From assembly GCA_015228935.1 (NCBI GenBank), contig JADGCO010000002.1:16349-80348 (forward strand): DNA of 64,000 nt. Reading direction: 5' to 3'. Source of the stretch: Magnetococcales bacterium (GTDB lineage Bacteria; Pseudomonadota; Magnetococcia; Magnetococcales; DC0425bin3). A program made the position numbers and the translations under genes. The number at the start of each line of letters is the position of its first letter. Position 1 is the first letter of the stretch. The notes under the pieces were generated by a model. The model had not been told where the DNA came from and made no database searches. It saw only the letters and a program-made list of their open reading frames with translations. This document shows, piece after piece, positions 1-64,000 of this stretch.

Positions 1-135
1 CCGTGATGATGTGATCCGTGATGATGTGATCCGTGATGATGTGATCCGTGATGATGTGATCCGTGATGATGCGACCCATGATGATGCGACCCATGATGAT
101 GCGACCCATGATGATGCGACCCGTGATGATGTGGA
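1..135. repeat. 15-bp tandem repeat array
   Basis: Nine consecutive 15-bp units of the form CCGTGATGATGTGAT or CCATGATGATGCGAC, the last one diverging. There are no spacers, so this is not a CRISPR array. The period is a multiple of three, and one forward frame reads through it as pentapeptide units, so the array is the coding end of a gene that enters from the left edge. Confidence 0.9.
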
Positions 136-160
136 TTGCCCGGCACCAGGATTCCCGTGA
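2..160 (+). CDS. C-terminal fragment of a protein ending in RDDVI/HDDAT pentapeptide repeats
   Basis: The frame starting at base 2 is open from the left edge to a TGA at 158-160. It encodes four RDDVI units, one RDDAT, three HDDAT, then a short RDDVDCPAPGFP tail. The gene body lies outside the window, so its function cannot be named. The acidic repeats probably form a disordered or metal-binding tail. It ends about 10 bases before the first possible start of the gspE-like gene, so it may belong to the same transcription unit. The alternative, a non-coding array, is less likely because the period keeps frame and the frame closes neatly before the next gene. Confidence 0.55.
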   Translation, partial: RDDVIRDDVIRDDVIRDDVIRDDATHDDATHDDATHDDATRDDVDCPAPGFP

Positions 161-169
161 TGATGCATA

Positions 170-1702
170 TTGACCGGTCTGGGTCTCTCCCCCATGTCTG
201 AACTGGCCACCCCGGATCAGGTACCTGAGGGTACATCCCCCCCTCTGTCGTTTGCATTCTGCAAACGGGCCGGGGTGTTGCTGCTTGGCAAGGGTGAACA
301 CGCGCTGCAAATTCTTTGTCGCCCGGATGTCACATCCGGGGCCTTGGCGGAACTGCGGCGATATTTCCGGCTTCCCCTCCAACTGGAGACCACGACCCGG
401 GAAAATTTTGACCAGCGTCTGCGCCAGGAGTTTGAGGAAGGATCGACCCGCACCATCCAGGACATGGAAGAGATGGACAGTGCCATGGATCTTGGCGAGG
501 TGGCGCAGCAACTGGCAGAACCCAAGGATCTGGCCGAAAGTGCCGATGATGCCCCCATCATCCGCCTGATCAACGCGCTGTTGACCGAAGCCGTCAAAAG
601 AAATGCCTCGGATATCCATCTGGAACCCTATGAGGATCTCCTCGTGGTTCGTTTCCGGGTGGACGGGGTCTTGCGCAAGGTTTTGGAACCCAAACGGTCC
701 GTGGCTCCCCTGCTTGCCTCACGGGTCAAGGTGATGGCCCGCCTGGATATTGCCGAAAAACGGCTGCCCCAGGATGGCCGCATCTCCCTGCGCATTGCCG
801 GACGGGCCGTGGATGTGCGGGTCTCAACCATCCCAACTGGCCATGGGGAACGGGTGGTGTTGCGTCTTCTCGACAAAAAGGCCGGTATTTTGAGCCTGGA
901 AGAGCTGGGCATGGTGCCCCTGGCCGTTGAGACCATTGACAAAATCATCAACAAACCTAACGGCATCATCCTGGTTACCGGACCCACGGGATCCGGCAAG
1001 ACCACGACTCTCTACGCCATGCTGCAACGGCTGAACGACCACAGCCGCAACATCATGACGGTCGAAGATCCGATTGAATACAATCTGGAAGGGATCAGTC
1101 AGACCCATGTCAACACCAAGGTGGATTTGACATTTGCCCGGGGATTGCGGGCCATTCTGCGCCAGGACCCGGACGTGGTCATGGTGGGGGAGATTCGCGA
1201 CCTGGAAACCGCTCGGATTGCCGTGCAGGCAAGTTTGACCGGACACCTGGTGCTTTCCACCCTGCACACCAACAGCGCCATCGGTGCCGTGACCCGGCTG
1301 CGCGACATGGGCGTGGAATCCTATCTGCTCTCTTCCAGCCTGTTGGCGGTTTTGGCGCAACGCCTGGTGCGTCTGCTCTGTCAAAACTGCAAACAACCAC
1401 GCCAGCCCACCGCCGATGAACGACTGGCCATGGGCATCACCCCCGTTGAAAAAATGACCCTGTACGGACCCGGACAATGTCCGGCCTGCTCCGGAACCGG
1501 CTATCAGGGCCGGTCGGGTATTTACGAGCTGCTCGTGATGGATGATGCCATGCGGGGTCGGGTCCACGAATTGGCCGGGGAACTTGAACTGACCGGTCTG
1601 GCCCGCGCAGTTTCGGGAAGTTTGCGTGCCGATGGTTTGCGTCTGGTCAAGGCCGGATTGACATCTCTGGATGAAGTGATACGTGTGACACGGGAGGATT
1701 GA
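170..1702 (+). CDS. gspE: Type II secretion system ATPase GspE
   Basis: Hexameric ATPase that powers pseudopilus assembly at the inner membrane. Residues 1-130 form a variable N-terminal region. The ATPase core has a Walker A GPTGSGKT at about 271-278, the Asp box [10 protein letters not shown], a Walker B with EIRDLETA and the His box STLHTNSA. A tetracysteine zinc element follows (CQNC, then CPAC). The length of about 500 residues and the sequence around [14 protein letters not shown] fit GspE better than PilB, and gspF follows directly. The start is uncertain: TTG at 170 or ATG at 194, neither with a good Shine-Dalgarno. Only gspE and gspF are visible here; any other gsp genes would lie to the left or elsewhere. 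Confidence 0.9.
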
Positions 1703-1705
1703 TCC

Positions 1706-2908
1706 TTGGGGGCTTACGAGTATACCGCCCTGGATGCCAAAGGCCGCAACCGGCGGGGCATCCTGGAAGGGGACTCACCCGGTCAGGTTCGGCAGCGTCT
1801 GCGCGAGCAGGCCATGATCCCCCTGACCGTGGAAGAGGTCCGGCAATCCACCCGCAAAGGCAAAGGCATCGGAGGGGTTCGACGCGCCGATCTGGTCCTG
1901 GCCACCCGCCAATTGGCCACCCTGACCGGCTCGGGACTTCCCGTGGAAGAGGCCCTGGCCACTGTCTCCCGCCAGACTGACAATCGACGCCTGGGCAATA
2001 TCATGCTGGCGATCCGGGGCAAGGTTTTGGAAGGACACTCCCTGGCTGCGGCCCTGGGCGAATTTCCCCTCCTTTTTTCGGAAATGTTCCGGGAAACCGT
2101 GGGGGCCGGAGAACAGACCGGACACCTGGAACAGGTGTTGGACCGTCTGGCTGTTTTCCAGGAAAACAGCCACAAGCTCCGCCAAAAAGTCATGTTGGCC
2201 ATGATCTATCCGGCAATCGTCCTGGTATTTGCCCTTTTTGTCACCACCGCCCTGTTGACCTATGTGGTACCCCAGGTGGTGCAGGTGTTTGCAGATTTCA
2301 AACAGGATTTGCCGACCCTGACCCGCCTCATGATTTTTTTGAGCGATTTTTTGCGCCATCACGGTCTTGTGGTCCTTGCTATCGTTGCGACCCTGGTCAT
2401 TTTGTGGCGCATGCTGCTGACCCGGGAACCGGTCAAACGCTTTTGGCATCACCTGCTTTTGAACCTCCCTTTGACTTCCCGCCTCGTGCGCGGCATCAAC
2501 ACGGCCCAGTTTACCCGCACCTTTGGCATTCTGACCGGCAGTGGCGTGCCCGTTCTGGAAGGTTTGCGCATTGCCAGCCGGGTGATCGACAATCGCCTCA
2601 TGCGCGATGCCCTTCAGGATGCGGCCCGCCAGGTCCGGGAAGGCGGAACCTTGCACAAGGCCCTCGGTGAGAGTCGGGTCTTCTCCCCCCTGGTCATTCA
2701 CCTGATTGCCAGCGGCGAAACAAGCGGTACGCTCGCCAGCATGCTCAATCGGGCCGCCGATGCCCAGGAGCGCGAAGTGGAAACCCTGGTCGCCATCCTG
2801 GCCGGAATTCTGGAACCCCTCATGATCCTGTTGATGGGCGGCATCGTCCTGACCATCGTCATCGCCATTCTCCTGCCTATTTTCGATCTGAACCAGTTGG
2901 TTCATTGA
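1706..2908 (+). CDS. gspF: Type II secretion system inner-membrane protein GspF
   Basis: Polytopic platform protein that couples the GspE ATPase to pseudopilin assembly. It begins with the family signature AYEYTALDAKGRNRRG. Two tandem GspF domains (about residues 70-190 and 270-390) each contain the TGSG(L/V)PVxE-type motif, seen as LTGSGLPVEEAL and LTGSGVPVLEGL, and transmembrane helices lie at about 170, 220 and 375. The start is a TTG preceded by GGGAGG at 1692-1697, and only three bases separate it from the gspE stop, so the two are translated from one message. The length of 400 residues is normal. Confidence 0.93.
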   Translation: MGAYEYTALDAKGRNRRGILEGDSPGQVRQRLREQAMIPLTVEEVRQSTRKGKGIGGVRRADLVLATRQLATLTGSGLPVEEALATVSRQTDNRRLGNIMLAIRGKVLEGHSLAAALGEFPLLFSEMFRETVGAGEQTGHLEQVLDRLAVFQENSHKLRQKVMLAMIYPAIVLVFALFVTTALLTYVVPQVVQVFADFKQDLPTLTRLMIFLSDFLRHHGLVVLAIVATLVILWRMLLTREPVKRFWHHLLLNLPLTSRLVRGINTAQFTRTFGILTGSGVPVLEGLRIASRVIDNRLMRDALQDAARQVREGGTLHKALGESRVFSPLVIHLIASGETSGTLASMLNRAADAQEREVETLVAILAGILEPLMILLMGGIVLTIVIAILLPIFDLNQLVH

Positions 2909-3007
2909 TATCGAAGATCTTGAATGGCAAAAAATTCCCTCTGAAATATCCAGGAAAACATTAAACGTCTTTTACAGGTTTTTCACATCCGACTTGAGAT
3001 ATTCAAC

Positions 3008-3401
3008 ATGGGCGATCATGACAGTGGCTACAGACGGATTTTTTCCCACTCCGAAATGATTCGTGATCCCGCGCCGAGCCTTTACGGTATGGTTGGGTCG
3101 GGTCCTGTTGCCAAGACGCATTCCCGGACAAACAATCCCGGAAAAATCAGACTTGCAGGAGGTTGATGCCATGTTGGCCGAAACAGTGCAGGAATGGACT
3201 CAACAATGGAAAATGGAAGGAATCCAGGAAGGAATTCGAGAAGGAAGTGCCAATTTTCTTCTTCTCCAGTTGGAAGAAAAATTTGGCCATCTTCCCCATC
3301 AGATCCGGGAAAAAATCAGCAAAACAGAACACCCAACCCTGGAAAAATGGGGTATCCGCCTTCTGAAAGCCAATTCACTGGGAGAAATTTTTGACTCATG
3401 A
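3008..3401 (+). pseudogene. Internally deleted Rpn/YhgA-like (putative transposase_31) gene
   Basis: From the ATG at 3008 the frame reads MGDHDSGYRRIFSHSEMIRD, which resembles the first 20 residues of YhgA-like PD-(D/E)XK recombination-promoting proteins. Immediately after, in a different frame (GTG at 3063), comes RRAFTVWLGRVLLP and then a typical C-terminal segment of this family (LAETVQEWTQQWK, EGIQEGIREG, a DUF4351-like end, IFDS). The central nuclease region of roughly 200 residues is missing and the two remnants are out of frame. The gene is therefore a deletion relic, although the 112-codon downstream frame could still be translated. Family homology is recalled, not searched. Confidence 0.7.
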
Positions 3402-3437
3402 TTTGTCATGTGTACCGGCATCCCGGAAAAAAAACGA

Positions 3438-4658
3438 TCAGAGAAAATAAGCCCGGAAAGCTTGATTGGTACGCTGGATCAACGCCGGTAATTCCTGGCC
3501 AAGTTGCAAGAGGGTTTTGTCATCGCCATTTTTGCCGGCCAGATCGGCCTCCAGGGCTGCATTGTAGAGTGCCCGTGCCCCGAAAGTTCCTGCACTGCTT
3601 TTCAGGGCATGCACCTCCAGATGAACAGCGTGGGCATCACCGCTTGACACATCGAGGAGAATGCGTTCCCGGCGTTTTTCGGCCTCCTGGATAAAAATAT
3701 TCACCATGCGGGGAACCAGTTCCGGTGGCGTGTCCCGCGCCATCTGCTCCAGGACCGATGCATCCAGCAGGGGAACAGCGGTCAATACTGAACCCGAATC
3801 CGACTCCGAATTCGGCAAGGTGACTGGGTTGACCTGGGTTACCACAGTCTCAGATCGAGCCAGGAAGCCATGGACAGTTTCCAGAAGCAGATCCGGTTGC
3901 ACAGGCTTGGTCAAATAATCCTGTGCCCCGATGGCCATGCACGCCTCACGCACCCCTGGAAACGTATTGGCCGTCAGGATGACGATGGGGATGACATTCC
4001 ATGGATCGGCAAGTTGCCGAATCTGGCGGATGGCTGTCCAGCCATCCATGACCGGCATGCTCAAATCCATGAGGATCAGGTCGTAAACTGCACGGCTCAA
4101 GGCATCCAAACAAGCCAGACCATTGTCCGCCACATCCACCGCCAAGCCTGCCTGGGTCAACTGTTCTGCCACAATCATCTGAATGGTTGGACTGTCTTCC
4201 ACCAACAAAATCCGTTTGCCGACGGGGAGTGCCGTGGCAACGGCCATGCGACCCATGACCGACGGCTGCAACTCCCGGCTCATGCGATTGAAGACCTGAT
4301 TAGTCTCTTCCAGATCTACATTTTTTTGTTCCTGGATCTTCTCGCCATACCTCTCCTGCACGATGGCCTGCAATCCCGTCTGAAGATCCCGCAACCGCCG
4401 CAATACCCGTCCGCTCCACCACCAAGCCAAGACAACGCAGAACAACAGTCCCATGCCAGCCAGACACCAAATTGTGGCCCTCGCCGCCGGTTCCACGAGC
4501 GGTAGTGTGTATATCGCCAAGCTTCCCAGGATAATCGCCTGCAACAGCGTGACGGCAGAAGTAAATTTAAATTGCCAAAACATGTCGATAACCCATCCAG
4601 ATACGGTATTCCGAAGCTGTTCATGGAATCGAATGTACCCTCCATCGTTCCATGCCAT
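3438..4658 (-). CDS. Membrane-anchored response regulator with receiver and Hpt domains
   Basis: Phosphotransfer protein. Two transmembrane helices lie within residues 30-85 and are followed by a HAMP-like stretch. A receiver domain (about 145-265) has the acidic ED pocket, the phospho-acceptor in LILMDLSMPVMDG and the KP loop (YLTKPVQ). A C-terminal Hpt domain (about 295-400) carries the phosphorylatable His in HALKSSAGTFGA. No kinase or output domain is present, so it would relay phosphate between the neighbouring hybrid kinases at the membrane. The start at 4658 is tentative; ATG at 4583 (MFWQFK) is an alternative just before the first helix. It is transcribed divergently from the SpoIIE-type phosphatase gene. 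Confidence 0.85.
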   Translation of the reverse strand: MAWNDGGYIRFHEQLRNTVSGWVIDMFWQFKFTSAVTLLQAIILGSLAIYTLPLVEPAARATIWCLAGMGLLFCVVLAWWWSGRVLRRLRDLQTGLQAIVQERYGEKIQEQKNVDLEETNQVFNRMSRELQPSVMGRMAVATALPVGKRILLVEDSPTIQMIVAEQLTQAGLAVDVADNGLACLDALSRAVYDLILMDLSMPVMDGWTAIRQIRQLADPWNVIPIVILTANTFPGVREACMAIGAQDYLTKPVQPDLLLETVHGFLARSETVVTQVNPVTLPNSESDSGSVLTAVPLLDASVLEQMARDTPPELVPRMVNIFIQEAEKRRERILLDVSSGDAHAVHLEVHALKSSAGTFGARALYNAALEADLAGKNGDDKTLLQLGQELPALIQRTNQAFRAYFL

Positions 4659-4714
4659 TCCAACCAGATAATCCGCTCATGATACCATTTTCATGGTCGT
4701 CTTGATATTTTTGT

Positions 4715-4743
4715 TTGTAAACATCAAAAAATAATTGTATACA
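4715..4743 (+). promoter_or_regulatory. Possible sigma70-type promoter for the SpoIIE phosphatase gene
   Basis: TTGTAA at 4715-4720 and TATACA at 4738-4743 are separated by 17 bases in an AT-rich divergent intergenic region, about 155 bases upstream of the preferred ATG at 4900. The match was judged by eye only. Confidence 0.3.
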
Positions 4744-4899
4744 TACTCTTGTAAATATTGATAAAATCGGTTACAAGGTTGTTGCAAGATGTTATCGTCC
4801 CACTGAGAATGCATTCAAAACCATTATCTATACCATCCATAAAAATTTTTTCAACCAAACCGACACTCATTGGCAACCCGATCCTGGTTTCAACAGACA

Positions 4900-6678
4900 A
4901 TGGAAGCAAAAATTTCACTCCAGAGATATCTTGTTGCAACGCTGGTCCCGGCGCTTCTCGTGCTGGTTTCTATTTATCGAATCATTTCAAATTTCAATCA
5001 AGAAATCCATTTTGCAAAGGCAGAAATTTCCGGTTTGGAAAACATTATTGAATTGCATGATTATGTAACAATCTTACAGAAAATTCGCGGATTTGCCCAG
5101 ATCCACATCCAGGAAATGAGTCAAGATTCAAAAGACAGCATAAACATCCCCTGGTCTTTATTGAATGAGAAATTAAAACACAACGATAAAACCTTGCCGC
5201 AAGAGTTTTTGGAACTGACACAGACCATCAAACGTGATTTCAATCCGAATGGATATAACACATCAATCCCGAGACTTCTTTTTGACATCCATACTCAGTT
5301 GATCAATCGGATTCATGATATTATCCGGAATCTGGCATTCCAGTCACACCTGTCGAACGATTCGGATGCGAACATTTACAATATAAAAGAATTATTATTG
5401 ATATACTATCCAGATCTGGGAGAATCCATAGGGCGTCTGCGTGCCGTGGTCAGTGCCATTCTGGCATCCGGGGAGGTGAGTCATCTGGACCGGGTACGGT
5501 TTGGAGAAGTGCTGGGTAACGTCAACCGCAGTCTGGAAAGAATCCGGGGAATCCACCGTTTTTTCCAGAGTCAATCCGGTTCCGAACACGCAGTCCTGAG
5601 CTGTTTTGCCAAGAATATGGAACCCAACCTGATGGGGGTACTTAATTTCAGCAATACCCTTTTATCTGATCAGATGGTCAATACGGATCCCAGATTTTTT
5701 TTCTCGGTTGCCACAAAGGTCATAGAACAAAATGTGACCTGTCAGCATCAATTACACGATCAATTACGTACAACGTTTGCCATCAGGCTTGAACAGATCC
5801 GCTTTCATCGCGACTTTGTCCTGGGTGTTGCCCTGGTGCTGGTATTGTTCATGTTCGGCTTTATTACAGATTTTTATCGACGCAATCGCCGGGCCATCGT
5901 TGATCTGGCCGAGAGTCGGGAAGAAATTGTCCGAGTCCTGGAAGTTGTCAGGAACCATCGTGATAAGCTTGCTTATGAAAGGGATATTGTCGAAAGTACC
6001 CTTGAGAAAATCAATCAATCAACAACGTTTGATCATAAAGGGGCATCTTTTCTTTCTGCCCCATTGGAGAGAATATCCGGTGATTTTCTGCTTTCCGCCA
6101 CCCGTCCGGATGGCGTCCGGCATTACATGCTGGGTGATTTTACGGGACATGGACTTCCTTCGGCTTTAGGCAGTCCCATGGTTTCCGACATATTTTACAC
6201 CATGACCCGCAAAAATTTTGACCCTCTTGCCATTATGACCGAAATCAACACCAAAATGCTCATCAAACTGCCCCGGCAACTGTACCTGGCCGTTGCTTTT
6301 CTGGCACATGATCCAACCCGGAAACAGCTCCTGATCTGGAATTGCGGAATTCCGGAACTGTTGCATTTTCGTCAGAACACATGTTTCCAGGCCTATCCTT
6401 CTCGACACGTTCCCTTGGGAATCCTTGCCGAACATGAACTTGAAAGCGTCATGCAGCGGGTGGATGTTCTGGAGAGGGATCGGGTCTACGCATTCTCCGA
6501 TGGATTTGTCGAGGCACAAAACCGGGATGGAGTCATGTTTGGTGTCAGCAACCTGCAAAAGACACTTGGCTACATTATCAAGGAAAATCAACCTCTTTCG
6601 GTCATCATGGAGCAGGTCCAACATCATCAGACCGGGCCTCGGAACGACGATCTGACCTTGTTGGAACTGGTATTTTGA
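4900..6678 (+). CDS. Membrane sensor with NIT-like periplasmic domain and SpoIIE-type PP2C phosphatase
   Basis: Probable signal-controlled Ser/Thr phosphatase of a partner-switching module. An N-terminal transmembrane helix is followed by an all-helical periplasmic region of about 280 residues whose segments (LQKIRGFAQIH; GRLRAVVSAILASGE) resemble nitrate/nitrite-sensing NIT domains. A second transmembrane helix and a short coiled coil lead to a C-terminal SpoIIE domain. Its metal-binding acidic motifs are visible: SGDF, GDFTGHGLPSALG, FSDGFVEAQN and RNDDLTLLEL. The frame also has an upstream TTG at 4870, but ATG 4900 is preferred. No anti-sigma kinase or STAS antagonist gene is adjacent, so its substrate is unknown. 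Confidence 0.82.
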   Translation: MEAKISLQRYLVATLVPALLVLVSIYRIISNFNQEIHFAKAEISGLENIIELHDYVTILQKIRGFAQIHIQEMSQDSKDSINIPWSLLNEKLKHNDKTLPQEFLELTQTIKRDFNPNGYNTSIPRLLFDIHTQLINRIHDIIRNLAFQSHLSNDSDANIYNIKELLLIYYPDLGESIGRLRAVVSAILASGEVSHLDRVRFGEVLGNVNRSLERIRGIHRFFQSQSGSEHAVLSCFAKNMEPNLMGVLNFSNTLLSDQMVNTDPRFFFSVATKVIEQNVTCQHQLHDQLRTTFAIRLEQIRFHRDFVLGVALVLVLFMFGFITDFYRRNRRAIVDLAESREEIVRVLEVVRNHRDKLAYERDIVESTLEKINQSTTFDHKGASFLSAPLERISGDFLLSATRPDGVRHYMLGDFTGHGLPSALGSPMVSDIFYTMTRKNFDPLAIMTEINTKMLIKLPRQLYLAVAFLAHDPTRKQLLIWNCGIPELLHFRQNTCFQAYPSRHVPLGILAEHELESVMQRVDVLERDRVYAFSDGFVEAQNRDGVMFGVSNLQKTLGYIIKENQPLSVIMEQVQHHQTGPRNDDLTLLELVF

Positions 6679-6733
6679 CTTTTCGTGTCGAAGCTTCGGC
6701 GAGAAGAAAAAAAGCCGGTTATGGGGAAGTAAC

Positions 6734-6809
6734 CTGGTCGGTACAGGTTGAAAGCCAATGTCTGATTATGGGGGCGTATTCTGGTCGGTACCGGTTGAAA
6801 GCCAATGTC
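6734..6809. repeat. 29-bp direct repeat, two copies 47 bp apart
   Basis: CTGGTCGGTAC(A/C)GGTTGAAAGCC... occurs at 6734-6762 and 6781-6809 with a single mismatch. The second copy lies inside the 3' end of the downstream minus-strand kinase gene and the first lies just beyond its stop, so the last codons of that gene were duplicated. Confidence 0.85.
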
Positions 6810-8778
6810 GGAGAATTCTGCGCAGATCCTCGCCCCGGATGGGCTTTGCCAGGTAATCATCCATGCCAGAATCCAGGCACTTTTCCCGGTCACCCTGCAT
6901 GGCATTGGCCGTGAGGGCAATGACAGGTATCCTCCGTCCATGATTTTGTTTCAGTTCGTCTTCTCTGAATTTTTTGCAGGCTGTGTAGCCATCCATGTTG
7001 GGCATCTGACAATCCATGAGAACCAGGTCATAGCGGGTGGTAGTCAATTTGTCCAACGCCTCGATACCATCGTGGGCATCGTCAATCAGAAAACCGTGGC
7101 GCTTTAAAATGCCCCGCACGACCGTCCGGTTCACGGAATCATCATCCACCAGCAATAACCGAACATTGGGTGGAAAATTGTATGGACTGATTTCCGGGAG
7201 ACTTTTGTCCGAGACATGGGAAACAGCGGGGATCCCGAAAGGAAGATCCACCGTGAAAAGTGAGCCGACGTTGACCTGACTGTCAACATGAAGATATCCC
7301 CCCATCAGCTTGACCAGACGCTTGGTAATGATCAAGCCAAGACCAGTGCCCCCGAATTGTCTGGTCGTGGAGCTGTCTCCCTGGGAAAATACCTTGAACA
7401 GTTTGGAAAACTGAGCGGGGTGAATCCCAATACCGGTATCCCGAACCCGGCAACAAATCCAGATGACATCCTTGGCCTGGCGCGTGGATTCCACTTCCAG
7501 CGTCACCATACCCTCCGTTGGGGTAAATTTGATGGCATTGGAAAGAAGATTGGTCAATATTTGCCGCAGGCGCAGGGAGTCCCCCACAAGCACGGTTGGT
7601 GTCGCGGGATCCAACCTGACATCCAGCAGAATATTCTTCTTTTGTGCAAATCCCTGAAAAATATCCATCAGATTATTCATGATCTCCTGTAAATCAAACC
7701 GGGCATTTTCCAGAACCAGTTTGCCAGCCTCGATTTTGGAAAAATCCAGGATATCGTTGATGATGTTCAGGAGATTGTTGGCTGAATGGTGGATGGACTC
7801 GACATGCGCACGATCCTCAGCACGCAATTGACCCTCCCGAAGAAGTTCCGTCATGCCCAGAATACCGTTCATGGGCGTGCGGATTTCGTGACTCATGGTG
7901 GCCAGAAATTCACTTTTGGCCCGATTGGCATTGTCGGCCATCTGTTTGGCCTGTTGCCAGGCATCTTCACTTTTTTTCCGGTCGGAAATATCCATGGCGA
8001 CATGCAGACGCGCCTGTCTGCCGTCGTTCCACGGAATGGTGATCCCATTGATGTGAAACCATTTTCCTGGCAGGTTCAGATTGGATTCCCACTGCAAAAT
8101 GCTGGTTGGGTTACCCTGGGCATCCAACCATTGACCATTCCGGCAAACAGGGCAGGGAGCATCCCTGCTTTCATGAAACACTGCCCAGCAGGTCTGTCCA
8201 TTCTGCCCTTCGAAGTGTTCTCGGCCATACCTGTTCATGAACAGAATTTCGTAACTGGTCTGATCGGCGACAAAGATCAGGGCCTGAATACTGTCCAAAA
8301 CAGTCCGGAAGCGTTCATTGGCTTCCTGGAGTTCCTGTTGCTGTTTGCGGAGGGTGTTTTCTGCCCTGGACCTGCGAATCAACAGGTTCAGACGATTGCG
8401 CAGAATGGGCCAGTGGATGGGTTTGGTCACAAATTCTTCGACCCCTGCTTGAAAAGCCGCATCGATCAGGTCCACTTCCAGGGCAACGCCCGTGATCATG
8501 ACGACCGGAATTTGCCGCCCTGCAGGGGTAGCCTTGATTTGTGAGCAAACCGTGACGCCATCCATGACAGGCATCATGGCATCCAGGAGGATGATGTCGG
8601 GCCGCGACGATTGTTGAAAAGCCGATAATGCCTCCCCCCCATCCATGGCCTGAATGACGACATAGCCGATATGGCGCAAGGATTCGGAAAGCCATTGCAT
8701 CATGAACGGATCATCTTCGGCCAACAGAACCAAAGGCCGGTGTTCCATGGTATCAGGTGGGAGGGATGTGTGATGCAA
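6766..8778 (-). CDS. Hybrid histidine kinase (REC-PAS-HisKA-HATPase-REC)
   Basis: Soluble hybrid sensor kinase of 670 residues. It has an N-terminal receiver (phospho-Asp about 66, LLDAMMPVMDG; TKP at about 118), a PAS domain (about 155-270) with a CPVC pair, and a HisKA domain with the phospho-His at about 297 in [12 protein letters not shown]. The HATPase domain has N, G1 (RDTGIGI) and G2 (GGTGLGL) boxes, and a second receiver carries phospho-Asp about 589. No transmembrane helices are visible, so the stimulus is probably cytosolic or comes through the N-terminal receiver. It converges with the upstream phosphatase gene and lies in a run of minus-strand signalling genes with no transcription factor nearby. 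Confidence 0.9.
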   Translation of the reverse strand: MHHTSLPPDTMEHRPLVLLAEDDPFMMQWLSESLRHIGYVVIQAMDGGEALSAFQQSSRPDIILLDAMMPVMDGVTVCSQIKATPAGRQIPVVMITGVALEVDLIDAAFQAGVEEFVTKPIHWPILRNRLNLLIRRSRAENTLRKQQQELQEANERFRTVLDSIQALIFVADQTSYEILFMNRYGREHFEGQNGQTCWAVFHESRDAPCPVCRNGQWLDAQGNPTSILQWESNLNLPGKWFHINGITIPWNDGRQARLHVAMDISDRKKSEDAWQQAKQMADNANRAKSEFLATMSHEIRTPMNGILGMTELLREGQLRAEDRAHVESIHHSANNLLNIINDILDFSKIEAGKLVLENARFDLQEIMNNLMDIFQGFAQKKNILLDVRLDPATPTVLVGDSLRLRQILTNLLSNAIKFTPTEGMVTLEVESTRQAKDVIWICCRVRDTGIGIHPAQFSKLFKVFSQGDSSTTRQFGGTGLGLIITKRLVKLMGGYLHVDSQVNVGSLFTVDLPFGIPAVSHVSDKSLPEISPYNFPPNVRLLLVDDDSVNRTVVRGILKRHGFLIDDAHDGIEALDKLTTTRYDLVLMDCQMPNMDGYTACKKFREDELKQNHGRRIPVIALTANAMQGDREKCLDSGMDDYLAKPIRGEDLRRILRHWLSTGTDQNTPP

Positions 8779-8966
8779 TGTGGTTTCTTTCTATTTGACG
8801 ATTGTCCTGGCCTATAATAGGCCGATACATGGCTTTGAACGCAACCACAAAGTTGACTCAGGCCCATGGCACCCTTTTCAGGGATCCTGACGGAAATAAA
8901 TATAATTTCCAGATAGTTTTAACAATACCTTGCAACAACGAGTTTTACGCCTGGGGCGAATGACTC

Positions 8967-9014
8967 AGAGGCTGTCTAATAACTTGTTAATTTCAAAAAA
9001 CGAATGAAAAACCG
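8967..9014. repeat. Truncated end of dispersed terminal-inverted-repeat element
   Basis: AGAGGCTGTCTAATAAC and the following T/A-rich stretch match the right end (inverted) of the complete element at 33186-33349. Similarity stops after about 48 bases. It lies beyond the 3' end of the cheA gene. The rest of the 8779-9039 gap holds a palindrome at 8809-8823 and no gene. Confidence 0.65.
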
Positions 9015-9039
9015 GCATCGCATCCTTGCCCGTGCAGGA

Positions 9040-10815
9040 CTACGAGGAACGTTTTTGGGTTACCGTGCAGCCCTGACTTGACGTGGAAGGTGCAGAGGAA
9101 ACCGGTGCAGAAGAGGTCGAAGATGTCTCCGTGGCCAGCCGGCCCAATTCAGGAATATTCAATAAAAACGCTACATTGCCATCGGGAAGAAATGCCGTTC
9201 CGGAGAGAATGGTCAAGTGGGAAAAAAGGCGCAGCATGGGTTTGACCACCAGATTGATCGGATCGGCAATTTTTTCGACGGCCAGGGCAAACTCCCCTTC
9301 CTCGGTATGCAACAACACCACATGGCAGACATTACGGGCGTTCAGGGCAGTTGTTTTTGAAACAGCCGGCGACACAGGGGATTGGCCGTGCAGAAGTTGA
9401 TCCAGGGGCAACAAGGGAAGGAGACGATCCCGAATTCGAACCATGTATCCGTGCAGCTTGCTTTCAATGTTGCGTCGCACGTCGTCGCCAAAAAATGAAA
9501 GCAATTCCAGAATATTGGCCTGGGGAACGGCGTATTGTTCCTCTCCGCTGGAGAGCAACAGCGACGGAACGATGGCCATGGTTTGCGGAATCCGGAATCG
9601 AAACCGGGTGCCCTTGCCGAGATGGCTGGAAATGGCCATGGTACCACCCAGTTTGGTGATGGCATTTTTGACCACATCCAGGCCGGTACCTCGACCGGAA
9701 ATTTTGCTTACCTGTGTCGCTGTGGAAAAACCGGGTTCGAAAATAATCTGGAACACTTCTTCATTGGACAGTAGCGTGGCGTCCTGAAGATTAAGCAAAC
9801 CCTGTTCAACGGCCTTGGTACGAATTTTTTCCACATCCAGGCCCCGACCATCGTCGGCGATTTCGATAAAAATCTGTCCATGTTTTTGTTCGGCCAGGAG
9901 CTGGACACGCCCCACGATGGCTTTCCCGGCAAGTTCCCGGTCACGCAAATGCTCGATGCCGTGATCCACCGCATTGCGCAACAAATGCCCCATGCACTCC
10001 TTAAGGGCCAAAAGGACATTTCTGTCCATTTCGGTCTCCTCACCTTGAATATCCAGGATCACCTTTTTGCCGGTTTCCATGGCAAGGTCGCGGACCAGGC
10101 GATGGTAGGGTTCCCAGATGGTGCCAATGGGTTGCAGGCGATATTTGAGTACCTCTTCCTGGAGTTGATGGATCCGGTTTTCCATCCCCTCCAAAGCCTT
10201 GCCGGTCGCTGTTGTCTGATGCAGAAAGGCATACCGCAACTGATTGAAGGTCGAGCCCAGTTCTCCCACCATGTTCATCAGGGCGTCGAGTTTTTCGATG
10301 GACAGGCGAACGGTTTGCAGACTGGGAGCGTGGGCACTCTCCCGGGCAGGATCTTCGGAGGGATGCTGGGGATCCGGATTGCCGCCATCCCTGGGGTGAC
10401 CCGGGGCATCGCCGGGGCCACATCCCAGTGTGAGTCTTTCCAGGATTTTGATCTGGCTGGAAAAATCCGGATTTCCTTCACTGCCGCATTTTTCAATCAC
10501 AGCCAATGTGCGGCGGACGGAGTCCAAAATTCCGAGAAGGGCGTTGCAGGTTTCCTGATGGGCGACAATTTTATTTTCGCGTAAGAGATCAAGCAGATTT
10601 TCGGCAGCGTGGGTGAGTTCTTCCAGGCGGGTAAACTCCATCATCCGGCAGTTTCCCTTGACCGTATGCATATCACGAAACACGGTATTCAGGAGTTCAA
10701 CATTGCCGGGATCCATTTCCAGATCAAGAACATCCTGTTCAATTCTGGCCAGGGCTTCCCGGTTTTCAGAAAGAAACTCTGCCAACAAGGCTTTCATGGT
10801 CTCTTCATCAAACAT
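9040..10815 (-). CDS. cheA: CheA-type chemotaxis histidine kinase
   Basis: Chemosensory kinase of 591 residues. P1/Hpt has its phospho-His at residue 50 (RDMHTVKGNC). A Pro-rich linker replaces a clear P2 domain. P3 dimerisation (LDALMNMVGELGS), P4 ATPase with the N box (HLLRNAVDHGIE) and G boxes (DDGRGLD; SGRGTGLDVV), and a P5/CheW-like domain (YAVPQANILEL) follow. The last 25 residues are Ser/Thr-rich. No CheW, CheR, CheB or methyl-accepting receptor gene is adjacent. A REC-GGDEF protein, a hybrid kinase and a CheC follow on the same strand upstream. This suggests a non-canonical chemosensory output, possibly c-di-GMP control (inference). Confidence 0.9.
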   Translation of the reverse strand: MFDEETMKALLAEFLSENREALARIEQDVLDLEMDPGNVELLNTVFRDMHTVKGNCRMMEFTRLEELTHAAENLLDLLRENKIVAHQETCNALLGILDSVRRTLAVIEKCGSEGNPDFSSQIKILERLTLGCGPGDAPGHPRDGGNPDPQHPSEDPARESAHAPSLQTVRLSIEKLDALMNMVGELGSTFNQLRYAFLHQTTATGKALEGMENRIHQLQEEVLKYRLQPIGTIWEPYHRLVRDLAMETGKKVILDIQGEETEMDRNVLLALKECMGHLLRNAVDHGIEHLRDRELAGKAIVGRVQLLAEQKHGQIFIEIADDGRGLDVEKIRTKAVEQGLLNLQDATLLSNEEVFQIIFEPGFSTATQVSKISGRGTGLDVVKNAITKLGGTMAISSHLGKGTRFRFRIPQTMAIVPSLLLSSGEEQYAVPQANILELLSFFGDDVRRNIESKLHGYMVRIRDRLLPLLPLDQLLHGQSPVSPAVSKTTALNARNVCHVVLLHTEEGEFALAVEKIADPINLVVKPMLRLFSHLTILSGTAFLPDGNVAFLLNIPELGRLATETSSTSSAPVSSAPSTSSQGCTVTQKRSS

Positions 10816-10883
10816 GGACGCTACACACCCTGTGGATCATTGGTGATCGGAAACAAAAGGGGGATTACCGACGATGCTTCCAT

Positions 10884-11852
10884 TCACCGGTGGTCGGGAA
10901 CAGGAACCATACACATGTCGGGCATTCCCTGTCTGCCGTATTCCCTGATGAAGGCCAGTTCAATGCGATTTCGTCCACCTTCTTTTGCAAGATAGAGTGC
11001 CCTGTCCGCCATTTCGATCAGCATATCCGGCATTTGATCCGCATGGGGAACCAGGGTGGCAACACCGATACTCATGGTCACATGCTCGGCCACTTTGGAG
11101 TGGTGATGGGGAACGGCCAACTCCCTGACGGCATTGAGCAGACGGTTGGCAACCCCCAGGGCACCCGGACCGTCGGTATCCGGCAGGACACAGGAAAATT
11201 CCTCACCCCCATAGCGGGCCACGAGATCCACCGAACGATTCATGGATCTTTTCAGGGCATGCCCCACACGCCGCAAGCATTCATCTCCGGCGGCATGGCC
11301 GTAATGATCGTTGTAGGGTTTGAAAAAGTCGATATCCATCAGGGTCAGGGAAATGGATGTCTGCTTGCGTTTGGCCCGGGACCATTCAAACTCTAAAAAT
11401 TCATTGAAGCGCCTGCGGTTGGCAATACCGGTCAATCCATCTTCCTTGGCCAATATTTCCAGGAGATCACGGCTCCTTTTCAGTTCGATATGGGTACGCA
11501 CCCGGGCCAACACCACGGCAGGACAGAATGGTTTGGTGATATAATCCACGGCACCTGTTTGAAAACCTGCTGTTTCCTCATCTGCATCGTTCAGAGCCGT
11601 GATAAAGATGACGGGCAGATTTCGGGTACGGAATCCTTCTTTGATCTTGCGACACACTTCATAACCGTCGATACCTGGCATCAAAATATCCAGCAGGACC
11701 AGATCCGGCAATTGTTTGCCTTCGAGTCTTTTCAACGCCTGCTCGCCGCTTTTGGCAACGATAATGGTGTATTCTTCCCTTAAAAGATTCAACAGTACAT
11801 CTATATTGAAACTTTCATCGTCAACAATCAGAATGACGGGTTTTTCATGCAT
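10884..11852 (-). CDS. Response regulator diguanylate cyclase (REC-GGDEF)
   Basis: Two-domain PleD-like regulator of 322 residues that makes c-di-GMP when its receiver is phosphorylated. The receiver has the DDE pocket and phospho-Asp 55 (LVLLDILMPGIDG). The GGDEF domain carries an intact active site GGEEF at 215-219 and the product-inhibition I-site RxxD (RSVD, 206-209) five residues upstream. It sits between cheA and a hybrid kinase, both on the same strand, which are its likely phosphodonors. Confidence 0.93.
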   Translation of the reverse strand: MHEKPVILIVDDESFNIDVLLNLLREEYTIIVAKSGEQALKRLEGKQLPDLVLLDILMPGIDGYEVCRKIKEGFRTRNLPVIFITALNDADEETAGFQTGAVDYITKPFCPAVVLARVRTHIELKRSRDLLEILAKEDGLTGIANRRRFNEFLEFEWSRAKRKQTSISLTLMDIDFFKPYNDHYGHAAGDECLRRVGHALKRSMNRSVDLVARYGGEEFSCVLPDTDGPGALGVANRLLNAVRELAVPHHHSKVAEHVTMSIGVATLVPHADQMPDMLIEMADRALYLAKEGGRNRIELAFIREYGRQGMPDMCMVPVPDHR

Positions 11853-11899
11853 TGCGTGACGCCCCTTGAAAATTGAAAAAAGTACAAAACATGAAAAAA

Positions 11900-14743
11900 C
11901 TAGAACGAAACGCCCAAATTCCGGGCCAACTTTACCAAAACATCCCTGGCAACATCAAATTCATAGTCAGCCATGCAGGATTCCATGATCGTCAACTCCT
12001 GGGAATTTGTCATGGACAAACTCTTTTTCAACTGTTCCAGAATGTTTGCAGCATCGGCGTCACCACGGTCCAGGAGAGATGCCAACTGGTGACAAAGAAG
12101 TGAAACATGATCCCGGGTATTCTGGTCAAGTTTTTCGGAACACGCATCAATTCCTTCGTTGGATGACTCATGGGACAAGAGACTTGCATGGCGAGGAACC
12201 TCCAGGTCGGCCAACGTCTGGATGACACTCTGCAAAGCTTGTTGAAACGGATCCAACAGGGCTTCGGCATCGGCCATGTTGGCATTTTTCAAGGCGGCAT
12301 CGAGATTCCGAGTAATTTCATATAAATCCTGGGAACCCAGGGTACCAACAACGCCTTTGAGGGTGTGAACCAGGCGCTGGGTATCTTTCAGATTCTTTGA
12401 GGCAAAACCGGCGCGTATCTTTTCAGCCGCATCCCGATAAGAATGCCGAAAATCCTGCAAAAGTTTATGATAGAGCTGCTGATTTCCCCCCAGACGTTGC
12501 AGCCCGGCATGCAAATCAAAACCGGGAATACTTGCCGGTAGCCATACAGAGTCCGGCACCAAGGTTGCCGGGCAGGATTCGTTGGCTGGCAACGACGTTG
12601 ATTTTGGCGTTGTTGCTGCTGATGATATTATTGTTGGCGTAGATGATGTTGTTGGTGACGTTGATGTCGCTGGCTCTGCCGCAGAAAAATCCCGAGGTTT
12701 GATCCACCGGAACAAGGTATTATAAAGGTGACGAGGATCTATGGGTTTGCTGATATGTTCATTCATGCCGACCGCAAGGCATTTTTCCCGGTCACTGGCC
12801 ATGGCATTGGCTGTCATGGCGATAATGGGCAATGCAGTCCAAGCGGGATTGTTGCGAATTCTGCGTGTGGCCTCGTAACCATCCATTTCAGGCATTTGAA
12901 TGTCCATAAACACGAGATCGAACGACTCTTCCGCCAGGGCCGCGAGACTTTGGAAACCGTTCTGGGCAATCCGCACCTGAAAACCGGCCTTGTCGAGAAG
13001 CTCACGGGCAACCTGCTGGTTGATTTCGTTATCTTCCACCAGCAGGACTTTGGCACCCCGCAGATGAGACAATTGCTGCATGGTTTGGTGATCGTTTTGT
13101 CGGGCAGAGAGGAGATTGTTCGAGCGATGTTCCTCCTCGCCCAAGGCGGACAGAATGGTATCGAACAGCAGGGAAAGGCTGACCGGTTTGATCAAAACGG
13201 AACTGAGTCCCACACCTTTGGCAGCGTGCAGGACCTCTTCCCGGCCATAGGCCGTCACCATGATGACTTTTGGCATTTTCTGCTCAGGAAAGAGACGGCT
13301 GATTTCTTCCGTGGTGCGTATGCCATCCATTTCCGGCATTTTCCAGTCGATGAAGACCATATCGAAAGGATCATTGACCCTGGCCTTCTCCAGTTCGACG
13401 AGGGCTTCCACACCGGAAGCCACCGGTGTGACCTTGAAGGAAAAAGACTCCAGGGCATGTTGCAGGATTTCGCGTGACGCGGCATTGTCATCGGCCAGCA
13501 GGACTCGCAAACCGACATATTTATCGTTCGGTAACCGGAAGCGGCGACGCTCCCTGTTGGCGCGTCCGAAACAGGCCGTAAAATGGAAGGTACTTCCCTG
13601 TCCGACAATACTCTCTACCCAGATACGCCCTCCCATCCTGTCAACCAGATGCCGACAAATGGAAAGACCCAGACCCGTGCCACCATATTTTCTGGTCGTT
13701 GAACTGTCGGCCTGGGTGAAAGGCTGAAAGAGACCGGATATGTGTTCAGGCGTCATGCCAATGCCGGTATCTCTGACACTGAAATGGATGGTGATCGACT
13801 CCTCAGTCAGCGTCTCCAATTCAACGGCCAGAATCACTTCACCCTGCCGGGTGAATTTGACGGCATTGTTGGCAAGGTTGACCAGCACCTGCCCCAGACG
13901 GAGGGGATCCCCCACCAGTCCCAGGGGCAGGTTTTTCGCAACATGGAAACAAAATTCAAGGCCTTTTTCATCGGTCTTGATGGTTACCAGATTGGAAACA
14001 TTGTGCAGGACTTCATCCAGATGAAACGGCACCTGTTCCATCTTCAACATACCCGCTTCAATCTTGGAAAAATCCAGGATATCATTGATAATCCCAAGCA
14101 GGGATTGAGCTGAAGATTGAATCTTGTTCAGATAATCGAGTTGGCGAGGATTCAATTCGGTTTGCAACGCCAGATGGGCCATGCCGATGATGGCATTCAT
14201 TGGGGTCCGGATTTCATGGCTCATGTTGGCCAGAAAATCTCCCTTGGCCTGACTGGCACTTTGGGCCATTTCCTTGGCCAGCCGCAGTTCTTCCGTCTGC
14301 TCACGCAGAATCTGTTCGCGAGAAACGGTATCTGTGATGTCCTGGATTTGGATAAAGCAGCAGAATGTCCGATCCGCAGCACGAACTCCATTGATCAGGA
14401 CCAGTTGACTCATCCGCTCATCCACGTTTCGATTCGCAGCCGGCGGAAAGATCGGGAAGGGTCGATGGGTCAGTTTATGCGAAAGCGTGGTGGGCAGTCC
14501 CTGCGAAAGGGCATTCTGAATCCCCCGCATGATGCGGCTGTGCGCCAACTCCGGAAAAACATCCGTGAATTCACGCCCGACCACGCCAGCTTCAGCAAGC
14601 CGGGAAGCCCTCTCCATCCAGCGATTCCAGAAAACAATCCTGGATTGCTGGTCGAGAATGATCACCCCCTGGGAACTTTTTCCAAGTATCTTGCGAAAGA
14701 GATCAGCATCCAGAGTATCATTCATGAAAAAACAACCAGACAT
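11900..14743 (-). CDS. Hybrid histidine kinase (PAS-HisKA-HATPase-REC-REC-Hpt)
   Basis: Multi-step phosphorelay kinase of 947 residues without obvious membrane helices. A PAS domain (about 15-145) precedes HisKA with the phospho-His about 176 ([13 protein letters not shown]) and a HATPase domain with RDTGIGM and GGTGLGLS. Two receivers follow ([11 protein letters not shown] and [11 protein letters not shown]). A Ser/Thr/Pro-rich linker rich in simple ACC/ATT-type codons precedes an Hpt domain with [12 protein letters not shown], and the last 90 residues are helical. Start choice is 14743 or the in-frame ATG at 14725; neither has a strong ribosome site. The complete His-Asp-His set could pass phosphate to the nearby REC proteins. 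Confidence 0.9.
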
Positions 14744-14776
14744 TTTTAATTTTCTGAGACATCATTCGACGACAAA

Positions 14777-15433
14777 TCAAAACTGGGACAATATTCTTTC
14801 CAACTCCCTCTTTAACATTTTCATATCCTCATGGCTGAAAAGCATGATGATATATCCATGCAGAGAATTTTTTATTCTGTCATCGTCTTCATTGGTCTTG
14901 AAATCCATCATCAGAAAAAAAACCTGCTCATCCTGGACACTCCTGTCATTCATGCCTTCATCGACCATTCTATGTGTAGAAAGATCGAGGAGCGCCCGAC
15001 ATTCGGCCTTGAAGAGTTCGGCGGGATCGAATTCAAAGTCCAGGTTGATCATCTGGGTAAAACTGGACAAAAACGAATTGAGAATGACGTTGCCGACATC
15101 AAGGAGGGTTTCCTGTTCCAACTCGGTCAAGGTTTCCAGGGGGGTGTTTTCACCCAAAAGAGTACGCACGAGTTCCAAACCCTCCGCTCCCGGAAAAACG
15201 AGCAGGGCCGTTCCAGACAACTCTCCGGAAAAATTTTGCCGGATGGCCACCAGACGATCCCCTTCGTGATGGTCGATCAAATGCACGGCATCTTCCAATG
15301 AAACCACGTTCAGTTGCGGCAGGGAGAGGAGAATTTCATGATCGACCATTTGACTCAGCGAGTCGGCGGCCATGCCCAGCCCAATGTTCAAGAACTCTTT
15401 CAGGGCATCCTGTTCAAGTTCGGTCAGTTCCAT
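14777..15433 (-). CDS. cheC: CheC-family phosphatase
   Basis: CheC-type protein that would dephosphorylate a CheY-like receiver. The first active-site motif is canonical (DALKEFLNIGLGMAA, with E and N in the D-x3-E-x2-N pattern). The second reads TLLDVGNVIL, keeping N but with Asp in place of the usual Glu. Weak similarity to the family continues through residue 200. ATG at 15433 is preferred over 15457 because GGGAA precedes it by seven bases. It is the first gene of the minus-strand signalling run that includes cheA, although no CheD or CheY partner is visible. Confidence 0.8.
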   Translation of the reverse strand: MELTELEQDALKEFLNIGLGMAADSLSQMVDHEILLSLPQLNVVSLEDAVHLIDHHEGDRLVAIRQNFSGELSGTALLVFPGAEGLELVRTLLGENTPLETLTELEQETLLDVGNVILNSFLSSFTQMINLDFEFDPAELFKAECRALLDLSTHRMVDEGMNDRSVQDEQVFFLMMDFKTNEDDDRIKNSLHGYIIMLFSHEDMKMLKRELERILSQF

Positions 15434-15508
15434 GTTTTGTTCCCGATGGCATGTCATTCATTCACATTGGACACCATCCAACCATCATCACCAACCCTGA
15501 TTTTAAAA

Positions 15509-18016
15509 TCATTTCTGAACATCATCCATTGGTTGCGGACAATCTGCCCCCCCCCTTTCCGGATCCTCATGGTGCTGCTGCTCTGGAGAACCCCTTTCCG
15601 GGTCCTCATGGTGCTGCTCTGGAGAATCTCTTTCCGGATCCTCATGGTACCGCTGCTCTGGAGAACCCCTTTCCGGATCCTCATGGTGCTGCTCTGGGGA
15701 ATCTCTTTCCGGATCCTCATGGTACCGCTGCTCTGGGGAACCCCTTTCCGGATCCTCATGGTAATGCTCTGCTTGATCGCCTTCTGGACTCTCACCTGTT
15801 TCATGGCGAGGAAACAATTTTTCTCCCAAGCCACGTCCAGAGCGACGGCGACGGCGGCGGCGACGCGGTTTTTGTGGTGTGGCGGAGGGTGTATCACCTT
15901 CCGGTTCGACGGGATGTTCATCACTCTTTGCAGCAGGATCGCCGGTGAGCCGATAGAGACCCGGTACCCCCGTACCTTCGGTTCCTTCCGGAACCGAGGT
16001 GACCGAGGTGGTCTGGAGAGAGGATTCTGCATCGGGTGCCACCGGGGAGACGGCAGCGCCATTGGCTGCTGAAGTGGTTTTACGGCGTCGGCGACGGCGG
16101 CGCCTTTTTTTATCACCGCTTTTTTCCCCATTGGCCTGTTCGGATGGGGCAGCATTGCCGGAACGGGCTGTCTCTCTGGAAGTGCGACTGCCACCCCGGG
16201 CGGGGAACTCCCCATCACCGGGTCCTTCGTCCTCATCATCCTCATCGTCTTCATCCCGGATGAACTCCTCATCGTCTTCATCGAGGCTGTCATCCCCGTC
16301 ATCATCGTCTGGTTCGGACTTGGCCTGTTCCGCAGCTTTCTCTTTGGCAGCCGCCTGGATGATTTCGTTTTCTCCGCCCTGGCGTTCGACCGTTTCCTTC
16401 CGAAAATTGGGTGTCTGGATCCCTTGATCCGAAAGGATCACGATGGTGAGGTGGTGGGTCTCTTCCAGGGAGATGATCTGGGCGCGTTTGTGATTGAACA
16501 GATAATTGGCCACATCCGGAGGAACATGGTAGGTCAATCTTTGGAAACGATTGGTGGCGGCCTCTTCCACGATCAACCGCAGCACATGAATGGCCATTGA
16601 CTCCACGGAACGAATGGTACCCAACCCCTCACAGCGGGGGCAAAGCGTCCGGTTGGACTCGCTGAAGGCAGGTTTCAGGCGTTGCCGGGAGAGTTCCAGC
16701 AGACCGAACTGGGAAATGCGGCCAATCTGGCTTTTGGCCCGATCCAGTTTGAAGGCATCCTTGATGCGCTTTTCCACTTCGGTATTGTGTTTTTTATCCT
16801 CCATATCGATGAAATCGATGACGATCAAGCCGCCCAGATCCCGCAGACGGAGCTGGCGGGCGATTTCGTCGGCGGCCTGGAGGTTGGTCTTGAACGCAGT
16901 GGACTCCACATCTTTTTCCCGGGTAGCCCGTCCGGAGTTGATGTCGATGGAGACCAGGGCTTCGGTCGCTTCGATCACCAGATAGCCACCGGCTTTCAGA
17001 GGGATGACGCGCTCGTGCATCATCTCGATCTGATTTTCCACCTGAAACTGGGCAAAAATGGGTTTGTTTTCCCGATAGGGCTGCACCACCTTGACATAGC
17101 GGGGCATGAGCAACCGCATGAAATCCTTGCCCCGGCGATAGGCTTCCTGGCCGTGGATCAGGATTTCGGTCATGTCGGTGGTATAGAGATCCCGGATGGT
17201 GCGCAGGATCAGGTCCCCCTCTTCGTGGATGAGGCAGGGGGGTTTGGCCTGGGCGGATTTTTCCTGAATGCGCTTCCAGAGGCGGAGCAGATAATTCATA
17301 TCCCGGGTGATTTCCCGCTTGGTGCGGCCCAACCCGGCGGTGCGGATGATCAGGCTGACGTCCGTGGGAACTTCCAGACTGCCCATCAGCTCCTTGAGGT
17401 GTTTGCGTTCCTGGGGATCGACGATTTTGCGGGAGATGCCACCACCGCCGCCGGAATTATCCGGCAGCAGGACCGTGTAACGTCCGGCCAGAGAGAGGTT
17501 GGTGGTGAGAGATGCCCCTTTGTTGCCACGGGCTTCCTTGACCACCTGGAGCAGCAGGGATTGCCCCCGGGTGAGTATTTTCTGGATCGGCAGGATGCGG
17601 CGGCGATTGGCGGCCCGGCGGACCCGGGTAGGAACTTCTTCATCGGTTTCGTCGCCGTTTTCGTGTTCCTCCCCTTCATCGAGGAGTTCTGCCGGATCGA
17701 CATCCTTCTCTTTATCCTTGTCCTTGTCCTTGTCCTTGTCCCTGGCTTTCTCGGGCTTTTCCTTCCCTTCCGGGGGAGGATAATATTTGGGATGAATGTC
17801 GTTGACCGACAAAAAGCCCTGGCGTCCGCCATTGAAATCCACGAAAGCCGCTTGCAGGGCTGGTTCCACCCGGGTCACGCGCCCGAGGTAGATATTGCCC
17901 TTGATTTGTTCCTTGGTTGAGGTTTCGATGTCCAGGTCGATGAGACGCTGATCCTGGACGATACCCACGCGGATTTCTTCCGGATGGGTTGCATCCACCA
18001 GCATGCGCTTGTTCAT
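15509..18016 (-). CDS. rne: Ribonuclease E/G family protein with long acidic/Arg-rich and repetitive tail
   Basis: Single-strand endoribonuclease for mRNA decay and rRNA/tRNA processing, 835 residues from the ATG at 18016. An S1 domain lies at about 35-180 and is interrupted by a highly charged insert (alternating Lys-Asp at about 92-104, then Glu-rich). The catalytic core has the metal-binding Asp 358 (SIDINSGR) and Asp 401 (IVIDFIDM). The Zn-link CPRC lies at 459-462. The C-terminal half is disordered: an Asp/Glu tract (570-600), two Arg runs (638-645 and 718-725, likely RNA-binding) and a 12-13-residue repeat tail (751-823). The divergent rluC neighbour is the same arrangement as in E. coli, which supports the call. 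Confidence 0.93.
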   Translation of the reverse strand: MNKRMLVDATHPEEIRVGIVQDQRLIDLDIETSTKEQIKGNIYLGRVTRVEPALQAAFVDFNGGRQGFLSVNDIHPKYYPPPEGKEKPEKARDKDKDKDKDKEKDVDPAELLDEGEEHENGDETDEEVPTRVRRAANRRRILPIQKILTRGQSLLLQVVKEARGNKGASLTTNLSLAGRYTVLLPDNSGGGGGISRKIVDPQERKHLKELMGSLEVPTDVSLIIRTAGLGRTKREITRDMNYLLRLWKRIQEKSAQAKPPCLIHEEGDLILRTIRDLYTTDMTEILIHGQEAYRRGKDFMRLLMPRYVKVVQPYRENKPIFAQFQVENQIEMMHERVIPLKAGGYLVIEATEALVSIDINSGRATREKDVESTAFKTNLQAADEIARQLRLRDLGGLIVIDFIDMEDKKHNTEVEKRIKDAFKLDRAKSQIGRISQFGLLELSRQRLKPAFSESNRTLCPRCEGLGTIRSVESMAIHVLRLIVEEAATNRFQRLTYHVPPDVANYLFNHKRAQIISLEETHHLTIVILSDQGIQTPNFRKETVERQGGENEIIQAAAKEKAAEQAKSEPDDDDGDDSLDEDDEEFIRDEDDEDDEDEGPGDGEFPARGGSRTSRETARSGNAAPSEQANGEKSGDKKRRRRRRRRKTTSAANGAAVSPVAPDAESSLQTTSVTSVPEGTEGTGVPGLYRLTGDPAAKSDEHPVEPEGDTPSATPQKPRRRRRRRRSGRGLGEKLFPRHETGESPEGDQAEHYHEDPERGSPEQRYHEDPERDSPEQHHEDPERGSPEQRYHEDPERDSPEQHHEDPERGSPEQQHHEDPERGGADCPQPMDDVQK
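15548..15766. repeat. Tandem 36-39-bp repeats encoding the RNase E tail
   Basis: Six units coding for (Y/H)HEDPER(G/D)SPEQ, alternating between 12- and 13-residue forms so that the higher-order period is about 75 bp. GGATCCTCATGGT occurs repeatedly on the plus strand. All units stay in the rne frame. Confidence 0.9.
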
Positions 18017-18249
18017 TGAAGTATTCTGCTCCCCAGTGCAATCTGTTTGGCATCTCCGCCGCCCACTTGGGATCCCCCGGATGCCCCAGGACGGTGAGAC
18101 GAAAATGCATGTTATTGATTCCCATGACAAAAAAATGTTCTTTTCAAAATATCAACCAGCACCAACCCGCTCATTGTAAAGACTGCCAAACCATCTGTCG
18201 ACCACACACATGGTCTCCACCTTACAATCTTTTGGCAAAGGAAGCAAAT

Positions 18250-19236
18250 TTGACTGATCATGACGGCCTGGTTCGTTTCCCGGTTCGCCACCGGGTGGTG
18301 GAAGCGGATGCCGTGGGGATGCGGCTTGATCGCTTTTTGCAAAAAGAAATTCCTTCTCTGCCCATGTCGGCTTTGCACCGTTTGTTGCGGACTGGGCAGG
18401 TGCGGGTTGACGGGGGAAGGGTGCGGGGCGGGGAGCGGTTGCTTCTGGGCCAGAAGGTCCGGATTCCTCCGGTTCACCTGTCGGTTCAGGATCCTGCCAC
18501 AGAGACACCTGCAACAAACCGGCCCTCCGACGCCTGGTCGGCGGCCCTGGTTGACCGTATCTGTTACCGGGATTCCCATCTGCTGATTGTCGATAAACCC
18601 GCCGGCGTGCCGGTCCATGGCGGCAGTGGTCAACCGTGGGGTCTTGTGGATGGGATTCGACGCTGTATGGAGATGCGCGGCGAACCGATACCCGAACTGT
18701 GTCATCGTCTTGACAAGGATACATCAGGATGTTTGATGTTTGGTCTGGATCTGCCCACCATGCGGGCCATGGCCCAGGCTTTTCGCCAGGGCGAGGTGGA
18801 AAAGCGTTATCTGCTCCTCGTGCGTGGGACGCCTTCACCCCATGAAGGCGAGATTGCCATTCCCCTGGTGCGGGGCACGGTGCGCTCCGGCGAGCGGATG
18901 GTGGCCAGCGGCCCGGACGGCAAACCGGCCCTGACCTGGTACCGCACCCTTGACCATTTCGGAACGGCATCCCTGGTGGAGGCCAGGCCCGATACCGGAC
19001 GCACCCATCAAATCCGGGTCCATTTTCAGTTGTGGGGGCACCCCATTGCCGGCGATCCCAAATATGGCGAACGGGAATTCAACCGGCACATGCGCAAGGC
19101 AGGCTTGAAACGCCTGTTCTTGCATGCGGCCCAATTGAATTTCGTCCATCCGCACAGCGGTGAACCGATCATGGTGCAGGCACCCCTGGAAAAGGCATTG
19201 CACCACCTTCTGGAGCGGCTGCAAGCCGGGGTTTGA
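18250..19236 (+). CDS. rluC: Ribosomal large subunit pseudouridine synthase RluC
   Basis: Isomerises uridines in 23S rRNA. It has an N-terminal S4 domain (RLDRFLQKEIPSLPMSALHR) and the RluA-family catalytic motif HRLDKDTSG with the nucleophilic Asp. Conserved RTHQIRVH and GHPIAGDPKYG follow. The frame is open much further upstream, but TTG at 18250 with AAAGGAAG seven bases ahead gives a protein of 328 residues, close to the usual 319. It diverges from rne, as in enterobacteria. The 230-bp space between them should hold both promoters; none is obvious by eye. Confidence 0.88.
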   Translation: MTDHDGLVRFPVRHRVVEADAVGMRLDRFLQKEIPSLPMSALHRLLRTGQVRVDGGRVRGGERLLLGQKVRIPPVHLSVQDPATETPATNRPSDAWSAALVDRICYRDSHLLIVDKPAGVPVHGGSGQPWGLVDGIRRCMEMRGEPIPELCHRLDKDTSGCLMFGLDLPTMRAMAQAFRQGEVEKRYLLLVRGTPSPHEGEIAIPLVRGTVRSGERMVASGPDGKPALTWYRTLDHFGTASLVEARPDTGRTHQIRVHFQLWGHPIAGDPKYGEREFNRHMRKAGLKRLFLHAAQLNFVHPHSGEPIMVQAPLEKALHHLLERLQAGV

Positions 19237-19265
19237 AAATTAAAAATACACGAAACGAATAAGCC

Positions 19266-19295
19266 CCTTCCTGCGCCAAAGAAGGCACAGGAAGG
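19266..19295 (+). terminator. Hairpin after rluC
   Basis: CCTTCCTG pairs with CAGGAAGG, extended by GCC/GGC across a one-base bulge on each side, with loop AAAGAA. It lies between the convergent ends of rluC and rpsU. The T tract is poor (GGGGTTTTCTCTTT), so the hairpin may be only a weak intrinsic terminator. Confidence 0.5.
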
Positions 19296-19358
19296 AGCGG
19301 TTCTGGGGTTTTCTCTTTGCGGGTGGGCGTGGACGGAAACTCTGTCTGAAACAAATTT

Positions 19359-19562
19359 TCAGCTCATACCGGCCACGATGGCCCGGCGCAGTTTTTTTCG
19401 GAGCCGCCGGACGGCCTCAGCCTTTTTCCTGCGCCGTCTTTCGGAGGGCTTTTCAAAAAATTTCCGTTTTTTCATTTCCCGGAACATGCCTTCCCGGTTC
19501 ATTTTTTTCTTCAGGACCCGAATGGCCTGATCGACATTATTGTCGTATACCTCAACCCTCAC
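19359..19562 (-). CDS. rpsU: 30S ribosomal protein S21
   Basis: Small basic ribosomal protein of 67 residues, involved in mRNA binding at initiation. The signature [20 protein letters not shown] and the Arg/Lys-rich [20 protein letters not shown] segment are diagnostic. The start is a GTG at 19562 with GGAAGGAGAGG upstream; a longer frame to 19619 lacks homology. It appears monocistronic, with the SGNH hydrolase gene next on the same strand. Confidence 0.95.
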
Positions 19563-19685
19563 GAAAATCCTCTCCTTCCGGTTGCAAGCACAATGGGCAG
19601 GTTCATGAATCTGAACCAAAACCCGGCCAGTCTAGTTGAATTTTCAGGAAGATTCAAGGTTTTTTTTGTTCCGGGCCATTTCCGG

Positions 19686-20843
19686 TTATTTTTCTGGCAG
19701 GCGTTTCGCAAGATTTTTTTGAATAAAATCCGCCGTCAAACGATGCCCGGCACCGTTCCAGTGGATGTCTCCCTTGAGAAAATGTTGCTCCACGAAGGCC
19801 AGGGTTTCGGTCTCGGGTCGCGTTTTGATGAACACCGGAAAAAGATTCAGCAGGTCAATACCGCGTTTTTCACACCAGGCTTGCCAATAGCGCACATAAA
19901 AAGAATCCATCTCCCCCCGAAATATTTGATCGGGCCAGGGATAGATGCCTACTGTCAGGCGAATATTATTTTTATTCAACAGATCGAGCAGGCGATCCAT
20001 GAACAGGCCCATTTTTTCCAGGCCGGGGGGACCGAACGTGGATCCGTCATATGTCCAGGAACTCCCTTTTTGATCACGCCGCCCGGTATAAGCGGATGTT
20101 TTTTCCTCAAAGGAAAAATGCATGCCAAACCGGCGCATTTCCAACAGGTAACGGAGATATTCAAGAAAAAACAGATTGTCCCAGATCCATTTGACCCGCC
20201 AGGATTTTTCGGCCCGGACCCGATCCCGGCGACCATAGGGATCATCCAGATTGTACAGAACGCGATTGTTGGTTTCATCGAGGGTGTATTTCAATTGTTC
20301 GTCCAGGGCGTCGGAAAGATCGAGCATGACGATCAATTCATTGAAACGCAAACCGGCATTGTTCAACAAATACCGGATTTTCTGGTAGTAGAGGGTCGGC
20401 GAATAGGATCCGACTCCGGCATTGAGGACATCAATGCCCTGGGGACGCAACCAGGAGTCGATCCGTCCGACGTAGGAGTCCGGATAGCTGAGACCGACGC
20501 CTTCCGTGAATGAATCCCCAATAAACACGATGCGATATCCATCGTGGACTCGTGGCACGACCCGGGAGGTGTTGTCTTTCATGCCCAGCGAATTGGTGAC
20601 GATGCGAAAGCGACTGTCACCAAACTGGCTGATGCCGGCAATGTTGGGGGCCAGTCCATGATGAAACACCGGATCCGCCACCCGAAAATCCTGTTCCCCA
20701 AAAAATTTTCGAGTCAACTGGTCGTGCCACGAGTGCCCTTTGAACAGGCGATAGGAGAGTCCGGCAGCCAGATCAAGGGCCAGAAGCAGCATCACCACAA
20801 CACCACCGAGAACCAGCCAGGAATGTCGTTCAAACCGATGCAT
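19686..20843 (-). CDS. SGNH/GDSL-type hydrolase with N-terminal membrane anchor
   Basis: Probable periplasmic esterase or acetyl-transfer enzyme acting on surface polymer. One transmembrane helix (about 10-33) anchors the protein. The catalytic block I is GDSFTEG (Ser 111), block II/III includes NAGVGSYSP, and block V is DIHWNGAGH near the C terminus with Asp and His. The length of 385 residues resembles AlgX/AlgJ-like or DUF-type SGNH proteins, but no acyltransferase partner is adjacent. A truncated duplicate of its 5' end lies at 38387, 17.5 kb away. The 290-base gap at 20844-21133 shows no credible gene. Confidence 0.75.
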   Translation of the reverse strand: MHRFERHSWLVLGGVVVMLLLALDLAAGLSYRLFKGHSWHDQLTRKFFGEQDFRVADPVFHHGLAPNIAGISQFGDSRFRIVTNSLGMKDNTSRVVPRVHDGYRIVFIGDSFTEGVGLSYPDSYVGRIDSWLRPQGIDVLNAGVGSYSPTLYYQKIRYLLNNAGLRFNELIVMLDLSDALDEQLKYTLDETNNRVLYNLDDPYGRRDRVRAEKSWRVKWIWDNLFFLEYLRYLLEMRRFGMHFSFEEKTSAYTGRRDQKGSSWTYDGSTFGPPGLEKMGLFMDRLLDLLNKNNIRLTVGIYPWPDQIFRGEMDSFYVRYWQAWCEKRGIDLLNLFPVFIKTRPETETLAFVEQHFLKGDIHWNGAGHRLTADFIQKNLAKRLPEK

Positions 20844-21133
20844 TTCTGATTATTCTCCACTTAAATCAAAATTTTCTGCATTCGACACCATTCACCTCTT
20901 CGGTCGAGGTTCGCAAGACTTGTCTTCGATAAAATGTTCGGCCTGGAAATTGAATTCTTCTTGGAAAGAAAGATAATACTGAAGCTTCTGTCCCAAACCC
21001 CACCAGACCGTTATTCTCGATGGCTCCAGTGAGGGAAGCCTTGATCAAACAGTCCTGTTTGTCAAGGAAGTCGTCGGAGTGTATCGCCACCACAACAGCC
21101 GCAGGTTCCCTTCTCTAGAATGGAGCGGGAGGT

Positions 21134-21970
21134 TCAAATAATCTTCGGCAAAAAATGTTCCGTTGCACACAGAGGATCCTCCACTCCGGCCATGACAAAT
21201 CCCCGACGGCGCGAGAGACAGGCTGGACATGTGCCGCAGGGTGGATGATGGTCTTTGCAGCAGGTGTGGGTATATTGCATGGCTGTCATGCATTCGGGAA
21301 AACGACTGCCAAACAGGATGGCACCTGCTTTGTCCATATGGATGAGGGGGGCGTGAATCTTGATCTTGCGTCCCAGCCCGGCCGAGATGGTTTTGGTCAT
21401 CTGCCGGATAAACGCCATCTGACACTCTGGATAACCCGCAATACTTTCCCGACTGGCCCCGACAACCAGATGAGTATGCTTCATGATACCGGCCCTGTTT
21501 GCAGCCAGGGCAAAATACAAGAGATGGCGTCCCGGAATAAACATTTTTTCCTGACAGGGCGTTGCCAAGTTGTGACCCGTGTTTTTTTTGGCTTCCCCGG
21601 CTTTGGCGGTCAGGACAGGTTCGAACCCCTGAAGCAGGGTACCCATGGGAATGATTTCAAGGGGAATTTTGGCCATATCCGCAATTTTACAGGCACTTTC
21701 CAGTTGCAACGGGTGGTCGTGAGCATGGTTGAAGGTCAGGGCCGCAATCCTGGAAAAGCGATGCAAAGCCCAGAAAAGCGCAATGGTGCTGTTCTCCCCG
21801 CCGGACAACATGACCAGTGCCCTGCCGCTCCCGGCTTTGGGTCGTTTTCTCTCTTCAGCAGGCACTTCCTGCCACTCCACGGATTGCCGACGGGCGGATG
21901 ACACTCCGAAAGTATGGGTGTTTTCAAGAGAACCTGCCACCATCGTTTTCCGCCCCCTTCCTCCCGCCAT
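21134..21970 (-). CDS. QueC-like PP-loop ATPase with altered SGG motif
   Basis: Resembles 7-cyano-7-deazaguanine synthase (queuosine pathway). The PP-loop reads LVMLSGGENSTIAL (56-61), so the normally invariant Asp of SGGxDS is Asn. Downstream match to QueC is good: ASRESIAGYPECQ, IHAPLIHMDKA and a C-terminal zinc site CCKDHHPPCGTCPAC. About 50 residues precede the PP-loop, more than in QueC, so the true start may be the in-frame ATG ten codons in or later. No queD, queE or queF genes are nearby. It could be an active variant, a related PP-loop family or an inactive paralogue. Confidence 0.6.
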   Translation of the reverse strand: MAGGRGRKTMVAGSLENTHTFGVSSARRQSVEWQEVPAEERKRPKAGSGRALVMLSGGENSTIALFWALHRFSRIAALTFNHAHDHPLQLESACKIADMAKIPLEIIPMGTLLQGFEPVLTAKAGEAKKNTGHNLATPCQEKMFIPGRHLLYFALAANRAGIMKHTHLVVGASRESIAGYPECQMAFIRQMTKTISAGLGRKIKIHAPLIHMDKAGAILFGSRFPECMTAMQYTHTCCKDHHPPCGTCPACLSRRRGFVMAGVEDPLCATEHFLPKII

Positions 21971-22205
21971 GATCCCTGCCGGACAGTCATTTTACAGCAC
22001 ATGTAATTGATTTATGTGTTCATCTTCCCAATGCCAAACATCACACGGACGGTCCGGAATGGCACAGGAAATCGTTCGTCCGGCTGTGAATATGCGTCCG
22101 GTTTACCATTCTCGCCATTCTGGACAACGTTTGTCAATAAACTTTTTGCGGCAGAGGTTGTTCTGGTGGTGTCATGCCCCTGTGCGGCAAATCTGGAGGA
22201 ACAAA

Positions 22206-22397
22206 ATGATCATGGCCAAAAGAATTTTTCCGACGATCCGGATCGTCTCCGTGGCCCATGGTCGCCAGGAAGCAGATGCGGATATCCAGATACATTTTGA
22301 TACCATGGTCGCCATGCCGGAGAGTGTGATATGGTCTGTCACCAAGCGTGATGGGGTGCCGGATTTGAAATGTGATATGGTCTGTCACCAAGCGTGA
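22206..22397 (+). CDS. Possible small protein upstream of map
   Basis: A 63-codon frame starting MIMAKRIFPTIRIVSV is preceded by GGAGG six bases upstream, a better ribosome site than map itself has. The final third is the repeated 44-bp unit, which supplies the stop codon, so the frame may be the truncated 5' end of an older gene. No family is recognised and no transmembrane or metal motif is visible. Confidence 0.25.
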   Translation: MIMAKRIFPTIRIVSVAHGRQEADADIQIHFDTMVAMPESVIWSVTKRDGVPDLKCDMVCHQA

Positions 22398-22414
22398 TAG
22401 GGTACCGGATTTGA
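22325..22414. repeat. 44-bp direct repeat, two copies 46 bp apart
   Basis: TGTGATATGGTCTGTCACCA... at 22325-22368 recurs at 22371-22414 with two mismatches. The duplication lies directly upstream of map and could include its promoter or leader. Confidence 0.85.
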
Positions 22415-22483
22415 CGATCCGTTGTTCCGGATCAATAACGCTCATGGCCGGACATATGGAACGAATGGAAAGAGGCGCAGTCG

Positions 22484-23242
22484 ATGATTCAGATCAAGAC
22501 ACCCGCAGAGATTGCGGCCATGCGAGCCACCTGCCGTCTGGCGGCTGCGACCCTGAACATGATTGCCGATCATGTGCGTCCGGATATCTCCACCGATGAA
22601 CTCAACGATATTTGCCATGCCTATATCGTGCAGCACGGAGCCACGCCATCGCCACTGAACTATCGCGGTTTTCCAAAATCAATCTGTACCTCGATCAATC
22701 AGCAGGTATGTCATGGCATTCCGGGTGAGCGTCTCCTGAGGGAGGGTGATATTGTCAATGTGGATATCACCACCTGTCTGAACGGGTTTCATGGCGACAC
22801 CAGCCGGACATTTCCAGTGGGACACGTCAGTACCAAGGCAGAAAAAATCATCCAGGTGGCACGGGCGTGCCTGGAGGTTGGCATCGGGGTTGTACGTCCC
22901 GGAGCGCATTTGGGTGACATCGGAGCCGCCATAGAAAGCCTGGCCAAATCACATCGCTGTTCCGTTGTGCGGGAATATTGCGGTCATGGCATTGGCAGGG
23001 CGTTTCATGAAGAACCCGCCGTCCTCCATTATGGAACCCGGGGCGAGGGACCCATCCTGAGAGAAGGCATGATTTTCACCATCGAACCCATGATCAACCT
23101 GGGCCGGGCAGCCATCAAACTCCTGCCCGATAAATGGACCGTGGTCACCAAGGATCACTCCCTCTCAGCCCAGTTTGAGCATACCGTCCTGGTCACCTCG
23201 GAAGGTGTGGAAATCCTGACCTTGGCAGATGAACCTGTGTAA
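22484..23242 (+). CDS. map: Methionine aminopeptidase, type I
   Basis: Removes the initiator methionine from nascent proteins in the cytosol. The dinuclear metal ligands are visible: Asp in VNVDITT, Asp in GDTSRTFPVG, His in GHGIG, Glu in FTIEPM and Glu in QFEHTV. The length of 252 residues is typical of the type I enzyme without an N-terminal zinc extension. GAGG lies about nine bases ahead of the ATG. It is not next to rpsB, tsf or secY, where map often sits. Confidence 0.95.
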   Translation: MIQIKTPAEIAAMRATCRLAAATLNMIADHVRPDISTDELNDICHAYIVQHGATPSPLNYRGFPKSICTSINQQVCHGIPGERLLREGDIVNVDITTCLNGFHGDTSRTFPVGHVSTKAEKIIQVARACLEVGIGVVRPGAHLGDIGAAIESLAKSHRCSVVREYCGHGIGRAFHEEPAVLHYGTRGEGPILREGMIFTIEPMINLGRAAIKLLPDKWTVVTKDHSLSAQFEHTVLVTSEGVEILTLADEPV

Positions 23243-23287
23243 CTGCGTGCAGTTTTCTGCCTGCATTTTCTCAGGCACCCGTCTTTG

Positions 23288-24148
23288 TCACACCTTGTCC
23301 GAAAAAATATCGTCCAGGGATTGGGCATCAAAGATTCTAAGACTCCACACCTCCAAGGTTGAGACATCAGCCTTGACAACTTTTTCTCTGGCCCAGTCAG
23401 GTATCGTGCCAAAGCGACGTTGCAGGAGATGTGTCAGCATTGTGGCTCTGCTTTCCTGACGTTCTTGCACCAATCGATGATCCAACTTCAGCAGGGAAAA
23501 AAGTTCTTCGGTAGGTGTGGCATCTGCCATACATTCAAGCCACTCTTTGCCAAGTTGCGCAACCTGCTTTATCGTGATTCTTTCCATCTCTGGACTGTTC
23601 AATGAACCTTTCATCTGCAATCTCCATAAACCGACAGTAATCCGACTGAATTCCTCAGAAAGTCTGAACAACCCGGTACGTTTGATTGTTTCAAACGCTT
23701 TTTTACGCTCTTTCTGGCGACTTGCGAAACATTTTAACGCGGCATTATGAGCTTCATCTGCCAATTCGTTCAAAAGGATCAACCGAAGAACACCGCCCCA
23801 AAGTGGCTCGGTTTCATAAACGCCGTCTGGACCAACCGGCTTGAATACATATCTTTGGAGAAATTCCTGCCTGGGCGTTTTGGAACTGATCATGACACTG
23901 CGCAATTGACCTCTTTTCAATCGCGCAGTTTCCAGGTACAGGGTGTCGTACACCGTCAACCTGGACAGGGTATCCTCATTCAGGCTTTCGGTCATCTTCA
24001 ATTCAGCCAGAATATGGTCTGCCTGGAGGTCTCTCAACCCGTCTGCCAGGCGCAAACGTTGCGCATCTGTCCAATCGCCACCTTGTTTTCGAATCAGGAC
24101 CAGATCCGCCTTGGGTGGAGCCATGACGACCTGGACCTCTGAAAGCAC
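23288..24148 (-). CDS. Rpn/PD-(D/E)XK-like protein with C-terminal DUF4351-like domain
   Basis: The region LRDLQADHILAELKMTESL resembles the nuclease-type core of recombination-promoting or transposase-associated families. The C terminus (LTHLLQRRFGTIPDWAREKV, then SLRIFDAQSLDDIF) has the DUF4351-like pattern shared with the relic at 3008-3401. The annotated start is a GTG. In the same frame, codons further upstream (NEAICWHCLAGETLKVFLE) look homologous to full-length relatives but contain no ATG before the TGA, so the gene either uses an atypical start or has lost its start. No transposase or inverted repeats flank it. Confidence 0.6.
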   Translation of the reverse strand: MLSEVQVVMAPPKADLVLIRKQGGDWTDAQRLRLADGLRDLQADHILAELKMTESLNEDTLSRLTVYDTLYLETARLKRGQLRSVMISSKTPRQEFLQRYVFKPVGPDGVYETEPLWGGVLRLILLNELADEAHNAALKCFASRQKERKKAFETIKRTGLFRLSEEFSRITVGLWRLQMKGSLNSPEMERITIKQVAQLGKEWLECMADATPTEELFSLLKLDHRLVQERQESRATMLTHLLQRRFGTIPDWAREKVVKADVSTLEVWSLRIFDAQSLDDIFSDKV

Positions 24149-24379
24149 CTCGATGCCGACTGGTTCCAGAAAGACTTTCAGCGTTTCGCCAGCCAGACAA
24201 TGCCAGCAGATGGCTTCATTCCCATTATCCAGGATTTTATCCTTTCAGTCCAATGAAATCTGTCCGACAGGCACGCTGCAAAGTCAGGAAAAAAGCCGCG
24301 CCCACCCGCTGAACGTGATCCATATCTGGACCAGACCAACAGGAAAGATGACGATTGCGACAACCTGACCAGGGGCAGT

Positions 24380-25111
24380 TTATTCCGGCAACGTCTGCTC
24401 ATACGACAAAATATGGGCCGGTTCCAACTCGGGAAGCATGCGCAGGGAGATCATTTCCTTGCCGGGTTGGCCGTTACGCATTTTATGGATCACTTCCCAG
24501 GGATTTTCCCGGGCGGCTGTTCCCAAATGTTCCGGTTCCTTGTCGGTGCCAAAATTGATTTTTTTGCCATCCATGCCGTGACAAAACGCACAGATGGTTT
24601 GATAAACCTGGATGCCCCGTTTTGGGTCTCCCCTGGCCTTGCCCTGGTCGTCAATAAACTTTGTCATGTCAATCTGTCCCTTGGCGACAAACAGACCCAG
24701 GGCATATGCAGCGTCGTCGGGAAACATTTCCGGGGTATAGCCGTGAGTTGGCTTTCTCAGCAGGGCCACCACATCGGCTGGATCCCGTCCTTGCCAGGCC
24801 TGTATGCCTCGAATCCCCGTGGCATGCTCGCCCTTGGCAAACCGGCCATCCTTGCCCAGATAATCCCAACCATGACACTCCTTGCACCGCCAAGTCACCA
24901 TGCCCTTTTTGGTACCGGTTGCCGGATAGGCTGGATGGGTGGTTTTGGGCGGTTTGATGTTCAGGGTCACGCTCCAGTCGTCATACAGGCGGCCACCCAA
25001 TGCCAACAAATATGGCTCGGTCAATTCGTCAGACCCTGCCCAGAGAGATTTCATGGCCAATCCGAATACAGCCCCCAACACCATACCCATGACGACGTGG
25101 TTTTTTTTCAT
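24380..25111 (-). CDS. Periplasmic diheme cytochrome c
   Basis: Secreted electron carrier. The ATG at 25111 is preceded by AAAGGGG, and residues 1-27 form a signal peptide (cleavage near LWAG). Two heme-attachment sites are seen: CKECH at 76-80 and CAFCH at 174-178, with downstream Met residues available as distal ligands. The spacing gives two class I-like domains. The physiological partner is unknown. The immediately upstream gene on the same strand encodes a membrane GGDEF protein that also has a CxxCH site, so both may belong to one redox-responsive module. Confidence 0.85.
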   Translation of the reverse strand: MKKNHVVMGMVLGAVFGLAMKSLWAGSDELTEPYLLALGGRLYDDWSVTLNIKPPKTTHPAYPATGTKKGMVTWRCKECHGWDYLGKDGRFAKGEHATGIRGIQAWQGRDPADVVALLRKPTHGYTPEMFPDDAAYALGLFVAKGQIDMTKFIDDQGKARGDPKRGIQVYQTICAFCHGMDGKKINFGTDKEPEHLGTAARENPWEVIHKMRNGQPGKEMISLRMLPELEPAHILSYEQTLPE

Positions 25112-25231
25112 GATATCCCCTTTCAAAATATCGGCTGCCACCATGCTGCCAACAAGCAAGCAATGCCAACTCGTTGTTTTTTAGTATCTATTCAGAACAC
25201 TTGCAAAAAAAAGGATTTGATATAAAAAACT

Positions 25232-25325
25232 TTGTTGGGGCTCCGCCCCAAACCCCGCCAGGGGGAAGGGCAGAGCCGCTTCCCCCTGGACCCCCATCCC
25301 AGTTTTTCAAACGTTTTGAATGGGA
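25232..25325. repeat. Internal core of the dispersed palindromic element, ends missing
   Basis: The GGGGCTCCGCCCCAAACC core and the paired GGGGGAAGGG/CTTCCCCC arms match the complete element at 33186-33349, but neither terminal AGAGGCTGT end is present. It sits between the cytochrome gene and the GGDEF gene and could fold into a strong hairpin in their shared transcript. Confidence 0.7.
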
Positions 25326-25349
25326 AGGCTGAATAGCAGATCAACGATG

Positions 25350-27074
25350 CTATCCCGTCTTGTTTTCTTCCTCCGATTGTGTATCCAGAGTGTTGGCCAG
25401 GACGACCCGATTGCGTCCCAATTTTTTTGCCCGATACAATGCATTATCGGCGGCCTTGATCATGGATGGCACGTCCGGAAATTCACGGTTTGTCATGATG
25501 GACACCCCGATACTGACCGTGACCTGCAAGCCATCGATGACCATCTCCTCTATGGTTTTGCGCAGCCGTTCTGCCACCTGACAGAATCCCCGATCATTGG
25601 CTGTATTGGGTATGTTGGTCAGAATGACACAAAACTCCTCACCGCCATAACGACAGGGAAAATCGGATTTGCGGAAAAAGTTCAACATGCACCTGCCCAC
25701 CATTTGCAAGACACGGTCGCCCATGTCATGCCCATGCTGGTCATTGAAGCGTTTGAAATGGTCAACGTCCAACAAGAGGTAGCTTAATGACAAGCCATAG
25801 CGCTGGGCACGATCAAACTCGACGGCCATCAGCTCTTCCATGCGCCGACGATTGAACAGACCGGTCAATTTGTCGGTATAGGACAAATGACGCAGTTTTT
25901 CTTCCAGCTTTTTTTCCTCTGTCACGTCGCGAATCAGGGCCGCAGAACCGATGACATCTCCCCCGGGAGAACAGATACGGGCGGCATGAATGCTCAACAC
26001 GAGTTGATTATAAACCACGGTTTCGGGCATACCCGCTCCACCGCTAACGACCAATTGTTGCACATAGTCGGGATCATCCATGAAATGCAAAAATCCCCCC
26101 TGAACGATCTGCTCGGAGGTCTTGCCCAGAAATCGTTCCGCTGCCGGATTGACCAGGACAATATGTTCATGTTGATCGGTGACGATGATCCCTTCCCGGG
26201 CGCTGAGGATGATGGTGGAAAGCTTGTTGCGTTCGGCCTGAAAACCGGTATACGTGCGCAGCAACTGATCCACCATGATATTGAAATTTTTGGCCATGTC
26301 GCCCAACTCGTCATGGCTCACGACAGGCACCTGAAACGACAAATCTCCCGCTGCCACCCGACTCATGGCCCGCTCCACTTCCTGAATCGGTTTGATCACC
26401 GACCGGCGAATCAGGACAAACACGACCATCAACAAGAGAGTCAATGACGTGAGCAGAATCATTCCCGCCCGGCGTTGGGCATCGGCGATGGCCTCATCCA
26501 CTTGGGCCAGAGAGGTGGTCATTTTGACGACACCACGAAGCGGTTGGTCCGGATCGTGGCATAAATGGCATTCACGTTCATTGACAATGGGAATCAGGAT
26601 GGTTTGCAAAAGTTCGTTCTCTTCGCCGCGTTCCTCGTAGAAAACCTGCCGCTTTTCAGCCAAGGCACGCACCAGATTTGGATTGTTTTTGGACAGGATT
26701 TGATGCCGCTTTCCCCTTTCCTCTTGCAGGGGAAATATGTCCTTGCCACGTCGCCAATTGACATCCTCGATGGTTTCATTATCCAGAAAGGCCTGTCGGC
26801 CATCCAGGCGCATGATGCGAAAATCCACCATGCCCGGCACCTTGCGCAACTGTTCGGCATAGGACTGGGCAATGGAGGCAAAACCGGGAATCATGATGGC
26901 TTTCAGCCCGTTGACCACACCCTGGACCTGTTCGGTGCGGGCACGCTGATTTTGTCTCAAGATGTTTTTGCGCTCATGTTCCAGGTAGAAACTGGATATT
27001 CCCGTCAAAATGACCGCAGATACCAGACCAATGGCGAGCAGGATTTTGTGGCCGATTGTCAATCTGAGCCTCAT
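25350..27074 (-). CDS. Membrane heme-site sensor diguanylate cyclase (HAMP-PAS-GGDEF)
   Basis: Likely redox- or ligand-sensing c-di-GMP synthase. Transmembrane helices at about 8-30 and 203-223 enclose a periplasmic domain that ends with a CHLCH heme-attachment motif (169-173). A HAMP domain (222-275), PAS (280-385) and GGDEF follow. The active site is GGEEF at 477-481 with the I-site RKSD at 468-471. Covalent heme in the sensor would require cytochrome c maturation, consistent with the neighbouring cytochrome gene. The architecture resembles periplasmic heme-PAS or DUF3365-type sensors, but the domain family is not certain. Confidence 0.85.
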   Translation of the reverse strand: MRLRLTIGHKILLAIGLVSAVILTGISSFYLEHERKNILRQNQRARTEQVQGVVNGLKAIMIPGFASIAQSYAEQLRKVPGMVDFRIMRLDGRQAFLDNETIEDVNWRRGKDIFPLQEERGKRHQILSKNNPNLVRALAEKRQVFYEERGEENELLQTILIPIVNERECHLCHDPDQPLRGVVKMTTSLAQVDEAIADAQRRAGMILLTSLTLLLMVVFVLIRRSVIKPIQEVERAMSRVAAGDLSFQVPVVSHDELGDMAKNFNIMVDQLLRTYTGFQAERNKLSTIILSAREGIIVTDQHEHIVLVNPAAERFLGKTSEQIVQGGFLHFMDDPDYVQQLVVSGGAGMPETVVYNQLVLSIHAARICSPGGDVIGSAALIRDVTEEKKLEEKLRHLSYTDKLTGLFNRRRMEELMAVEFDRAQRYGLSLSYLLLDVDHFKRFNDQHGHDMGDRVLQMVGRCMLNFFRKSDFPCRYGGEEFCVILTNIPNTANDRGFCQVAERLRKTIEEMVIDGLQVTVSIGVSIMTNREFPDVPSMIKAADNALYRAKKLGRNRVVLANTLDTQSEEENKTG

Positions 27075-27543
27075 GACATCACCATCCGAAATGACAGATG
27101 ATGCGCACAGGGCAGCACACCATGTTTAATGGTCATTCTTTTCATTCACAATTCCCCCCGAAAATCTCTGAATACTGGCAAGCCCCGATTGTCATTTCCT
27201 CCACGACCCCATGTGGGGAAGCGACTTCGTTTTTCGGGATGTTAGGAAATTTTCAGCCTCAAGGGCAAGAAAATAAAATGATTATTAAAGAATTCAGGCT
27301 CTTTTTAATTCTTGACTTGCATCAATTTTTCTGACTCGGACCAGGGGGAAACCTCCCGACCGGCCCGCACCGTCTCCTGTCAGTCTGCCCGGCACATGTC
27401 TGAATACCATAATCTTCCCCATATCCCCTCTGCTGTTGCATCATGGGGCAGAGGCTCTTTTGCAACAACTTCCCTGTATTCATGGTCTTTATCCATGATC
27501 GGGTCGATCCACCTGTTTAGGTTTACATTTAAATTCAATATAT
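27075..27543. other. 469-base upstream region of the GGDEF gene
   Basis: AT-rich region between the end of yejF and the start of the GGDEF gene, both on the minus strand. It should hold the promoter of the latter; an FNR-like site is listed separately. No gene, RNA or convincing terminator was recognised. Confidence 0.45.
27312..27325 (-). promoter_or_regulatory. FNR-like binding site
   Basis: TTGATGCAAGTCAA on the minus strand matches the FNR consensus TTGAT-N4-ATCAA at nine of ten positions. It lies about 240 bases upstream of the heme-site GGDEF gene. Oxygen or redox control would suit a CxxCH-bearing sensor; this is inferred from the motif alone. Confidence 0.4.
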
Positions 27544-29145
27544 TCAATCACTCATATGCAGCGCGGCAGCCAGCAGTTCCCGGGTATAGGCGTGTTCCGG
27601 ATGGGCGAAAATTTTTTGGGTTGGCGCGTATTCGACGATGCGACCGCGCCACATCACGGCCACATCGTGGGACATGGCGCGAATGACTCGTAAATCATGG
27701 GAAATAAATAAATATGCCAGATTGTAATCGACCTGAAGACGCAATAATAATTTTAATATCTGGGCCTGGACCGAAAGATCAAGGGCACTGGTGGGTTCGT
27801 CCAGAACCAGCAGATCCGGTTTGAGAACCATGGCTCGGGCAATGGCCAGACGCTGGCGCTGCCCGCCAGAAAATTGATGGGGATACCGATCCAGAATGGT
27901 TTCCGGCAGACCAACCTCATCCAGCATGGTGACGATGCGGCGGCGGCGGCGACCGGGATCGGCTTCGATGCGATGAATTTTCAGGCCTTCTTCAAGACTT
28001 TGGGCGATGGTCAGACGTGGGGAGAGCGATGAGACCGGATCCTGAAACACCACCTGGATGCGACGACGCAGTGGACGCAATTCCTGTCGCCGCATGCGTC
28101 CGAGATCCTGACCGGCAAAACGGAGTTCCCCTCCCCCCTCGTTCAGGCGCAGCAAAGTCTCGCCCAAAGTGGTTTTACCGCTCCCCGACTCCCCGACCAC
28201 ACCCAGGGTTTCTCCCCGCCGCAAGGTGACATCCACGGCATCCACGGCCTTGACCTGCGCCACCACGCGCCGCAACACCCCCTGGCGAACCGGAAAGTGA
28301 CAATATACCCCCCGGGCTTCGTAAAGCACGGTCGATGCCGGGGGACGCGAAGGAGATTGTGTCGCGGGAAGACTTTCCAAAAGTGTTTGGGTATACGGGT
28401 GCTTGGGATGCTGGAACAAGGTGTGGGTGGCAGCGCTTTCCAGCACTTTGCCGGCCCGCATGACACACACCCGATCCGCCATGCGCTGCACCATGGGCAG
28501 ATCATGGGTGATCAACAACAGGGCCATGCCCATCTCCTGCTGCAAATCACGCAAAAGATCGAGAATTTGCGCCTGGATGGTCACATCCAACGCCGTGGTC
28601 GGCTCATCGGCAATCAACAGAGCCGGTCGGCAAGCCAGGGCCATGGCAATCATCACCCGTTGTCGTTGGCCCCCGGAAAGTTGGTGGGGATAGGCATTCA
28701 GGATCCGTGGCGGATCGGGAATACCTGTACGTTCCAGCAATGCAACGGCCCGTTGACGCACATTGTTTTCTGTCAAGCCCTGATGCTGGATCAATGGTTC
28801 GGCCAGTTGGCGACCGATTGGATATACCGGGTTGAGGGCAGTCATTGGCTCCTGAAAAACCATGGCCACGGCATTGCCGCGCAGCCGGCGTTGGGCATCT
28901 TCGTCCAGCTTCAACAGGGAGTCACCAGCAAACGACAGGGTTTTGGCCGTGCGTCGTGCCCCCGCCGGCAGCAAGCCCAGAATGGCCAGGGCCGCCATGG
29001 TCTTGCCACTCCCCGATTCCCCCACCAGGGCCAGGGTTTCGCCGGGATCAACATGAAACGAAACGCCATCCAGAGCCGCCACGGTCTCGGGACCGGTTAC
29101 AAAATGGACTGCCAGATCCTGAACTTCCAACAAAGGCCGGTGCAT
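27544..29145 (-). CDS. yejF: Oligopeptide-type ABC transporter, fused double ATPase (YejF-like)
   Basis: Contains two complete nucleotide-binding domains in one chain, as in YejF/DppDF-type importers. Each has a Walker A GESGSGKT, an ABC signature ([16 protein letters not shown]) and a Walker B with ADEPTTALD or [12 protein letters not shown] at 29145 is preferred ([13 protein letters not shown], with GAGG five bases ahead). Because of a perfect 78-bp duplication, an in-frame ATG at 29223 with the same ribosome site could add 26 residues. The cognate permease yejE lies upstream; yejA and yejB are absent here. Confidence 0.88.
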
Positions 29146-29298
29146 GCAAACCTCGTTCATCCCGGTACGCTGCCAAAGGATACCTGACCCTATTCCCGGC
29201 GCGGGTCCATGGCATCCCGCCATGCAAACCTCGTTCATCCCGGTACGCTGCCAAAGGATACCTGACCCTATTCCCGGCGCGGGTCCATGGCATCCCGC
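29143..29298. repeat. Perfect 78-bp tandem duplication at the yejE-yejF junction
   Basis: Bases 29143-29220 and 29221-29298 are identical. Each copy contains the last codons of yejE, the ribosome site GAGG and the yejF start ATG. The length is a multiple of three, so the frames are kept. Confidence 0.97.
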
Positions 29299-30299
29299 AG
29301 GGCCTCACCAATAAAATTGAGCAGCAACAAAACCACGACCAGAACCATGAAGGTGGAGAGAGAAAGCCACCAGGCATCGATGTTTTCCTTGCCCTGCCGC
29401 AGAAGCTCTCCCAGACTCGGCGTGGAGGGAGGAACGCCCAGTCCCAGAAAATCCAGACTGGTCAAGGCCATGAACGCCTCGGAGATGCGAAAGGGCAGAA
29501 AGGTGATGACCGGCGTCAAGGCATTGGGCAACAAGTGTCGCCACATGATGGCCGGGTCCGATGCCCCCATGGCCCGCGCCGCCTTGACATAAACCATGTT
29601 GCGTGACCGCAAAAATTCGGCCCGGACATAGTCCGCCAAGCCAATCCACCCGAACAGGGAGAGCAATACCAGCAACAAGGCCAGACTCGGCGTGAATATA
29701 CTGGCAAAAATAATCAATAGATACAATTCGGGCATGCTGCCCCAGATTTCGATGAACCTCTGAAAAAACAGATCCACCCGTCCACCAAAATAACCCTGGA
29801 TCGCCCCGGCCACCGTGCCCAACACCACCCCGATGCACGTCAATCCGAGGGCAAACAACACCGACAGCCGGAATCCATACAGGAGTCGGGCCAGGACATC
29901 ACGACCCCGATCATCGGTACCCAGATAATTGTCCCGGGAGGGAGGAGACGGGGAAGGCCGGGTCAATTGCGTATTGATGGATTGATGGCTGTGAGGATTC
30001 GGCGGAAAAATCACCCGATTGGGATAGGATTTCAGTTGCTCCAGGATGAAAGGATCCCGATAATCCGCCTCGGAATCCAAAAATCCGCCAAAACGGGTTT
30101 CGGGATAGGTCACGACCAGGGGAACCAGCCAACTTCCCTGATAACGCACAAGCAGCGGCTTGTCGTTGGAAAGAACCTCGGCCACCAGCGACAGACCAAA
30201 CAAAATGCCGAAAATCCAGAGGGAAACGAATCCCCGGCGATGTTTTTTGAAAAGTCGCCAGCGGTGGCGGGTCAATGGTGCAGGGTTCCAGATACGCAT
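29268..30299 (-). CDS. yejE: Oligopeptide-type ABC transporter permease (YejE-like)
   Basis: Inner-membrane subunit of a peptide importer. An N-terminal helix (about 22-40) and a large periplasmic segment precede five helices. The BPD_transp_1 coupling motif is seen around YVKAARAMGASDPAIMWRH and PNALTP, and TDDRGRDVLARLLYG marks the OppC/YejE family. ATG at 30299 (MRIWNPAP) gives 343 residues, normal for YejE; the frame remains open 26 codons further upstream. Its stop overlaps the duplicated segment leading into yejF. The partner permease yejB and binding protein yejA would usually precede it but are replaced by a divergent cyclase gene. Confidence 0.87.
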   Translation of the reverse strand: MRIWNPAPLTRHRWRLFKKHRRGFVSLWIFGILFGLSLVAEVLSNDKPLLVRYQGSWLVPLVVTYPETRFGGFLDSEADYRDPFILEQLKSYPNRVIFPPNPHSHQSINTQLTRPSPSPPSRDNYLGTDDRGRDVLARLLYGFRLSVLFALGLTCIGVVLGTVAGAIQGYFGGRVDLFFQRFIEIWGSMPELYLLIIFASIFTPSLALLLVLLSLFGWIGLADYVRAEFLRSRNMVYVKAARAMGASDPAIMWRHLLPNALTPVITFLPFRISEAFMALTSLDFLGLGVPPSTPSLGELLRQGKENIDAWWLSLSTFMVLVVVLLLLNFIGEALRDAMDPRRE

Positions 30300-30394
30300 G
30301 GCATCATTATAACGACTCCTTGTCCCATAAAGCAGGTATCTTTTTTGCCCTGACAGGTTTGTGACCATCAGGAACATTTCAGGCGGAGAACAAC

Positions 30395-32071
30395 ATGCAA
30401 CCAGCGAATCCCAAGCAACTCAACTTGACCCTCCGGTGGAGTTTGGGAAGTGCCTTTGTCGGGTTGGCTCTGCTGACGCTTCTGCTGTTTGGGGTGACGA
30501 CCCACCTGATGGTTCGCACCTCTGCCAAGGAGGAGTTTCGCCACTGCATGTACGAAGCCTCGGCCATTGGTGCCTTGCTGGTTGATCCCCAATTGCACGC
30601 CACCATCCGTGAGCGCCAGGATGAAACCTCCGCAGCCTATCAGACGGTGCGTCACCAATTGAAAAGAATCCGCAATGTGACAAGCAATGTCCGGTACATA
30701 TATACGTTTCGGAAAAATTCGGCGGGGCAGATTGTTTTTATCGTGGATGCGGAAGAGTCGCCTGACCTCGTGAGCCATGTCGGAGATGTTTATGACAAGG
30801 CAACCCCGGCCATGCTGTCAGCCTTCGAAAAACCTTATCGGATTATTGTCGAGAAGGATTTCAATACCGATCAATGGGGAACATTTCTGTCCAGCTATGC
30901 GCCCATATTCAACAAGGACGGCTCACTGGAAGCCGTTTTGGGTGTTGATATCAATGCGTCAAAGATCATCTCACACGAAAAAGATTACCTCAACACCATG
31001 TATTTCATCGTTGTTGTGTCAATCCTGATCGCAAGCATCCTCGGACTGCTATTCTCAAAGAGGATCAGCAAACCACTCCTGCTCCTGGAACAGGACATGT
31101 CCCGCATCCAGAAATTTGATTTGGATCATGCGTTTGACATCAAATCCCATGTCAGGGAAATCAATACGATGCAGTCTGCGGTCATCAACATGAAAAACAG
31201 TCTGCGTTCCTTCAAAAAATATGTGCCCGCAGAGTTGGTGGCAGAATTGATACTCTTGCGCAAGGAGGCTGTTCTTGAAGCGGAAAAGAAGGATTTGACA
31301 GTGTTTTTTTCCGATATTGCCGGGTTTACCACAATCTCTGAACAGTTGTCTCCTGAAGTGTTGTCGGAACGATTGGGAGTTTATTTTGAAGGCATGACCA
31401 GTACCATCTTGCAACATCAGGGAACGGTGGATAAATTCATCGGTGATGCCATCATGGCCTTCTGGGGGGCACCCGGTCCCTTGCCGACCCATGAGCTGAA
31501 CGGTTGCCGGGCCGCCCTGGCGTGTCAACGCTTTTTGGCAACCATGGCCCCTGAATGTTCCCAAAAAGGTTATCCGCAGTTTGTCACCCGCATGGGTTTG
31601 TGCAGTGGGGAAGTGATTGTCGGCAACATGGGGTACAAGGATCGCCTGAGCTATACGGCCATCGGGGATACCGTCAATCTGGCCAGTCGTCTGGAAAGCC
31701 TCAATAAATATTACGGAACCCGTATCATCCTGAGCGAAACCACCCGGGCCAGGGTTTATGACAGCATGGTGACCCGCTTTCTGGATGTCGTTGCCGTCAA
31801 AGGCAAGCAGACCGGGATTCGCATCCATGAACTGATTGAAGAACAGGAGAGGGTGTCGCCTGCAATCAGGCAATTCGTTGAGCGCCACAACGAGGGAATG
31901 GCACTGTATCTCGACCAGAAATGGCAGCCGGCTGCCAGAGTGTTCGAACACTGTCTGCGCGAAAATCCACAAGACCAACCGGCCAGCATGCTCTTGAAAC
32001 GGTGTCAAAACTTTGCAGAAAATCCTCCCCCGGAAGATTGGAACGGTATCACCGTCATGAAGGACAAATGA
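30395..32071 (+). CDS. Membrane class III adenylate/guanylate cyclase
   Basis: Makes cyclic nucleotide in response to a periplasmic signal. A helix at 17-40, a Cache-like periplasmic domain (about 45-200), a second helix (202-222) and a HAMP-like linker lead to the catalytic domain. Metal-binding Asp 307 (FFSDIAGFTT) and Asp 351 (DKFIGDAIMAFWG) are present, Lys 347 favours ATP, and GDTVNLASRLES is the transition-state segment. The last 80 residues form a helical tail. It is transcribed divergently from yejE across about 95 bases and closed by a strong terminator. No CRP-type receptor gene is nearby. Confidence 0.9.
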   Translation: MQPANPKQLNLTLRWSLGSAFVGLALLTLLLFGVTTHLMVRTSAKEEFRHCMYEASAIGALLVDPQLHATIRERQDETSAAYQTVRHQLKRIRNVTSNVRYIYTFRKNSAGQIVFIVDAEESPDLVSHVGDVYDKATPAMLSAFEKPYRIIVEKDFNTDQWGTFLSSYAPIFNKDGSLEAVLGVDINASKIISHEKDYLNTMYFIVVVSILIASILGLLFSKRISKPLLLLEQDMSRIQKFDLDHAFDIKSHVREINTMQSAVINMKNSLRSFKKYVPAELVAELILLRKEAVLEAEKKDLTVFFSDIAGFTTISEQLSPEVLSERLGVYFEGMTSTILQHQGTVDKFIGDAIMAFWGAPGPLPTHELNGCRAALACQRFLATMAPECSQKGYPQFVTRMGLCSGEVIVGNMGYKDRLSYTAIGDTVNLASRLESLNKYYGTRIILSETTRARVYDSMVTRFLDVVAVKGKQTGIRIHELIEEQERVSPAIRQFVERHNEGMALYLDQKWQPAARVFEHCLRENPQDQPASMLLKRCQNFAENPPPEDWNGITVMKDK

Positions 32072-32101
32072 CCCCCTCGCCAGGATAAACGGATCCGAAA
32101 C

Positions 32102-32138
32102 AAAAATGCCAAGCGCCTCTCGGACGCTTGGCATTTTT
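32102..32138. terminator. Bidirectional intrinsic terminator
   Basis: AAAAATGCCAAGCG and CGCTTGGCATTTTT form a perfect 14-bp inverted repeat around a nine-base loop. It has T tracts on both strands and lies between the convergent ends of the cyclase gene and the DUF4412-like gene. Confidence 0.9.
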
Positions 32139-32163
32139 GCTTATTCGGGTGATTTGTCCCTGA

Positions 32164-33147
32164 TCAGCGGGGCGGAAAACGGTCATTCCCCATGGGCGGG
32201 GCGGGAAAACGATTGCCCATGCCTGCCGGCGGAGCAAACCGGTCATTGCCACCACCGATGCCACCACCACTCGGAGTATTGAACCTGTTTTCAATGTTTT
32301 GGGGATGACCGGCTGGGGGACCCGCCTGGGTAACCGGCTCGTTGGCTGCCGGCATGGCCGAACCCTGACCCTGCTGCGCTTTTGGAGGAGCCACCTGCTG
32401 ATAATCCGCCGGGAGTTGGAAAAGGGTATCAGGCTGCGGACCTTCCTGGATATTGCGCATTTCCAGGACATATTTCTGGTCACCACTGACGCGGACAGGA
32501 ACCCGCAAGCGGGCATCGATCCACTGCGTGTAGGTGGCGGTCTGGCCCCGGAAGGATTCGGAAAACTCCCACTTTTCAGCCGCCCGTCCACCGACATCTT
32601 CCATGCCCTTGAAACGACGTTCCATGACCGGACCATCCTGTGCTTCCTGGCGGACGATGATGCGGCGTTGCATGTCGATCCACATGGTCATTTGCATGGA
32701 GCGACCCTGGACAGAACGGGTAACGGTCCATTTTTCCGCCGGAACGCCAGCGGTATTGTCCATGCCGACCTTGGTACATTTGACCTGGGCGGCATTGGTA
32801 TTGCAGGGGCTGTCTGGATCGGATGGCAGGGGCTTGACATCCGGTTCCGGAGGAACCGGGGCATCGCTGACCCCTTCATAATATTGTTTGCTGGCGGGCA
32901 TGAGGGTCCACGCCTTGTGATTGGCGGCATCGATGATCACCGCTTTTTCCTGACCCCGATGTGATCCTTCGGCGCGAATGCGATTTTTGCCGACAAAGAG
33001 CCGACCTGTCGCCTGGTTGGCGGGGCTGTCCTTGCCGGTCATCATGACTTCTGCCGAAAATTCCCCTCCGTACCAGGAGCCGGCACTTGCGGGAACGGCC
33101 GTGACGCCGACGATCATCAGAGCCAGCGCTCCGGTAAATTGTCTCAT
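32164..33147 (-). CDS. Periplasmic DUF4412-like protein with Asn-Arg-Phe-rich tail
   Basis: Secreted protein of 327 residues with a clear signal peptide ending in ASA. The body alternates short beta segments of the type YGGEFSAEVMMTG, KVGMDNTAGVPAEKWTV and MWIDMQRRIIVR, which resembles DUF4412/LolA-like lipid-binding folds, with one Cys pair (CNTNAAQVKC). The last 50 residues are Gly/Pro-rich and repeat NRF or NDRF five times around Pro-Pro linkers. A role in envelope lipid or polymer handling is guessed from the fold only. It appears monocistronic. Confidence 0.55.
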   Translation of the reverse strand: MRQFTGALALMIVGVTAVPASAGSWYGGEFSAEVMMTGKDSPANQATGRLFVGKNRIRAEGSHRGQEKAVIIDAANHKAWTLMPASKQYYEGVSDAPVPPEPDVKPLPSDPDSPCNTNAAQVKCTKVGMDNTAGVPAEKWTVTRSVQGRSMQMTMWIDMQRRIIVRQEAQDGPVMERRFKGMEDVGGRAAEKWEFSESFRGQTATYTQWIDARLRVPVRVSGDQKYVLEMRNIQEGPQPDTLFQLPADYQQVAPPKAQQGQGSAMPAANEPVTQAGPPAGHPQNIENRFNTPSGGGIGGGNDRFAPPAGMGNRFPAPPMGNDRFPPR

Positions 33148-33185
33148 GCAGTGTTCTCCTTGCTGTGATTTTTCGAAAATGTCTT

Positions 33186-33349
33186 AGAGGCTGTTTATTT
33201 ACCCTCGGATAAAAAAAATTGGAAAGGAAGATTTTATTGGGGCTCCGCCCCAAACCCCGCCAGGAGGAAGGGCACAGCCCTTCCCCCTGGACCTCCATCC
33301 CAGTTTTTCATTCGTTTTTTTGAAATTTACATGTTATTAGACAGCCTCT
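33186..33349. mobile_element. Complete MITE-like terminal-inverted-repeat element
   Basis: A 164-bp element bounded by AGAGGCTGTTTATTTAC and, inverted, AGAGGCTGTCTAATAAC. The centre holds GGGGCTCCGCCCC and GGAGGAAGGGC paired with GCCCTTCCCCC, so the whole unit is strongly palindromic. It codes for no transposase. Related copies occur at 61354-61515 (complete, inverted), 56700-56832, 25232-25325 and 8967-9014. It occupies much of the 413-base gap before ndk; the remaining 200 bases presumably hold the ndk promoter. Confidence 0.8.
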
Positions 33350-33560
33350 GAGTCAGGGATGCGGATTTCTGTATGATCCTTCTTCCAGGTATGATAAATG
33401 AACAACTCAACGTGGTGCAAAGGGAAAATGACACGATTCTCCTGGTTTGCAATGGAATGCCTTGGCCTGCGGAGATGGCTTTGTTACCCTCCTGCACACG
33501 GCCAGACGTGGCTTGTTGGCCGTTTTTGCGACCATTTCAAACCTGATCAGGAGAAAATTC

Positions 33561-33986
33561 ATGGCAATTGAGCGCACCTTTTCCATCATCAAACCGGATG
33601 CCGTGGCGAAAAACGTCATTGGCCAGATCGTGGCGCGTTTCGAGGCCGCCGGTCTGCGGATCGTGGCCTCCCGCATGGTGCATTTATCCCCTGCCCAGGC
33701 CGGTGCCTTCTATGCCGTTCACAAGGGGCGGCCATTCTATGATGAGCTGGTGGCCTACATGTGTTCCGGTCCCATCGTGGCCCAGATATTGGAAGGTGAA
33801 AACGCCATCAAGAAAAACCGCGAAGTCATGGGAGCCACCGATCCGAAAAAAGCGGCCCCCGGAACCATTCGCGCCGACTTTGCCAGTGATGTCTCGGCCA
33901 ATGCCGTGCATGGCTCCGATGCCCCGGAAACCGCAGCCCAGGAAATGGCCTTCTTTTTCAACAATCTGGAGATTTGCCCCCGCTAG
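33561..33986 (+). CDS. ndk: Nucleoside diphosphate kinase
   Basis: Transfers phosphate from ATP to other nucleoside diphosphates through a phospho-His intermediate. The catalytic His 117 sits in the signature [12 protein letters not shown], and the start [15 protein letters not shown] is typical. The length of 141 residues is normal. AGGAG precedes the ATG. It is followed within ten bases by rlmN, a common arrangement in proteobacteria, and appears to head an operon that also includes a HEPN-like gene and a large ATPase gene. Confidence 0.97.
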
Positions 33987-33995
33987 GCGGATGTG

Positions 33996-35081
33996 ATGGA
34001 TGATCCCATCCGTTTGACTGGTCTATCCCGGACGGAACTGTCCGAACTCGTGTTGGGATGGGGCGAAAAACCCTATCGGGTTCGGCAGCTCTGGTCCTGG
34101 CTGTATGTGCGTCTGGCGTCCGACTGGGACGCCATGACCGATCTTTCCAGGGACTTTCGCGCCCGTCTGGCCCAAGTCTGCGGCCCCTTGCGACCGGAAC
34201 CGGTGGCCCATCAAACCGCCACCGATGGCACAGAAAAATGGCTGCTCCGGCTTCAGGATGGTCAGGTCATCGAAACGGTCTTCATCCCGGAAGAGGGGCG
34301 GGGAACCTTGTGCATCTCCTCGCAGGCCGGGTGTTCCCTGAACTGTCCATTCTGTCATACCGGTGCCCAGGGCTTTGCCCGCAATCTGACCGCAGCGGAA
34401 ATTGTCGAACAGGTTCTCTTTTGCCGACAGGATCTGGCTGCCCGGGACCGGAGGCTGACCAATATTGTCCTCATGGGCATGGGGGAGCCGCTGTATAATT
34501 ATGACGCAGTTGCCAAGGCGGTCCGTATCCTCATGGACGACTCGGGCGTGGCCATCGGGACCCGCAAAATCACTCTTTCCACGGCTGGTGTGGTGCCGCG
34601 TCTGCACGCAGTCGGTCACGACCTGGGGGTCAATCTGGCCATTTCGCTTCATGCGGTGCGCGATGAGCTGCGCAATGAACTGGTACCCTTGAACCGCAAA
34701 TATGACTTGGCCGCCTTACGGCAGGCACTTCTGGATTATCCCCTGAAAAGCACCCGCCGCATCACCTGGGAGTATGTCATGCTCGCCGGGGTCAATGACT
34801 CCCCGGAAGATGCCCGGGAAATGGCCCGTTATCTCCGGGATATTCCGTCCAAAATCAATCTGATTCCCTTCAATCCCTGGTCAGGTGTCCCCTACGTGCC
34901 ATCAGCACCGGAAGTCGTGACCCGGTTTCAGGAAATTCTCCACCAGGCCGGATATGTCACCGTCATCCGGGAGAGTCGTGGAGCCGACATTGCGGCGGCC
35001 TGTGGCCAATTGAAAGGTCAACTCCCGGGAACACGACCACGGAGTCATGCCTGTCCCGACCAGATCCAGGATCAATCATGA
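33996..35081 (+). CDS. rlmN: 23S rRNA/tRNA adenine-C2 methyltransferase RlmN
   Basis: Radical-SAM methyltransferase for A2503 of 23S rRNA and A37 of tRNAs. The iron-sulfur cluster motif CSLNCPFC uses Cys 113, 117 and 120. The SAM-binding GMGEPLYN segment and the C-terminal catalytic Cys (ADIAAACGQL) are present. ATG at 33996 has AGGCGG upstream; GTG at 33993 is an alternative. The stop overlaps the next start as ATGA, so the HEPN-like gene is translationally coupled to this housekeeping gene. Confidence 0.95.
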   Translation: MDDPIRLTGLSRTELSELVLGWGEKPYRVRQLWSWLYVRLASDWDAMTDLSRDFRARLAQVCGPLRPEPVAHQTATDGTEKWLLRLQDGQVIETVFIPEEGRGTLCISSQAGCSLNCPFCHTGAQGFARNLTAAEIVEQVLFCRQDLAARDRRLTNIVLMGMGEPLYNYDAVAKAVRILMDDSGVAIGTRKITLSTAGVVPRLHAVGHDLGVNLAISLHAVRDELRNELVPLNRKYDLAALRQALLDYPLKSTRRITWEYVMLAGVNDSPEDAREMARYLRDIPSKINLIPFNPWSGVPYVPSAPEVVTRFQEILHQAGYVTVIRESRGADIAAACGQLKGQLPGTRPRSHACPDQIQDQS

Positions 35082-35518
35082 TCAGAATTGATAAATGTAA
35101 ATATTTCAACCTTAAAAAGAGTTGGAAGACATTGAGCAGTTCTTCCAAATTGAATGGAATGCCTGAACCTTCATCCAGGTTGCTTTTATTTTATGCTGTC
35201 GAATGTGGACTCAAACATTTGCTCCTTCGCCAGGAACCTGTTCAATGCCCTGATAATAAAAACAATCTTCTTTATACACACAAGCTTCCGGATATTGTCA
35301 AAAAACTCAGGATGACAGCCACGGATGGCAAGTTGCCGCCATGTCCAAAAAAACTTTTTCTTCAAGAAAATGGATATACACACACTCAAACCGATTCCTG
35401 GGATGTGCATCTGGCTTGGCGGTATGGTCTGGAAGTCGAGAAAAAGAATGAATCGGAAATTTTGCAATGGCTTGATCATATCAATCATATCATTGGCAAC
35501 AGGATAAACAGGCAATGA
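35078..35518 (+). CDS. Small helical HEPN-like protein
   Basis: 146 residues, mostly predicted helical. RLLLFYAVECGLKHLLLR (34-51) followed by THKLPDIVKKL resembles the first helices of HEPN-type proteins (amphipathic helix, then an HDL-like turn). The C-terminal DVHLAWRYG and the last helix complete a four-helix pattern. A canonical HEPN R-x4-6-H ribonuclease motif is not obvious, so nuclease activity is unproven. It overlaps rlmN by four bases before it and the ATPase by four bases after it, which implies stoichiometric co-translation with the ATPase. The HEPN assignment is by eye. Confidence 0.5.
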   Translation: MIRIDKCKYFNLKKSWKTLSSSSKLNGMPEPSSRLLLFYAVECGLKHLLLRQEPVQCPDNKNNLLYTHKLPDIVKKLRMTATDGKLPPCPKKLFLQENGYTHTQTDSWDVHLAWRYGLEVEKKNESEILQWLDHINHIIGNRINRQ

Positions 35519-38340
35519 TTGGACACGGCTCGTTGTTCAGTTGGGTTGATATTTCACGTTGGCTTTGGGAATCCTACCAGGCTGAGGATGTGCAAAATGT
35601 GGATGATCCTCCTCCGCCACCTCCTGACGGATTGATCTACGCCCAGGCTTATTGGGATGGTCTGCAACTGGGTGTTGCCAAAGGCACAAACGAGAATGAC
35701 GTTTTTCAGTGGTTGGAAAAATGTTTCTCTGATCGATGGGATCACAATTCGCGTCGCATAATCTTGACGACAGGAACCCCTGACGGAGATCAATTGTCAG
35801 TTGTTTTAGAAGAACTTTCGCACGAAGAAGAACAGGAATGGAAGAGAGGATTGATTCGGGCTCAATTTTCACCGCCGGGAATTGTTCGTTTTCATAAAAC
35901 GTTCACGCCTTTCCCACCGGACTTACCACCCGAGCTTCCGCCGTTGGTGTTGTTTCACTCCTTCAAGGGTGGTGTGGGACGTACCATGTGTGCCCTGGGA
36001 TTGGCGCAGGCCTACGCATCCAGGAAAAAAAAGGTATTGTTGATCGATGCCGATTTCGAGGCACCCGGTATCAGTTTTCTCTATTCAAAACGACTGGGGG
36101 ATCCCCTGTATTCCCTGTCGGATCTGATCAACATGGTGCATGCCGATCCTGATGTGAAGGGAGAGGGTGTCCTGACCACGGCGCATCACTATGTCCAGTC
36201 CCAGGAATTGGATGGAATATTTGTCCTGCCCGGTTTTCGCAATATGAAGCGCATGGTTTCACTGGAAATACGTCCAGAGCATCTGGTATCCAGTGTCTCC
36301 CATCCACCGTTTTTCTTCACGGAAACATTGGCCAGGCTTGGCAAGATGCTTGGGGTCGATGTCGTTATTGTGGATTTGCGGGCCGGGCTTTCCGAACTGT
36401 CGGCATTTCTTTTATTGGATCCGCGTGTGCATCGTTTGCTGGTTGTCAATGCCTCCGGGCAGGCAATCCAGGGTACCAGGCTTTTGTTGCAACAAATGGG
36501 ACGCATGGCCCGGACCAATCAATGGCCAGAGAGTAAATTACCCGGTTTGATATTGAATCAACTTCCCCTTGATATTTTTGCCCAGGTACGAACCTTGGAT
36601 CAAGAGAAAGGAATGCTGGCATCCATTCTGGATAAGTTTGACCAAATGTTGGCGGAATCTTTTATGTCTCCACCTCCGGCAACCGAAAATGAACAGCCAC
36701 TGATTCTATCCGAGCTTGATGAGGGGTTTGTCCGGGCCTTGATTCCCTATAATCCCTTGTTGGCCATCCTTCCCGATGATTGGGATGGTGCCATGGCATC
36801 CATCAAACAGGCCAATATTCCGGATACTTTATGGAAAGATCTTGAATTGTGGTTGCCAAAATCGGCAGGGCGTGCCCAAAAAAAGGGTAAAACACCTCTT
36901 GGTCCCCCCAACATTGAAGAAAGCCGTAAAAAATTGGGAGATTATGCAGGAAGCTTGATTACCGCCGAAGGAAGATCCAACATAAATGATCAGAATGTCA
37001 ATTTTCTTGCCATCCAACCCCTTGAAAAACTGGCCATCGATCATGCAGCCAAATTGCCTGTCACCGTGGTCATCGGGGCCAAGGGGGCTGGAAAGACCTA
37101 TACCTACCTGAATCTGGCCAAGTGTGGAACCTGGGGCAATTTTTTCCACAATATCAAGAAAAAATCAAAACCCGGTTTGGATGCCATGTTTTTGCCGCTT
37201 CTCTGGAACAAAAACTCTGACAACATGACGGAATTGCAGAACATAAGAATAAAATGCCGCACGCAGATCGGCCTGACCGATCCTGGTGTAATTTCTTTTG
37301 AATTGGCACCTGAAATCAGTCGTTTCCTGTCATCCTCGCCGGACATCTGGCAGTGGCGAACGTTCTGGATCGATGCCATGGCCTGGGTAATGGGCATCAA
37401 TCCTGGCCAGAAAGGGGAGGGTGAGAAACTCCTGAAATTTCTCCACGAAAAAAAACAGTTTCTGATTGCCATCGTGGATGGTCTCGAAGAGGCATTTGTC
37501 GATTTCAGTTCCGATCCCCGCCAACAGACCGCCTTGCGCTCCCTGCTCCAGGAGGTACCCAACTGGTTGCGACAACAACATGACACGCTACTGGGATTGA
37601 TCGTGTTTGTCCGTCAGGACATCGTGGTGCATGCCATTCCGCAAAATCGTACCCAATTCATCGATAAATACCGCAACTATGCCCTACAATGGCGCTGGGC
37701 GGAAGCCATGGAACTGGCTGCCTGGGTCACGGAACACTCTGGCGCAATCCCTGGGATCTGGAAAAATGGTTTTGCCCAATTATTGGAAGGTGATCAGGCG
37801 CGTCACTTGACTGCCTTGTGGGGAATGAAACTGGGCAATGAAAATTCAAGGGAACCCAGGTCGAACGAATGGGTTCTTTCTTCCCTCGCTGATTTGCGTG
37901 GACGTATCCAGGCTCGTGATATTGTTCGCTTTCTCCAACAGGCCGCCAACAAATCGATCGGCAATACCAAAACCACGGATCGACTCCTGTCACCATCGGC
38001 CATGCGTGATGCCCTGTCATCTTGCGGAGAGGCAAAAGTTCAGGAAATTGGGGAGGAAAATATTGTTCTGAACAAAATATTTCAAAAAATCCGAGAAAGT
38101 CGTCAACACGAAAACAGATTTTCGACTCCTTGCAGGTTCGAGGCTTTGGCCAGGATTGGATTGGAAAAAAATGATATTGAAATGATGGAAGAAAATGGCG
38201 TCGTTTTCTTTGACAATCGTGAAGGAATATACCACTTCCCGGAAATATTTCGTCATGGTCTGGGCATCGATCGCAATACGAAAGCTAAACCGAAGATTAT
38301 CTCCCTGATGCGGCAGGCGCGCAATCTGTCGCGATTCTGA
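35515..38340 (+). CDS. Two-domain ATPase: ParA/MinD-like KGGVGR domain plus STAND-like P-loop domain
   Basis: 941 residues. An N-terminal domain of about 135 residues of unknown fold has a Pro-rich stretch (DDPPPPPP). A SIMIBI-type ATPase follows: the deviant Walker A KGGVGRT at 151-157 has Arg where ParA/MinD have Lys, then LLIDADFEAPG and VVIVDLRAG. The second P-loop domain has GAKGAGKT (521-528) and the Walker B-like IVDGLEE (653-659). It continues with a winged-helix-like C-terminal segment. It resembles KGGVGR-motif variant ATPases and Sll1717-type P-loop ATPases. Coupled by ATGA to a HEPN-like gene, the pair has the look of a toxin/ATPase defence or stress module (inference). No partition sites or plasmid genes are nearby. 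Confidence 0.7.
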   Translation: MIGHGSLFSWVDISRWLWESYQAEDVQNVDDPPPPPPDGLIYAQAYWDGLQLGVAKGTNENDVFQWLEKCFSDRWDHNSRRIILTTGTPDGDQLSVVLEELSHEEEQEWKRGLIRAQFSPPGIVRFHKTFTPFPPDLPPELPPLVLFHSFKGGVGRTMCALGLAQAYASRKKKVLLIDADFEAPGISFLYSKRLGDPLYSLSDLINMVHADPDVKGEGVLTTAHHYVQSQELDGIFVLPGFRNMKRMVSLEIRPEHLVSSVSHPPFFFTETLARLGKMLGVDVVIVDLRAGLSELSAFLLLDPRVHRLLVVNASGQAIQGTRLLLQQMGRMARTNQWPESKLPGLILNQLPLDIFAQVRTLDQEKGMLASILDKFDQMLAESFMSPPPATENEQPLILSELDEGFVRALIPYNPLLAILPDDWDGAMASIKQANIPDTLWKDLELWLPKSAGRAQKKGKTPLGPPNIEESRKKLGDYAGSLITAEGRSNINDQNVNFLAIQPLEKLAIDHAAKLPVTVVIGAKGAGKTYTYLNLAKCGTWGNFFHNIKKKSKPGLDAMFLPLLWNKNSDNMTELQNIRIKCRTQIGLTDPGVISFELAPEISRFLSSSPDIWQWRTFWIDAMAWVMGINPGQKGEGEKLLKFLHEKKQFLIAIVDGLEEAFVDFSSDPRQQTALRSLLQEVPNWLRQQHDTLLGLIVFVRQDIVVHAIPQNRTQFIDKYRNYALQWRWAEAMELAAWVTEHSGAIPGIWKNGFAQLLEGDQARHLTALWGMKLGNENSREPRSNEWVLSSLADLRGRIQARDIVRFLQQAANKSIGNTKTTDRLLSPSAMRDALSSCGEAKVQEIGEENIVLNKIFQKIRESRQHENRFSTPCRFEALARIGLEKNDIEMMEENGVVFFDNREGIYHFPEIFRHGLGIDRNTKAKPKIISLMRQARNLSRF

Positions 38341-38386
38341 CCATATCCTGTTTTCGTGGAGGTGACTGCATGGAGAAGAAGCATCC

Positions 38387-38515
38387 GTGCGCTCGTTTGA
38401 ACGATATTTATGGCAGATATATGGTGGCGTTGTCGTCATGTTGCTTTTGGCACTTGCTCTAGTTGCCAGATTCTTCTATCGTTCAGGCAGGGGGTTCTCC
38501 TGGAGGTCATGTCAG
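38387..38515 (+). pseudogene. 5' fragment of an SGNH hydrolase gene paralogous to 19686-20843
   Basis: Starting at GTG 38387 the frame reads RSFERYLWQIYGGVVVMLLL and a further 20 residues matching the membrane anchor of the complete SGNH hydrolase (RFERHSWLVLGGVVVMLLLA). Similarity is also clear in DNA. It ends near the FSW residues, before any catalytic motif, and the frame continues as unrelated sequence to 38635. It is therefore a truncated duplicate. It occupies most of the 290-base space between the ATPase and receiver genes. Confidence 0.75.
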
Positions 38516-38631
38516 ATCTGTCTGGCAACCTGGATGAACAATGACCTCACCATCTGGAAGAGAAAAACCTGGGCAGTGTACCCTGATACGATTCAGCCGG
38601 AAAAAGCGGGGAGGGGGGGGAGTCATGTGCC

Positions 38632-39030
38632 ATGAAAATCATGATCGCCGATGATGAACCGGATAATCGGTCTCTTCTGCAACACATTCTTGCACCTCTT
38701 GGAACGTGCGATTTTGTATCCAATGGGCAGGAGGCCATTGAGGCCTACGAAATGTCCTTGATGGATGGCAAATATTACGATCTGATTTGCCTGGACATCA
38801 TGATGCCAAAGGTCGATGGGCACGAAGCGTTGAAAAAGATTCGCGAATTGGAACAGACGCAACGCACGGATGGCCGGGAAGCCGTCGTGTTCATGGTGTC
38901 GGCCATGGATACCGAAACCCATGTGGTCAAGGCCTTTTTCCACGGCTACTGCACCGACTATCTGACCAAACCCGTCACCCGCGACAAAATGTTGGATAAA
39001 CTGCGTCAGTACAATCTTATTGAGGCGTAG
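38632..39030 (+). CDS. Single-domain response regulator (CheY-like)
   Basis: Receiver of 132 residues with no output domain. The acidic pocket is ADDEPDN, the phospho-acceptor Asp is in LICLDIMMPKVDG, and the KP loop is YLTKPVT. A GGGAGG-type purine run precedes the ATG. Its 3' end overlaps that of the convergent hybrid kinase by 14 bases. That kinase is the nearest candidate phosphodonor. Confidence 0.92.
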   Translation: MKIMIADDEPDNRSLLQHILAPLGTCDFVSNGQEAIEAYEMSLMDGKYYDLICLDIMMPKVDGHEALKKIRELEQTQRTDGREAVVFMVSAMDTETHVVKAFFHGYCTDYLTKPVTRDKMLDKLRQYNLIEA

Positions 39031-42000
39031 TCGGCTCCGTTGTCTGTAACGCAGTCGTGGCAGCCGTTGCATGCAACGCGGTCACGGCATCTGTGAATTC
39101 TGCCCGGAGTTGCTCAAACGCCGACGCGGTCTCCTGCCAAATCTTCATCTCCGCCTTGCGTCCCAAAAAAATGGCCCGCATCTTGACCCGTTGTGCCCCG
39201 ACCTGAACTGCCAGTTCCTGCAAGGCCTCCGTCAATTTGAGAACCGTACCGGATTCCTCGTTGTCAAGAGCCACAGCCACCGCCTCCAGATGTTTTTGCC
39301 CATCCTGTACAAAATCGTGCCGATGCCTGGCAAATGTTTCGGCATCACAGTGGGTTGCCGATAATACCGTGTTTTTGGGAGTCTCGGGAATTATTGGAGT
39401 CGTGGATGCCTTGTGGGCCACATGGGGCTGTAAGACATCCAACAGTTCCTGGGATCGATAGGGCTTGCACAGGAAACCATTCATGCCGGCATCGAGACAA
39501 TTCTGGTGGTCTATTTCGAGGGCACAGGCCGTACAGGCGATAATGGGAACCTGTTGTCGCTTTCCCAAGGGGGCGTGTGTGCGAATCCACCGGGTCAGTT
39601 CGTAACCATTCATCCCCGGCATCTGCAAATCCATCAGCACCAGGTCACAGGTCGCCATTTTGGTGATGCACTCCGTGCCAGCCTGCCCGTTGTTGGCCAC
39701 CGTTACCCGATGGCCGCACCGTTTCAGAATATGAATGGCCAGCCGCTGACTGTCTGGATTGTCTTCCACCAACAGAATATCCAGGGGCGTTGCGGCCACC
39801 TGAAACTGGCTTTGTCGGGTATCCGCCGAATTATTTTCCGGCAAACGACCTGCAAGCCGATTGATCAAGCGAATCAGTTGCAAACGCCTGGGCGGTTTAC
39901 GTATGCCCACGATTTTGGCAAACACATGGACCGGCTTTAAATCTTCCAGGCGTCGATTGACCGGCAACAAGACCAGGACCTTTTTCTGCCAGCCGGGATG
40001 TGTATCGCAACCCGCCGGCAACAGGCCAACCTGTTCCACATGAAAATGATCCACGATGGCCAATGCAAAAGGATCTTTCCGGGCTTTTTCCAGCCGTGTG
40101 ATCAAGTCGGCGGAATCGGTCACTGCCACGCCATCCGCACCAGAATGGCGCATGGTCTGTACCAGGTCGGTGCGCAAGGCCTGGTTGACACAGGCGATCC
40201 ATATTTTCAAGCCTGACAGGGGTTTTTCGAAATGGAATGTGGCGATATCTCTTGCCAAATTTCCATTGAAGCTGGTATCGGGCAATTTGCCAACCGGGAA
40301 ACAGACGGTGAAATAAAATTCACTGCCGTGTCCCTCTTCGGATTTGACCTGAATGGCCCCCCCCATCATGTGTATCAAGTGTTGGCTGATGGTCAGTCCC
40401 AGACCCGAACCGCCATATTTGCGGGTGGTTGAACCATCCACCTGGGTAAAACGCTCAAATATTTGCGACAATTTTTCCCCGGGAATGCCAATACCGCTAT
40501 CCCGGACCGAAAAACGCACTCTGGCCTCTCCAGTCACCTGACCAGATGCATCCGGTTCCAGACTTGCAGAGAGGGTGATTTCGCCAGTACTGGTAAACTT
40601 GATGGCATTGTTGAGCAGGTTGATCATGACCTGCGTCAGGCGAAACGGATCACCGACCACAACCTCCGGCAAATCAGGGGCCATGGCGCACACGAGTTCC
40701 AGACCTTTTTTATGGGCGCGTATCGCCATGGTTTCACAAGCCGTCTCCATCTGGTCGAGGAGATTGAAAGAGACACTCTCCAGCTTCAGATGCCCGGACT
40801 CGATCTTGGAAAAATCAAGAATGCCATTGAGCAATTCCAACAGGGAGTTGGAAGCCCGCTGCACCATTTCCAGATTTTCAATCTGCTCACTGCTCAACGG
40901 AGTGCCCAAAACCAGATCGGTCATACCAATGATGGCGTTCATGGGGGTACGAATTTCATGACTCATGTTGGCCAAAAATTCGCTTTTGGCCCGGCTGGCC
41001 AGTTCGGCCATGTTGAGCGCATCTTCCAGGGATTTCAGCAGTTGCTTTTGCTCGCTCACATCGTGCATGAAGGCAATAAAGTGGAGATGTCCGTCGTTTT
41101 CCACGGAAATCAAAGACATTTCAATCTCAATGCGCGTTCCATCCACACTCTGGGCAGAGAGGGCAATGCGACGTTTCAGTTGGAGTACCTGTTCCGAAGG
41201 CAGGTTCGCGTAACGCTGCAAACCAGTGCAATGGAGTTCCCTGGACTCTTCAGGAATAATGAAATCGGAAATATTTTGGTTTAACAGAACATCCTTCTGA
41301 TAGCCGAAAAGCGTCTCCGCCGCCGGATTCATATGGATCACCGTGCCATGGATATCCGTGGAAATAATGGCATCCAGGGAATTTTTCAGGATGGATTTCA
41401 GATAGTTTTCCCGGCTTTCCAGTCGCCCGATGTTGTCTTTGATCCGGTCGGCCATAAGATTGAAATTGGCGGCCAGCTCTGCCAATTCATGTCCGCCGTG
41501 AATCGTTGACACATTCAGATGCTGGTTCAAATTCCCAGCGATGACCGCCCGAACGCCGTGACTGATGCGCAACAGGGGATTGACAAGTGCCCATCGTACA
41601 TAACCATACAGGACCATCACCAGCATCAGGGCTGAAAACCCTCCAATCACACCCAGTTGCCAGGCAACATGGTCGGCCTCGGCTGGTTCCATGGCCAGAA
41701 TCAGGGTCCAACCCACTTCCGGTATGGAGTGCGCGACCCGCACCCGGGAAAATTGATTCCGACGCTCATCCTGACTGGCGGCATTCACCATCCAGGCAGC
41801 CAGGGTTGTTCCCAGCCCGGGGGTCTGGGCCACCTGCTGTTGCCGACCATCGACCAGAATGGCAGATATGCTTCTGGCTTCCAGATCATTCATTAATTTA
41901 TTGATCGTTTCAGATAATGATCGATAAAATATGATCGCCCCCTCCCTCTTTCCTTCAATATTCAGAATGCCGATGCTTTCAAGCATCCATTCTTTTTCTG

Positions 42001-42484
42001 CTGATTGTAATATCCGGTGAGCAATACCAGATTTCTTGTCGCCTGCAAGCTTGAAATCACCACGATCAGACAGGCTGGCTGTTTCCACCTGGCGGCCCTT
42101 GACATGGTGCAGCAGAATTTTTCCCCTGGCATCCACCCAGTCAATGGTGAATAACTGCGGTTTGGAAAGATAAATTTTATGCAAATACATATCCACCGCC
42201 GCCCAGGATTCATCCATGCCATTTTGCTCCTGGAAGATGGAAAAAGTGACATGGTCTTCAATCGACCGATGGGTGCGAACAACCGATAGATAGTCCCCGG
42301 TCTCGTTGATGACATGCAGCAGCCGTTCCGCCATGGCCGAGGATTCACCCTGCAAATAGATCACTGTATTGTGAAAAAAGGCCTCTCTGACCATTCTGGT
42401 GGAGATGATACCCTGGACAATCAGGACCAGGGAGACCAGAATAACCACCATCAATGACAATTTTTGTCCGAGTGTTCCCTTCAA
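39017..42484 (-). CDS. Membrane hybrid histidine kinase with one intact and one degenerate receiver
   Basis: 1155 residues. A helix at 8-28, a large periplasmic sensor (about 30-275, dCache-like), a second helix (277-298), HAMP, PAS (360-480), HisKA with phospho-His 509 ([13 protein letters not shown]) and HATPase (RDSGIGI, GGSGLGL) follow in order. Next is a receiver-like domain (758-875) whose acidic pocket reads CVNQALR, so it is probably inactive. The second receiver is intact (LLVEDNP; phospho-Asp 952). The C-terminal 130 residues look like an Hpt bundle, but the segment where the active His is expected (LTEALQELAVQVGA) lacks it. Terminal phosphotransfer is therefore probably lost or passed to another protein. 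Confidence 0.88.
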   Translation of the reverse strand: MKGTLGQKLSLMVVILVSLVLIVQGIISTRMVREAFFHNTVIYLQGESSAMAERLLHVINETGDYLSVVRTHRSIEDHVTFSIFQEQNGMDESWAAVDMYLHKIYLSKPQLFTIDWVDARGKILLHHVKGRQVETASLSDRGDFKLAGDKKSGIAHRILQSAEKEWMLESIGILNIEGKREGAIIFYRSLSETINKLMNDLEARSISAILVDGRQQQVAQTPGLGTTLAAWMVNAASQDERRNQFSRVRVAHSIPEVGWTLILAMEPAEADHVAWQLGVIGGFSALMLVMVLYGYVRWALVNPLLRISHGVRAVIAGNLNQHLNVSTIHGGHELAELAANFNLMADRIKDNIGRLESRENYLKSILKNSLDAIISTDIHGTVIHMNPAAETLFGYQKDVLLNQNISDFIIPEESRELHCTGLQRYANLPSEQVLQLKRRIALSAQSVDGTRIEIEMSLISVENDGHLHFIAFMHDVSEQKQLLKSLEDALNMAELASRAKSEFLANMSHEIRTPMNAIIGMTDLVLGTPLSSEQIENLEMVQRASNSLLELLNGILDFSKIESGHLKLESVSFNLLDQMETACETMAIRAHKKGLELVCAMAPDLPEVVVGDPFRLTQVMINLLNNAIKFTSTGEITLSASLEPDASGQVTGEARVRFSVRDSGIGIPGEKLSQIFERFTQVDGSTTRKYGGSGLGLTISQHLIHMMGGAIQVKSEEGHGSEFYFTVCFPVGKLPDTSFNGNLARDIATFHFEKPLSGLKIWIACVNQALRTDLVQTMRHSGADGVAVTDSADLITRLEKARKDPFALAIVDHFHVEQVGLLPAGCDTHPGWQKKVLVLLPVNRRLEDLKPVHVFAKIVGIRKPPRRLQLIRLINRLAGRLPENNSADTRQSQFQVAATPLDILLVEDNPDSQRLAIHILKRCGHRVTVANNGQAGTECITKMATCDLVLMDLQMPGMNGYELTRWIRTHAPLGKRQQVPIIACTACALEIDHQNCLDAGMNGFLCKPYRSQELLDVLQPHVAHKASTTPIIPETPKNTVLSATHCDAETFARHRHDFVQDGQKHLEAVAVALDNEESGTVLKLTEALQELAVQVGAQRVKMRAIFLGRKAEMKIWQETASAFEQLRAEFTDAVTALHATAATTALQTTEPTTPQ

Positions 42485-42663
42485 ATGACGGTATCCTGCA
42501 ACCTGGGGCTTGTGCCTGTGACCAACAGGTCAAAGGCAAGTTGAGTTTCTCTGCTGCCGCACATGGTGCCATATCTGCCACAATATCGGCAAGAGCTTGT
42601 ATTTTTGTTTTATTTATTGGAAAATACTGTTCCTTGAAATTGACAGGTCAGAATGGGGCAATC

Positions 42664-43704
42664 ATGCGTGGATTGTATTGGGATGGCCGTTGGCAACTCC
42701 GGGAGGATTTGCCCATGCCGGAGGTTTGGGCTGGGGAGGCCCTGCTCCGGGTACGTCTGGCCGGCATTTGTGGCACGGATCTGGAAATTGCCCGGGGATA
42801 TGTGGATTTTCAGGGTATTCCCGGGCATGAGTTTGTCGGCGAGGTGGTCGCCGCACCGGATTCGGACTGGCAGGGCCGGCGGGTGGTCGGGGAGATCAAC
42901 TGTGTGTGTGGGCGTTGCGGACCATGCCAGCGCCAGGAGCGGAGCCACTGCCACAATCGCACCGCCCTGGGCATTCGCGGTCGTGATGGGGCTTTCGCCG
43001 AATATTGTCTGCTCCCTTTGGAAAATTTGCATCCGGTCCCGGAGACCATGGCCGATACCACGGCGGTCTTTGTCGAACCTCTGGCTGCGGCGCTGGCCAT
43101 CGTCCAGGACAACCATATTCGTCCTGCCGACCGGGTCATGGTGGTGGGAGATGGGCGTCTGGGTCAGCTTGTGGCCCGGGTTCTGCGCCTGACGGGGTGT
43201 GATTTGACGGTCATTGGGCATCACCAGGACCACCTGGATTTGCTGACCAGGTTGGAAATTGCGACCTCCCTTGAGAAAGATGCCTCCCTGGCAGAGTGCG
43301 CCACTCTGGTCGTCGAATGTACCGGGCATGCAGCGGGTTTTGCCACCGCCCGTCGCCTGGTGCGCCCCCGGGGCACCATCGTCCTGAAAAGCACTTTTTC
43401 CGACAAGAGTGGGATCGATACCACGGATCTGGTCGTGAATGAGATTACCTTGCGTGGTTCGCGTTGCGGTCCTTTCAGGCCGGCCTTGCGGTTGCTGGCA
43501 ACTGGTCTGGTGAGTGTGGCCGATCTGGTGGAAGCGGTCTATCCCCTGAGCGCCGGTTTGGCAGCCATCGACCATGCCCAAAGGCCCGGGGTGCGCAAGG
43601 TGTTGCTGGCAATCAATCCACCTGAATATCATGCCGACAGGCCGATCCTGGCGCAGACCCGGCATCTGGATGACTCCTTGCAGAGGGAACCACCCCATGG
43701 ATGA
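42664..43704 (+). CDS. Zinc-dependent medium-chain alcohol/sorbitol dehydrogenase-like protein
   Basis: MDR-family NAD(P)-dependent dehydrogenase of 346 residues. The catalytic zinc ligands are suggested by GICGTDLEIARG and GHEFVGEV. A structural-zinc Cys cluster is present as CVCGRCGPCQRQERSHC. The Rossmann motif VVGDGRLGQLVA precedes conserved ECTGH. Substrate is unknown; the L-threonine or polyol dehydrogenase branch is likely. ATG 42664 is chosen because homology begins there, although the frame is open 70 codons further upstream. Its end overlaps a truncated antitoxin-like gene. Confidence 0.85.
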   Translation: MRGLYWDGRWQLREDLPMPEVWAGEALLRVRLAGICGTDLEIARGYVDFQGIPGHEFVGEVVAAPDSDWQGRRVVGEINCVCGRCGPCQRQERSHCHNRTALGIRGRDGAFAEYCLLPLENLHPVPETMADTTAVFVEPLAAALAIVQDNHIRPADRVMVVGDGRLGQLVARVLRLTGCDLTVIGHHQDHLDLLTRLEIATSLEKDASLAECATLVVECTGHAAGFATARRLVRPRGTIVLKSTFSDKSGIDTTDLVVNEITLRGSRCGPFRPALRLLATGLVSVADLVEAVYPLSAGLAAIDHAQRPGVRKVLLAINPPEYHADRPILAQTRHLDDSLQREPPHG

Positions 43705-43850
43705 AAAAGTATTTGACGATTTGCTGGCAAGTATTCACCAGATGGGCGACCACATGCGCGGGAAAACCCTGGATGGGATCAAGATTGTGGAATTCCCCAC
43801 TGTGGATACCAAAATAGCATTTGATGCACGAGAAAACCTGGAAATTCAGG
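43697..43850 (+). pseudogene. 5' fragment of a HigA/XRE-type antitoxin gene
   Basis: The ATG at 43697 overlaps the dehydrogenase stop by eight bases. The frame reads MDEKVFDDLLASIHQMGDHM, then RGKTLDGIKIVEFPTVDTK. This resembles the N-terminal arm of HigA-like antitoxins (an F-D-E-L-L-x-S-V start and a Phe-Pro-x-x-Asp linker). Where the helix-turn-helix should begin (ARENLEIQ) similarity is lost, and the sequence runs into an ATPase fragment on the other strand. No toxin gene remains. Confidence 0.5.
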
Positions 43851-44292
43851 GGGAAGAATCCATGGCCTCCTCGCGCACGACTTCCGGGGGCCAGCGCCAG
43901 GCGATCCACTGCCGATAGAGCGGCACGGAAAATTTGTAGGCCGGGCCATTTCTCAGCAGGATTTGTTCGTCAAATCTTGCTTCGAGGCAACCTTGGATTT
44001 GATTGCGGGGCAGAGGCATGCCGGCCTGATTCATGAAGGCTTCCACGTCGGCGGTGGTACGCCAGATGCGGGTGGATTCATCTGAAAGCCAGGCCAGGGT
44101 GGCAAGGACCCGATGATCGGCGGCCTTCAGATCGCCCCAATGATTGTCAAAGGCGGCATTGGTGTCGAGTTCCAATACCTCCTGGATGGCAGTGTTCATG
44201 TCGGCCACGGTCACATAGTTGGTTCTTTGTTCTCCCTCGGCCAGGGCGTTGTTGAAACGGCTCTGGATGGTCTGGCCAACACAGCCGTAACG
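43846..44292 (-). pseudogene. 3' fragment of an AAA-type ATPase gene
   Basis: The frame is open from 44292 to the stop at 43846 (148 codons). It starts without an ATG at RYGCVGQTIQSRFNNALAEG and continues through YVTVADMNTAIQEVL, FDNHWGDLKAADHRVLATLA and a winged-helix-like end YKFSVPLYRQWIAWRW. This pattern is typical of the C-terminal part of AAA_16/ORC-like ATP-binding proteins that follows the P-loop domain. The 5' half is missing and is replaced by the AT-rich gene; the break coincides with the TAG that ends that gene, in the same frame. Confidence 0.6.
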
Positions 44293-45714
44293 CTAGACTG
44301 ATCCGCTTTTTTTTAAAACAAAGCATGCCAGTCCCTCGTCATGGCCAAACCATAATATTTTCAGGCCAATCTTTTCTATAACTTTACGTAAAGCGACGGG
44401 ATCATATTCATGAATATATGACAGATAAGCGGAAGACATAACATCTTCATCTCCAGGAAGTTTAAAATCGTTGTAAGTCGCAATAACAGTTCTCGTATCC
44501 GGCACGTTACTCCTATTTTCTTGCTCAACATACCTAAGTCTATCGCTATCGTAGTCCACTCCCAACATGTCAAGCGGTGTAAAATCAAATTTCTTATTAA
44601 TATGTTCACTTCCACCTATGTCAACACTTCTATTTGTCTTTAACCTTACCTCAACTATCAATACGTCTTCAATAAACATAGCCTCTTTTATTCTATATAA
44701 AAAATCAACTTCCTTATCCATATTCCCAAGCGTGTTTCCTAAAAGGGTGAAAATATTAGGTTCTGGGCGATACTGATATACAGGAGTAAACGATTTTAAT
44801 GACTTACTGAAATCTGAAACAATAGCTTTAATCTTTAATCTGTTTTTTAAATCTTTCACATCTACAACCGTTTGAATTGCATTTGAGATAAGAGTTGGGC
44901 TGATATCAAAAGGATAATAAAAAATATCGTTGACCGACTTTGTTTGTCTTTCCATAATATTGGTAAGAAAAATTCTGTCCTTTACACCATTTCCTGGACC
45001 AAGTGAAATATAATCCGGCTGGGAAGAAACAAAATCATTTCCAATAGAATCCAATATTTTCCCTATATTGTCTGTAAAAAAAGAAACAGATTTACCGAAA
45101 TACTTGTATTCTGCGTCCTGACACAAGCCTAGCCACAATGATGATCCACGATCAAACTTATACAAATACTGGGTTGGAATCAGGCTTGCGTTCCGAATAT
45201 GCTTTATTATTTGTCTACGATCATCCTTACTCCAATGCTCCAGATAAAATGTGGCGTCAGTTATCTCAGGAAAAACATCTCCTCTATTAAGCACTTTCGC
45301 TGCTTTTTTCTGAGATTTTAATTTAAAGGCGCGACTGTTTTTTATCCATTTTGATAAAAGCATTTCAAATTCAGAAAAATTTTCATGATCATATACTAGA
45401 TGCCTTAAATGTGAAATATCTGAAGGAAAGCTGTCCTTTTTTCCCGTGATCAAAATAATATCTTTATTGAAGGCAGATGCCTGTCCCAATTCAAAGTAAA
45501 CATTTGGATTTACCTCAGACAGCTCTGCAATTACCAGATCAGCGGTTCGAATTCTTTCAGAAATATCTGAATAAAATGAAGACGACCCTTCAATCTGATC
45601 CGCTCTGATTGGATTAAAGCCATGCTTATTCAAAACTTTCGAAATGACACCACCATAGATGGATTCATAAGGTTCCTTGTATGGCATAATAATAAAAGCC
45701 TCAAACATGCTCAT
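44293..45714 (-). CDS. TIR/nucleoside-deoxyribosyltransferase-like domain fused to EgtD-like methyltransferase
   Basis: 473 residues. Residues 1-110 match the TIR-like/deoxyribosyltransferase pattern: FEAFIIMPYKEPYESIY, then RADQI, ADLVIAELSEVNPNVYFELG with candidate catalytic Glu 75, and ILITGKKDSFPSDI. Residues 150-473 resemble SAM-dependent histidine-betaine (EgtD/Methyltransf_33) enzymes: SLGPGNGVKDRIF (237-249), YYPFDISPTLI and IFTLLGNTLGN. ATG 45714 has GGAGAG seven bases upstream. Composition is strikingly AT-rich (17 G/C in bases 45301-45360) against GC-rich neighbours, indicating recent transfer. No ergothioneine genes accompany it. A defence or modified-nucleotide function is inferred, not shown. 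Confidence 0.65.
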   Translation of the reverse strand: MSMFEAFIIMPYKEPYESIYGGVISKVLNKHGFNPIRADQIEGSSSFYSDISERIRTADLVIAELSEVNPNVYFELGQASAFNKDIILITGKKDSFPSDISHLRHLVYDHENFSEFEMLLSKWIKNSRAFKLKSQKKAAKVLNRGDVFPEITDATFYLEHWSKDDRRQIIKHIRNASLIPTQYLYKFDRGSSLWLGLCQDAEYKYFGKSVSFFTDNIGKILDSIGNDFVSSQPDYISLGPGNGVKDRIFLTNIMERQTKSVNDIFYYPFDISPTLISNAIQTVVDVKDLKNRLKIKAIVSDFSKSLKSFTPVYQYRPEPNIFTLLGNTLGNMDKEVDFLYRIKEAMFIEDVLIVEVRLKTNRSVDIGGSEHINKKFDFTPLDMLGVDYDSDRLRYVEQENRSNVPDTRTVIATYNDFKLPGDEDVMSSAYLSYIHEYDPVALRKVIEKIGLKILWFGHDEGLACFVLKKSGSV

Positions 45715-45818
45715 TATTTCTCTCCACTGCACATGTCTTGTTTATGATATTCAACAACTCGCTGTTGTAACGGTCCATTATTTTTTACTATCAAAGAACA
45801 ATTGGCACGGCCCACTGT

Positions 45819-46778
45819 TCACGAGATTGAAACATGCCCGGAAACAGCACCAGGAGGCAGGGCACGAAACCGCTCCCGAAAGAGGGTGACATAGCGTTGG
45901 GTGGCTTCCTGGACGGCTTTTTGGAAGGTGTCGTGGGTATTGCCGGAATGTTCCGGATAGGTCAGGGTCCGGGACATGGGGACCAGGGCACCGCTTTTGT
46001 CGTTATCAAAAAAGGCCCGCATGGTTTCGATCCCCCCCCCCTGGAACCCCACGCCGGGGGCCAGGATGATGGCGCGAGGCATCAGTTTGCGCAGGCGTTC
46101 GGCCTCCTCGGGGAAGGTGGCCCCGACCACGCCACCGGCTAGGCCATAACCGCTTTTTCCCATGGTTTTTTTGGCCCAATCGTTCACGAGTCTGGCGATA
46201 CGGTCGGCGACGGTTTCGGAGCGGCCGGTTTTGGCTCCCATGAAGAGACCGGAACCGGGATTGGAGGTTTTGACCAGGAAAAAGACCCCTTTGCCATGGT
46301 CGATGGCCAGCCGCAGGAAGGGTTCGATGGCATCTTCGCCCATGAACGGATTGACGGTGATGCAATCCGCTCCCAGATCGGAGCTGCCCATCCGTCCCCC
46401 TCCCAGGGAGCCACCACCAGCCAGATATCCCCGGGCATAGGCCAGGGATGTGGAGCCGATATCCCCCCGTTTGACATCCAGGATCAGGGGTAGTTTCATG
46501 GTGCGGGCCAGGGCCATGACATCGGCCAGGGCCAGCAGGCCGACTGTTCCGAATTGTTCGAAGAAGGCAGACTGGAATTTGACGCCGCAGACCATCTCCC
46601 CGGAGGCTTCCAGAACCAGACGGCAGAAGGTCGTCAAGGCGGAACGGATGGTGACCGGGTCAGAATCCGTCGGGCGCAAAAACGTGGGCATCTGGTCAAA
46701 GTCGGGATCAATGCCAACCACCAGCGGCGAGGTGGCCTTGGCCCGGGACAATATCTGATCGGCAAAATGGTCGGTCAT
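45819..46778 (-). CDS. pyrF: Orotidine 5'-phosphate decarboxylase (type 2)
   Basis: Final step of UMP synthesis. The active-site motif is LILDVKRGDIGST, with the catalytic Lys/Asp pair. The N-terminal VVGIDPDFDQMP and the length of 319 residues mark the longer type 2 subfamily (as in mycobacteria and many proteobacteria) and not the 240-residue type 1. Its ATG overlaps the mlaC stop as ATGA, so it is translated with the Mla operon. Confidence 0.93.
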   Translation of the reverse strand: MTDHFADQILSRAKATSPLVVGIDPDFDQMPTFLRPTDSDPVTIRSALTTFCRLVLEASGEMVCGVKFQSAFFEQFGTVGLLALADVMALARTMKLPLILDVKRGDIGSTSLAYARGYLAGGGSLGGGRMGSSDLGADCITVNPFMGEDAIEPFLRLAIDHGKGVFFLVKTSNPGSGLFMGAKTGRSETVADRIARLVNDWAKKTMGKSGYGLAGGVVGATFPEEAERLRKLMPRAIILAPGVGFQGGGIETMRAFFDNDKSGALVPMSRTLTYPEHSGNTHDTFQKAVQEATQRYVTLFRERFRALPPGAVSGHVSIS

Positions 46779-47512
46779 GGGGTGGCCGGGGTCTCTTTAC
46801 CTGTTGTCGGGCCTGACTTTTTGTCGAGGGAAAGATCCATGGAGCCGGTTGATGCAGCCCCGGACGCACCACGGCTACCAGAAGTGCCGAATTTGGCTTC
46901 CATTTTGGCCAGAAGCCCGGCAGGTCCCTCCTTGCCCAGGATGGACTGGAACTGGGAACGGTAGTTGTTGATGAGACTGACCCCTTCGATGATGATATCG
47001 AAGACTTCCCATTTTCCCTCTTTCGAAGGTGTCATCCGGTAGAACATTTTGTACTCCTGTCCTTTGGCATGGACGAGGCTTTCCACCCGGGTGATGGTGG
47101 GGCTTTCCAGGATTTCCTTGTTGAACATGACCTTTTCCCCCTGATACCCCTCGATTTTGGCCAGGTAGGTATCTTCGAGGACCATTTTGAAAAGATCACT
47201 GAAACGTTGTTGTTGCTGCGGGGCGAACTCTCGCCAACGCGGGCCGACGGCACCGCGGGCCATGAGGAAAAAATTGAATTGCTGGTAGACCAGTTTTCTG
47301 AGGGATTCGCGTCGTATCTCGCGTTTTTCCGGGGAGTTGTATTGGGGATCCTTGAGAATATCGATGATCTGTTCAATGGTTTTCTGAAGGGATGCCATGG
47401 CTCCGGCGGAGGTGGATGAGTCAGCCGGCGCGACTCCAGGCAGCAGGGAGATGGCGATGAAAAGGGCGACTGTTGCCGTCAGGGACGCATAACGGAACCG
47501 GATTGTGGACAT
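46775..47512 (-). CDS. mlaC: Periplasmic phospholipid-binding protein MlaC
   Basis: Shuttles phospholipids between the outer-membrane MlaA complex and the inner-membrane MlaFEDB complex. A signal peptide (about 1-30, cleavage near APA-DSS) precedes the MlaC/Ttg2D domain, with segments such as FNFFLMARGAVGPRWREFAPQ and FKMVLEDTYLAKIEGY. The C-terminal 45 residues are an unusual Gly/Ser/Thr-rich tail not found in E. coli MlaC. ATG 47512 is chosen because the signal peptide starts there. It follows mlaD closely. Confidence 0.88.
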   Translation of the reverse strand: MSTIRFRYASLTATVALFIAISLLPGVAPADSSTSAGAMASLQKTIEQIIDILKDPQYNSPEKREIRRESLRKLVYQQFNFFLMARGAVGPRWREFAPQQQQRFSDLFKMVLEDTYLAKIEGYQGEKVMFNKEILESPTITRVESLVHAKGQEYKMFYRMTPSKEGKWEVFDIIIEGVSLINNYRSQFQSILGKEGPAGLLAKMEAKFGTSGSRGASGAASTGSMDLSLDKKSGPTTGKETPATP

Positions 47513-47537
47513 GGTTGTATTCCTTGACCGAAAGCAA

Positions 47538-47993
47538 TTATTTGACACTGCCATGGATGAACTGACTGATGAGTTCCTCGAAATCGATGGCGGGTTCGGT
47601 TTGGACCAGACGGTCGCCGGATTTCAGCAGGGTATCGGAGGCACCGGGAGAAATTTTGACGAAGCGGTCGCCGATCAGGCCTTTGGTGCGCACCGAGGCG
47701 ATGGCATCTTCCTGGATGGCGACATTGGTGCGGATTTTCATGGTCACCAGGGCATCCATCTGTTTGGTATCCAGTTCGATCTGGTTGACCCGGCCCACTT
47801 CGACACCGGAAATTTCGACGGAGGCTCCGCTTCTGAGTCCGGAAATGGAGGTAAAATGGGCATGGATCGTCATGAAGTTGCCACCCACGAGTTCCATGCG
47901 GGCCATTTTGATGGAGAGCCATCCCAGGGCCAGAATGCCTATCAGGACGAAAATACCGACTGCCAGTTCCAATTTGACGGATTGTGTTGTCAT
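47538..47993 (-). CDS. mlaD: MCE-domain protein MlaD
   Basis: Forms the hexameric periplasmic ring of the Mla complex. One N-terminal transmembrane helix (about 9-30) and a single MCE domain are seen, with ISGLRSGASVEISGVEVGRV and conserved GLIGDRFVKISPG. The length of 151 residues is normal. It lies between mlaF and mlaC with short spacers. Confidence 0.94.
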   Translation of the reverse strand: MTTQSVKLELAVGIFVLIGILALGWLSIKMARMELVGGNFMTIHAHFTSISGLRSGASVEISGVEVGRVNQIELDTKQMDALVTMKIRTNVAIQEDAIASVRTKGLIGDRFVKISPGASDTLLKSGDRLVQTEPAIDFEELISQFIHGSVK

Positions 47994-48013
47994 CGACGAC
48001 CTTCCCCAGGATT

Positions 48014-49018
48014 TCAGATAACCTTGATCGGTCCTGTCAGGTTTCCATTGATAAATTGTTTAATGACCGGATGTTGCGATTCCATGACCACGACCGAGGG
48101 ACCGGATTCCAGAATTTTTCCCTCGTGGAGTACGAGAACATGATGGCACCAGTTGAAGATTTGCGGTATGGCATGGCTGATGATCACCATGGTGTAGCGG
48201 GCGCGCATGAAGGTATCACAGATGAGGTGGTGGATGGCATTTTCGATGATGGGATCCAGACCGGCGGTTGGTTCATCGAGGAGGATGATTTCGGGTTGGG
48301 TGACCAGTGCCCGTGCCAGGGCCACCCGTTTCATCATGCCGCCGCTCAACTCGTCCGGAAACTTGGCGTCCATGCCGGACAAGCCGACCTGTGCCAGGGT
48401 TTTGTGGACCATTTTGGCAATGGTTTCGGCATTGTGGCGGGTTTTTTCCCGCAAGGGAAACGCCACATTGTCGAAGACGTTCATGGAGTCGAAAAGCGCA
48501 CTGCCCTGGAACAGCATGCTGAAACGTTCCCGGACGCGCAGCAACTGTTTTCTGGTCAGCCTGCCCAGTTCCTGATCGCCGACGAAGACCCGGCCCCGAT
48601 CCGGGGCCATGAGGCCGATCATATGTTTGAGGGAGACGCTCTTTCCCCCGCCGCTGACGCCGATGATGGCCGTGATCTTGCCCTGGGGAATTTCCAGATC
48701 GACCTGATCCAGGACCTTGCGGCCATCGAGGGTTTTTTCCACACCGGCAAAACGGATGGCGGTGGGCGGCAGAGGTTGGGCGGCATACTCTTTGCGTTCT
48801 TCAAAGAACTTGGCAACCAGGAACGCCATCAGCTCGGGTTGGGAAATGATGCCTTCACGGACAAGAATTTCACCGATGAGATCGGGTTCGATCTGTTTGG
48901 ACTGGTGGGCCAGCGCCGCTTCGACGTGGTTGAGGGAGATCTGTCCTGCCTTGACAAGCATTTCGCCGATTGGCCAGGGAGATTCAGTCAGGTTCGTGGT
49001 CTTATCTTGGGAAGGCAA
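48014..49018 (-). CDS. mlaF: MlaF ABC ATPase with N-terminal GspE-N (T2SSE_N/MshEN-like) domain
   Basis: ATPase of the Mla phospholipid transporter, 334 residues against about 270 for E. coli MlaF. The ATPase part (about 87-334) has the Walker A GVSGGGKS, LSGGMMKRVALARAL and ILLDEPTAGLDP. The extra N-terminal 80 residues contain two tandem helical motifs (16-39 and 47-70), each with IGE, LV, a Gly after two residues, and hydrophobics, the first closing with Leu and Gln. This matches the GspE N-terminal/MshEN repeat, except that the leading Arg is Pro or Leu. The position between mlaE and mlaD supports the MlaF call. Confidence 0.9.
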   Translation of the reverse strand: MPSQDKTTNLTESPWPIGEMLVKAGQISLNHVEAALAHQSKQIEPDLIGEILVREGIISQPELMAFLVAKFFEERKEYAAQPLPPTAIRFAGVEKTLDGRKVLDQVDLEIPQGKITAIIGVSGGGKSVSLKHMIGLMAPDRGRVFVGDQELGRLTRKQLLRVRERFSMLFQGSALFDSMNVFDNVAFPLREKTRHNAETIAKMVHKTLAQVGLSGMDAKFPDELSGGMMKRVALARALVTQPEIILLDEPTAGLDPIIENAIHHLICDTFMRARYTMVIISHAIPQIFNWCHHVLVLHEGKILESGPSVVVMESQHPVIKQFINGNLTGPIKVI

Positions 49019-49034
49019 GGGAAATCTCCTGGAC

Positions 49035-49805
49035 CTAGAGCATGACCGAGGTGATGAAATAATCCCAGATCAGGACCAGGACCGACGTGAGGACCACAGC
49101 CGACGTGATGGAGCGTCCTACGCCTTCCGCGCCCCGGGTGGTGAAGTAGCCCATGTAGGTACAGACCCAGGCCACGATCAGTCCGAAACTGAACGATTTG
49201 ATGACACTGATGTAGATGTCCTTTGCTGCCAGTTTGGATTCGATGCCCCCCCAATAGGTACCGCTGGACATGCCGAGGAGCTGCACGGCGACCAGATAGC
49301 CGCCGAAGATTCCCACCACGTTGAAGATGGCGGTCAGGACGGGCAGGGTGATCAGGCTGGCTTCCACTCTGGGGGCGATGAGATATTTGAGGGGATTGAT
49401 GCCCATGGATTCGAGGGCGTCGATCTGTTCCTTGATGCGCATGACGCCCAGCTCGCCCGCCATGGCCGACCCGGCGCGTCCGGTCACCATCAGGGCGGTG
49501 AGGACCGGCCCCAATTCCTGGACGATGGCGAGGGCCACCATGGGTCCCACCATTCCTTCGGAACCGAAGCGCGAGAGGATGTAGTAGCCTTGCAGAGCCA
49601 GGACCATGCCGGCGAACGCCGCCGTCAATACAATGACAAAAAGCGAGTGAATACCAATAAAAACAATCTGCTTAAGCAGATTATCCAGGCGATAGGGAGG
49701 CCGCACGACCCCAAACAGGGCCGTCAACAGGAACAGAAACATGTGCCCCATCTTCCAGAATCTTTGGAGAGAGGTGCGACCAAGCTTGCGAAGCATCAGG
49801 ATCAT
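49035..49805 (-). CDS. mlaE: Mla transporter permease MlaE
   Basis: Inner-membrane permease of the phospholipid ABC transporter. It has the MlaE family pattern of five to six helices with the conserved GMVLALQGYYILSRFG, VVQELGPVLTALMVTGRAG-like and EQIDALESMGINPLKYL segments. The start is ATG 49805; the frame is open to 49892, but the additional residues are Cys/Arg-rich and not homologous. It heads the minus-strand mlaEFDC-pyrF operon and diverges from mlaA, so a shared control region lies at 49806-49969. Confidence 0.93.
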   Translation of the reverse strand: MILMLRKLGRTSLQRFWKMGHMFLFLLTALFGVVRPPYRLDNLLKQIVFIGIHSLFVIVLTAAFAGMVLALQGYYILSRFGSEGMVGPMVALAIVQELGPVLTALMVTGRAGSAMAGELGVMRIKEQIDALESMGINPLKYLIAPRVEASLITLPVLTAIFNVVGIFGGYLVAVQLLGMSSGTYWGGIESKLAAKDIYISVIKSFSFGLIVAWVCTYMGYFTTRGAEGVGRSITSAVVLTSVLVLIWDYFITSVML

Positions 49806-49969
49806 GGAGGAAAATGTACGCCGCGACTGGGTAAGGATTGGCGAAACCGGACAACGGCATCCGGAGCAGTTTGCAAACCAGCGGATTATCACTCATCATC
49901 ACCCCTCTCTGCAAGGTGCAGAGAAGATTTCCTCCCCTCAGGCAACATCAACATTTCGAGGATGGTTTC

Positions 49970-50737
49970 ATGAAAATTCGGAAGCAGCGTCTGATGTTGT
50001 GGACAGTTGCCCTTCTTTTGGCCAGTGGGCCGGTCGATGGGCGGGCCGGTTCTGGAACCCCCTCCGGAGGAGAACAAAACACGCCAGACGACAGTGTCTG
50101 GTCTGCCGAAGAGCAAAAGCAAGGATCGCTGGTGGCATCCGATCCGTTGGAACCCTGGAACAGGGCCATATTCACCTTCAACGACAAAGCCTCGGCCTGG
50201 GTTTTGGAGCCTCTGGCCCAAGGCTACAAGGCCTTGATTCCGGAAGGGGGGCGTGTTGCGGTACGCAATGTCTTTCACAATCTGAAAGCGCCCATCCATT
50301 TCACCAATGCCTTGTTGCAGGGCAAAGGTCAGGCTGCCGGTGAAGAATTGGGGCGGTTTGTGATCAACTCCACTCTGGGCGTGGCCGGTTTGTTCGATGT
50401 GGCGGCCCTGCACTTCAATCTCCACAGCAGCGATGAGGATTTGGGGCAGACATTGGGCCATTACGGAGTTGGCGACAAACTCTATCTGGTCTGGCCGATT
50501 CTCGGGCCTTCCAATGCGCGGGATACGGTCGGGGATGTCGGCGACTGGTTTCTGGATCCCCTGAACTATAAGCCAACAGATTATTGGGACCAAACGGGCA
50601 TCAAGCTCTTTTCCAGAGTCAATGAAACCTCTCTCCGCCTGGAGGAGTTCCAGACCCTGCGCACGGCAACCCTGGATCCCTACATCGCCCTGCGTAATGG
50701 ATACCTCCAGAAACGGCAGGAAAAAGTGGCCCATTGA
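49970..50737 (+). CDS. mlaA: Outer-membrane phospholipid-transport protein MlaA (VacJ-like)
   Basis: Removes mislocalised phospholipid from the outer leaflet and hands it to MlaC. Family motifs DPLEPWNRAIFTFND, VRNVFHNLKAPIHFTNALLQ, GRFVINSTLGVAGLFDVA and DLGQTLGHYGVG are all present. The N-terminal signal peptide has no lipobox Cys, so unlike E. coli MlaA it would not be lipid-anchored. The ATG lies after CGAGGATGG. It is divergent from the other mla genes and followed by a lipoprotein gene. Confidence 0.92.
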   Translation: MKIRKQRLMLWTVALLLASGPVDGRAGSGTPSGGEQNTPDDSVWSAEEQKQGSLVASDPLEPWNRAIFTFNDKASAWVLEPLAQGYKALIPEGGRVAVRNVFHNLKAPIHFTNALLQGKGQAAGEELGRFVINSTLGVAGLFDVAALHFNLHSSDEDLGQTLGHYGVGDKLYLVWPILGPSNARDTVGDVGDWFLDPLNYKPTDYWDQTGIKLFSRVNETSLRLEEFQTLRTATLDPYIALRNGYLQKRQEKVAH

Positions 50738-50767
50738 TCATCCCTGAACCCTGAAACCCGTACCCAG

Positions 50768-51490
50768 ATGCGTTCCAATCACAAGGAAACCCCGTTACCC
50801 CTGGCCATCCTCGTACTGGTATTGTTGCTGGTGGGTTGCAGCAGACCCGCTCCAGACAAGATGCCCGTGGATCGGGAAAATTCCAACTTTACCTGGCCTG
50901 ATCTGGCCAAGACCGACGTCAACCTGTTCGTTGAAACCAACCAGCATGATGTCATGGGTTACCTCAAACAGTTGATGATCAAGCTCTACCGGCGCAACCC
51001 AAACCAGTTGCAACGGGGTACCGTCCATCAGGCCGAGGCCAATGTCGGACGGGTTTTTGGGACCTTCCACAACTGGGAATTTGCCGAACTCAACAATGTC
51101 AAGGGTGTTGACTGTATTCGTCTCGCATTTCAGGAGTCCTTCACCGGTGACCGGGTCCTGGCCTACACGGTCGGGCTGGGATCCATGATCATGGCCTCCT
51201 ACGAAAACAAGCGGGAATTTTATGTCCTGGACAGTCTGGACCCGCAAAAATTGTACAACAGTGCCCGCAACCTGGAACTGGCCCTGTGGCTTTTAACGCA
51301 TGACCGGGATTCCCATGGCAATCTGTTCCTGCTCAGCAACGAAAGCGAAGGCACCGTCCGCAATCTCAGCTATGAGCGTCTGTTTGGTAAAATGATTGGC
51401 CTGCAAGACGCCCTGTCGCGGGTCGTGGCACAAAAGACCAAACGGCTGATCAAACAGGCCCTGCAATTTTTGATCTTCCTCCCCATCTGA
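50768..51490 (+). CDS. Lipoprotein of unknown function
   Basis: 240 residues with a short positively charged start, a hydrophobic stretch and the lipobox LLVGC (Cys 24), so it is an outer- or inner-membrane lipoprotein. The mature part is mixed helical/beta with no repeats or enzyme motif recognised (FETNQHDVMGYLKQLMIKLY-like start, DHRDSHGNLFLLSNE-like middle). It starts 30 bases after mlaA and may be co-transcribed; a helper role for the non-lipidated MlaA is conceivable but unsupported. Confidence 0.7.
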   Translation: MRSNHKETPLPLAILVLVLLLVGCSRPAPDKMPVDRENSNFTWPDLAKTDVNLFVETNQHDVMGYLKQLMIKLYRRNPNQLQRGTVHQAEANVGRVFGTFHNWEFAELNNVKGVDCIRLAFQESFTGDRVLAYTVGLGSMIMASYENKREFYVLDSLDPQKLYNSARNLELALWLLTHDRDSHGNLFLLSNESEGTVRNLSYERLFGKMIGLQDALSRVVAQKTKRLIKQALQFLIFLPI

Positions 51491-51865
51491 ACAAAGAATC
51501 TCTGCGGCCATCCCTGGCATTCCCGCCCCTCTGACCAGAAATGCGCCACCACCCGTCACCCAAGCCATGTGCCACCATCCGTCACCAGATCGCCGGAATT
51601 GACGCACTCCATTGAGTCCGCCCTTTCCGGGCGGGAAATACAACACAACCGGCAACCGAAACATTGAGATTGATACAATGCGCGTCTATACTCTTCAGGA
51701 GTCCTTTGTACCCGGTTTTGTTTTTGCTGATTTCTGTTATCTTTCAAATGGTTTTTGATACCTTGCAGCGGGTCTCGCCCTCTTTTTGCCGGCTTCCGTT
51801 GCCTGTCCGCCGGCTTCCGTTGCTTTTCGGCAGGTTTCTGTCACCTTTCAGCGGGTTTATGGAAC
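51491..51865. other. 375-base gap with short degenerate repeats
   Basis: GCCACCACCCGTCACC recurs as GCCACCATCCGTCACC at about 51545-51590. From 51783 there are four degenerate copies of a roughly 20-base CCGGCTTCCGTTGC-like unit leading to the next start codon. These keep the downstream frame open as Ala-Gly-Phe-type heptads, but the signal peptide begins only at 51866. No RNA gene or terminator was recognised. Confidence 0.5.
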
Positions 51866-53482
51866 ATGCATGTGATAAGATGGTCTTATGCTCTCCCACT
51901 TCTGCTGGCCTGTACACTCTTCGGCTGGTCATCCTCGATGCCATTGGCCATGGCCGGAGAGCTGGATGAGATTCAGTCACTTGTCGAAAAAAGGCAGTTT
52001 CCGACGGCCATGGGTCGTCTCACCAATTATTTGAAGAGCAATCCGAAAGATGCCCAGGCCCGGTTTTTCAAAGGGTTGATCCTGGCCGAGGAACAAAAAC
52101 AGTCCGAGGCCATTCAGGTTTTTCAGGAACTGACCGAGGAGTTTCCGGACCGACCCGAGCCGTTCAACAACCTTGCCGTGCTTTATGCGGAACAGGGGCA
52201 TTTGGAGAAGGCCCGCGACATCCTGCTCAGGGCCATCAATTCCAAACCCGCCTATGCCACAGCCCGCGAAAACCTCGGGGACATCTATGCCAAGCTGGCC
52301 TCGCAATCTTACCGGAAGGCCTTGCAAATCAACCGTGAAAATCCTGTAACCGAGGCCAAGCTTGCCCTGGTACGCACGCTTTTCGTCACTTCGGGGTCCG
52401 GCCCCGGAGCCACACCAGGCCTGCCCCACTCCTCCGAGGAGCTGTTGCGCAAGGCACGCAACGAAGCCCTGGAAAAGGTTCGAGCCGAAAACATGGACAA
52501 GCTCCGGGCAGAAGCCCTCAGTCAGGTACGGGCCGAAATTCTCGAACAGGTCCGTACCGAGCTGCGCCAAAAACTCCATGCCGAAATCGTGGCCCAGGTG
52601 CGATCCACGGAAATGGAAAAAATTCGCGCCGAGGCCGTGACGCTCGCCCGCAACGATGAACACGAACGGGCCGACGCCGAAGTCCAGGAACGCACCCGAT
52701 CCGAAATCGAAGCCAAGGCACGTGCCGAGAAAGAAAAAGCCGATCTGCTGGCACAACAAACCAGGGAAAAGAAAGCCCTGCCTGAAACAAAAACCGATAA
52801 ATCACCCCCCACCCTGAAAAAAGAAACCAAAGAAGATGCCAAGGAAAAAGCCAAGGAAAAAGCCATCAAGGATGAAGCCCCAACCGCCATGAAGCAACTG
52901 GCCAAAGGCCAGATCAAAACGCCGGACCAGGCTGTCCGCACGGCCAATATGACCATGATTGACCAGGTTTTCGAGGCGGTTGAAAAAGAAAGCCGGGATC
53001 CAAAAGTGACCGATCAAGGCGATAAACAGTCAACAAAAGACAAAGACAAAGACAAAGACAAAGACAAAAGCCAGGACAAGAAAAAATCCAAGGACAATGA
53101 GCCGGATCACAATCAGACGGCAGGGAACCAGGTCCAACAAACGCAACTCGTCGAAAAGGCCGTGCGCGGCTGGGCCGAAGCCTGGTCGGGAAAACAGGTT
53201 CCCAGATATCTGGCCGCCTATACCCGGGATTTTCGTCTGCCGGCGGGATTTTCCCGGCGCGACGATTGGAAAAACAAGCGCAAATATTTGATCGAAAATG
53301 CACAATCCATACAGGTCGGCCTGGATGACATTCAAATCCACATGGAAAATCAGGGGCTTGCCAGAGTCAGCTTCATTCAGAGTTACCGCTCTGACAAATA
53401 TCAGGATGTCGTGCGCAAATCCATTCTGATGAAAAAAGAAGGCAACGAATGGAAAATTTTTCAGGAAGGGGTGGATGGGTAA
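51866..53482 (+). CDS. Periplasmic TPR/coiled-coil protein with C-terminal NTF2-like domain
   Basis: 538 residues. A signal peptide (about 1-30, ending AMA-GEL) is followed by three to four TPR units (about 35-160; AMGRLTNYLKSNPKDAQARF and similar). Next is a long coiled coil of RAE-rich repeats (about 205-320) and a Lys/Asp/Glu low-complexity tract with KDKDKDKDK (about 390-425). The last 110 residues (VRGWAEAWSGKQVPRYLAAY to the end) form an NTF2/SnoaL-like domain. A similar domain ends the next gene, an L,D-transpeptidase, whose start overlaps this stop by eight bases. The two probably act together on peptidoglycan. Confidence 0.75.
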   Translation: MHVIRWSYALPLLLACTLFGWSSSMPLAMAGELDEIQSLVEKRQFPTAMGRLTNYLKSNPKDAQARFFKGLILAEEQKQSEAIQVFQELTEEFPDRPEPFNNLAVLYAEQGHLEKARDILLRAINSKPAYATARENLGDIYAKLASQSYRKALQINRENPVTEAKLALVRTLFVTSGSGPGATPGLPHSSEELLRKARNEALEKVRAENMDKLRAEALSQVRAEILEQVRTELRQKLHAEIVAQVRSTEMEKIRAEAVTLARNDEHERADAEVQERTRSEIEAKARAEKEKADLLAQQTREKKALPETKTDKSPPTLKKETKEDAKEKAKEKAIKDEAPTAMKQLAKGQIKTPDQAVRTANMTMIDQVFEAVEKESRDPKVTDQGDKQSTKDKDKDKDKDKSQDKKKSKDNEPDHNQTAGNQVQQTQLVEKAVRGWAEAWSGKQVPRYLAAYTRDFRLPAGFSRRDDWKNKRKYLIENAQSIQVGLDDIQIHMENQGLARVSFIQSYRSDKYQDVVRKSILMKKEGNEWKIFQEGVDG

Positions 53483-54692
53483 AGTCTGCCGCAAGGCACC
53501 GACTGGTTTGCTGATACTCCTGGGGGGAATATTCCTGAGTGGTGCCTGGGGTCTTGTCTGGGCTGAATCCCTGGGTCCCTTTTCCCCACTGGACTATCTT
53601 TCCGCAACCGAACGGTCACTGATCAAGGGACTGGAAGCTGTCCTGCGCCATGACCTGGATGGTGCCCTGCGAGAAATCGGTGAATTGACCCGGCAAAGGC
53701 CGGATTTTCGCCTGGCACATCTCATACAGGGGGATCTGCTCATGGCCAAGGCGGGTGATCTGCGTGGTTTTGGCCACGCTCAGGAGAGTGATCCCGAGGT
53801 CATGCATCTCCTGGATGAGGCCCGGGTTCGCATCCACAATTATCTGGACTCCCCCCCCAAGGATGCCATTCCCCAGAATTTGATCTATCTGGCACATGCC
53901 CAGGGCAATGCCATCGTGGTGGACATCACCCGGTCGCGTCTGTATCTTTTTCGACGGGTCAGTGGCCGTCCCGAACTGATTGCCAACTATTACATTTCCA
54001 GCGGCAAAAACGGATCCGGAAAAATCTTGAAGGGGGATAAAAAGACCCCGGTCGGCCTGTACTTCATCACCGACTATCTGCCCGGCTACAAACTCCCCCC
54101 CATGTATGGTCTGGGTGCCATGCCGATCAACTATCCCAATGAGTGGGACCGGCTCCTCAAAAAGACCGGCGACGGCATCTGGCTGCATGGAACCCCTCCC
54201 CTCACCTACAGCCGTCCACCCATGGCGAGCGATGGTTGCGTTGCCTTGACCAATATAGATTTTGAAACCATAGGCGAAGTGGTTGGCATCGGTACGCCGG
54301 TGATCATCAGCAATGCCGTGGAATGGCTGGATCCCGTGGAGTGGCGCGGCCAACTCGACTGGTTTCTCTCCCGTATCCAGGAGTGGCACAAGGATTGGAT
54401 TAGCGGCAAAGTCGAACGGGTCTTGCGCCATTACTCCCCCGACTTCCAGAACAATCGCTTCGACCATGCTGGTTGGACCAAATATTTACGCCGCCAGTTT
54501 CAGGAAGGAACGACCGAAGAGACCAATTTTTCCGACATCAGCATCCTGGGATACCCCACCGAACAGCGCATGATTGTGGTCACCTTCACCCAGGAAGTCC
54601 GGGGCAAGGAGTTGTTCAAACAACCCCTGCGCCGCCAATACTGGCGGCTGGAAAAGGATCTCTGGAAAATTGTCTACGAAGATACAGGCTGA
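53475..54692 (+). CDS. L,D-transpeptidase (YkuD) with C-terminal NTF2-like domain
   Basis: Periplasmic peptidoglycan cross-linking or lipoprotein-anchoring enzyme of 405 residues with a signal peptide ending VWA-ESL. The YkuD active site has His 238 (WLHGTPPLTYSRPP) and Cys 255 in ASDGCVALTN. A helical region (40-130) precedes the catalytic domain. The last 110 residues resemble the NTF2-like domain of the upstream protein (HKDWISGKVERVLRHYSPDF). The overlap with the preceding gene indicates translational coupling. Confidence 0.9.
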   Translation: MGKVCRKAPTGLLILLGGIFLSGAWGLVWAESLGPFSPLDYLSATERSLIKGLEAVLRHDLDGALREIGELTRQRPDFRLAHLIQGDLLMAKAGDLRGFGHAQESDPEVMHLLDEARVRIHNYLDSPPKDAIPQNLIYLAHAQGNAIVVDITRSRLYLFRRVSGRPELIANYYISSGKNGSGKILKGDKKTPVGLYFITDYLPGYKLPPMYGLGAMPINYPNEWDRLLKKTGDGIWLHGTPPLTYSRPPMASDGCVALTNIDFETIGEVVGIGTPVIISNAVEWLDPVEWRGQLDWFLSRIQEWHKDWISGKVERVLRHYSPDFQNNRFDHAGWTKYLRRQFQEGTTEETNFSDISILGYPTEQRMIVVTFTQEVRGKELFKQPLRRQYWRLEKDLWKIVYEDTG

Positions 54693-54758
54693 TATCGTTA
54701 CTGTGGTTTTTTTTTTGGGGATATGGGGGCCAACCACTCCGCATTGTGAGAAAAGACC

Positions 54759-55223
54759 ATGCTCGCCAAAGCCACGCTCTCAACTCATGTCTTGATCGTT
54801 CGGAGAGACGCCACCACTGCCGAAGATCAGGTATTGCTCGTGCGACTCGCCTACCGGGATCACCGCAGCGGCAAGTGGTCTTTTCCGGGCGGTTTTGTGG
54901 ACGCCGGTGAAAGTCTGCTGGATGCCTTGCGGCGGGAGGTTCGGGAAGAGGTGGGTCTGCATCTGGAAAAGGCCAATATTGTCCATATGGATCCCCTCCT
55001 GCAACAGGAGACACCCCATATCGGGTTTATTTTCCAGTGCGATGCCTGGCATGGGCAGGCGGCATGCCTGAGTCGTGAAATCACGGAGACTTTATGGGCC
55101 AACTACAGCACCTTTGCAACCATCGTGCGGGAAGGCAAAATGGCCTACCCACAAATGGCGTCCCAAATGTCCACCTTGGGATGGTCGTTTCCGGCTCTGG
55201 ATGCACCAGGAGAAACCACATGA
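54759..55223 (+). CDS. Nudix hydrolase
   Basis: Hydrolyses a nucleoside-diphosphate-linked compound in the cytosol. The Nudix box is complete (GGFVDAGESLLDALRREV then REEVGL), supplying the metal-binding Glu residues. The length of 154 residues is typical, and substrate class cannot be told from the sequence. The stop overlaps the ATG of the following repeat-protein gene as ATGA. Confidence 0.9.
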   Translation: MLAKATLSTHVLIVRRDATTAEDQVLLVRLAYRDHRSGKWSFPGGFVDAGESLLDALRREVREEVGLHLEKANIVHMDPLLQQETPHIGFIFQCDAWHGQAACLSREITETLWANYSTFATIVREGKMAYPQMASQMSTLGWSFPALDAPGETT

Positions 55224-55741
55224 CACACAATGGAATTCTCTGCCGGAGATCAACCTTGCTGACGGTTGCCGTTGTATCGCTCTTTTTCGCCACCCGGGCA
55301 ACAGCCGAAACCGGATCGATTGGTCAGCAGACCATTCCCAACCAACCGGTCATTCCCAATCAACAAGCCATTCCCAGCCAACAGGCCATTCCCAGCCAAC
55401 AGGTCACTCCCAACCAACAGACCATTCCCAATCAACAGGCCGGTACACCCGATGCGACTCAAGAAAACAAGACCCAGGAAGGAACCAGGGAAAGTCTGCA
55501 ACGCGCCCGGCAACATTTTCTTGAAGGATTGCGCGCCCTGGGGAATGCCGGTCGCCAAACCTACGAAGAAAACGTTCCCGAAATCGAAGACCTGACCCGC
55601 AAAACCGTTGAAGAAACCAAAAAATTGATGCAGCAATGGGAAGAGCGTCTGCAAAAACTCGAACAAGACCTGACCACCCTGCCCAAACCAGCCCCATCAG
55701 CCCCACCAGCAAAACCACCCAAAAATACCGATGCCATCTGA
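55220..55741 (+). CDS. Secreted protein with IPNQQ hexapeptide repeats and a helical domain
   Basis: 173 residues. A signal peptide (1-29, ending ATA-ETG) is followed by about six copies of a six-residue unit (T/V/A)IP(N/S)QQ at 38-73. A helical segment (85-150, ending in a coiled coil LMQQWEERLQKLEQDL) and a Pro/Ala/Lys tail complete it. No enzyme motif is present. ATGA overlap with the Nudix gene implies co-translation. A structural envelope role is likely. Confidence 0.65.
   Translation: MTHNGILCRRSTLLTVAVVSLFFATRATAETGSIGQQTIPNQPVIPNQQAIPSQQAIPSQQVTPNQQTIPNQQAGTPDATQENKTQEGTRESLQRARQHFLEGLRALGNAGRQTYEENVPEIEDLTRKTVEETKKLMQQWEERLQKLEQDLTTLPKPAPSAPPAKPPKNTDAI
55331..55438. repeat. 18-bp tandem repeats coding for IPNQQ units
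   Basis: Six units of about 18 bp such as ATTCCCAACCAACAGGCC, differing at single bases, all in the frame of the secreted repeat protein. Confidence 0.85.
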
Positions 55742-55756
55742 AAAACTCGGACAGCG

Positions 55757-56686
55757 TTAAAAATTGATTCTTTCCTTCTCAACCACAAGCGGTCTGTTCA
55801 AGACGTGCCGGTGAATGGCCAAAATATACTCTCCCAGGAGACCGACAAAAAACATTTGCACCGAGAAGAGAAAGAAAAGCCCAATGACCATGGGTGCCAG
55901 GCCCAGGGCAAACTCATTCCAAAACATAAGCTTATACATGAGATACCCCAGGGCAACCAACAGACTGAACGCGGACATGAGAAAGCCGCCAATGGTTGCC
56001 ATACGCAGGGGAAGTTTCGAATGGTTGGTGATCCCCAGCATGGCGATGTCATATAATGTAAAAAAATTATTCTTGGTCAATCCGCGCACCCGCCGTGGCT
56101 GATCGAATGTCACCGTTTTCATTGCAAAGCCAATTTCGTTTACAAGTCCCCTGAAATAGGGATAGGGATCCTGAAGGGCACGCATGTGTTCGACAACGAT
56201 TCGATCATAAAGCCCAAAGCCGGTAAAATTATTGATCAGAGGAATTTCCGAGATGGCGTTGAGAAAGCGATAAAATAATTTTCGCAGATTGAAAACAATA
56301 AAATTTTCCTGCGCCGTTGGCTTGACGGCCACGACTTTCAAGAACCCCTCTTCCCAGGCTTCCAGAAACGCCGGAATCAATTCGGGAGGATCCTGCAAAT
56401 CCGACACCATGGTGATCACCGCATCACCCGTGGCGGCCAGGAACGCATGCATGGGGGAGCGAATGTGGCCAAAATTTCTGGCATTCAGGATGACTTTGAC
56501 CCGTTTGTCTCTTTGGGCCAAACCCCGCAGCTTGGCGGCGGTCGCATCCGTGGAGGCATTGTCGATGAGAACCATTTCCAGTTCGTATCTGGCCAGATTT
56601 TCGAAAACAAGGACCACCCGCCGATAAAGCTCTTCGACGTTCTCTTCCTCATTGAAACACGAAGCAACAACGCTGATTTTTTTCAT
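55757..56686 (-). CDS. Family 2 glycosyltransferase (GtrB/DPM-like) with C-terminal membrane helices
   Basis: Transfers a sugar to a polyprenyl-phosphate carrier. The GT-A domain has KKISVVASCFNEEENVEEL, LNARNFGHIRSP and the acidic motif SDLQDPPELI. Two C-terminal transmembrane helices (about 230-255 and 265-290) place it at the inner membrane. It ends in HRHVLNRPLVVE, typical of the GtrB family. ATG 56686 gives 309 residues; a longer frame reaching 56812 runs through a palindromic element and is not real. It sits at the edge of a surface-glycan cluster. Confidence 0.88.
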   Translation of the reverse strand: MKKISVVASCFNEEENVEELYRRVVLVFENLARYELEMVLIDNASTDATAAKLRGLAQRDKRVKVILNARNFGHIRSPMHAFLAATGDAVITMVSDLQDPPELIPAFLEAWEEGFLKVVAVKPTAQENFIVFNLRKLFYRFLNAISEIPLINNFTGFGLYDRIVVEHMRALQDPYPYFRGLVNEIGFAMKTVTFDQPRRVRGLTKNNFFTLYDIAMLGITNHSKLPLRMATIGGFLMSAFSLLVALGYLMYKLMFWNEFALGLAPMVIGLFFLFSVQMFFVGLLGEYILAIHRHVLNRPLVVEKERINF

Positions 56687-56699
56687 GGAACCCTGACTG

Positions 56700-56832
56700 A
56701 GAGGCTGTCCATTAACCCTCGGATAAAAAAAATTGGAAAAAAAGATTTTATTGGGGATCCGCCCCAAACCCCGCCAGGAGGAAGGGCGCAGCCCTTCCTC
56801 CTGGACCTCCATCCCGGTTTTTCAAACGTTTT
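56700..56832. repeat. Truncated copy of the dispersed palindromic element
   Basis: It begins AGAGGCTGTCCATTAACCC and follows the complete element closely through GGGGATCCGCCCC and the paired GGAGGAAGGGC arms, but lacks the right terminal repeat. It lies between the GT2 gene and the NeuB-like gene. Confidence 0.8.
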
Positions 56833-56837
56833 TCAAT

Positions 56838-57926
56838 TTAAAACCCTCTCTGATAAATCAATTGCTTCAGTTCCGGCCTTTCCGCATAGGGACTGTCAAT
56901 GTCATCGATCATGATGGAGGCATCTTTGGCAACGGGACGCAGCAGGCGTTCACCATTCATCAGTTCACGACAGGAAATCTGGCCTTTTTGGAGCGGAATG
57001 GCCAGATAGTAGTCAGCATCGGTCAAGACTTCACCCACGGCCATATCCCGACGCGCATAGACGCCACGCACGAGTTGATCCAAATAAACAATCTCCTTTT
57101 TTTGGGGAATCCGCTTTTGCAATCCCGAACTGCCACACATGACAACAGCTTTTTTCCAGGATTTGAACCAGTCATCAATCTGATGTGGCAAGGAACAGTA
57201 GGAAGAAACCGGAATACCATCCGCATCGATGTCGATATGGCGTTCGAAGGTCCTGGCTCCCTTGGCATAGGCCATCAGAATCGATGCTTTCCAATCATGG
57301 TATTCATGAGTGGAAAGTCCAATGACATGCTCCGGGTAACGGGTACGCAGAAAATCGATCTGATTGAGTTCCAACTCGTCATCTTCACTCGGATAGATCG
57401 ACACACAGTGGTTGATGGCCAGAGGTATGTTGCGATTGGAAAAAAATGTCACCAGATCATCGATATCCTTAAGAGACGATCCTCCGGTAGAAACAATGAC
57501 GGGTTTGCGGGTCTTGGCAATTTTTTCGACCAGAATCCAATCATTCAAGTCGGAACTGGCAATTTTGATGATATCGATGCCCATTTTTTCACACGATTCA
57601 ACGGAGATTTCATCAAACGGGGTGGCCATGGGAATACACCCCGCACTCCGGATGGCCTGTACCAGTGTTTCGTAATCACTGTGCGACAGACGGGTATCGA
57701 GCGTTTTTTTGATGTAACGAATATCCTGACAATCCCGGAAATTTTTGTGGATGAATGAATCAATGTCGCGTATTTGCAATTTGATGGCTGCCTTGACATT
57801 GTTGAAGCGGACGATACGCGAAAAATCGGTGATGATTTTCAAACCCCGGTCCAAACGGCCCCAATGATTGTTCGCCATTTCCAGAACAAAAAGACCCTCG
57901 AACAGATGTTTGCCATGGTTCAGCAT
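56838..57926 (-). CDS. N-acetylneuraminate synthase family protein (NeuB-like)
   Basis: Condenses phosphoenolpyruvate with an amino sugar or related aldose to give a nonulosonic-type acid. The NeuB barrel is seen from LEMANNHWG through KLQIRDID, TPFDEISVE, GSSLKDIDDL, NHCVSIYPS and FERHIDID. A C-terminal SAF/antifreeze-like domain (about 275-345; VYARRDMAVGEVLT) completes the fold. Typical active-site residues are kept, but overall divergence leaves the substrate open. It overlaps the upstream TPP enzyme gene by seven bases, so both belong to one pathway. Confidence 0.85.
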   Translation of the reverse strand: MLNHGKHLFEGLFVLEMANNHWGRLDRGLKIITDFSRIVRFNNVKAAIKLQIRDIDSFIHKNFRDCQDIRYIKKTLDTRLSHSDYETLVQAIRSAGCIPMATPFDEISVESCEKMGIDIIKIASSDLNDWILVEKIAKTRKPVIVSTGGSSLKDIDDLVTFFSNRNIPLAINHCVSIYPSEDDELELNQIDFLRTRYPEHVIGLSTHEYHDWKASILMAYAKGARTFERHIDIDADGIPVSSYCSLPHQIDDWFKSWKKAVVMCGSSGLQKRIPQKKEIVYLDQLVRGVYARRDMAVGEVLTDADYYLAIPLQKGQISCRELMNGERLLRPVAKDASIMIDDIDSPYAERPELKQLIYQRGF

Positions 57927-59755
57927 GATGCCTCCGCAGCGAAAAGATTGGACGCCAGTTCATCGGGATCCAGAAAGGGGTACATGTCTTCGAGTCGCGG
58001 CGACACGATGGTGCCATCGGGGAGTTGCCGGGAACTCATACGAGGCTCGAAACCCTGGCTGGGATCCAACACGACATGGAGCAGGCCGGGACCAGGAGCC
58101 GCCAGAAAATCACTTAAACCACGTTCGCTGAGCAACCCCTCCAGGCGGGTCGCCGGCAAACCGAACGCAAAGGCCAATTTGACAAAATCCGGAAATTTCA
58201 CCCCGGTGTGCGGACTTTCTCCTGCCAGACGCCCAAAAAAGTTTTGCTGTGTGCTGCGGATGGAAAGATAGCCGCCATTATCCAACACCACAATCTTGAT
58301 CGGAATATTAAATGAAACAACAGTTTGCAACTCTTGCACATTCAACATCAGGCTGCCGTCTCCGGCCAGACAAATGATGCGCCTCTGCTGGCCGCGCTGC
58401 CTGATGGCACCGTAATAACTGCCGATGGCACAGGGGAGATCGTGGCCCATGGAGGCCGAACCGGAGTTGGAAATCAGTCGCATTCCATCCTGCAACCGGG
58501 CCACCTGGGAAGTCACAATGCAGGCAGTGGCATTGCCGGTGACGATCACGTCCTCTCTGTCCAGACAATCGAACAAACGATCCACGAAATGATAGATATT
58601 GAGGGGCCGTGTGGCATCGCGATGGTGTTCCTGCACCACGGGATATTTCCGGCCACGTTCCCGGCACCAGGCAACCCAATCGGCATACGTAACGGGATCA
58701 TGCCGCGAACGAACCATGGCCTCGCGGAGCGCCTGACAAAACAGTCCGGCCTCGGCATGCACGGATTGTTGTGCCCGGAAGGTTGGCTTGTGCAGTTCTG
58801 CCGGATCGATATCCACCTGGACAACGTGCGCCCGGTCGGCAAAGCAGGTCCAGTTATAGGAGATCTGACGGATGTTCAAGCGGGAACCGATCACGATCAG
58901 GAGATCGGCATTTTGTACGACAAAATTACCCTGACGGGTACCGATGGTGCCGGGTCTGCCACAAAACAGGGGATGATCGGAGGGAATCAGGTCGTGGGTC
59001 CAGGCGGTGACCACGGGAATTCCCGCCTGCTCGGCCAGGGCCATGAAGGCCGGGATGGCCCCGCCGATCCGAACCCCACTGCCCCCCATCAATACAGGCC
59101 GCTTGGCTGTGGCCAGGCGACTGGCCAATTCTTCAACCAGGGGAGACAGGGAAGCAGCATCCAGGGGTTGGGGACCGCTCTGCGACCAGGCAGGCGTGAG
59201 ATGTTCCAGGGATTCAGGATCAATCGGCGCGGATTGGATATCGAGGGGAATATCCAGCCAGACAGGCCCGGGACGCCCGCTCTGGGCGATGGCCCAGGCT
59301 TTTTCCAGCTCCACGGCAACCTGTGCCGGATCCCTGAGAACAGCAGCATATTTGGTGATGGTCGCCGCCATGGGAACAATCTCGGCCTCCTGGTCTCCCA
59401 GTTGCCGGAGTCCGGGCACCGGGGTGGTAGCCAGACAGGTGGCCCGTTTGACCTGGCCGGACAACACCAGCAGCGGAATCGAATCCGTGTAGGCCCCAAA
59501 CACGCCGTTCAGGGCATTGATCCCTCCGGGTCCCGTCGTCACCACCGCAACCCCCGGGATGCCGGCCACCCGGGCATACCCCTCGGCGGCCATGGCACAG
59601 GCCTGTTCATGGTGCTGATAGACCGGTTGCAGGCGGGGATGATGGCCAAAAGCATCGTTCAAAAACATGGCCCCGCCACCCGTCAGGGTAAAAATATGGC
59701 TGACACCCCAAACAGCCAGGCGATCAGCAATGTATTGAGCGACTGAGAGAGTCAT
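57920..59755 (-). CDS. Thiamine-diphosphate-dependent enzyme, acetolactate-synthase-like
   Basis: 611 residues with three TPP-enzyme domains. The PYR domain carries the catalytic Glu in HHEQACAMAAEGYA. A central Rossmann domain (GGSGVRIGGAIPAF) follows, and the PP domain has the TPP/Mg motif AGDGSLMLN with the downstream Asn in LDNGGYLS. Homology to IlvB is clear, but no small regulatory subunit is adjacent. Overlap with the NeuB-like gene suggests a role in making an unusual sugar. ATG 59755 is chosen at the conserved start (TLSVAQYIADRL). Confidence 0.85.
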   Translation of the reverse strand: MTLSVAQYIADRLAVWGVSHIFTLTGGGAMFLNDAFGHHPRLQPVYQHHEQACAMAAEGYARVAGIPGVAVVTTGPGGINALNGVFGAYTDSIPLLVLSGQVKRATCLATTPVPGLRQLGDQEAEIVPMAATITKYAAVLRDPAQVAVELEKAWAIAQSGRPGPVWLDIPLDIQSAPIDPESLEHLTPAWSQSGPQPLDAASLSPLVEELASRLATAKRPVLMGGSGVRIGGAIPAFMALAEQAGIPVVTAWTHDLIPSDHPLFCGRPGTIGTRQGNFVVQNADLLIVIGSRLNIRQISYNWTCFADRAHVVQVDIDPAELHKPTFRAQQSVHAEAGLFCQALREAMVRSRHDPVTYADWVAWCRERGRKYPVVQEHHRDATRPLNIYHFVDRLFDCLDREDVIVTGNATACIVTSQVARLQDGMRLISNSGSASMGHDLPCAIGSYYGAIRQRGQQRRIICLAGDGSLMLNVQELQTVVSFNIPIKIVVLDNGGYLSIRSTQQNFFGRLAGESPHTGVKFPDFVKLAFAFGLPATRLEGLLSERGLSDFLAAPGPGLLHVVLDPSQGFEPRMSSRQLPDGTIVSPRLEDMYPFLDPDELASNLFAAEASC

Positions 59756-59919
59756 GCGTTTTTTCCCTGCTCGATATCCCATCAAGACACTTTCCTGGAC
59801 CTGCCAGGAAGACAGCTCCCTGGACCCGTTTCAGATAGACCCCTGCCCATGGCCGAAACAATGGTCAAGGCCGAGGACAGCAAATTTTTTGCTTGAAAAA
59901 AAAGCATGCCGGATAACTC

Positions 59920-61317
59920 CTAAGCCGTTTTGACCAGTGCTGAACGTAAGCTCATGTTTTGAAGCAGAAACAAAGAGACCAATAAAATCAGAGGATTGAT
60001 TATGGACGTTAATGGCATGCCAACATAATTGACATGGTTTTTCGGAACGAGCATAAAGACAGAAACAATAAATACAACTCGATCCTGATTGGTTAAGATA
60101 TTTTTCGAGTTTATCTGACCAAGGATAAGCAAGGGTGCAACAAACACCAGCAAGTGGTACTCGGCACAAATGGGTGCCAGGAGTACATACAAACAGACAA
60201 GAACAAAGGAGACGACTGCCGGCTTGCTTTTGTGTGCATGAATGCTCAAAATCGCAAGGATCATTGCCATGAAACTGACCAACAGAAATATAGACCACTG
60301 ATCTCCATGGTTCAAGGGCAAACTTGCCATATGTGTACCATTTTTGACAAGCGACCAGAGTGACGCATTGAAGGAATCTCCCAAAGAACCAATTATGTAA
60401 TGAACTTTGTAAATTTCCAATCCACGCAAAAAATTGGTAATCACATAATCCGGATAAAGTGTTTGTTCAATCAAGAAAAAAACAGTCAAGATAAATAGAG
60501 AGGACGCAAGGGTAAATAAAAGTTTCGCAACTGCCTCCTTAAAGCCAAAAACAACCGGGAGGGCAAACAAAAAGATCAACGCAACCGGACGGATATTGAT
60601 GGCAACAGCCAGGAACAACAGACTTCCCATGCTGACCTTGCGTTGTCCAAAACAGTGGACCAAAAATAAAATGATTAGAATTGAGGTGAACCCGGCGTTA
60701 TAATTCCCTCTGGAAAAAACCAACATGGCAGGATAGGTCACCAGACACAGAATAACCGTTACCAGTTTGTATCGAACAGATCGGTTGCCAGGGTGCTGAA
60801 CACCATGAGAAAGCCAAATGACACCCAGCATATAGAAGCCAAACCAGACCCATAGAGCAATTGTTGCATTCTGTGTTGAACTGATAAAATAGGCGCAAAG
60901 TGTGAACAGGAACTGTGAAAATGGAGGGTGATGAAAATGAGTCAAATCTCCCGCCCAAAGGCTGCTAATACCGCCGTAGGGATTGTGTATCAGGTAGTCC
61001 TGATACAATTGAGGCCAACTGGCAAATGCCGTCTTATTTAATAATGGCAATGTAATAAATTTGAACGAAAGCGAAACTTTTATCAAATCCGCAAAGCGAT
61101 CATGCTTCATTTGGAAGTAAAAAAAATCAAATAAATTATCAATACCGTACTTCATGGAAAAAAAAATAATATCAATGGCCGTTGCTACAACAACAAGATA
61201 GACTGAGATTTGCAGCAGTTTTAATGGATCGGCGATGCCTTGAACATTCTTTCGACCACTGGAAAGCCATGTCTGGCCCTCATTTTTTTTATCAGATTGA
61301 AAAGACTGGTGAGTCAT
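59920..61317 (-). CDS. Polytopic GT-C type glycosyltransferase (GT87/DUF2029-like)
   Basis: 465 residues with about ten transmembrane helices. A large first periplasmic loop contains HNPYGG and DLTHFHHPPFSQFL, the type of acidic/His loop used by polyprenyl-phosphate-sugar-dependent GT-C enzymes. It is more AT-rich than the neighbouring genes, as is common in O-antigen-type loci. It would add a sugar to surface polysaccharide on the periplasmic side. Confidence 0.65.
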   Translation of the reverse strand: MTHQSFQSDKKNEGQTWLSSGRKNVQGIADPLKLLQISVYLVVVATAIDIIFFSMKYGIDNLFDFFYFQMKHDRFADLIKVSLSFKFITLPLLNKTAFASWPQLYQDYLIHNPYGGISSLWAGDLTHFHHPPFSQFLFTLCAYFISSTQNATIALWVWFGFYMLGVIWLSHGVQHPGNRSVRYKLVTVILCLVTYPAMLVFSRGNYNAGFTSILIILFLVHCFGQRKVSMGSLLFLAVAINIRPVALIFLFALPVVFGFKEAVAKLLFTLASSLFILTVFFLIEQTLYPDYVITNFLRGLEIYKVHYIIGSLGDSFNASLWSLVKNGTHMASLPLNHGDQWSIFLLVSFMAMILAILSIHAHKSKPAVVSFVLVCLYVLLAPICAEYHLLVFVAPLLILGQINSKNILTNQDRVVFIVSVFMLVPKNHVNYVGMPLTSIINPLILLVSLFLLQNMSLRSALVKTA

Positions 61318-61663
61318 ATGAATTGATCCTGTCTGCCTGACTGTCCCGCTCTCAGGGGCTGTCCTATAACTTGTTGATTTAAAAAAATAATTAAAAACGG
61401 GGATGGAGGATCAGGAGGAAGGGCTGTGACCTTCCTCCTGGCGGGGCTTGTGACTTAAGCCCAAATAAAATCATTCTTTCCAATTTTTTTATCCGAGTGT
61501 AAATGGACAGCTTCTGAGTTCCATTATTTTTTGGGGATCCAGAGGCATATTGATGAACACGAACAGTGGTACTGTCCGATAAGCAACTCCTCAAGATCTG
61601 GATCACTGAAAGCAGATTGCCTGACTCGTTCCGGAATGTGCTTCATTTTCATTGACACATTCC
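61318..61663. other. 346-base gap containing a palindromic element
   Basis: Nearly half is the complete inverted copy of the dispersed element. The remaining 150 bases before the FkbM gene show no convincing frame, terminator or RNA. Confidence 0.5.
61354..61515. mobile_element. Complete MITE-like element, inverted relative to the copy at 33186
   Basis: AGGGGCTGTCCTATAAC at one end and, inverted, AGAAGCTGTCCATTTAC at the other flank a 162-bp palindromic body. Its reverse complement aligns over its whole length with 33186-33349. No transposase frame. Confidence 0.8.
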
Positions 61664-62701
61664 TTATGAAGCAACCGCATAGAGAACTGTATCAAAACCG
61701 TTATGGGCATGGCAACGAAGATAAAAACGGTAACCAAGAGATAATTCTGCCAGAAAAAGGGGAATGGACCATAAATGATCTACAGTATGATAAACACTGA
61801 TCGCCAAACGCGGTCGATACCGTTCGATCAGAATTCTGGCTCCTTGCAAAGCTTCCAATTCGGCACCTTCGATATCCATCTTGATCAGAGTGGGAGCAAA
61901 GGCCATGGCCGCATCATCCAGGGAAACCACGTCAATGACACGATCCCCGGACGGGGAGAGATGCGCACTACCGCTCCCTTCAGGAGAAAAATTCAAGCGA
62001 TTCGTTCCACTCCAGACTCCGGCCTGCCTGGCTTGACCTTGGTTCATCTTTTCCAATACGGTACAAAGTGTCTTGAAATGGTCAGGGTGAGGTTCGAAAG
62101 CCAGAATACTGTCCAATAAAATACCATTTGCAACAAAGTTTTGTACAGTATCTCCCACGAAGGCTCCGCAATCGATCAGACGAACGGGAGTCGGCAAAGG
62201 TGGTACATCTTCGGGAAAATACTGTCTGGCAATATCGGGAGGCGACAGGTCTTGATAATTGCCGAACCGGCGTAACGCGACAAGCTGCGAGAATGTACGT
62301 TTGCTGGAATCGTCCTGAAACAAAAGTGCCGCTTTGGTTACCGATGGTGTGACAGCAATCCAATCGAAGTTTGTGTTGAGCCAATAGGCGTTTTCTGGCA
62401 ACCATGCATGCGCACGGCAGAAATCAAAGTACGTGGTCATATACAAAAAGCCAAGCCCCTTCAAGAATTCAACGAGTGCTGAAACAGAAACGGCAGGGTT
62501 GTGAATGGCGACGATGACTTCGACCTCACGACAGGTCACATGCAGAGAGGCCGTCTCGGGCAAAAAAACCTGTAATCCATCCAGAACAGGCATATGCCCG
62601 GCCCGAATATCGATGAAACAAACCGGTTCGATCTCCCGGGAACGCAGAAATCGCAGAATATCTTGACCTGTTTTTCCTGCTCCGTATATGACCGGCAACA
62701 T
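61664..62701 (-). CDS. FkbM-family methyltransferase with N-terminal nucleotide-binding-like domain
   Basis: 345 residues. Residues 1-130 look like a small Rossmann domain (VIYGAGKTGQDILRFL; VCFIDIRAGHMPVLDG), as in several sugar-modifying enzymes of glycan clusters. Residues 165-340 are the FkbM SAM-methyltransferase: IDCGAFVGDTVQNF, AFEPHPDHF, DVVSLDD and IKMDIEGAELEALQGA. It probably O-methylates a sugar of the surface polysaccharide made by neighbouring genes. Confidence 0.85.
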   Translation of the reverse strand: MLPVIYGAGKTGQDILRFLRSREIEPVCFIDIRAGHMPVLDGLQVFLPETASLHVTCREVEVIVAIHNPAVSVSALVEFLKGLGFLYMTTYFDFCRAHAWLPENAYWLNTNFDWIAVTPSVTKAALLFQDDSSKRTFSQLVALRRFGNYQDLSPPDIARQYFPEDVPPLPTPVRLIDCGAFVGDTVQNFVANGILLDSILAFEPHPDHFKTLCTVLEKMNQGQARQAGVWSGTNRLNFSPEGSGSAHLSPSGDRVIDVVSLDDAAMAFAPTLIKMDIEGAELEALQGARILIERYRPRLAISVYHTVDHLWSIPLFLAELSLGYRFYLRCHAHNGFDTVLYAVAS

Positions 62702-63224
62702 TGCCCTGTTTCCCTGTTCATCCTGGTTTCCAGATCAATCCGGTCTGGCAGATTCCGGACTGTGCCATTGCAAAGCCTTCTTCACATGAAAAAATCCCAC
62801 GACAAACTGGATATCCAGGACATGTGGAAAGCAAATAAAAACAAAACAATACACCCTGAACGACACAGCATGATCGTCCCGGAAATATTTATACTCGACA
62901 TCACCCCCAAAGTCGATATCCTCTCACTTTCTCTTGATCGAAAACAGGATTTTTTTTCACTGATGACGTTTCACCGTTTTGCCCCCATGCAGCGTATATG
63001 GCACCGCCATTTGTTCCTGGATTTGTTCAAACGGGGCAAATCCCGGAAAAAAGTGGCAAAAACAGAGCCATAAAGGTGCGAATCAGCAGAAAACGTTGAA
63101 GCGTTCATTTCACAGGTCCATGACACTATTGGAGTGGTATGAAAAATTGGCTACACTGGCAAGGATTCTCGATTTTAATATTATTTTTCAGGTCTGAAGA
63201 CACATCGTGTTCAGTGGAGGCAGA
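62702..63224. other. 523-base gap before the polysaccharide export gene
   Basis: A 95-codon plus-strand frame (62786-63073; MKKSHDKLDIQDMWKANKNK) lacks a ribosome site and resembles nothing recognised. No terminator or RNA gene is obvious. The region presumably holds the promoters of the divergent FkbM and permease genes. Confidence 0.4.
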
Positions 63225-64000
63225 ATGCCCAAACCGGTGGAAGAGTATACAAATGACGGTAGTATTCCGTCCGTCGTGTCCTACATGGCCGAAATGGTCT
63301 CCCGCAAGGAGGTGATCTTCAGGTTGGCCATACGGGATATGACGGTCAGATTCAGACAAACACTGGCAGGAATTGCGTGGCTTGCCATCAAGCCAATGAT
63401 TATGGCGGTGGTTCTGGTTTTTGTATTCGGCAGGGTTTCAGGCATGGAAGTTTCTTCGTCATCCCCATACCTGATGGTCGTCATGGCAGGGCTTGTACCG
63501 TGGCAATATTTCTCCCTGGCCATGTCAGAAGCAACAACTTCCATGGTCAACAATCGGGATCTGGTAACCAAAATATATTTTCCAAGAGCAAATATTCCCT
63601 TATCCGTGATCGTAGGACTCACCACAGAACTGGTGGTGGCGTTGGCAGTCATGGCCTGTTTGATGGCCTGGTACGAAATCTGGCCCGGATGGCGATTGTT
63701 CGCGTTGCCATTGTGGACAGTGGTGCTATTCCTGTTGACCTTCTCTTTGGGCTTGTTCCTCTCCGCCTTGAACGCCTACTACAGGGACGTGCAACATGCT
63801 CTGCCTTTCGCCTTGCAAATGAGCATGTTTGCCAGCCCGGTGGGCTACGAACTGATCAATGTTCCCATTGAATGGCGGCTCCTGTACTCCCTTAACCCAT
63901 TTGTTGGCGTGGCAGAAGGGTTCCGGTGGTCACTTTTGCCTGGACACCCATTTGATTCAACGGCATCGGTCATTGCGATTTTGACGACAATACTCTTGGT
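63225..64000 (+). CDS. Polysaccharide ABC-2 exporter permease (Wzm-like), partial at right edge
   Basis: The ATG at 63225 follows GGAGG, and the frame is open to the window end (258 codons). The ABC-2 permease pattern is clear: RKEVIFRLAIRDMTVRFRQT, a short loop, then FFGR-like VFVFGRVSG, LVPWQYFSLA, KIYFPRANIPLS, NAYYRDVQHALPF and NPFVGVAEGFRW. About five of the six helices are present. It exports lipid-linked polysaccharide across the inner membrane and should be followed by its Wzt ATPase outside the window. Confidence 0.9.
   Translation, partial: MPKPVEEYTNDGSIPSVVSYMAEMVSRKEVIFRLAIRDMTVRFRQTLAGIAWLAIKPMIMAVVLVFVFGRVSGMEVSSSSPYLMVVMAGLVPWQYFSLAMSEATTSMVNNRDLVTKIYFPRANIPLSVIVGLTTELVVALAVMACLMAWYEIWPGWRLFALPLWTVVLFLLTFSLGLFLSALNAYYRDVQHALPFALQMSMFASPVGYELINVPIEWRLLYSLNPFVGVAEGFRWSLLPGHPFDSTASVIAILTTILL

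Follow-up and report, generated by a model that had tools for sequence, protein, structure and literature searches.

Immune proteins of the TIR/NDT type have been catalogued with sensors, scaffolds and other effectors as their partners. DrHyd domains, which belong to this circle, are treated as NAD+- or nucleotide-processing effectors or as sensors of immune systems (PMC9503650, PMC7159879, PMC8195603), and some may sense nucleotides without any catalysis (PMC9503650). The related family DUF4062 has been described as active anti-phage NADases (PMC13174449). DRHyd is likewise a listed effector in the papers on EAD conflict systems (Kaur et al. 2020, PMC7159879; 2021, PMC8195603), and neither text mentions EgtD.

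We analyzed a 473-aa protein encoded in a 64,000-nucleotide stretch of a Magnetococcales genome (hereafter, the window), in which an NDT/DrHyd-like domain is joined to an EgtD-like methyltransferase domain. With the NDT/DrHyd superfamily (NDT, DNPH1/Rcl and BcmB/MilB), the N-terminal domain shares its fold and the YELG-type catalytic-Glu motif, but the protein scores below the Pfam NDT cut-off and carries the fused methyltransferase. With defence TIR and TIR-like NADases (CBASS TIR effectors, DUF4062/Swarozyc and Thoeris ThsB), it shares the fold class and the glutamate. Like DUF4062, whose fusions have been described (PMC13174449), it is a modular fusion to an auxiliary domain; its partner, however, is an EgtD-like enzyme instead of STING, NACHT or a coiled stalk. 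Modular immune proteins of the NDT/TIR class are a known kind, whereas the EgtD-like partner is unusual. In the searchable literature, outside which most subscription journals lie, we found no description of an NDT/TIR-class domain paired with an EgtD-like one, or of an EgtD-like domain in conflict systems.

We infer a defence role and both enzyme activities for this protein. The reading we favor, at a probability of about one half, is that of a rare, horizontally acquired, stand-alone anti-phage protein, probably acting by abortive infection, in which an NDT-like NAD or nucleotide glycosidase is coupled to an amine methyltransferase.

Gene structure and genomic setting

The open reading frame that the original prediction had placed at 44293-45714 is present and intact; its strand, which the prediction did not give, is the minus strand, with the start codon ATG at 45714 and the stop codon TAG at 44295-44293. 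The gene had also been called sharply AT-rich, and it looks foreign: its G+C content is 35% against 52% in the window, and its GC3 is 31% compared with 60-71% in neighbouring genes. It occurs once in the genome, where a profile search found no further EgtD-family gene. The AT-richness, the synteny break and the status of sole EgtD-family gene in the genome count among the points for the acquired anti-phage protein that we favor.

Table 1. Positions in the window of the 473-aa gene, its domains and motifs, and adjoining features
Feature	Position	Strand	Remarks
Complete CDS, 473 aa, NDT/DrHyd-like and EgtD-like methyltransferase domains	44293..45714	-	Single gene; frame intact in the genome, no internal stops
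Likely ribosome-binding site GGAGAG	45720..45725	-	5 nt ahead of the ATG; read from the sequence
NDT/DrHyd (TIR-related) Rossmann-like domain, residues 1-121	45352..45714	-	AF2, Foldseek, Pfam/PADLOC
Arg37-Ala38-Asp39 (in RADQI, from residue 37)	45598..45606	-	R37 and D39 invariant, 54/54
NPNVYFELG, residues 69-77, containing invariant Glu75	45484..45510	-	Glu in 54/54 aligned sequences
Linker W.KN.RAF...KK....L.RG..F..I.D.T, residues 114-164	45223..45375	-	Conserved with the Melioribacter homologue
EgtD-fold SAM-dependent methyltransferase domain, putative non-histidine branch, residues 165-473	44296..45222	-	Pfam, AF2, Foldseek, residue map
SAM motif I SLGPGNGVKD, residues 237-246	44977..45006	-	Conserved in L115 and L196
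YPFDIS, residues 267-272; Asp270 = EgtD Asp113	44899..44916	-	Alignment residue map
LLGNTLGN, residues 324-331; Asn331 = EgtD Asn166, amine-binding residue	44722..44745	-	Alignment residue map
pyrF	45819..46778	-	Synteny with sister genomes stops at its 3' end, where the 473-aa gene begins
GC-rich open frame of 147 codons without convincing start	43846..44289	-	In frame directly after the stop of the 473-aa gene

In the sister genome G173, rdgB and sat come directly after pyrF, and in the sister genome G002 a Schlafen AlbA_2 gene (L087:9637-10794) comes after pyrF, then rdgB and sat. In the window, pyrF is followed by the 473-aa gene, and both rdgB and sat are absent from the same contig. Judged by gene order, gene content appears to vary on the 3' side of pyrF. 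The headless frame downstream matched no family, the six nearest genomes yielded no relative of it, and it is possibly the 3' remnant of a replaced gene. The whole setting suits a point of rearrangement at which a gene was replaced or inserted. The proposed patch of broken genes comes down to this one headless frame; a cluster of broken genes was not found, and the flanking pyrF, dehydrogenase and sensor kinase genes appear intact.

The synteny break and the headless frame could also be taken as signs of a functionless gene, decaying or chimeric, left by rearrangement at the pyrF breakpoint. We consider this scarcely credible, given the intact frame, the ribosome-binding site and above all a full-length homologue with conserved motifs, which largely refutes it; a pseudogene fusion was rejected on the same homologue.

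The surroundings of the 473-aa gene in the window are no recognisable defence island, no known defence gene was recognised beside it, and no PADLOC system partner was recognised among the neighbours scanned, the sole profile match being that of a TIR effector on the N-terminal domain. The earlier suggestion of a mobile defence gene is kept for its probable defence role; a defence island in the window itself is not supported. Elsewhere in the window, positions 59920-62701 form a second AT-rich patch (approximately 42.5% G+C), which contains an FkbM methyltransferase and a 465-aa ORF that matched no Pfam family.

Relatives and distribution of the two-domain layout

A DNA pattern for the LGPGNGxKD motif was run against 84,980 species, each represented by a single genome. 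Of the 54 loci that matched, two encode relatives, the others being chance matches. The search for proteins of the same layout, suggested with the original prediction, brought to light a full-length homologue of 466 residues in Melioribacter sp. (Ignavibacteriota; L115), with 38% identity over residues 6 to 469 (E = 4e-111), which rules out a chance or artefactual fusion. The pairing of an NDT domain with an EgtD-like domain is therefore real and no local accident, its second bearer being a distant bacterium of another phylum. The Melioribacter gene has a DUF4760 membrane protein downstream, and a Fic protein and an AbiEi-like protein are encoded within 10 kb. A characterised enzyme with this layout was sought and none was found, in line with the first impression that the combination could not be named.

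The methyltransferase also appears with another partner. A 406-residue protein of a Bacteroidia MAG (L113/L196) fuses EAD11 (3.3e-10) to the methyltransferase domain (5.3e-10) and carries the motifs GPGNGIKD and LLGNTFGN. In the phylogenetic tree, the window protein, L115 and L196 were grouped outside canonical EgtD, with support of 92/83, which is not full, and with long branches. This fusion links the branch to the EAD conflict systems, although the window protein itself lacks an EAD and no NTPase partner is seen for it. A more distant EgtD-like relative, a 486-residue Methyltransf_33 protein with a long C-terminal extension, is found in genome G524 (L199), in an island (L199:784-7417) where a ThsB-like TIR gene and a caspase gene precede it and AbiEi/AbiEii follow; a periplasmic binding protein and a small membrane protein are further members. 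The island resembles a TIR-caspase Thoeris system with an additional methyltransferase.

The complete two-domain layout was found in two genomes only, that of the window and that of Melioribacter. No further case was detected among the genomes searched from the window's phylum (399), the Melioribacter phylum (396) and its class (371); because this phylum-wide search misses weak matches (with the Pfam model it failed to recover the methyltransferase domain of the window's genome), the counts are lower bounds. Single-domain matches were all that 72,556 plasmids and 50,697 phages yielded. Scans with peptide patterns from the whole protein, from canonical EgtDs (A1) and from a divergent pair (A2) found no relatives, and a DNA pattern of the motif-I kind gave only chance matches in viral contigs. 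Methyltransf_33 matches from Planctomycetota and most of those from Bacteroidota, tried as further relatives, proved canonical. A joint MAFFT alignment of both domains misaligned the EgtD rows and was left out. In the control genome, that of E. coli, PF10017 exceeded its cut-off, although EgtD is unexpected there.

The N-terminal NDT/DrHyd domain

The two-domain layout and the superfamilies originally proposed were borne out by AlphaFold models, Foldseek and Pfam, with boundaries at residues 1-121 and 165-473, and each quoted motif was located: IMPY from residue 9, RADQI from 37, NPNVYFELG from 69, SLGPGNG from 237 and LLGNTLGN from 324. Fold prediction, for which the input alignment was used without plasmid-derived rows, had been named as the check that might overturn the first assignment, and the first domain came out TIR/NDT-like. 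Its AlphaFold (AF2) model was confident (pLDDT 93.4, pTM 0.87). In a Foldseek comparison with the PDB, the top matches were nucleoside deoxyribosyltransferases, human DNPH1 and the CMP N-glycosidase BcmB (best entries 2a0k, 8pqs, 8rpt and 4jen), and the first TIR structure appeared at rank 50. The modelled fold is nearer to NDT/DNPH1/BcmB than to TIR, which keeps the proposed superfamily and refines the position within it; a plain TIR protein was rejected on this ranking.

The Pfam NDT family (Nuc_deoxyrib_tr) matched at 4.2e-5 and 24.1 bits, below the gathering score of 28.8, which one relative (L169) passes with 29.9. Pfam TIR_2 reached an E-value of 0.19, short of the Pfam TIR cut-off, and the PADLOC TIR effector profile matched residues 22-110 (2.6e-5). 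In the 54-sequence alignment, Asn69, Pro70, Asn71, Val72, Pro97 and Asp99 are near-invariant. Glu75, at the putative catalytic position, aligns with the YELG glutamate of DNPH1; the catalytic Asp of DNPH1 (D80) aligns with Ile51, with Asp50, present in 29 of the 54 sequences, beside it.

In other genomes, this module is fused on either side to a variety of partners, among them TPR-S/MAP3K_TRAF-binding repeats (MAP3K_TRAF_bd), which are sensor-like. It is also carried by mobile elements: in Streptococcus phage Javan306 its gene adjoins an antirepressor with an integrase nearby, in streptococcal prophages it lies in the repressor-integrase region, and in a Pantoea phage-plasmid it sits between the CI repressor and an integrase.

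The closeness of the fold to BcmB and NDTs would also suit a metabolic or secondary-metabolite enzyme, in which the N-terminal domain cleaves a nucleotide as BcmB does CMP and the C-terminal domain methylates the product or its amine. We regard this as distinctly unlikely: there are no biosynthetic neighbours in the window or around the Melioribacter homologue, and the N-domain family is spread across prophages, plasmids and conflict-type architectures.

The C-terminal EgtD-like domain and a candidate role

The C-terminal domain matched Pfam Methyltransf_33, the EgtD family, above the cut-off (2.7e-18). Its AlphaFold (AF2) model was confident (pLDDT 84, pTM 0.85), the only continuous stretch below 50 being the first 30 linker residues. 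In Foldseek, the EgtD of M. tuberculosis was the best PDB match and stood at the top with its M. smegmatis counterpart (E from 7e-16 to 2e-13), with 7scf at E 7e-16 and a TM-score of 0.70-0.77 by target. The domain shares with the histidine N-alpha-methyltransferase EgtD (4uy6, 4pio, 7scf) the whole fold, the SAM site and Tyr39, Tyr56 and Asn166, yet it does so at approximately 15% identity and in a separate branch.

We mapped the histidine pocket in M. smegmatis EgtD numbering on the alignment, whose C-terminal third aligns at 15-25% identity. The SAM residues Gly86, Gly88 and Asp113 are kept in the C-terminal domain, as are, in both full-length proteins, the equivalents of Tyr39, Tyr56 and Asn166 around the amine; Asn166 binds the amino group of histidine, and the roles of the pocket residues other than Met252 are also described (PMC8593015). 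The histidine carboxylate/imidazole pocket is lost (Tyr206 to Glu370, Thr213 to a gap, Met252 to Arg408, Glu282 to Ser432 and Ser284 to Ile434), and the same five residues are lost in the Melioribacter and Bacteroidia proteins. Without them, the domain should not be a histidine methyltransferase, so that the proposed label "EgtD-type" holds for the fold and not for the substrate. Read in the most direct way, the residue map points to a SAM-dependent enzyme that N-methylates an amine, though not free histidine.

An ordinary EgtD with an extra domain could account for the fold, the Methyltransf_33 score and the match to the NCBI EgtD equivalog model, TIGR03438. This is highly improbable, as that match amounts to 56.9 bits against a cut-off of 290.9, the five pocket residues are absent and the protein lies outside the canonical EgtD clade; a plain EgtD was rejected on the residue map.

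The same pattern, a lost substrate pocket beside a kept SAM site, raises the main alternative, doubtful but possible, that the C-terminal domain is a sensor or regulator without working methyltransferase activity. It would then bind SAM, a compound related to SAM or a ligand made by the phage, and control the NDT-like NADase or nucleotidase effector. Sensor-like repeats among the other partners of the N-terminal domain are thought to control it in this manner. The amine-facing Tyr39, Tyr56 and Asn166, kept in both full-length proteins, would be needless in a pure ligand sensor, and their retention counts mildly against this alternative.

For the anti-phage protein that we favor, the mechanism may be sketched as follows. 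Phage infection would trigger the protein; the N-terminal domain would hydrolyse NAD+, or a nucleotide related to it, at the N-glycosidic bond, the C-terminal domain would N-methylate an amine other than free histidine, and both activities would serve one pathway, for example if the released base or a target of the response were methylated. This role is supported by the confident folds, the invariant Arg, Asp and Glu, the retention of the SAM and amine-facing residues beside a lost histidine pocket, and the conservation of layout and linker in Melioribacter. Further support comes from the PADLOC TIR effector match and from the sensor-module fusions and prophage or phage-plasmid placement of the N-terminal domain, as well as from the EAD11 fusion of the same methyltransferase branch and the EgtD-like gene in the island with ThsB-TIR, caspase, AbiEi and AbiEii. 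We counted against it that the window holds no recognised defence neighbour, that non-catalytic DrHyd sensors exist (PMC9503650), that there are two full-length examples only, that the EAD11 grouping has 92/83 support with long branches, and that the pocket map rests on 15-25% identity.

A more specific version, which we think unlikely, is a bifunctional immune enzyme: its NDT-like domain would cleave NAD+ or a nucleotide, and its EgtD-like domain would N-methylate either the base set free or a different amine, thereby blocking salvage of the nucleotide or making a modified signal or toxin. If it is true, bacterial conflict systems would have in the divergent EgtD branch an effector family that had gone unrecognised. 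More generally, a small-molecule methyltransferase partner, from a branch that is also fused to EAD11 elsewhere, would add new chemistry to bacterial immunity, and a non-histidine branch would explain some "histidine methyltransferase" annotations on genes without the histidine pocket.

Other divergent EgtD-like proteins were seen in passing. Two loci from the phylum of a Planctomycetes genome (L217:871-2433 and L214:844-3507) encode EgtD-like proteins with GLGTGSGLxD and GNTIGHLQ motifs; they carry no histidine-pocket motifs, their N-terminal region reads like a DNA-binding module, and they appear to form another non-histidine branch. In G370, a divergent Methyltransf_33 member (L076:1494-2525) has the motifs DLGPGNKSA and GGSTIGN, and an HTH-regulator-like gene lies beside it.
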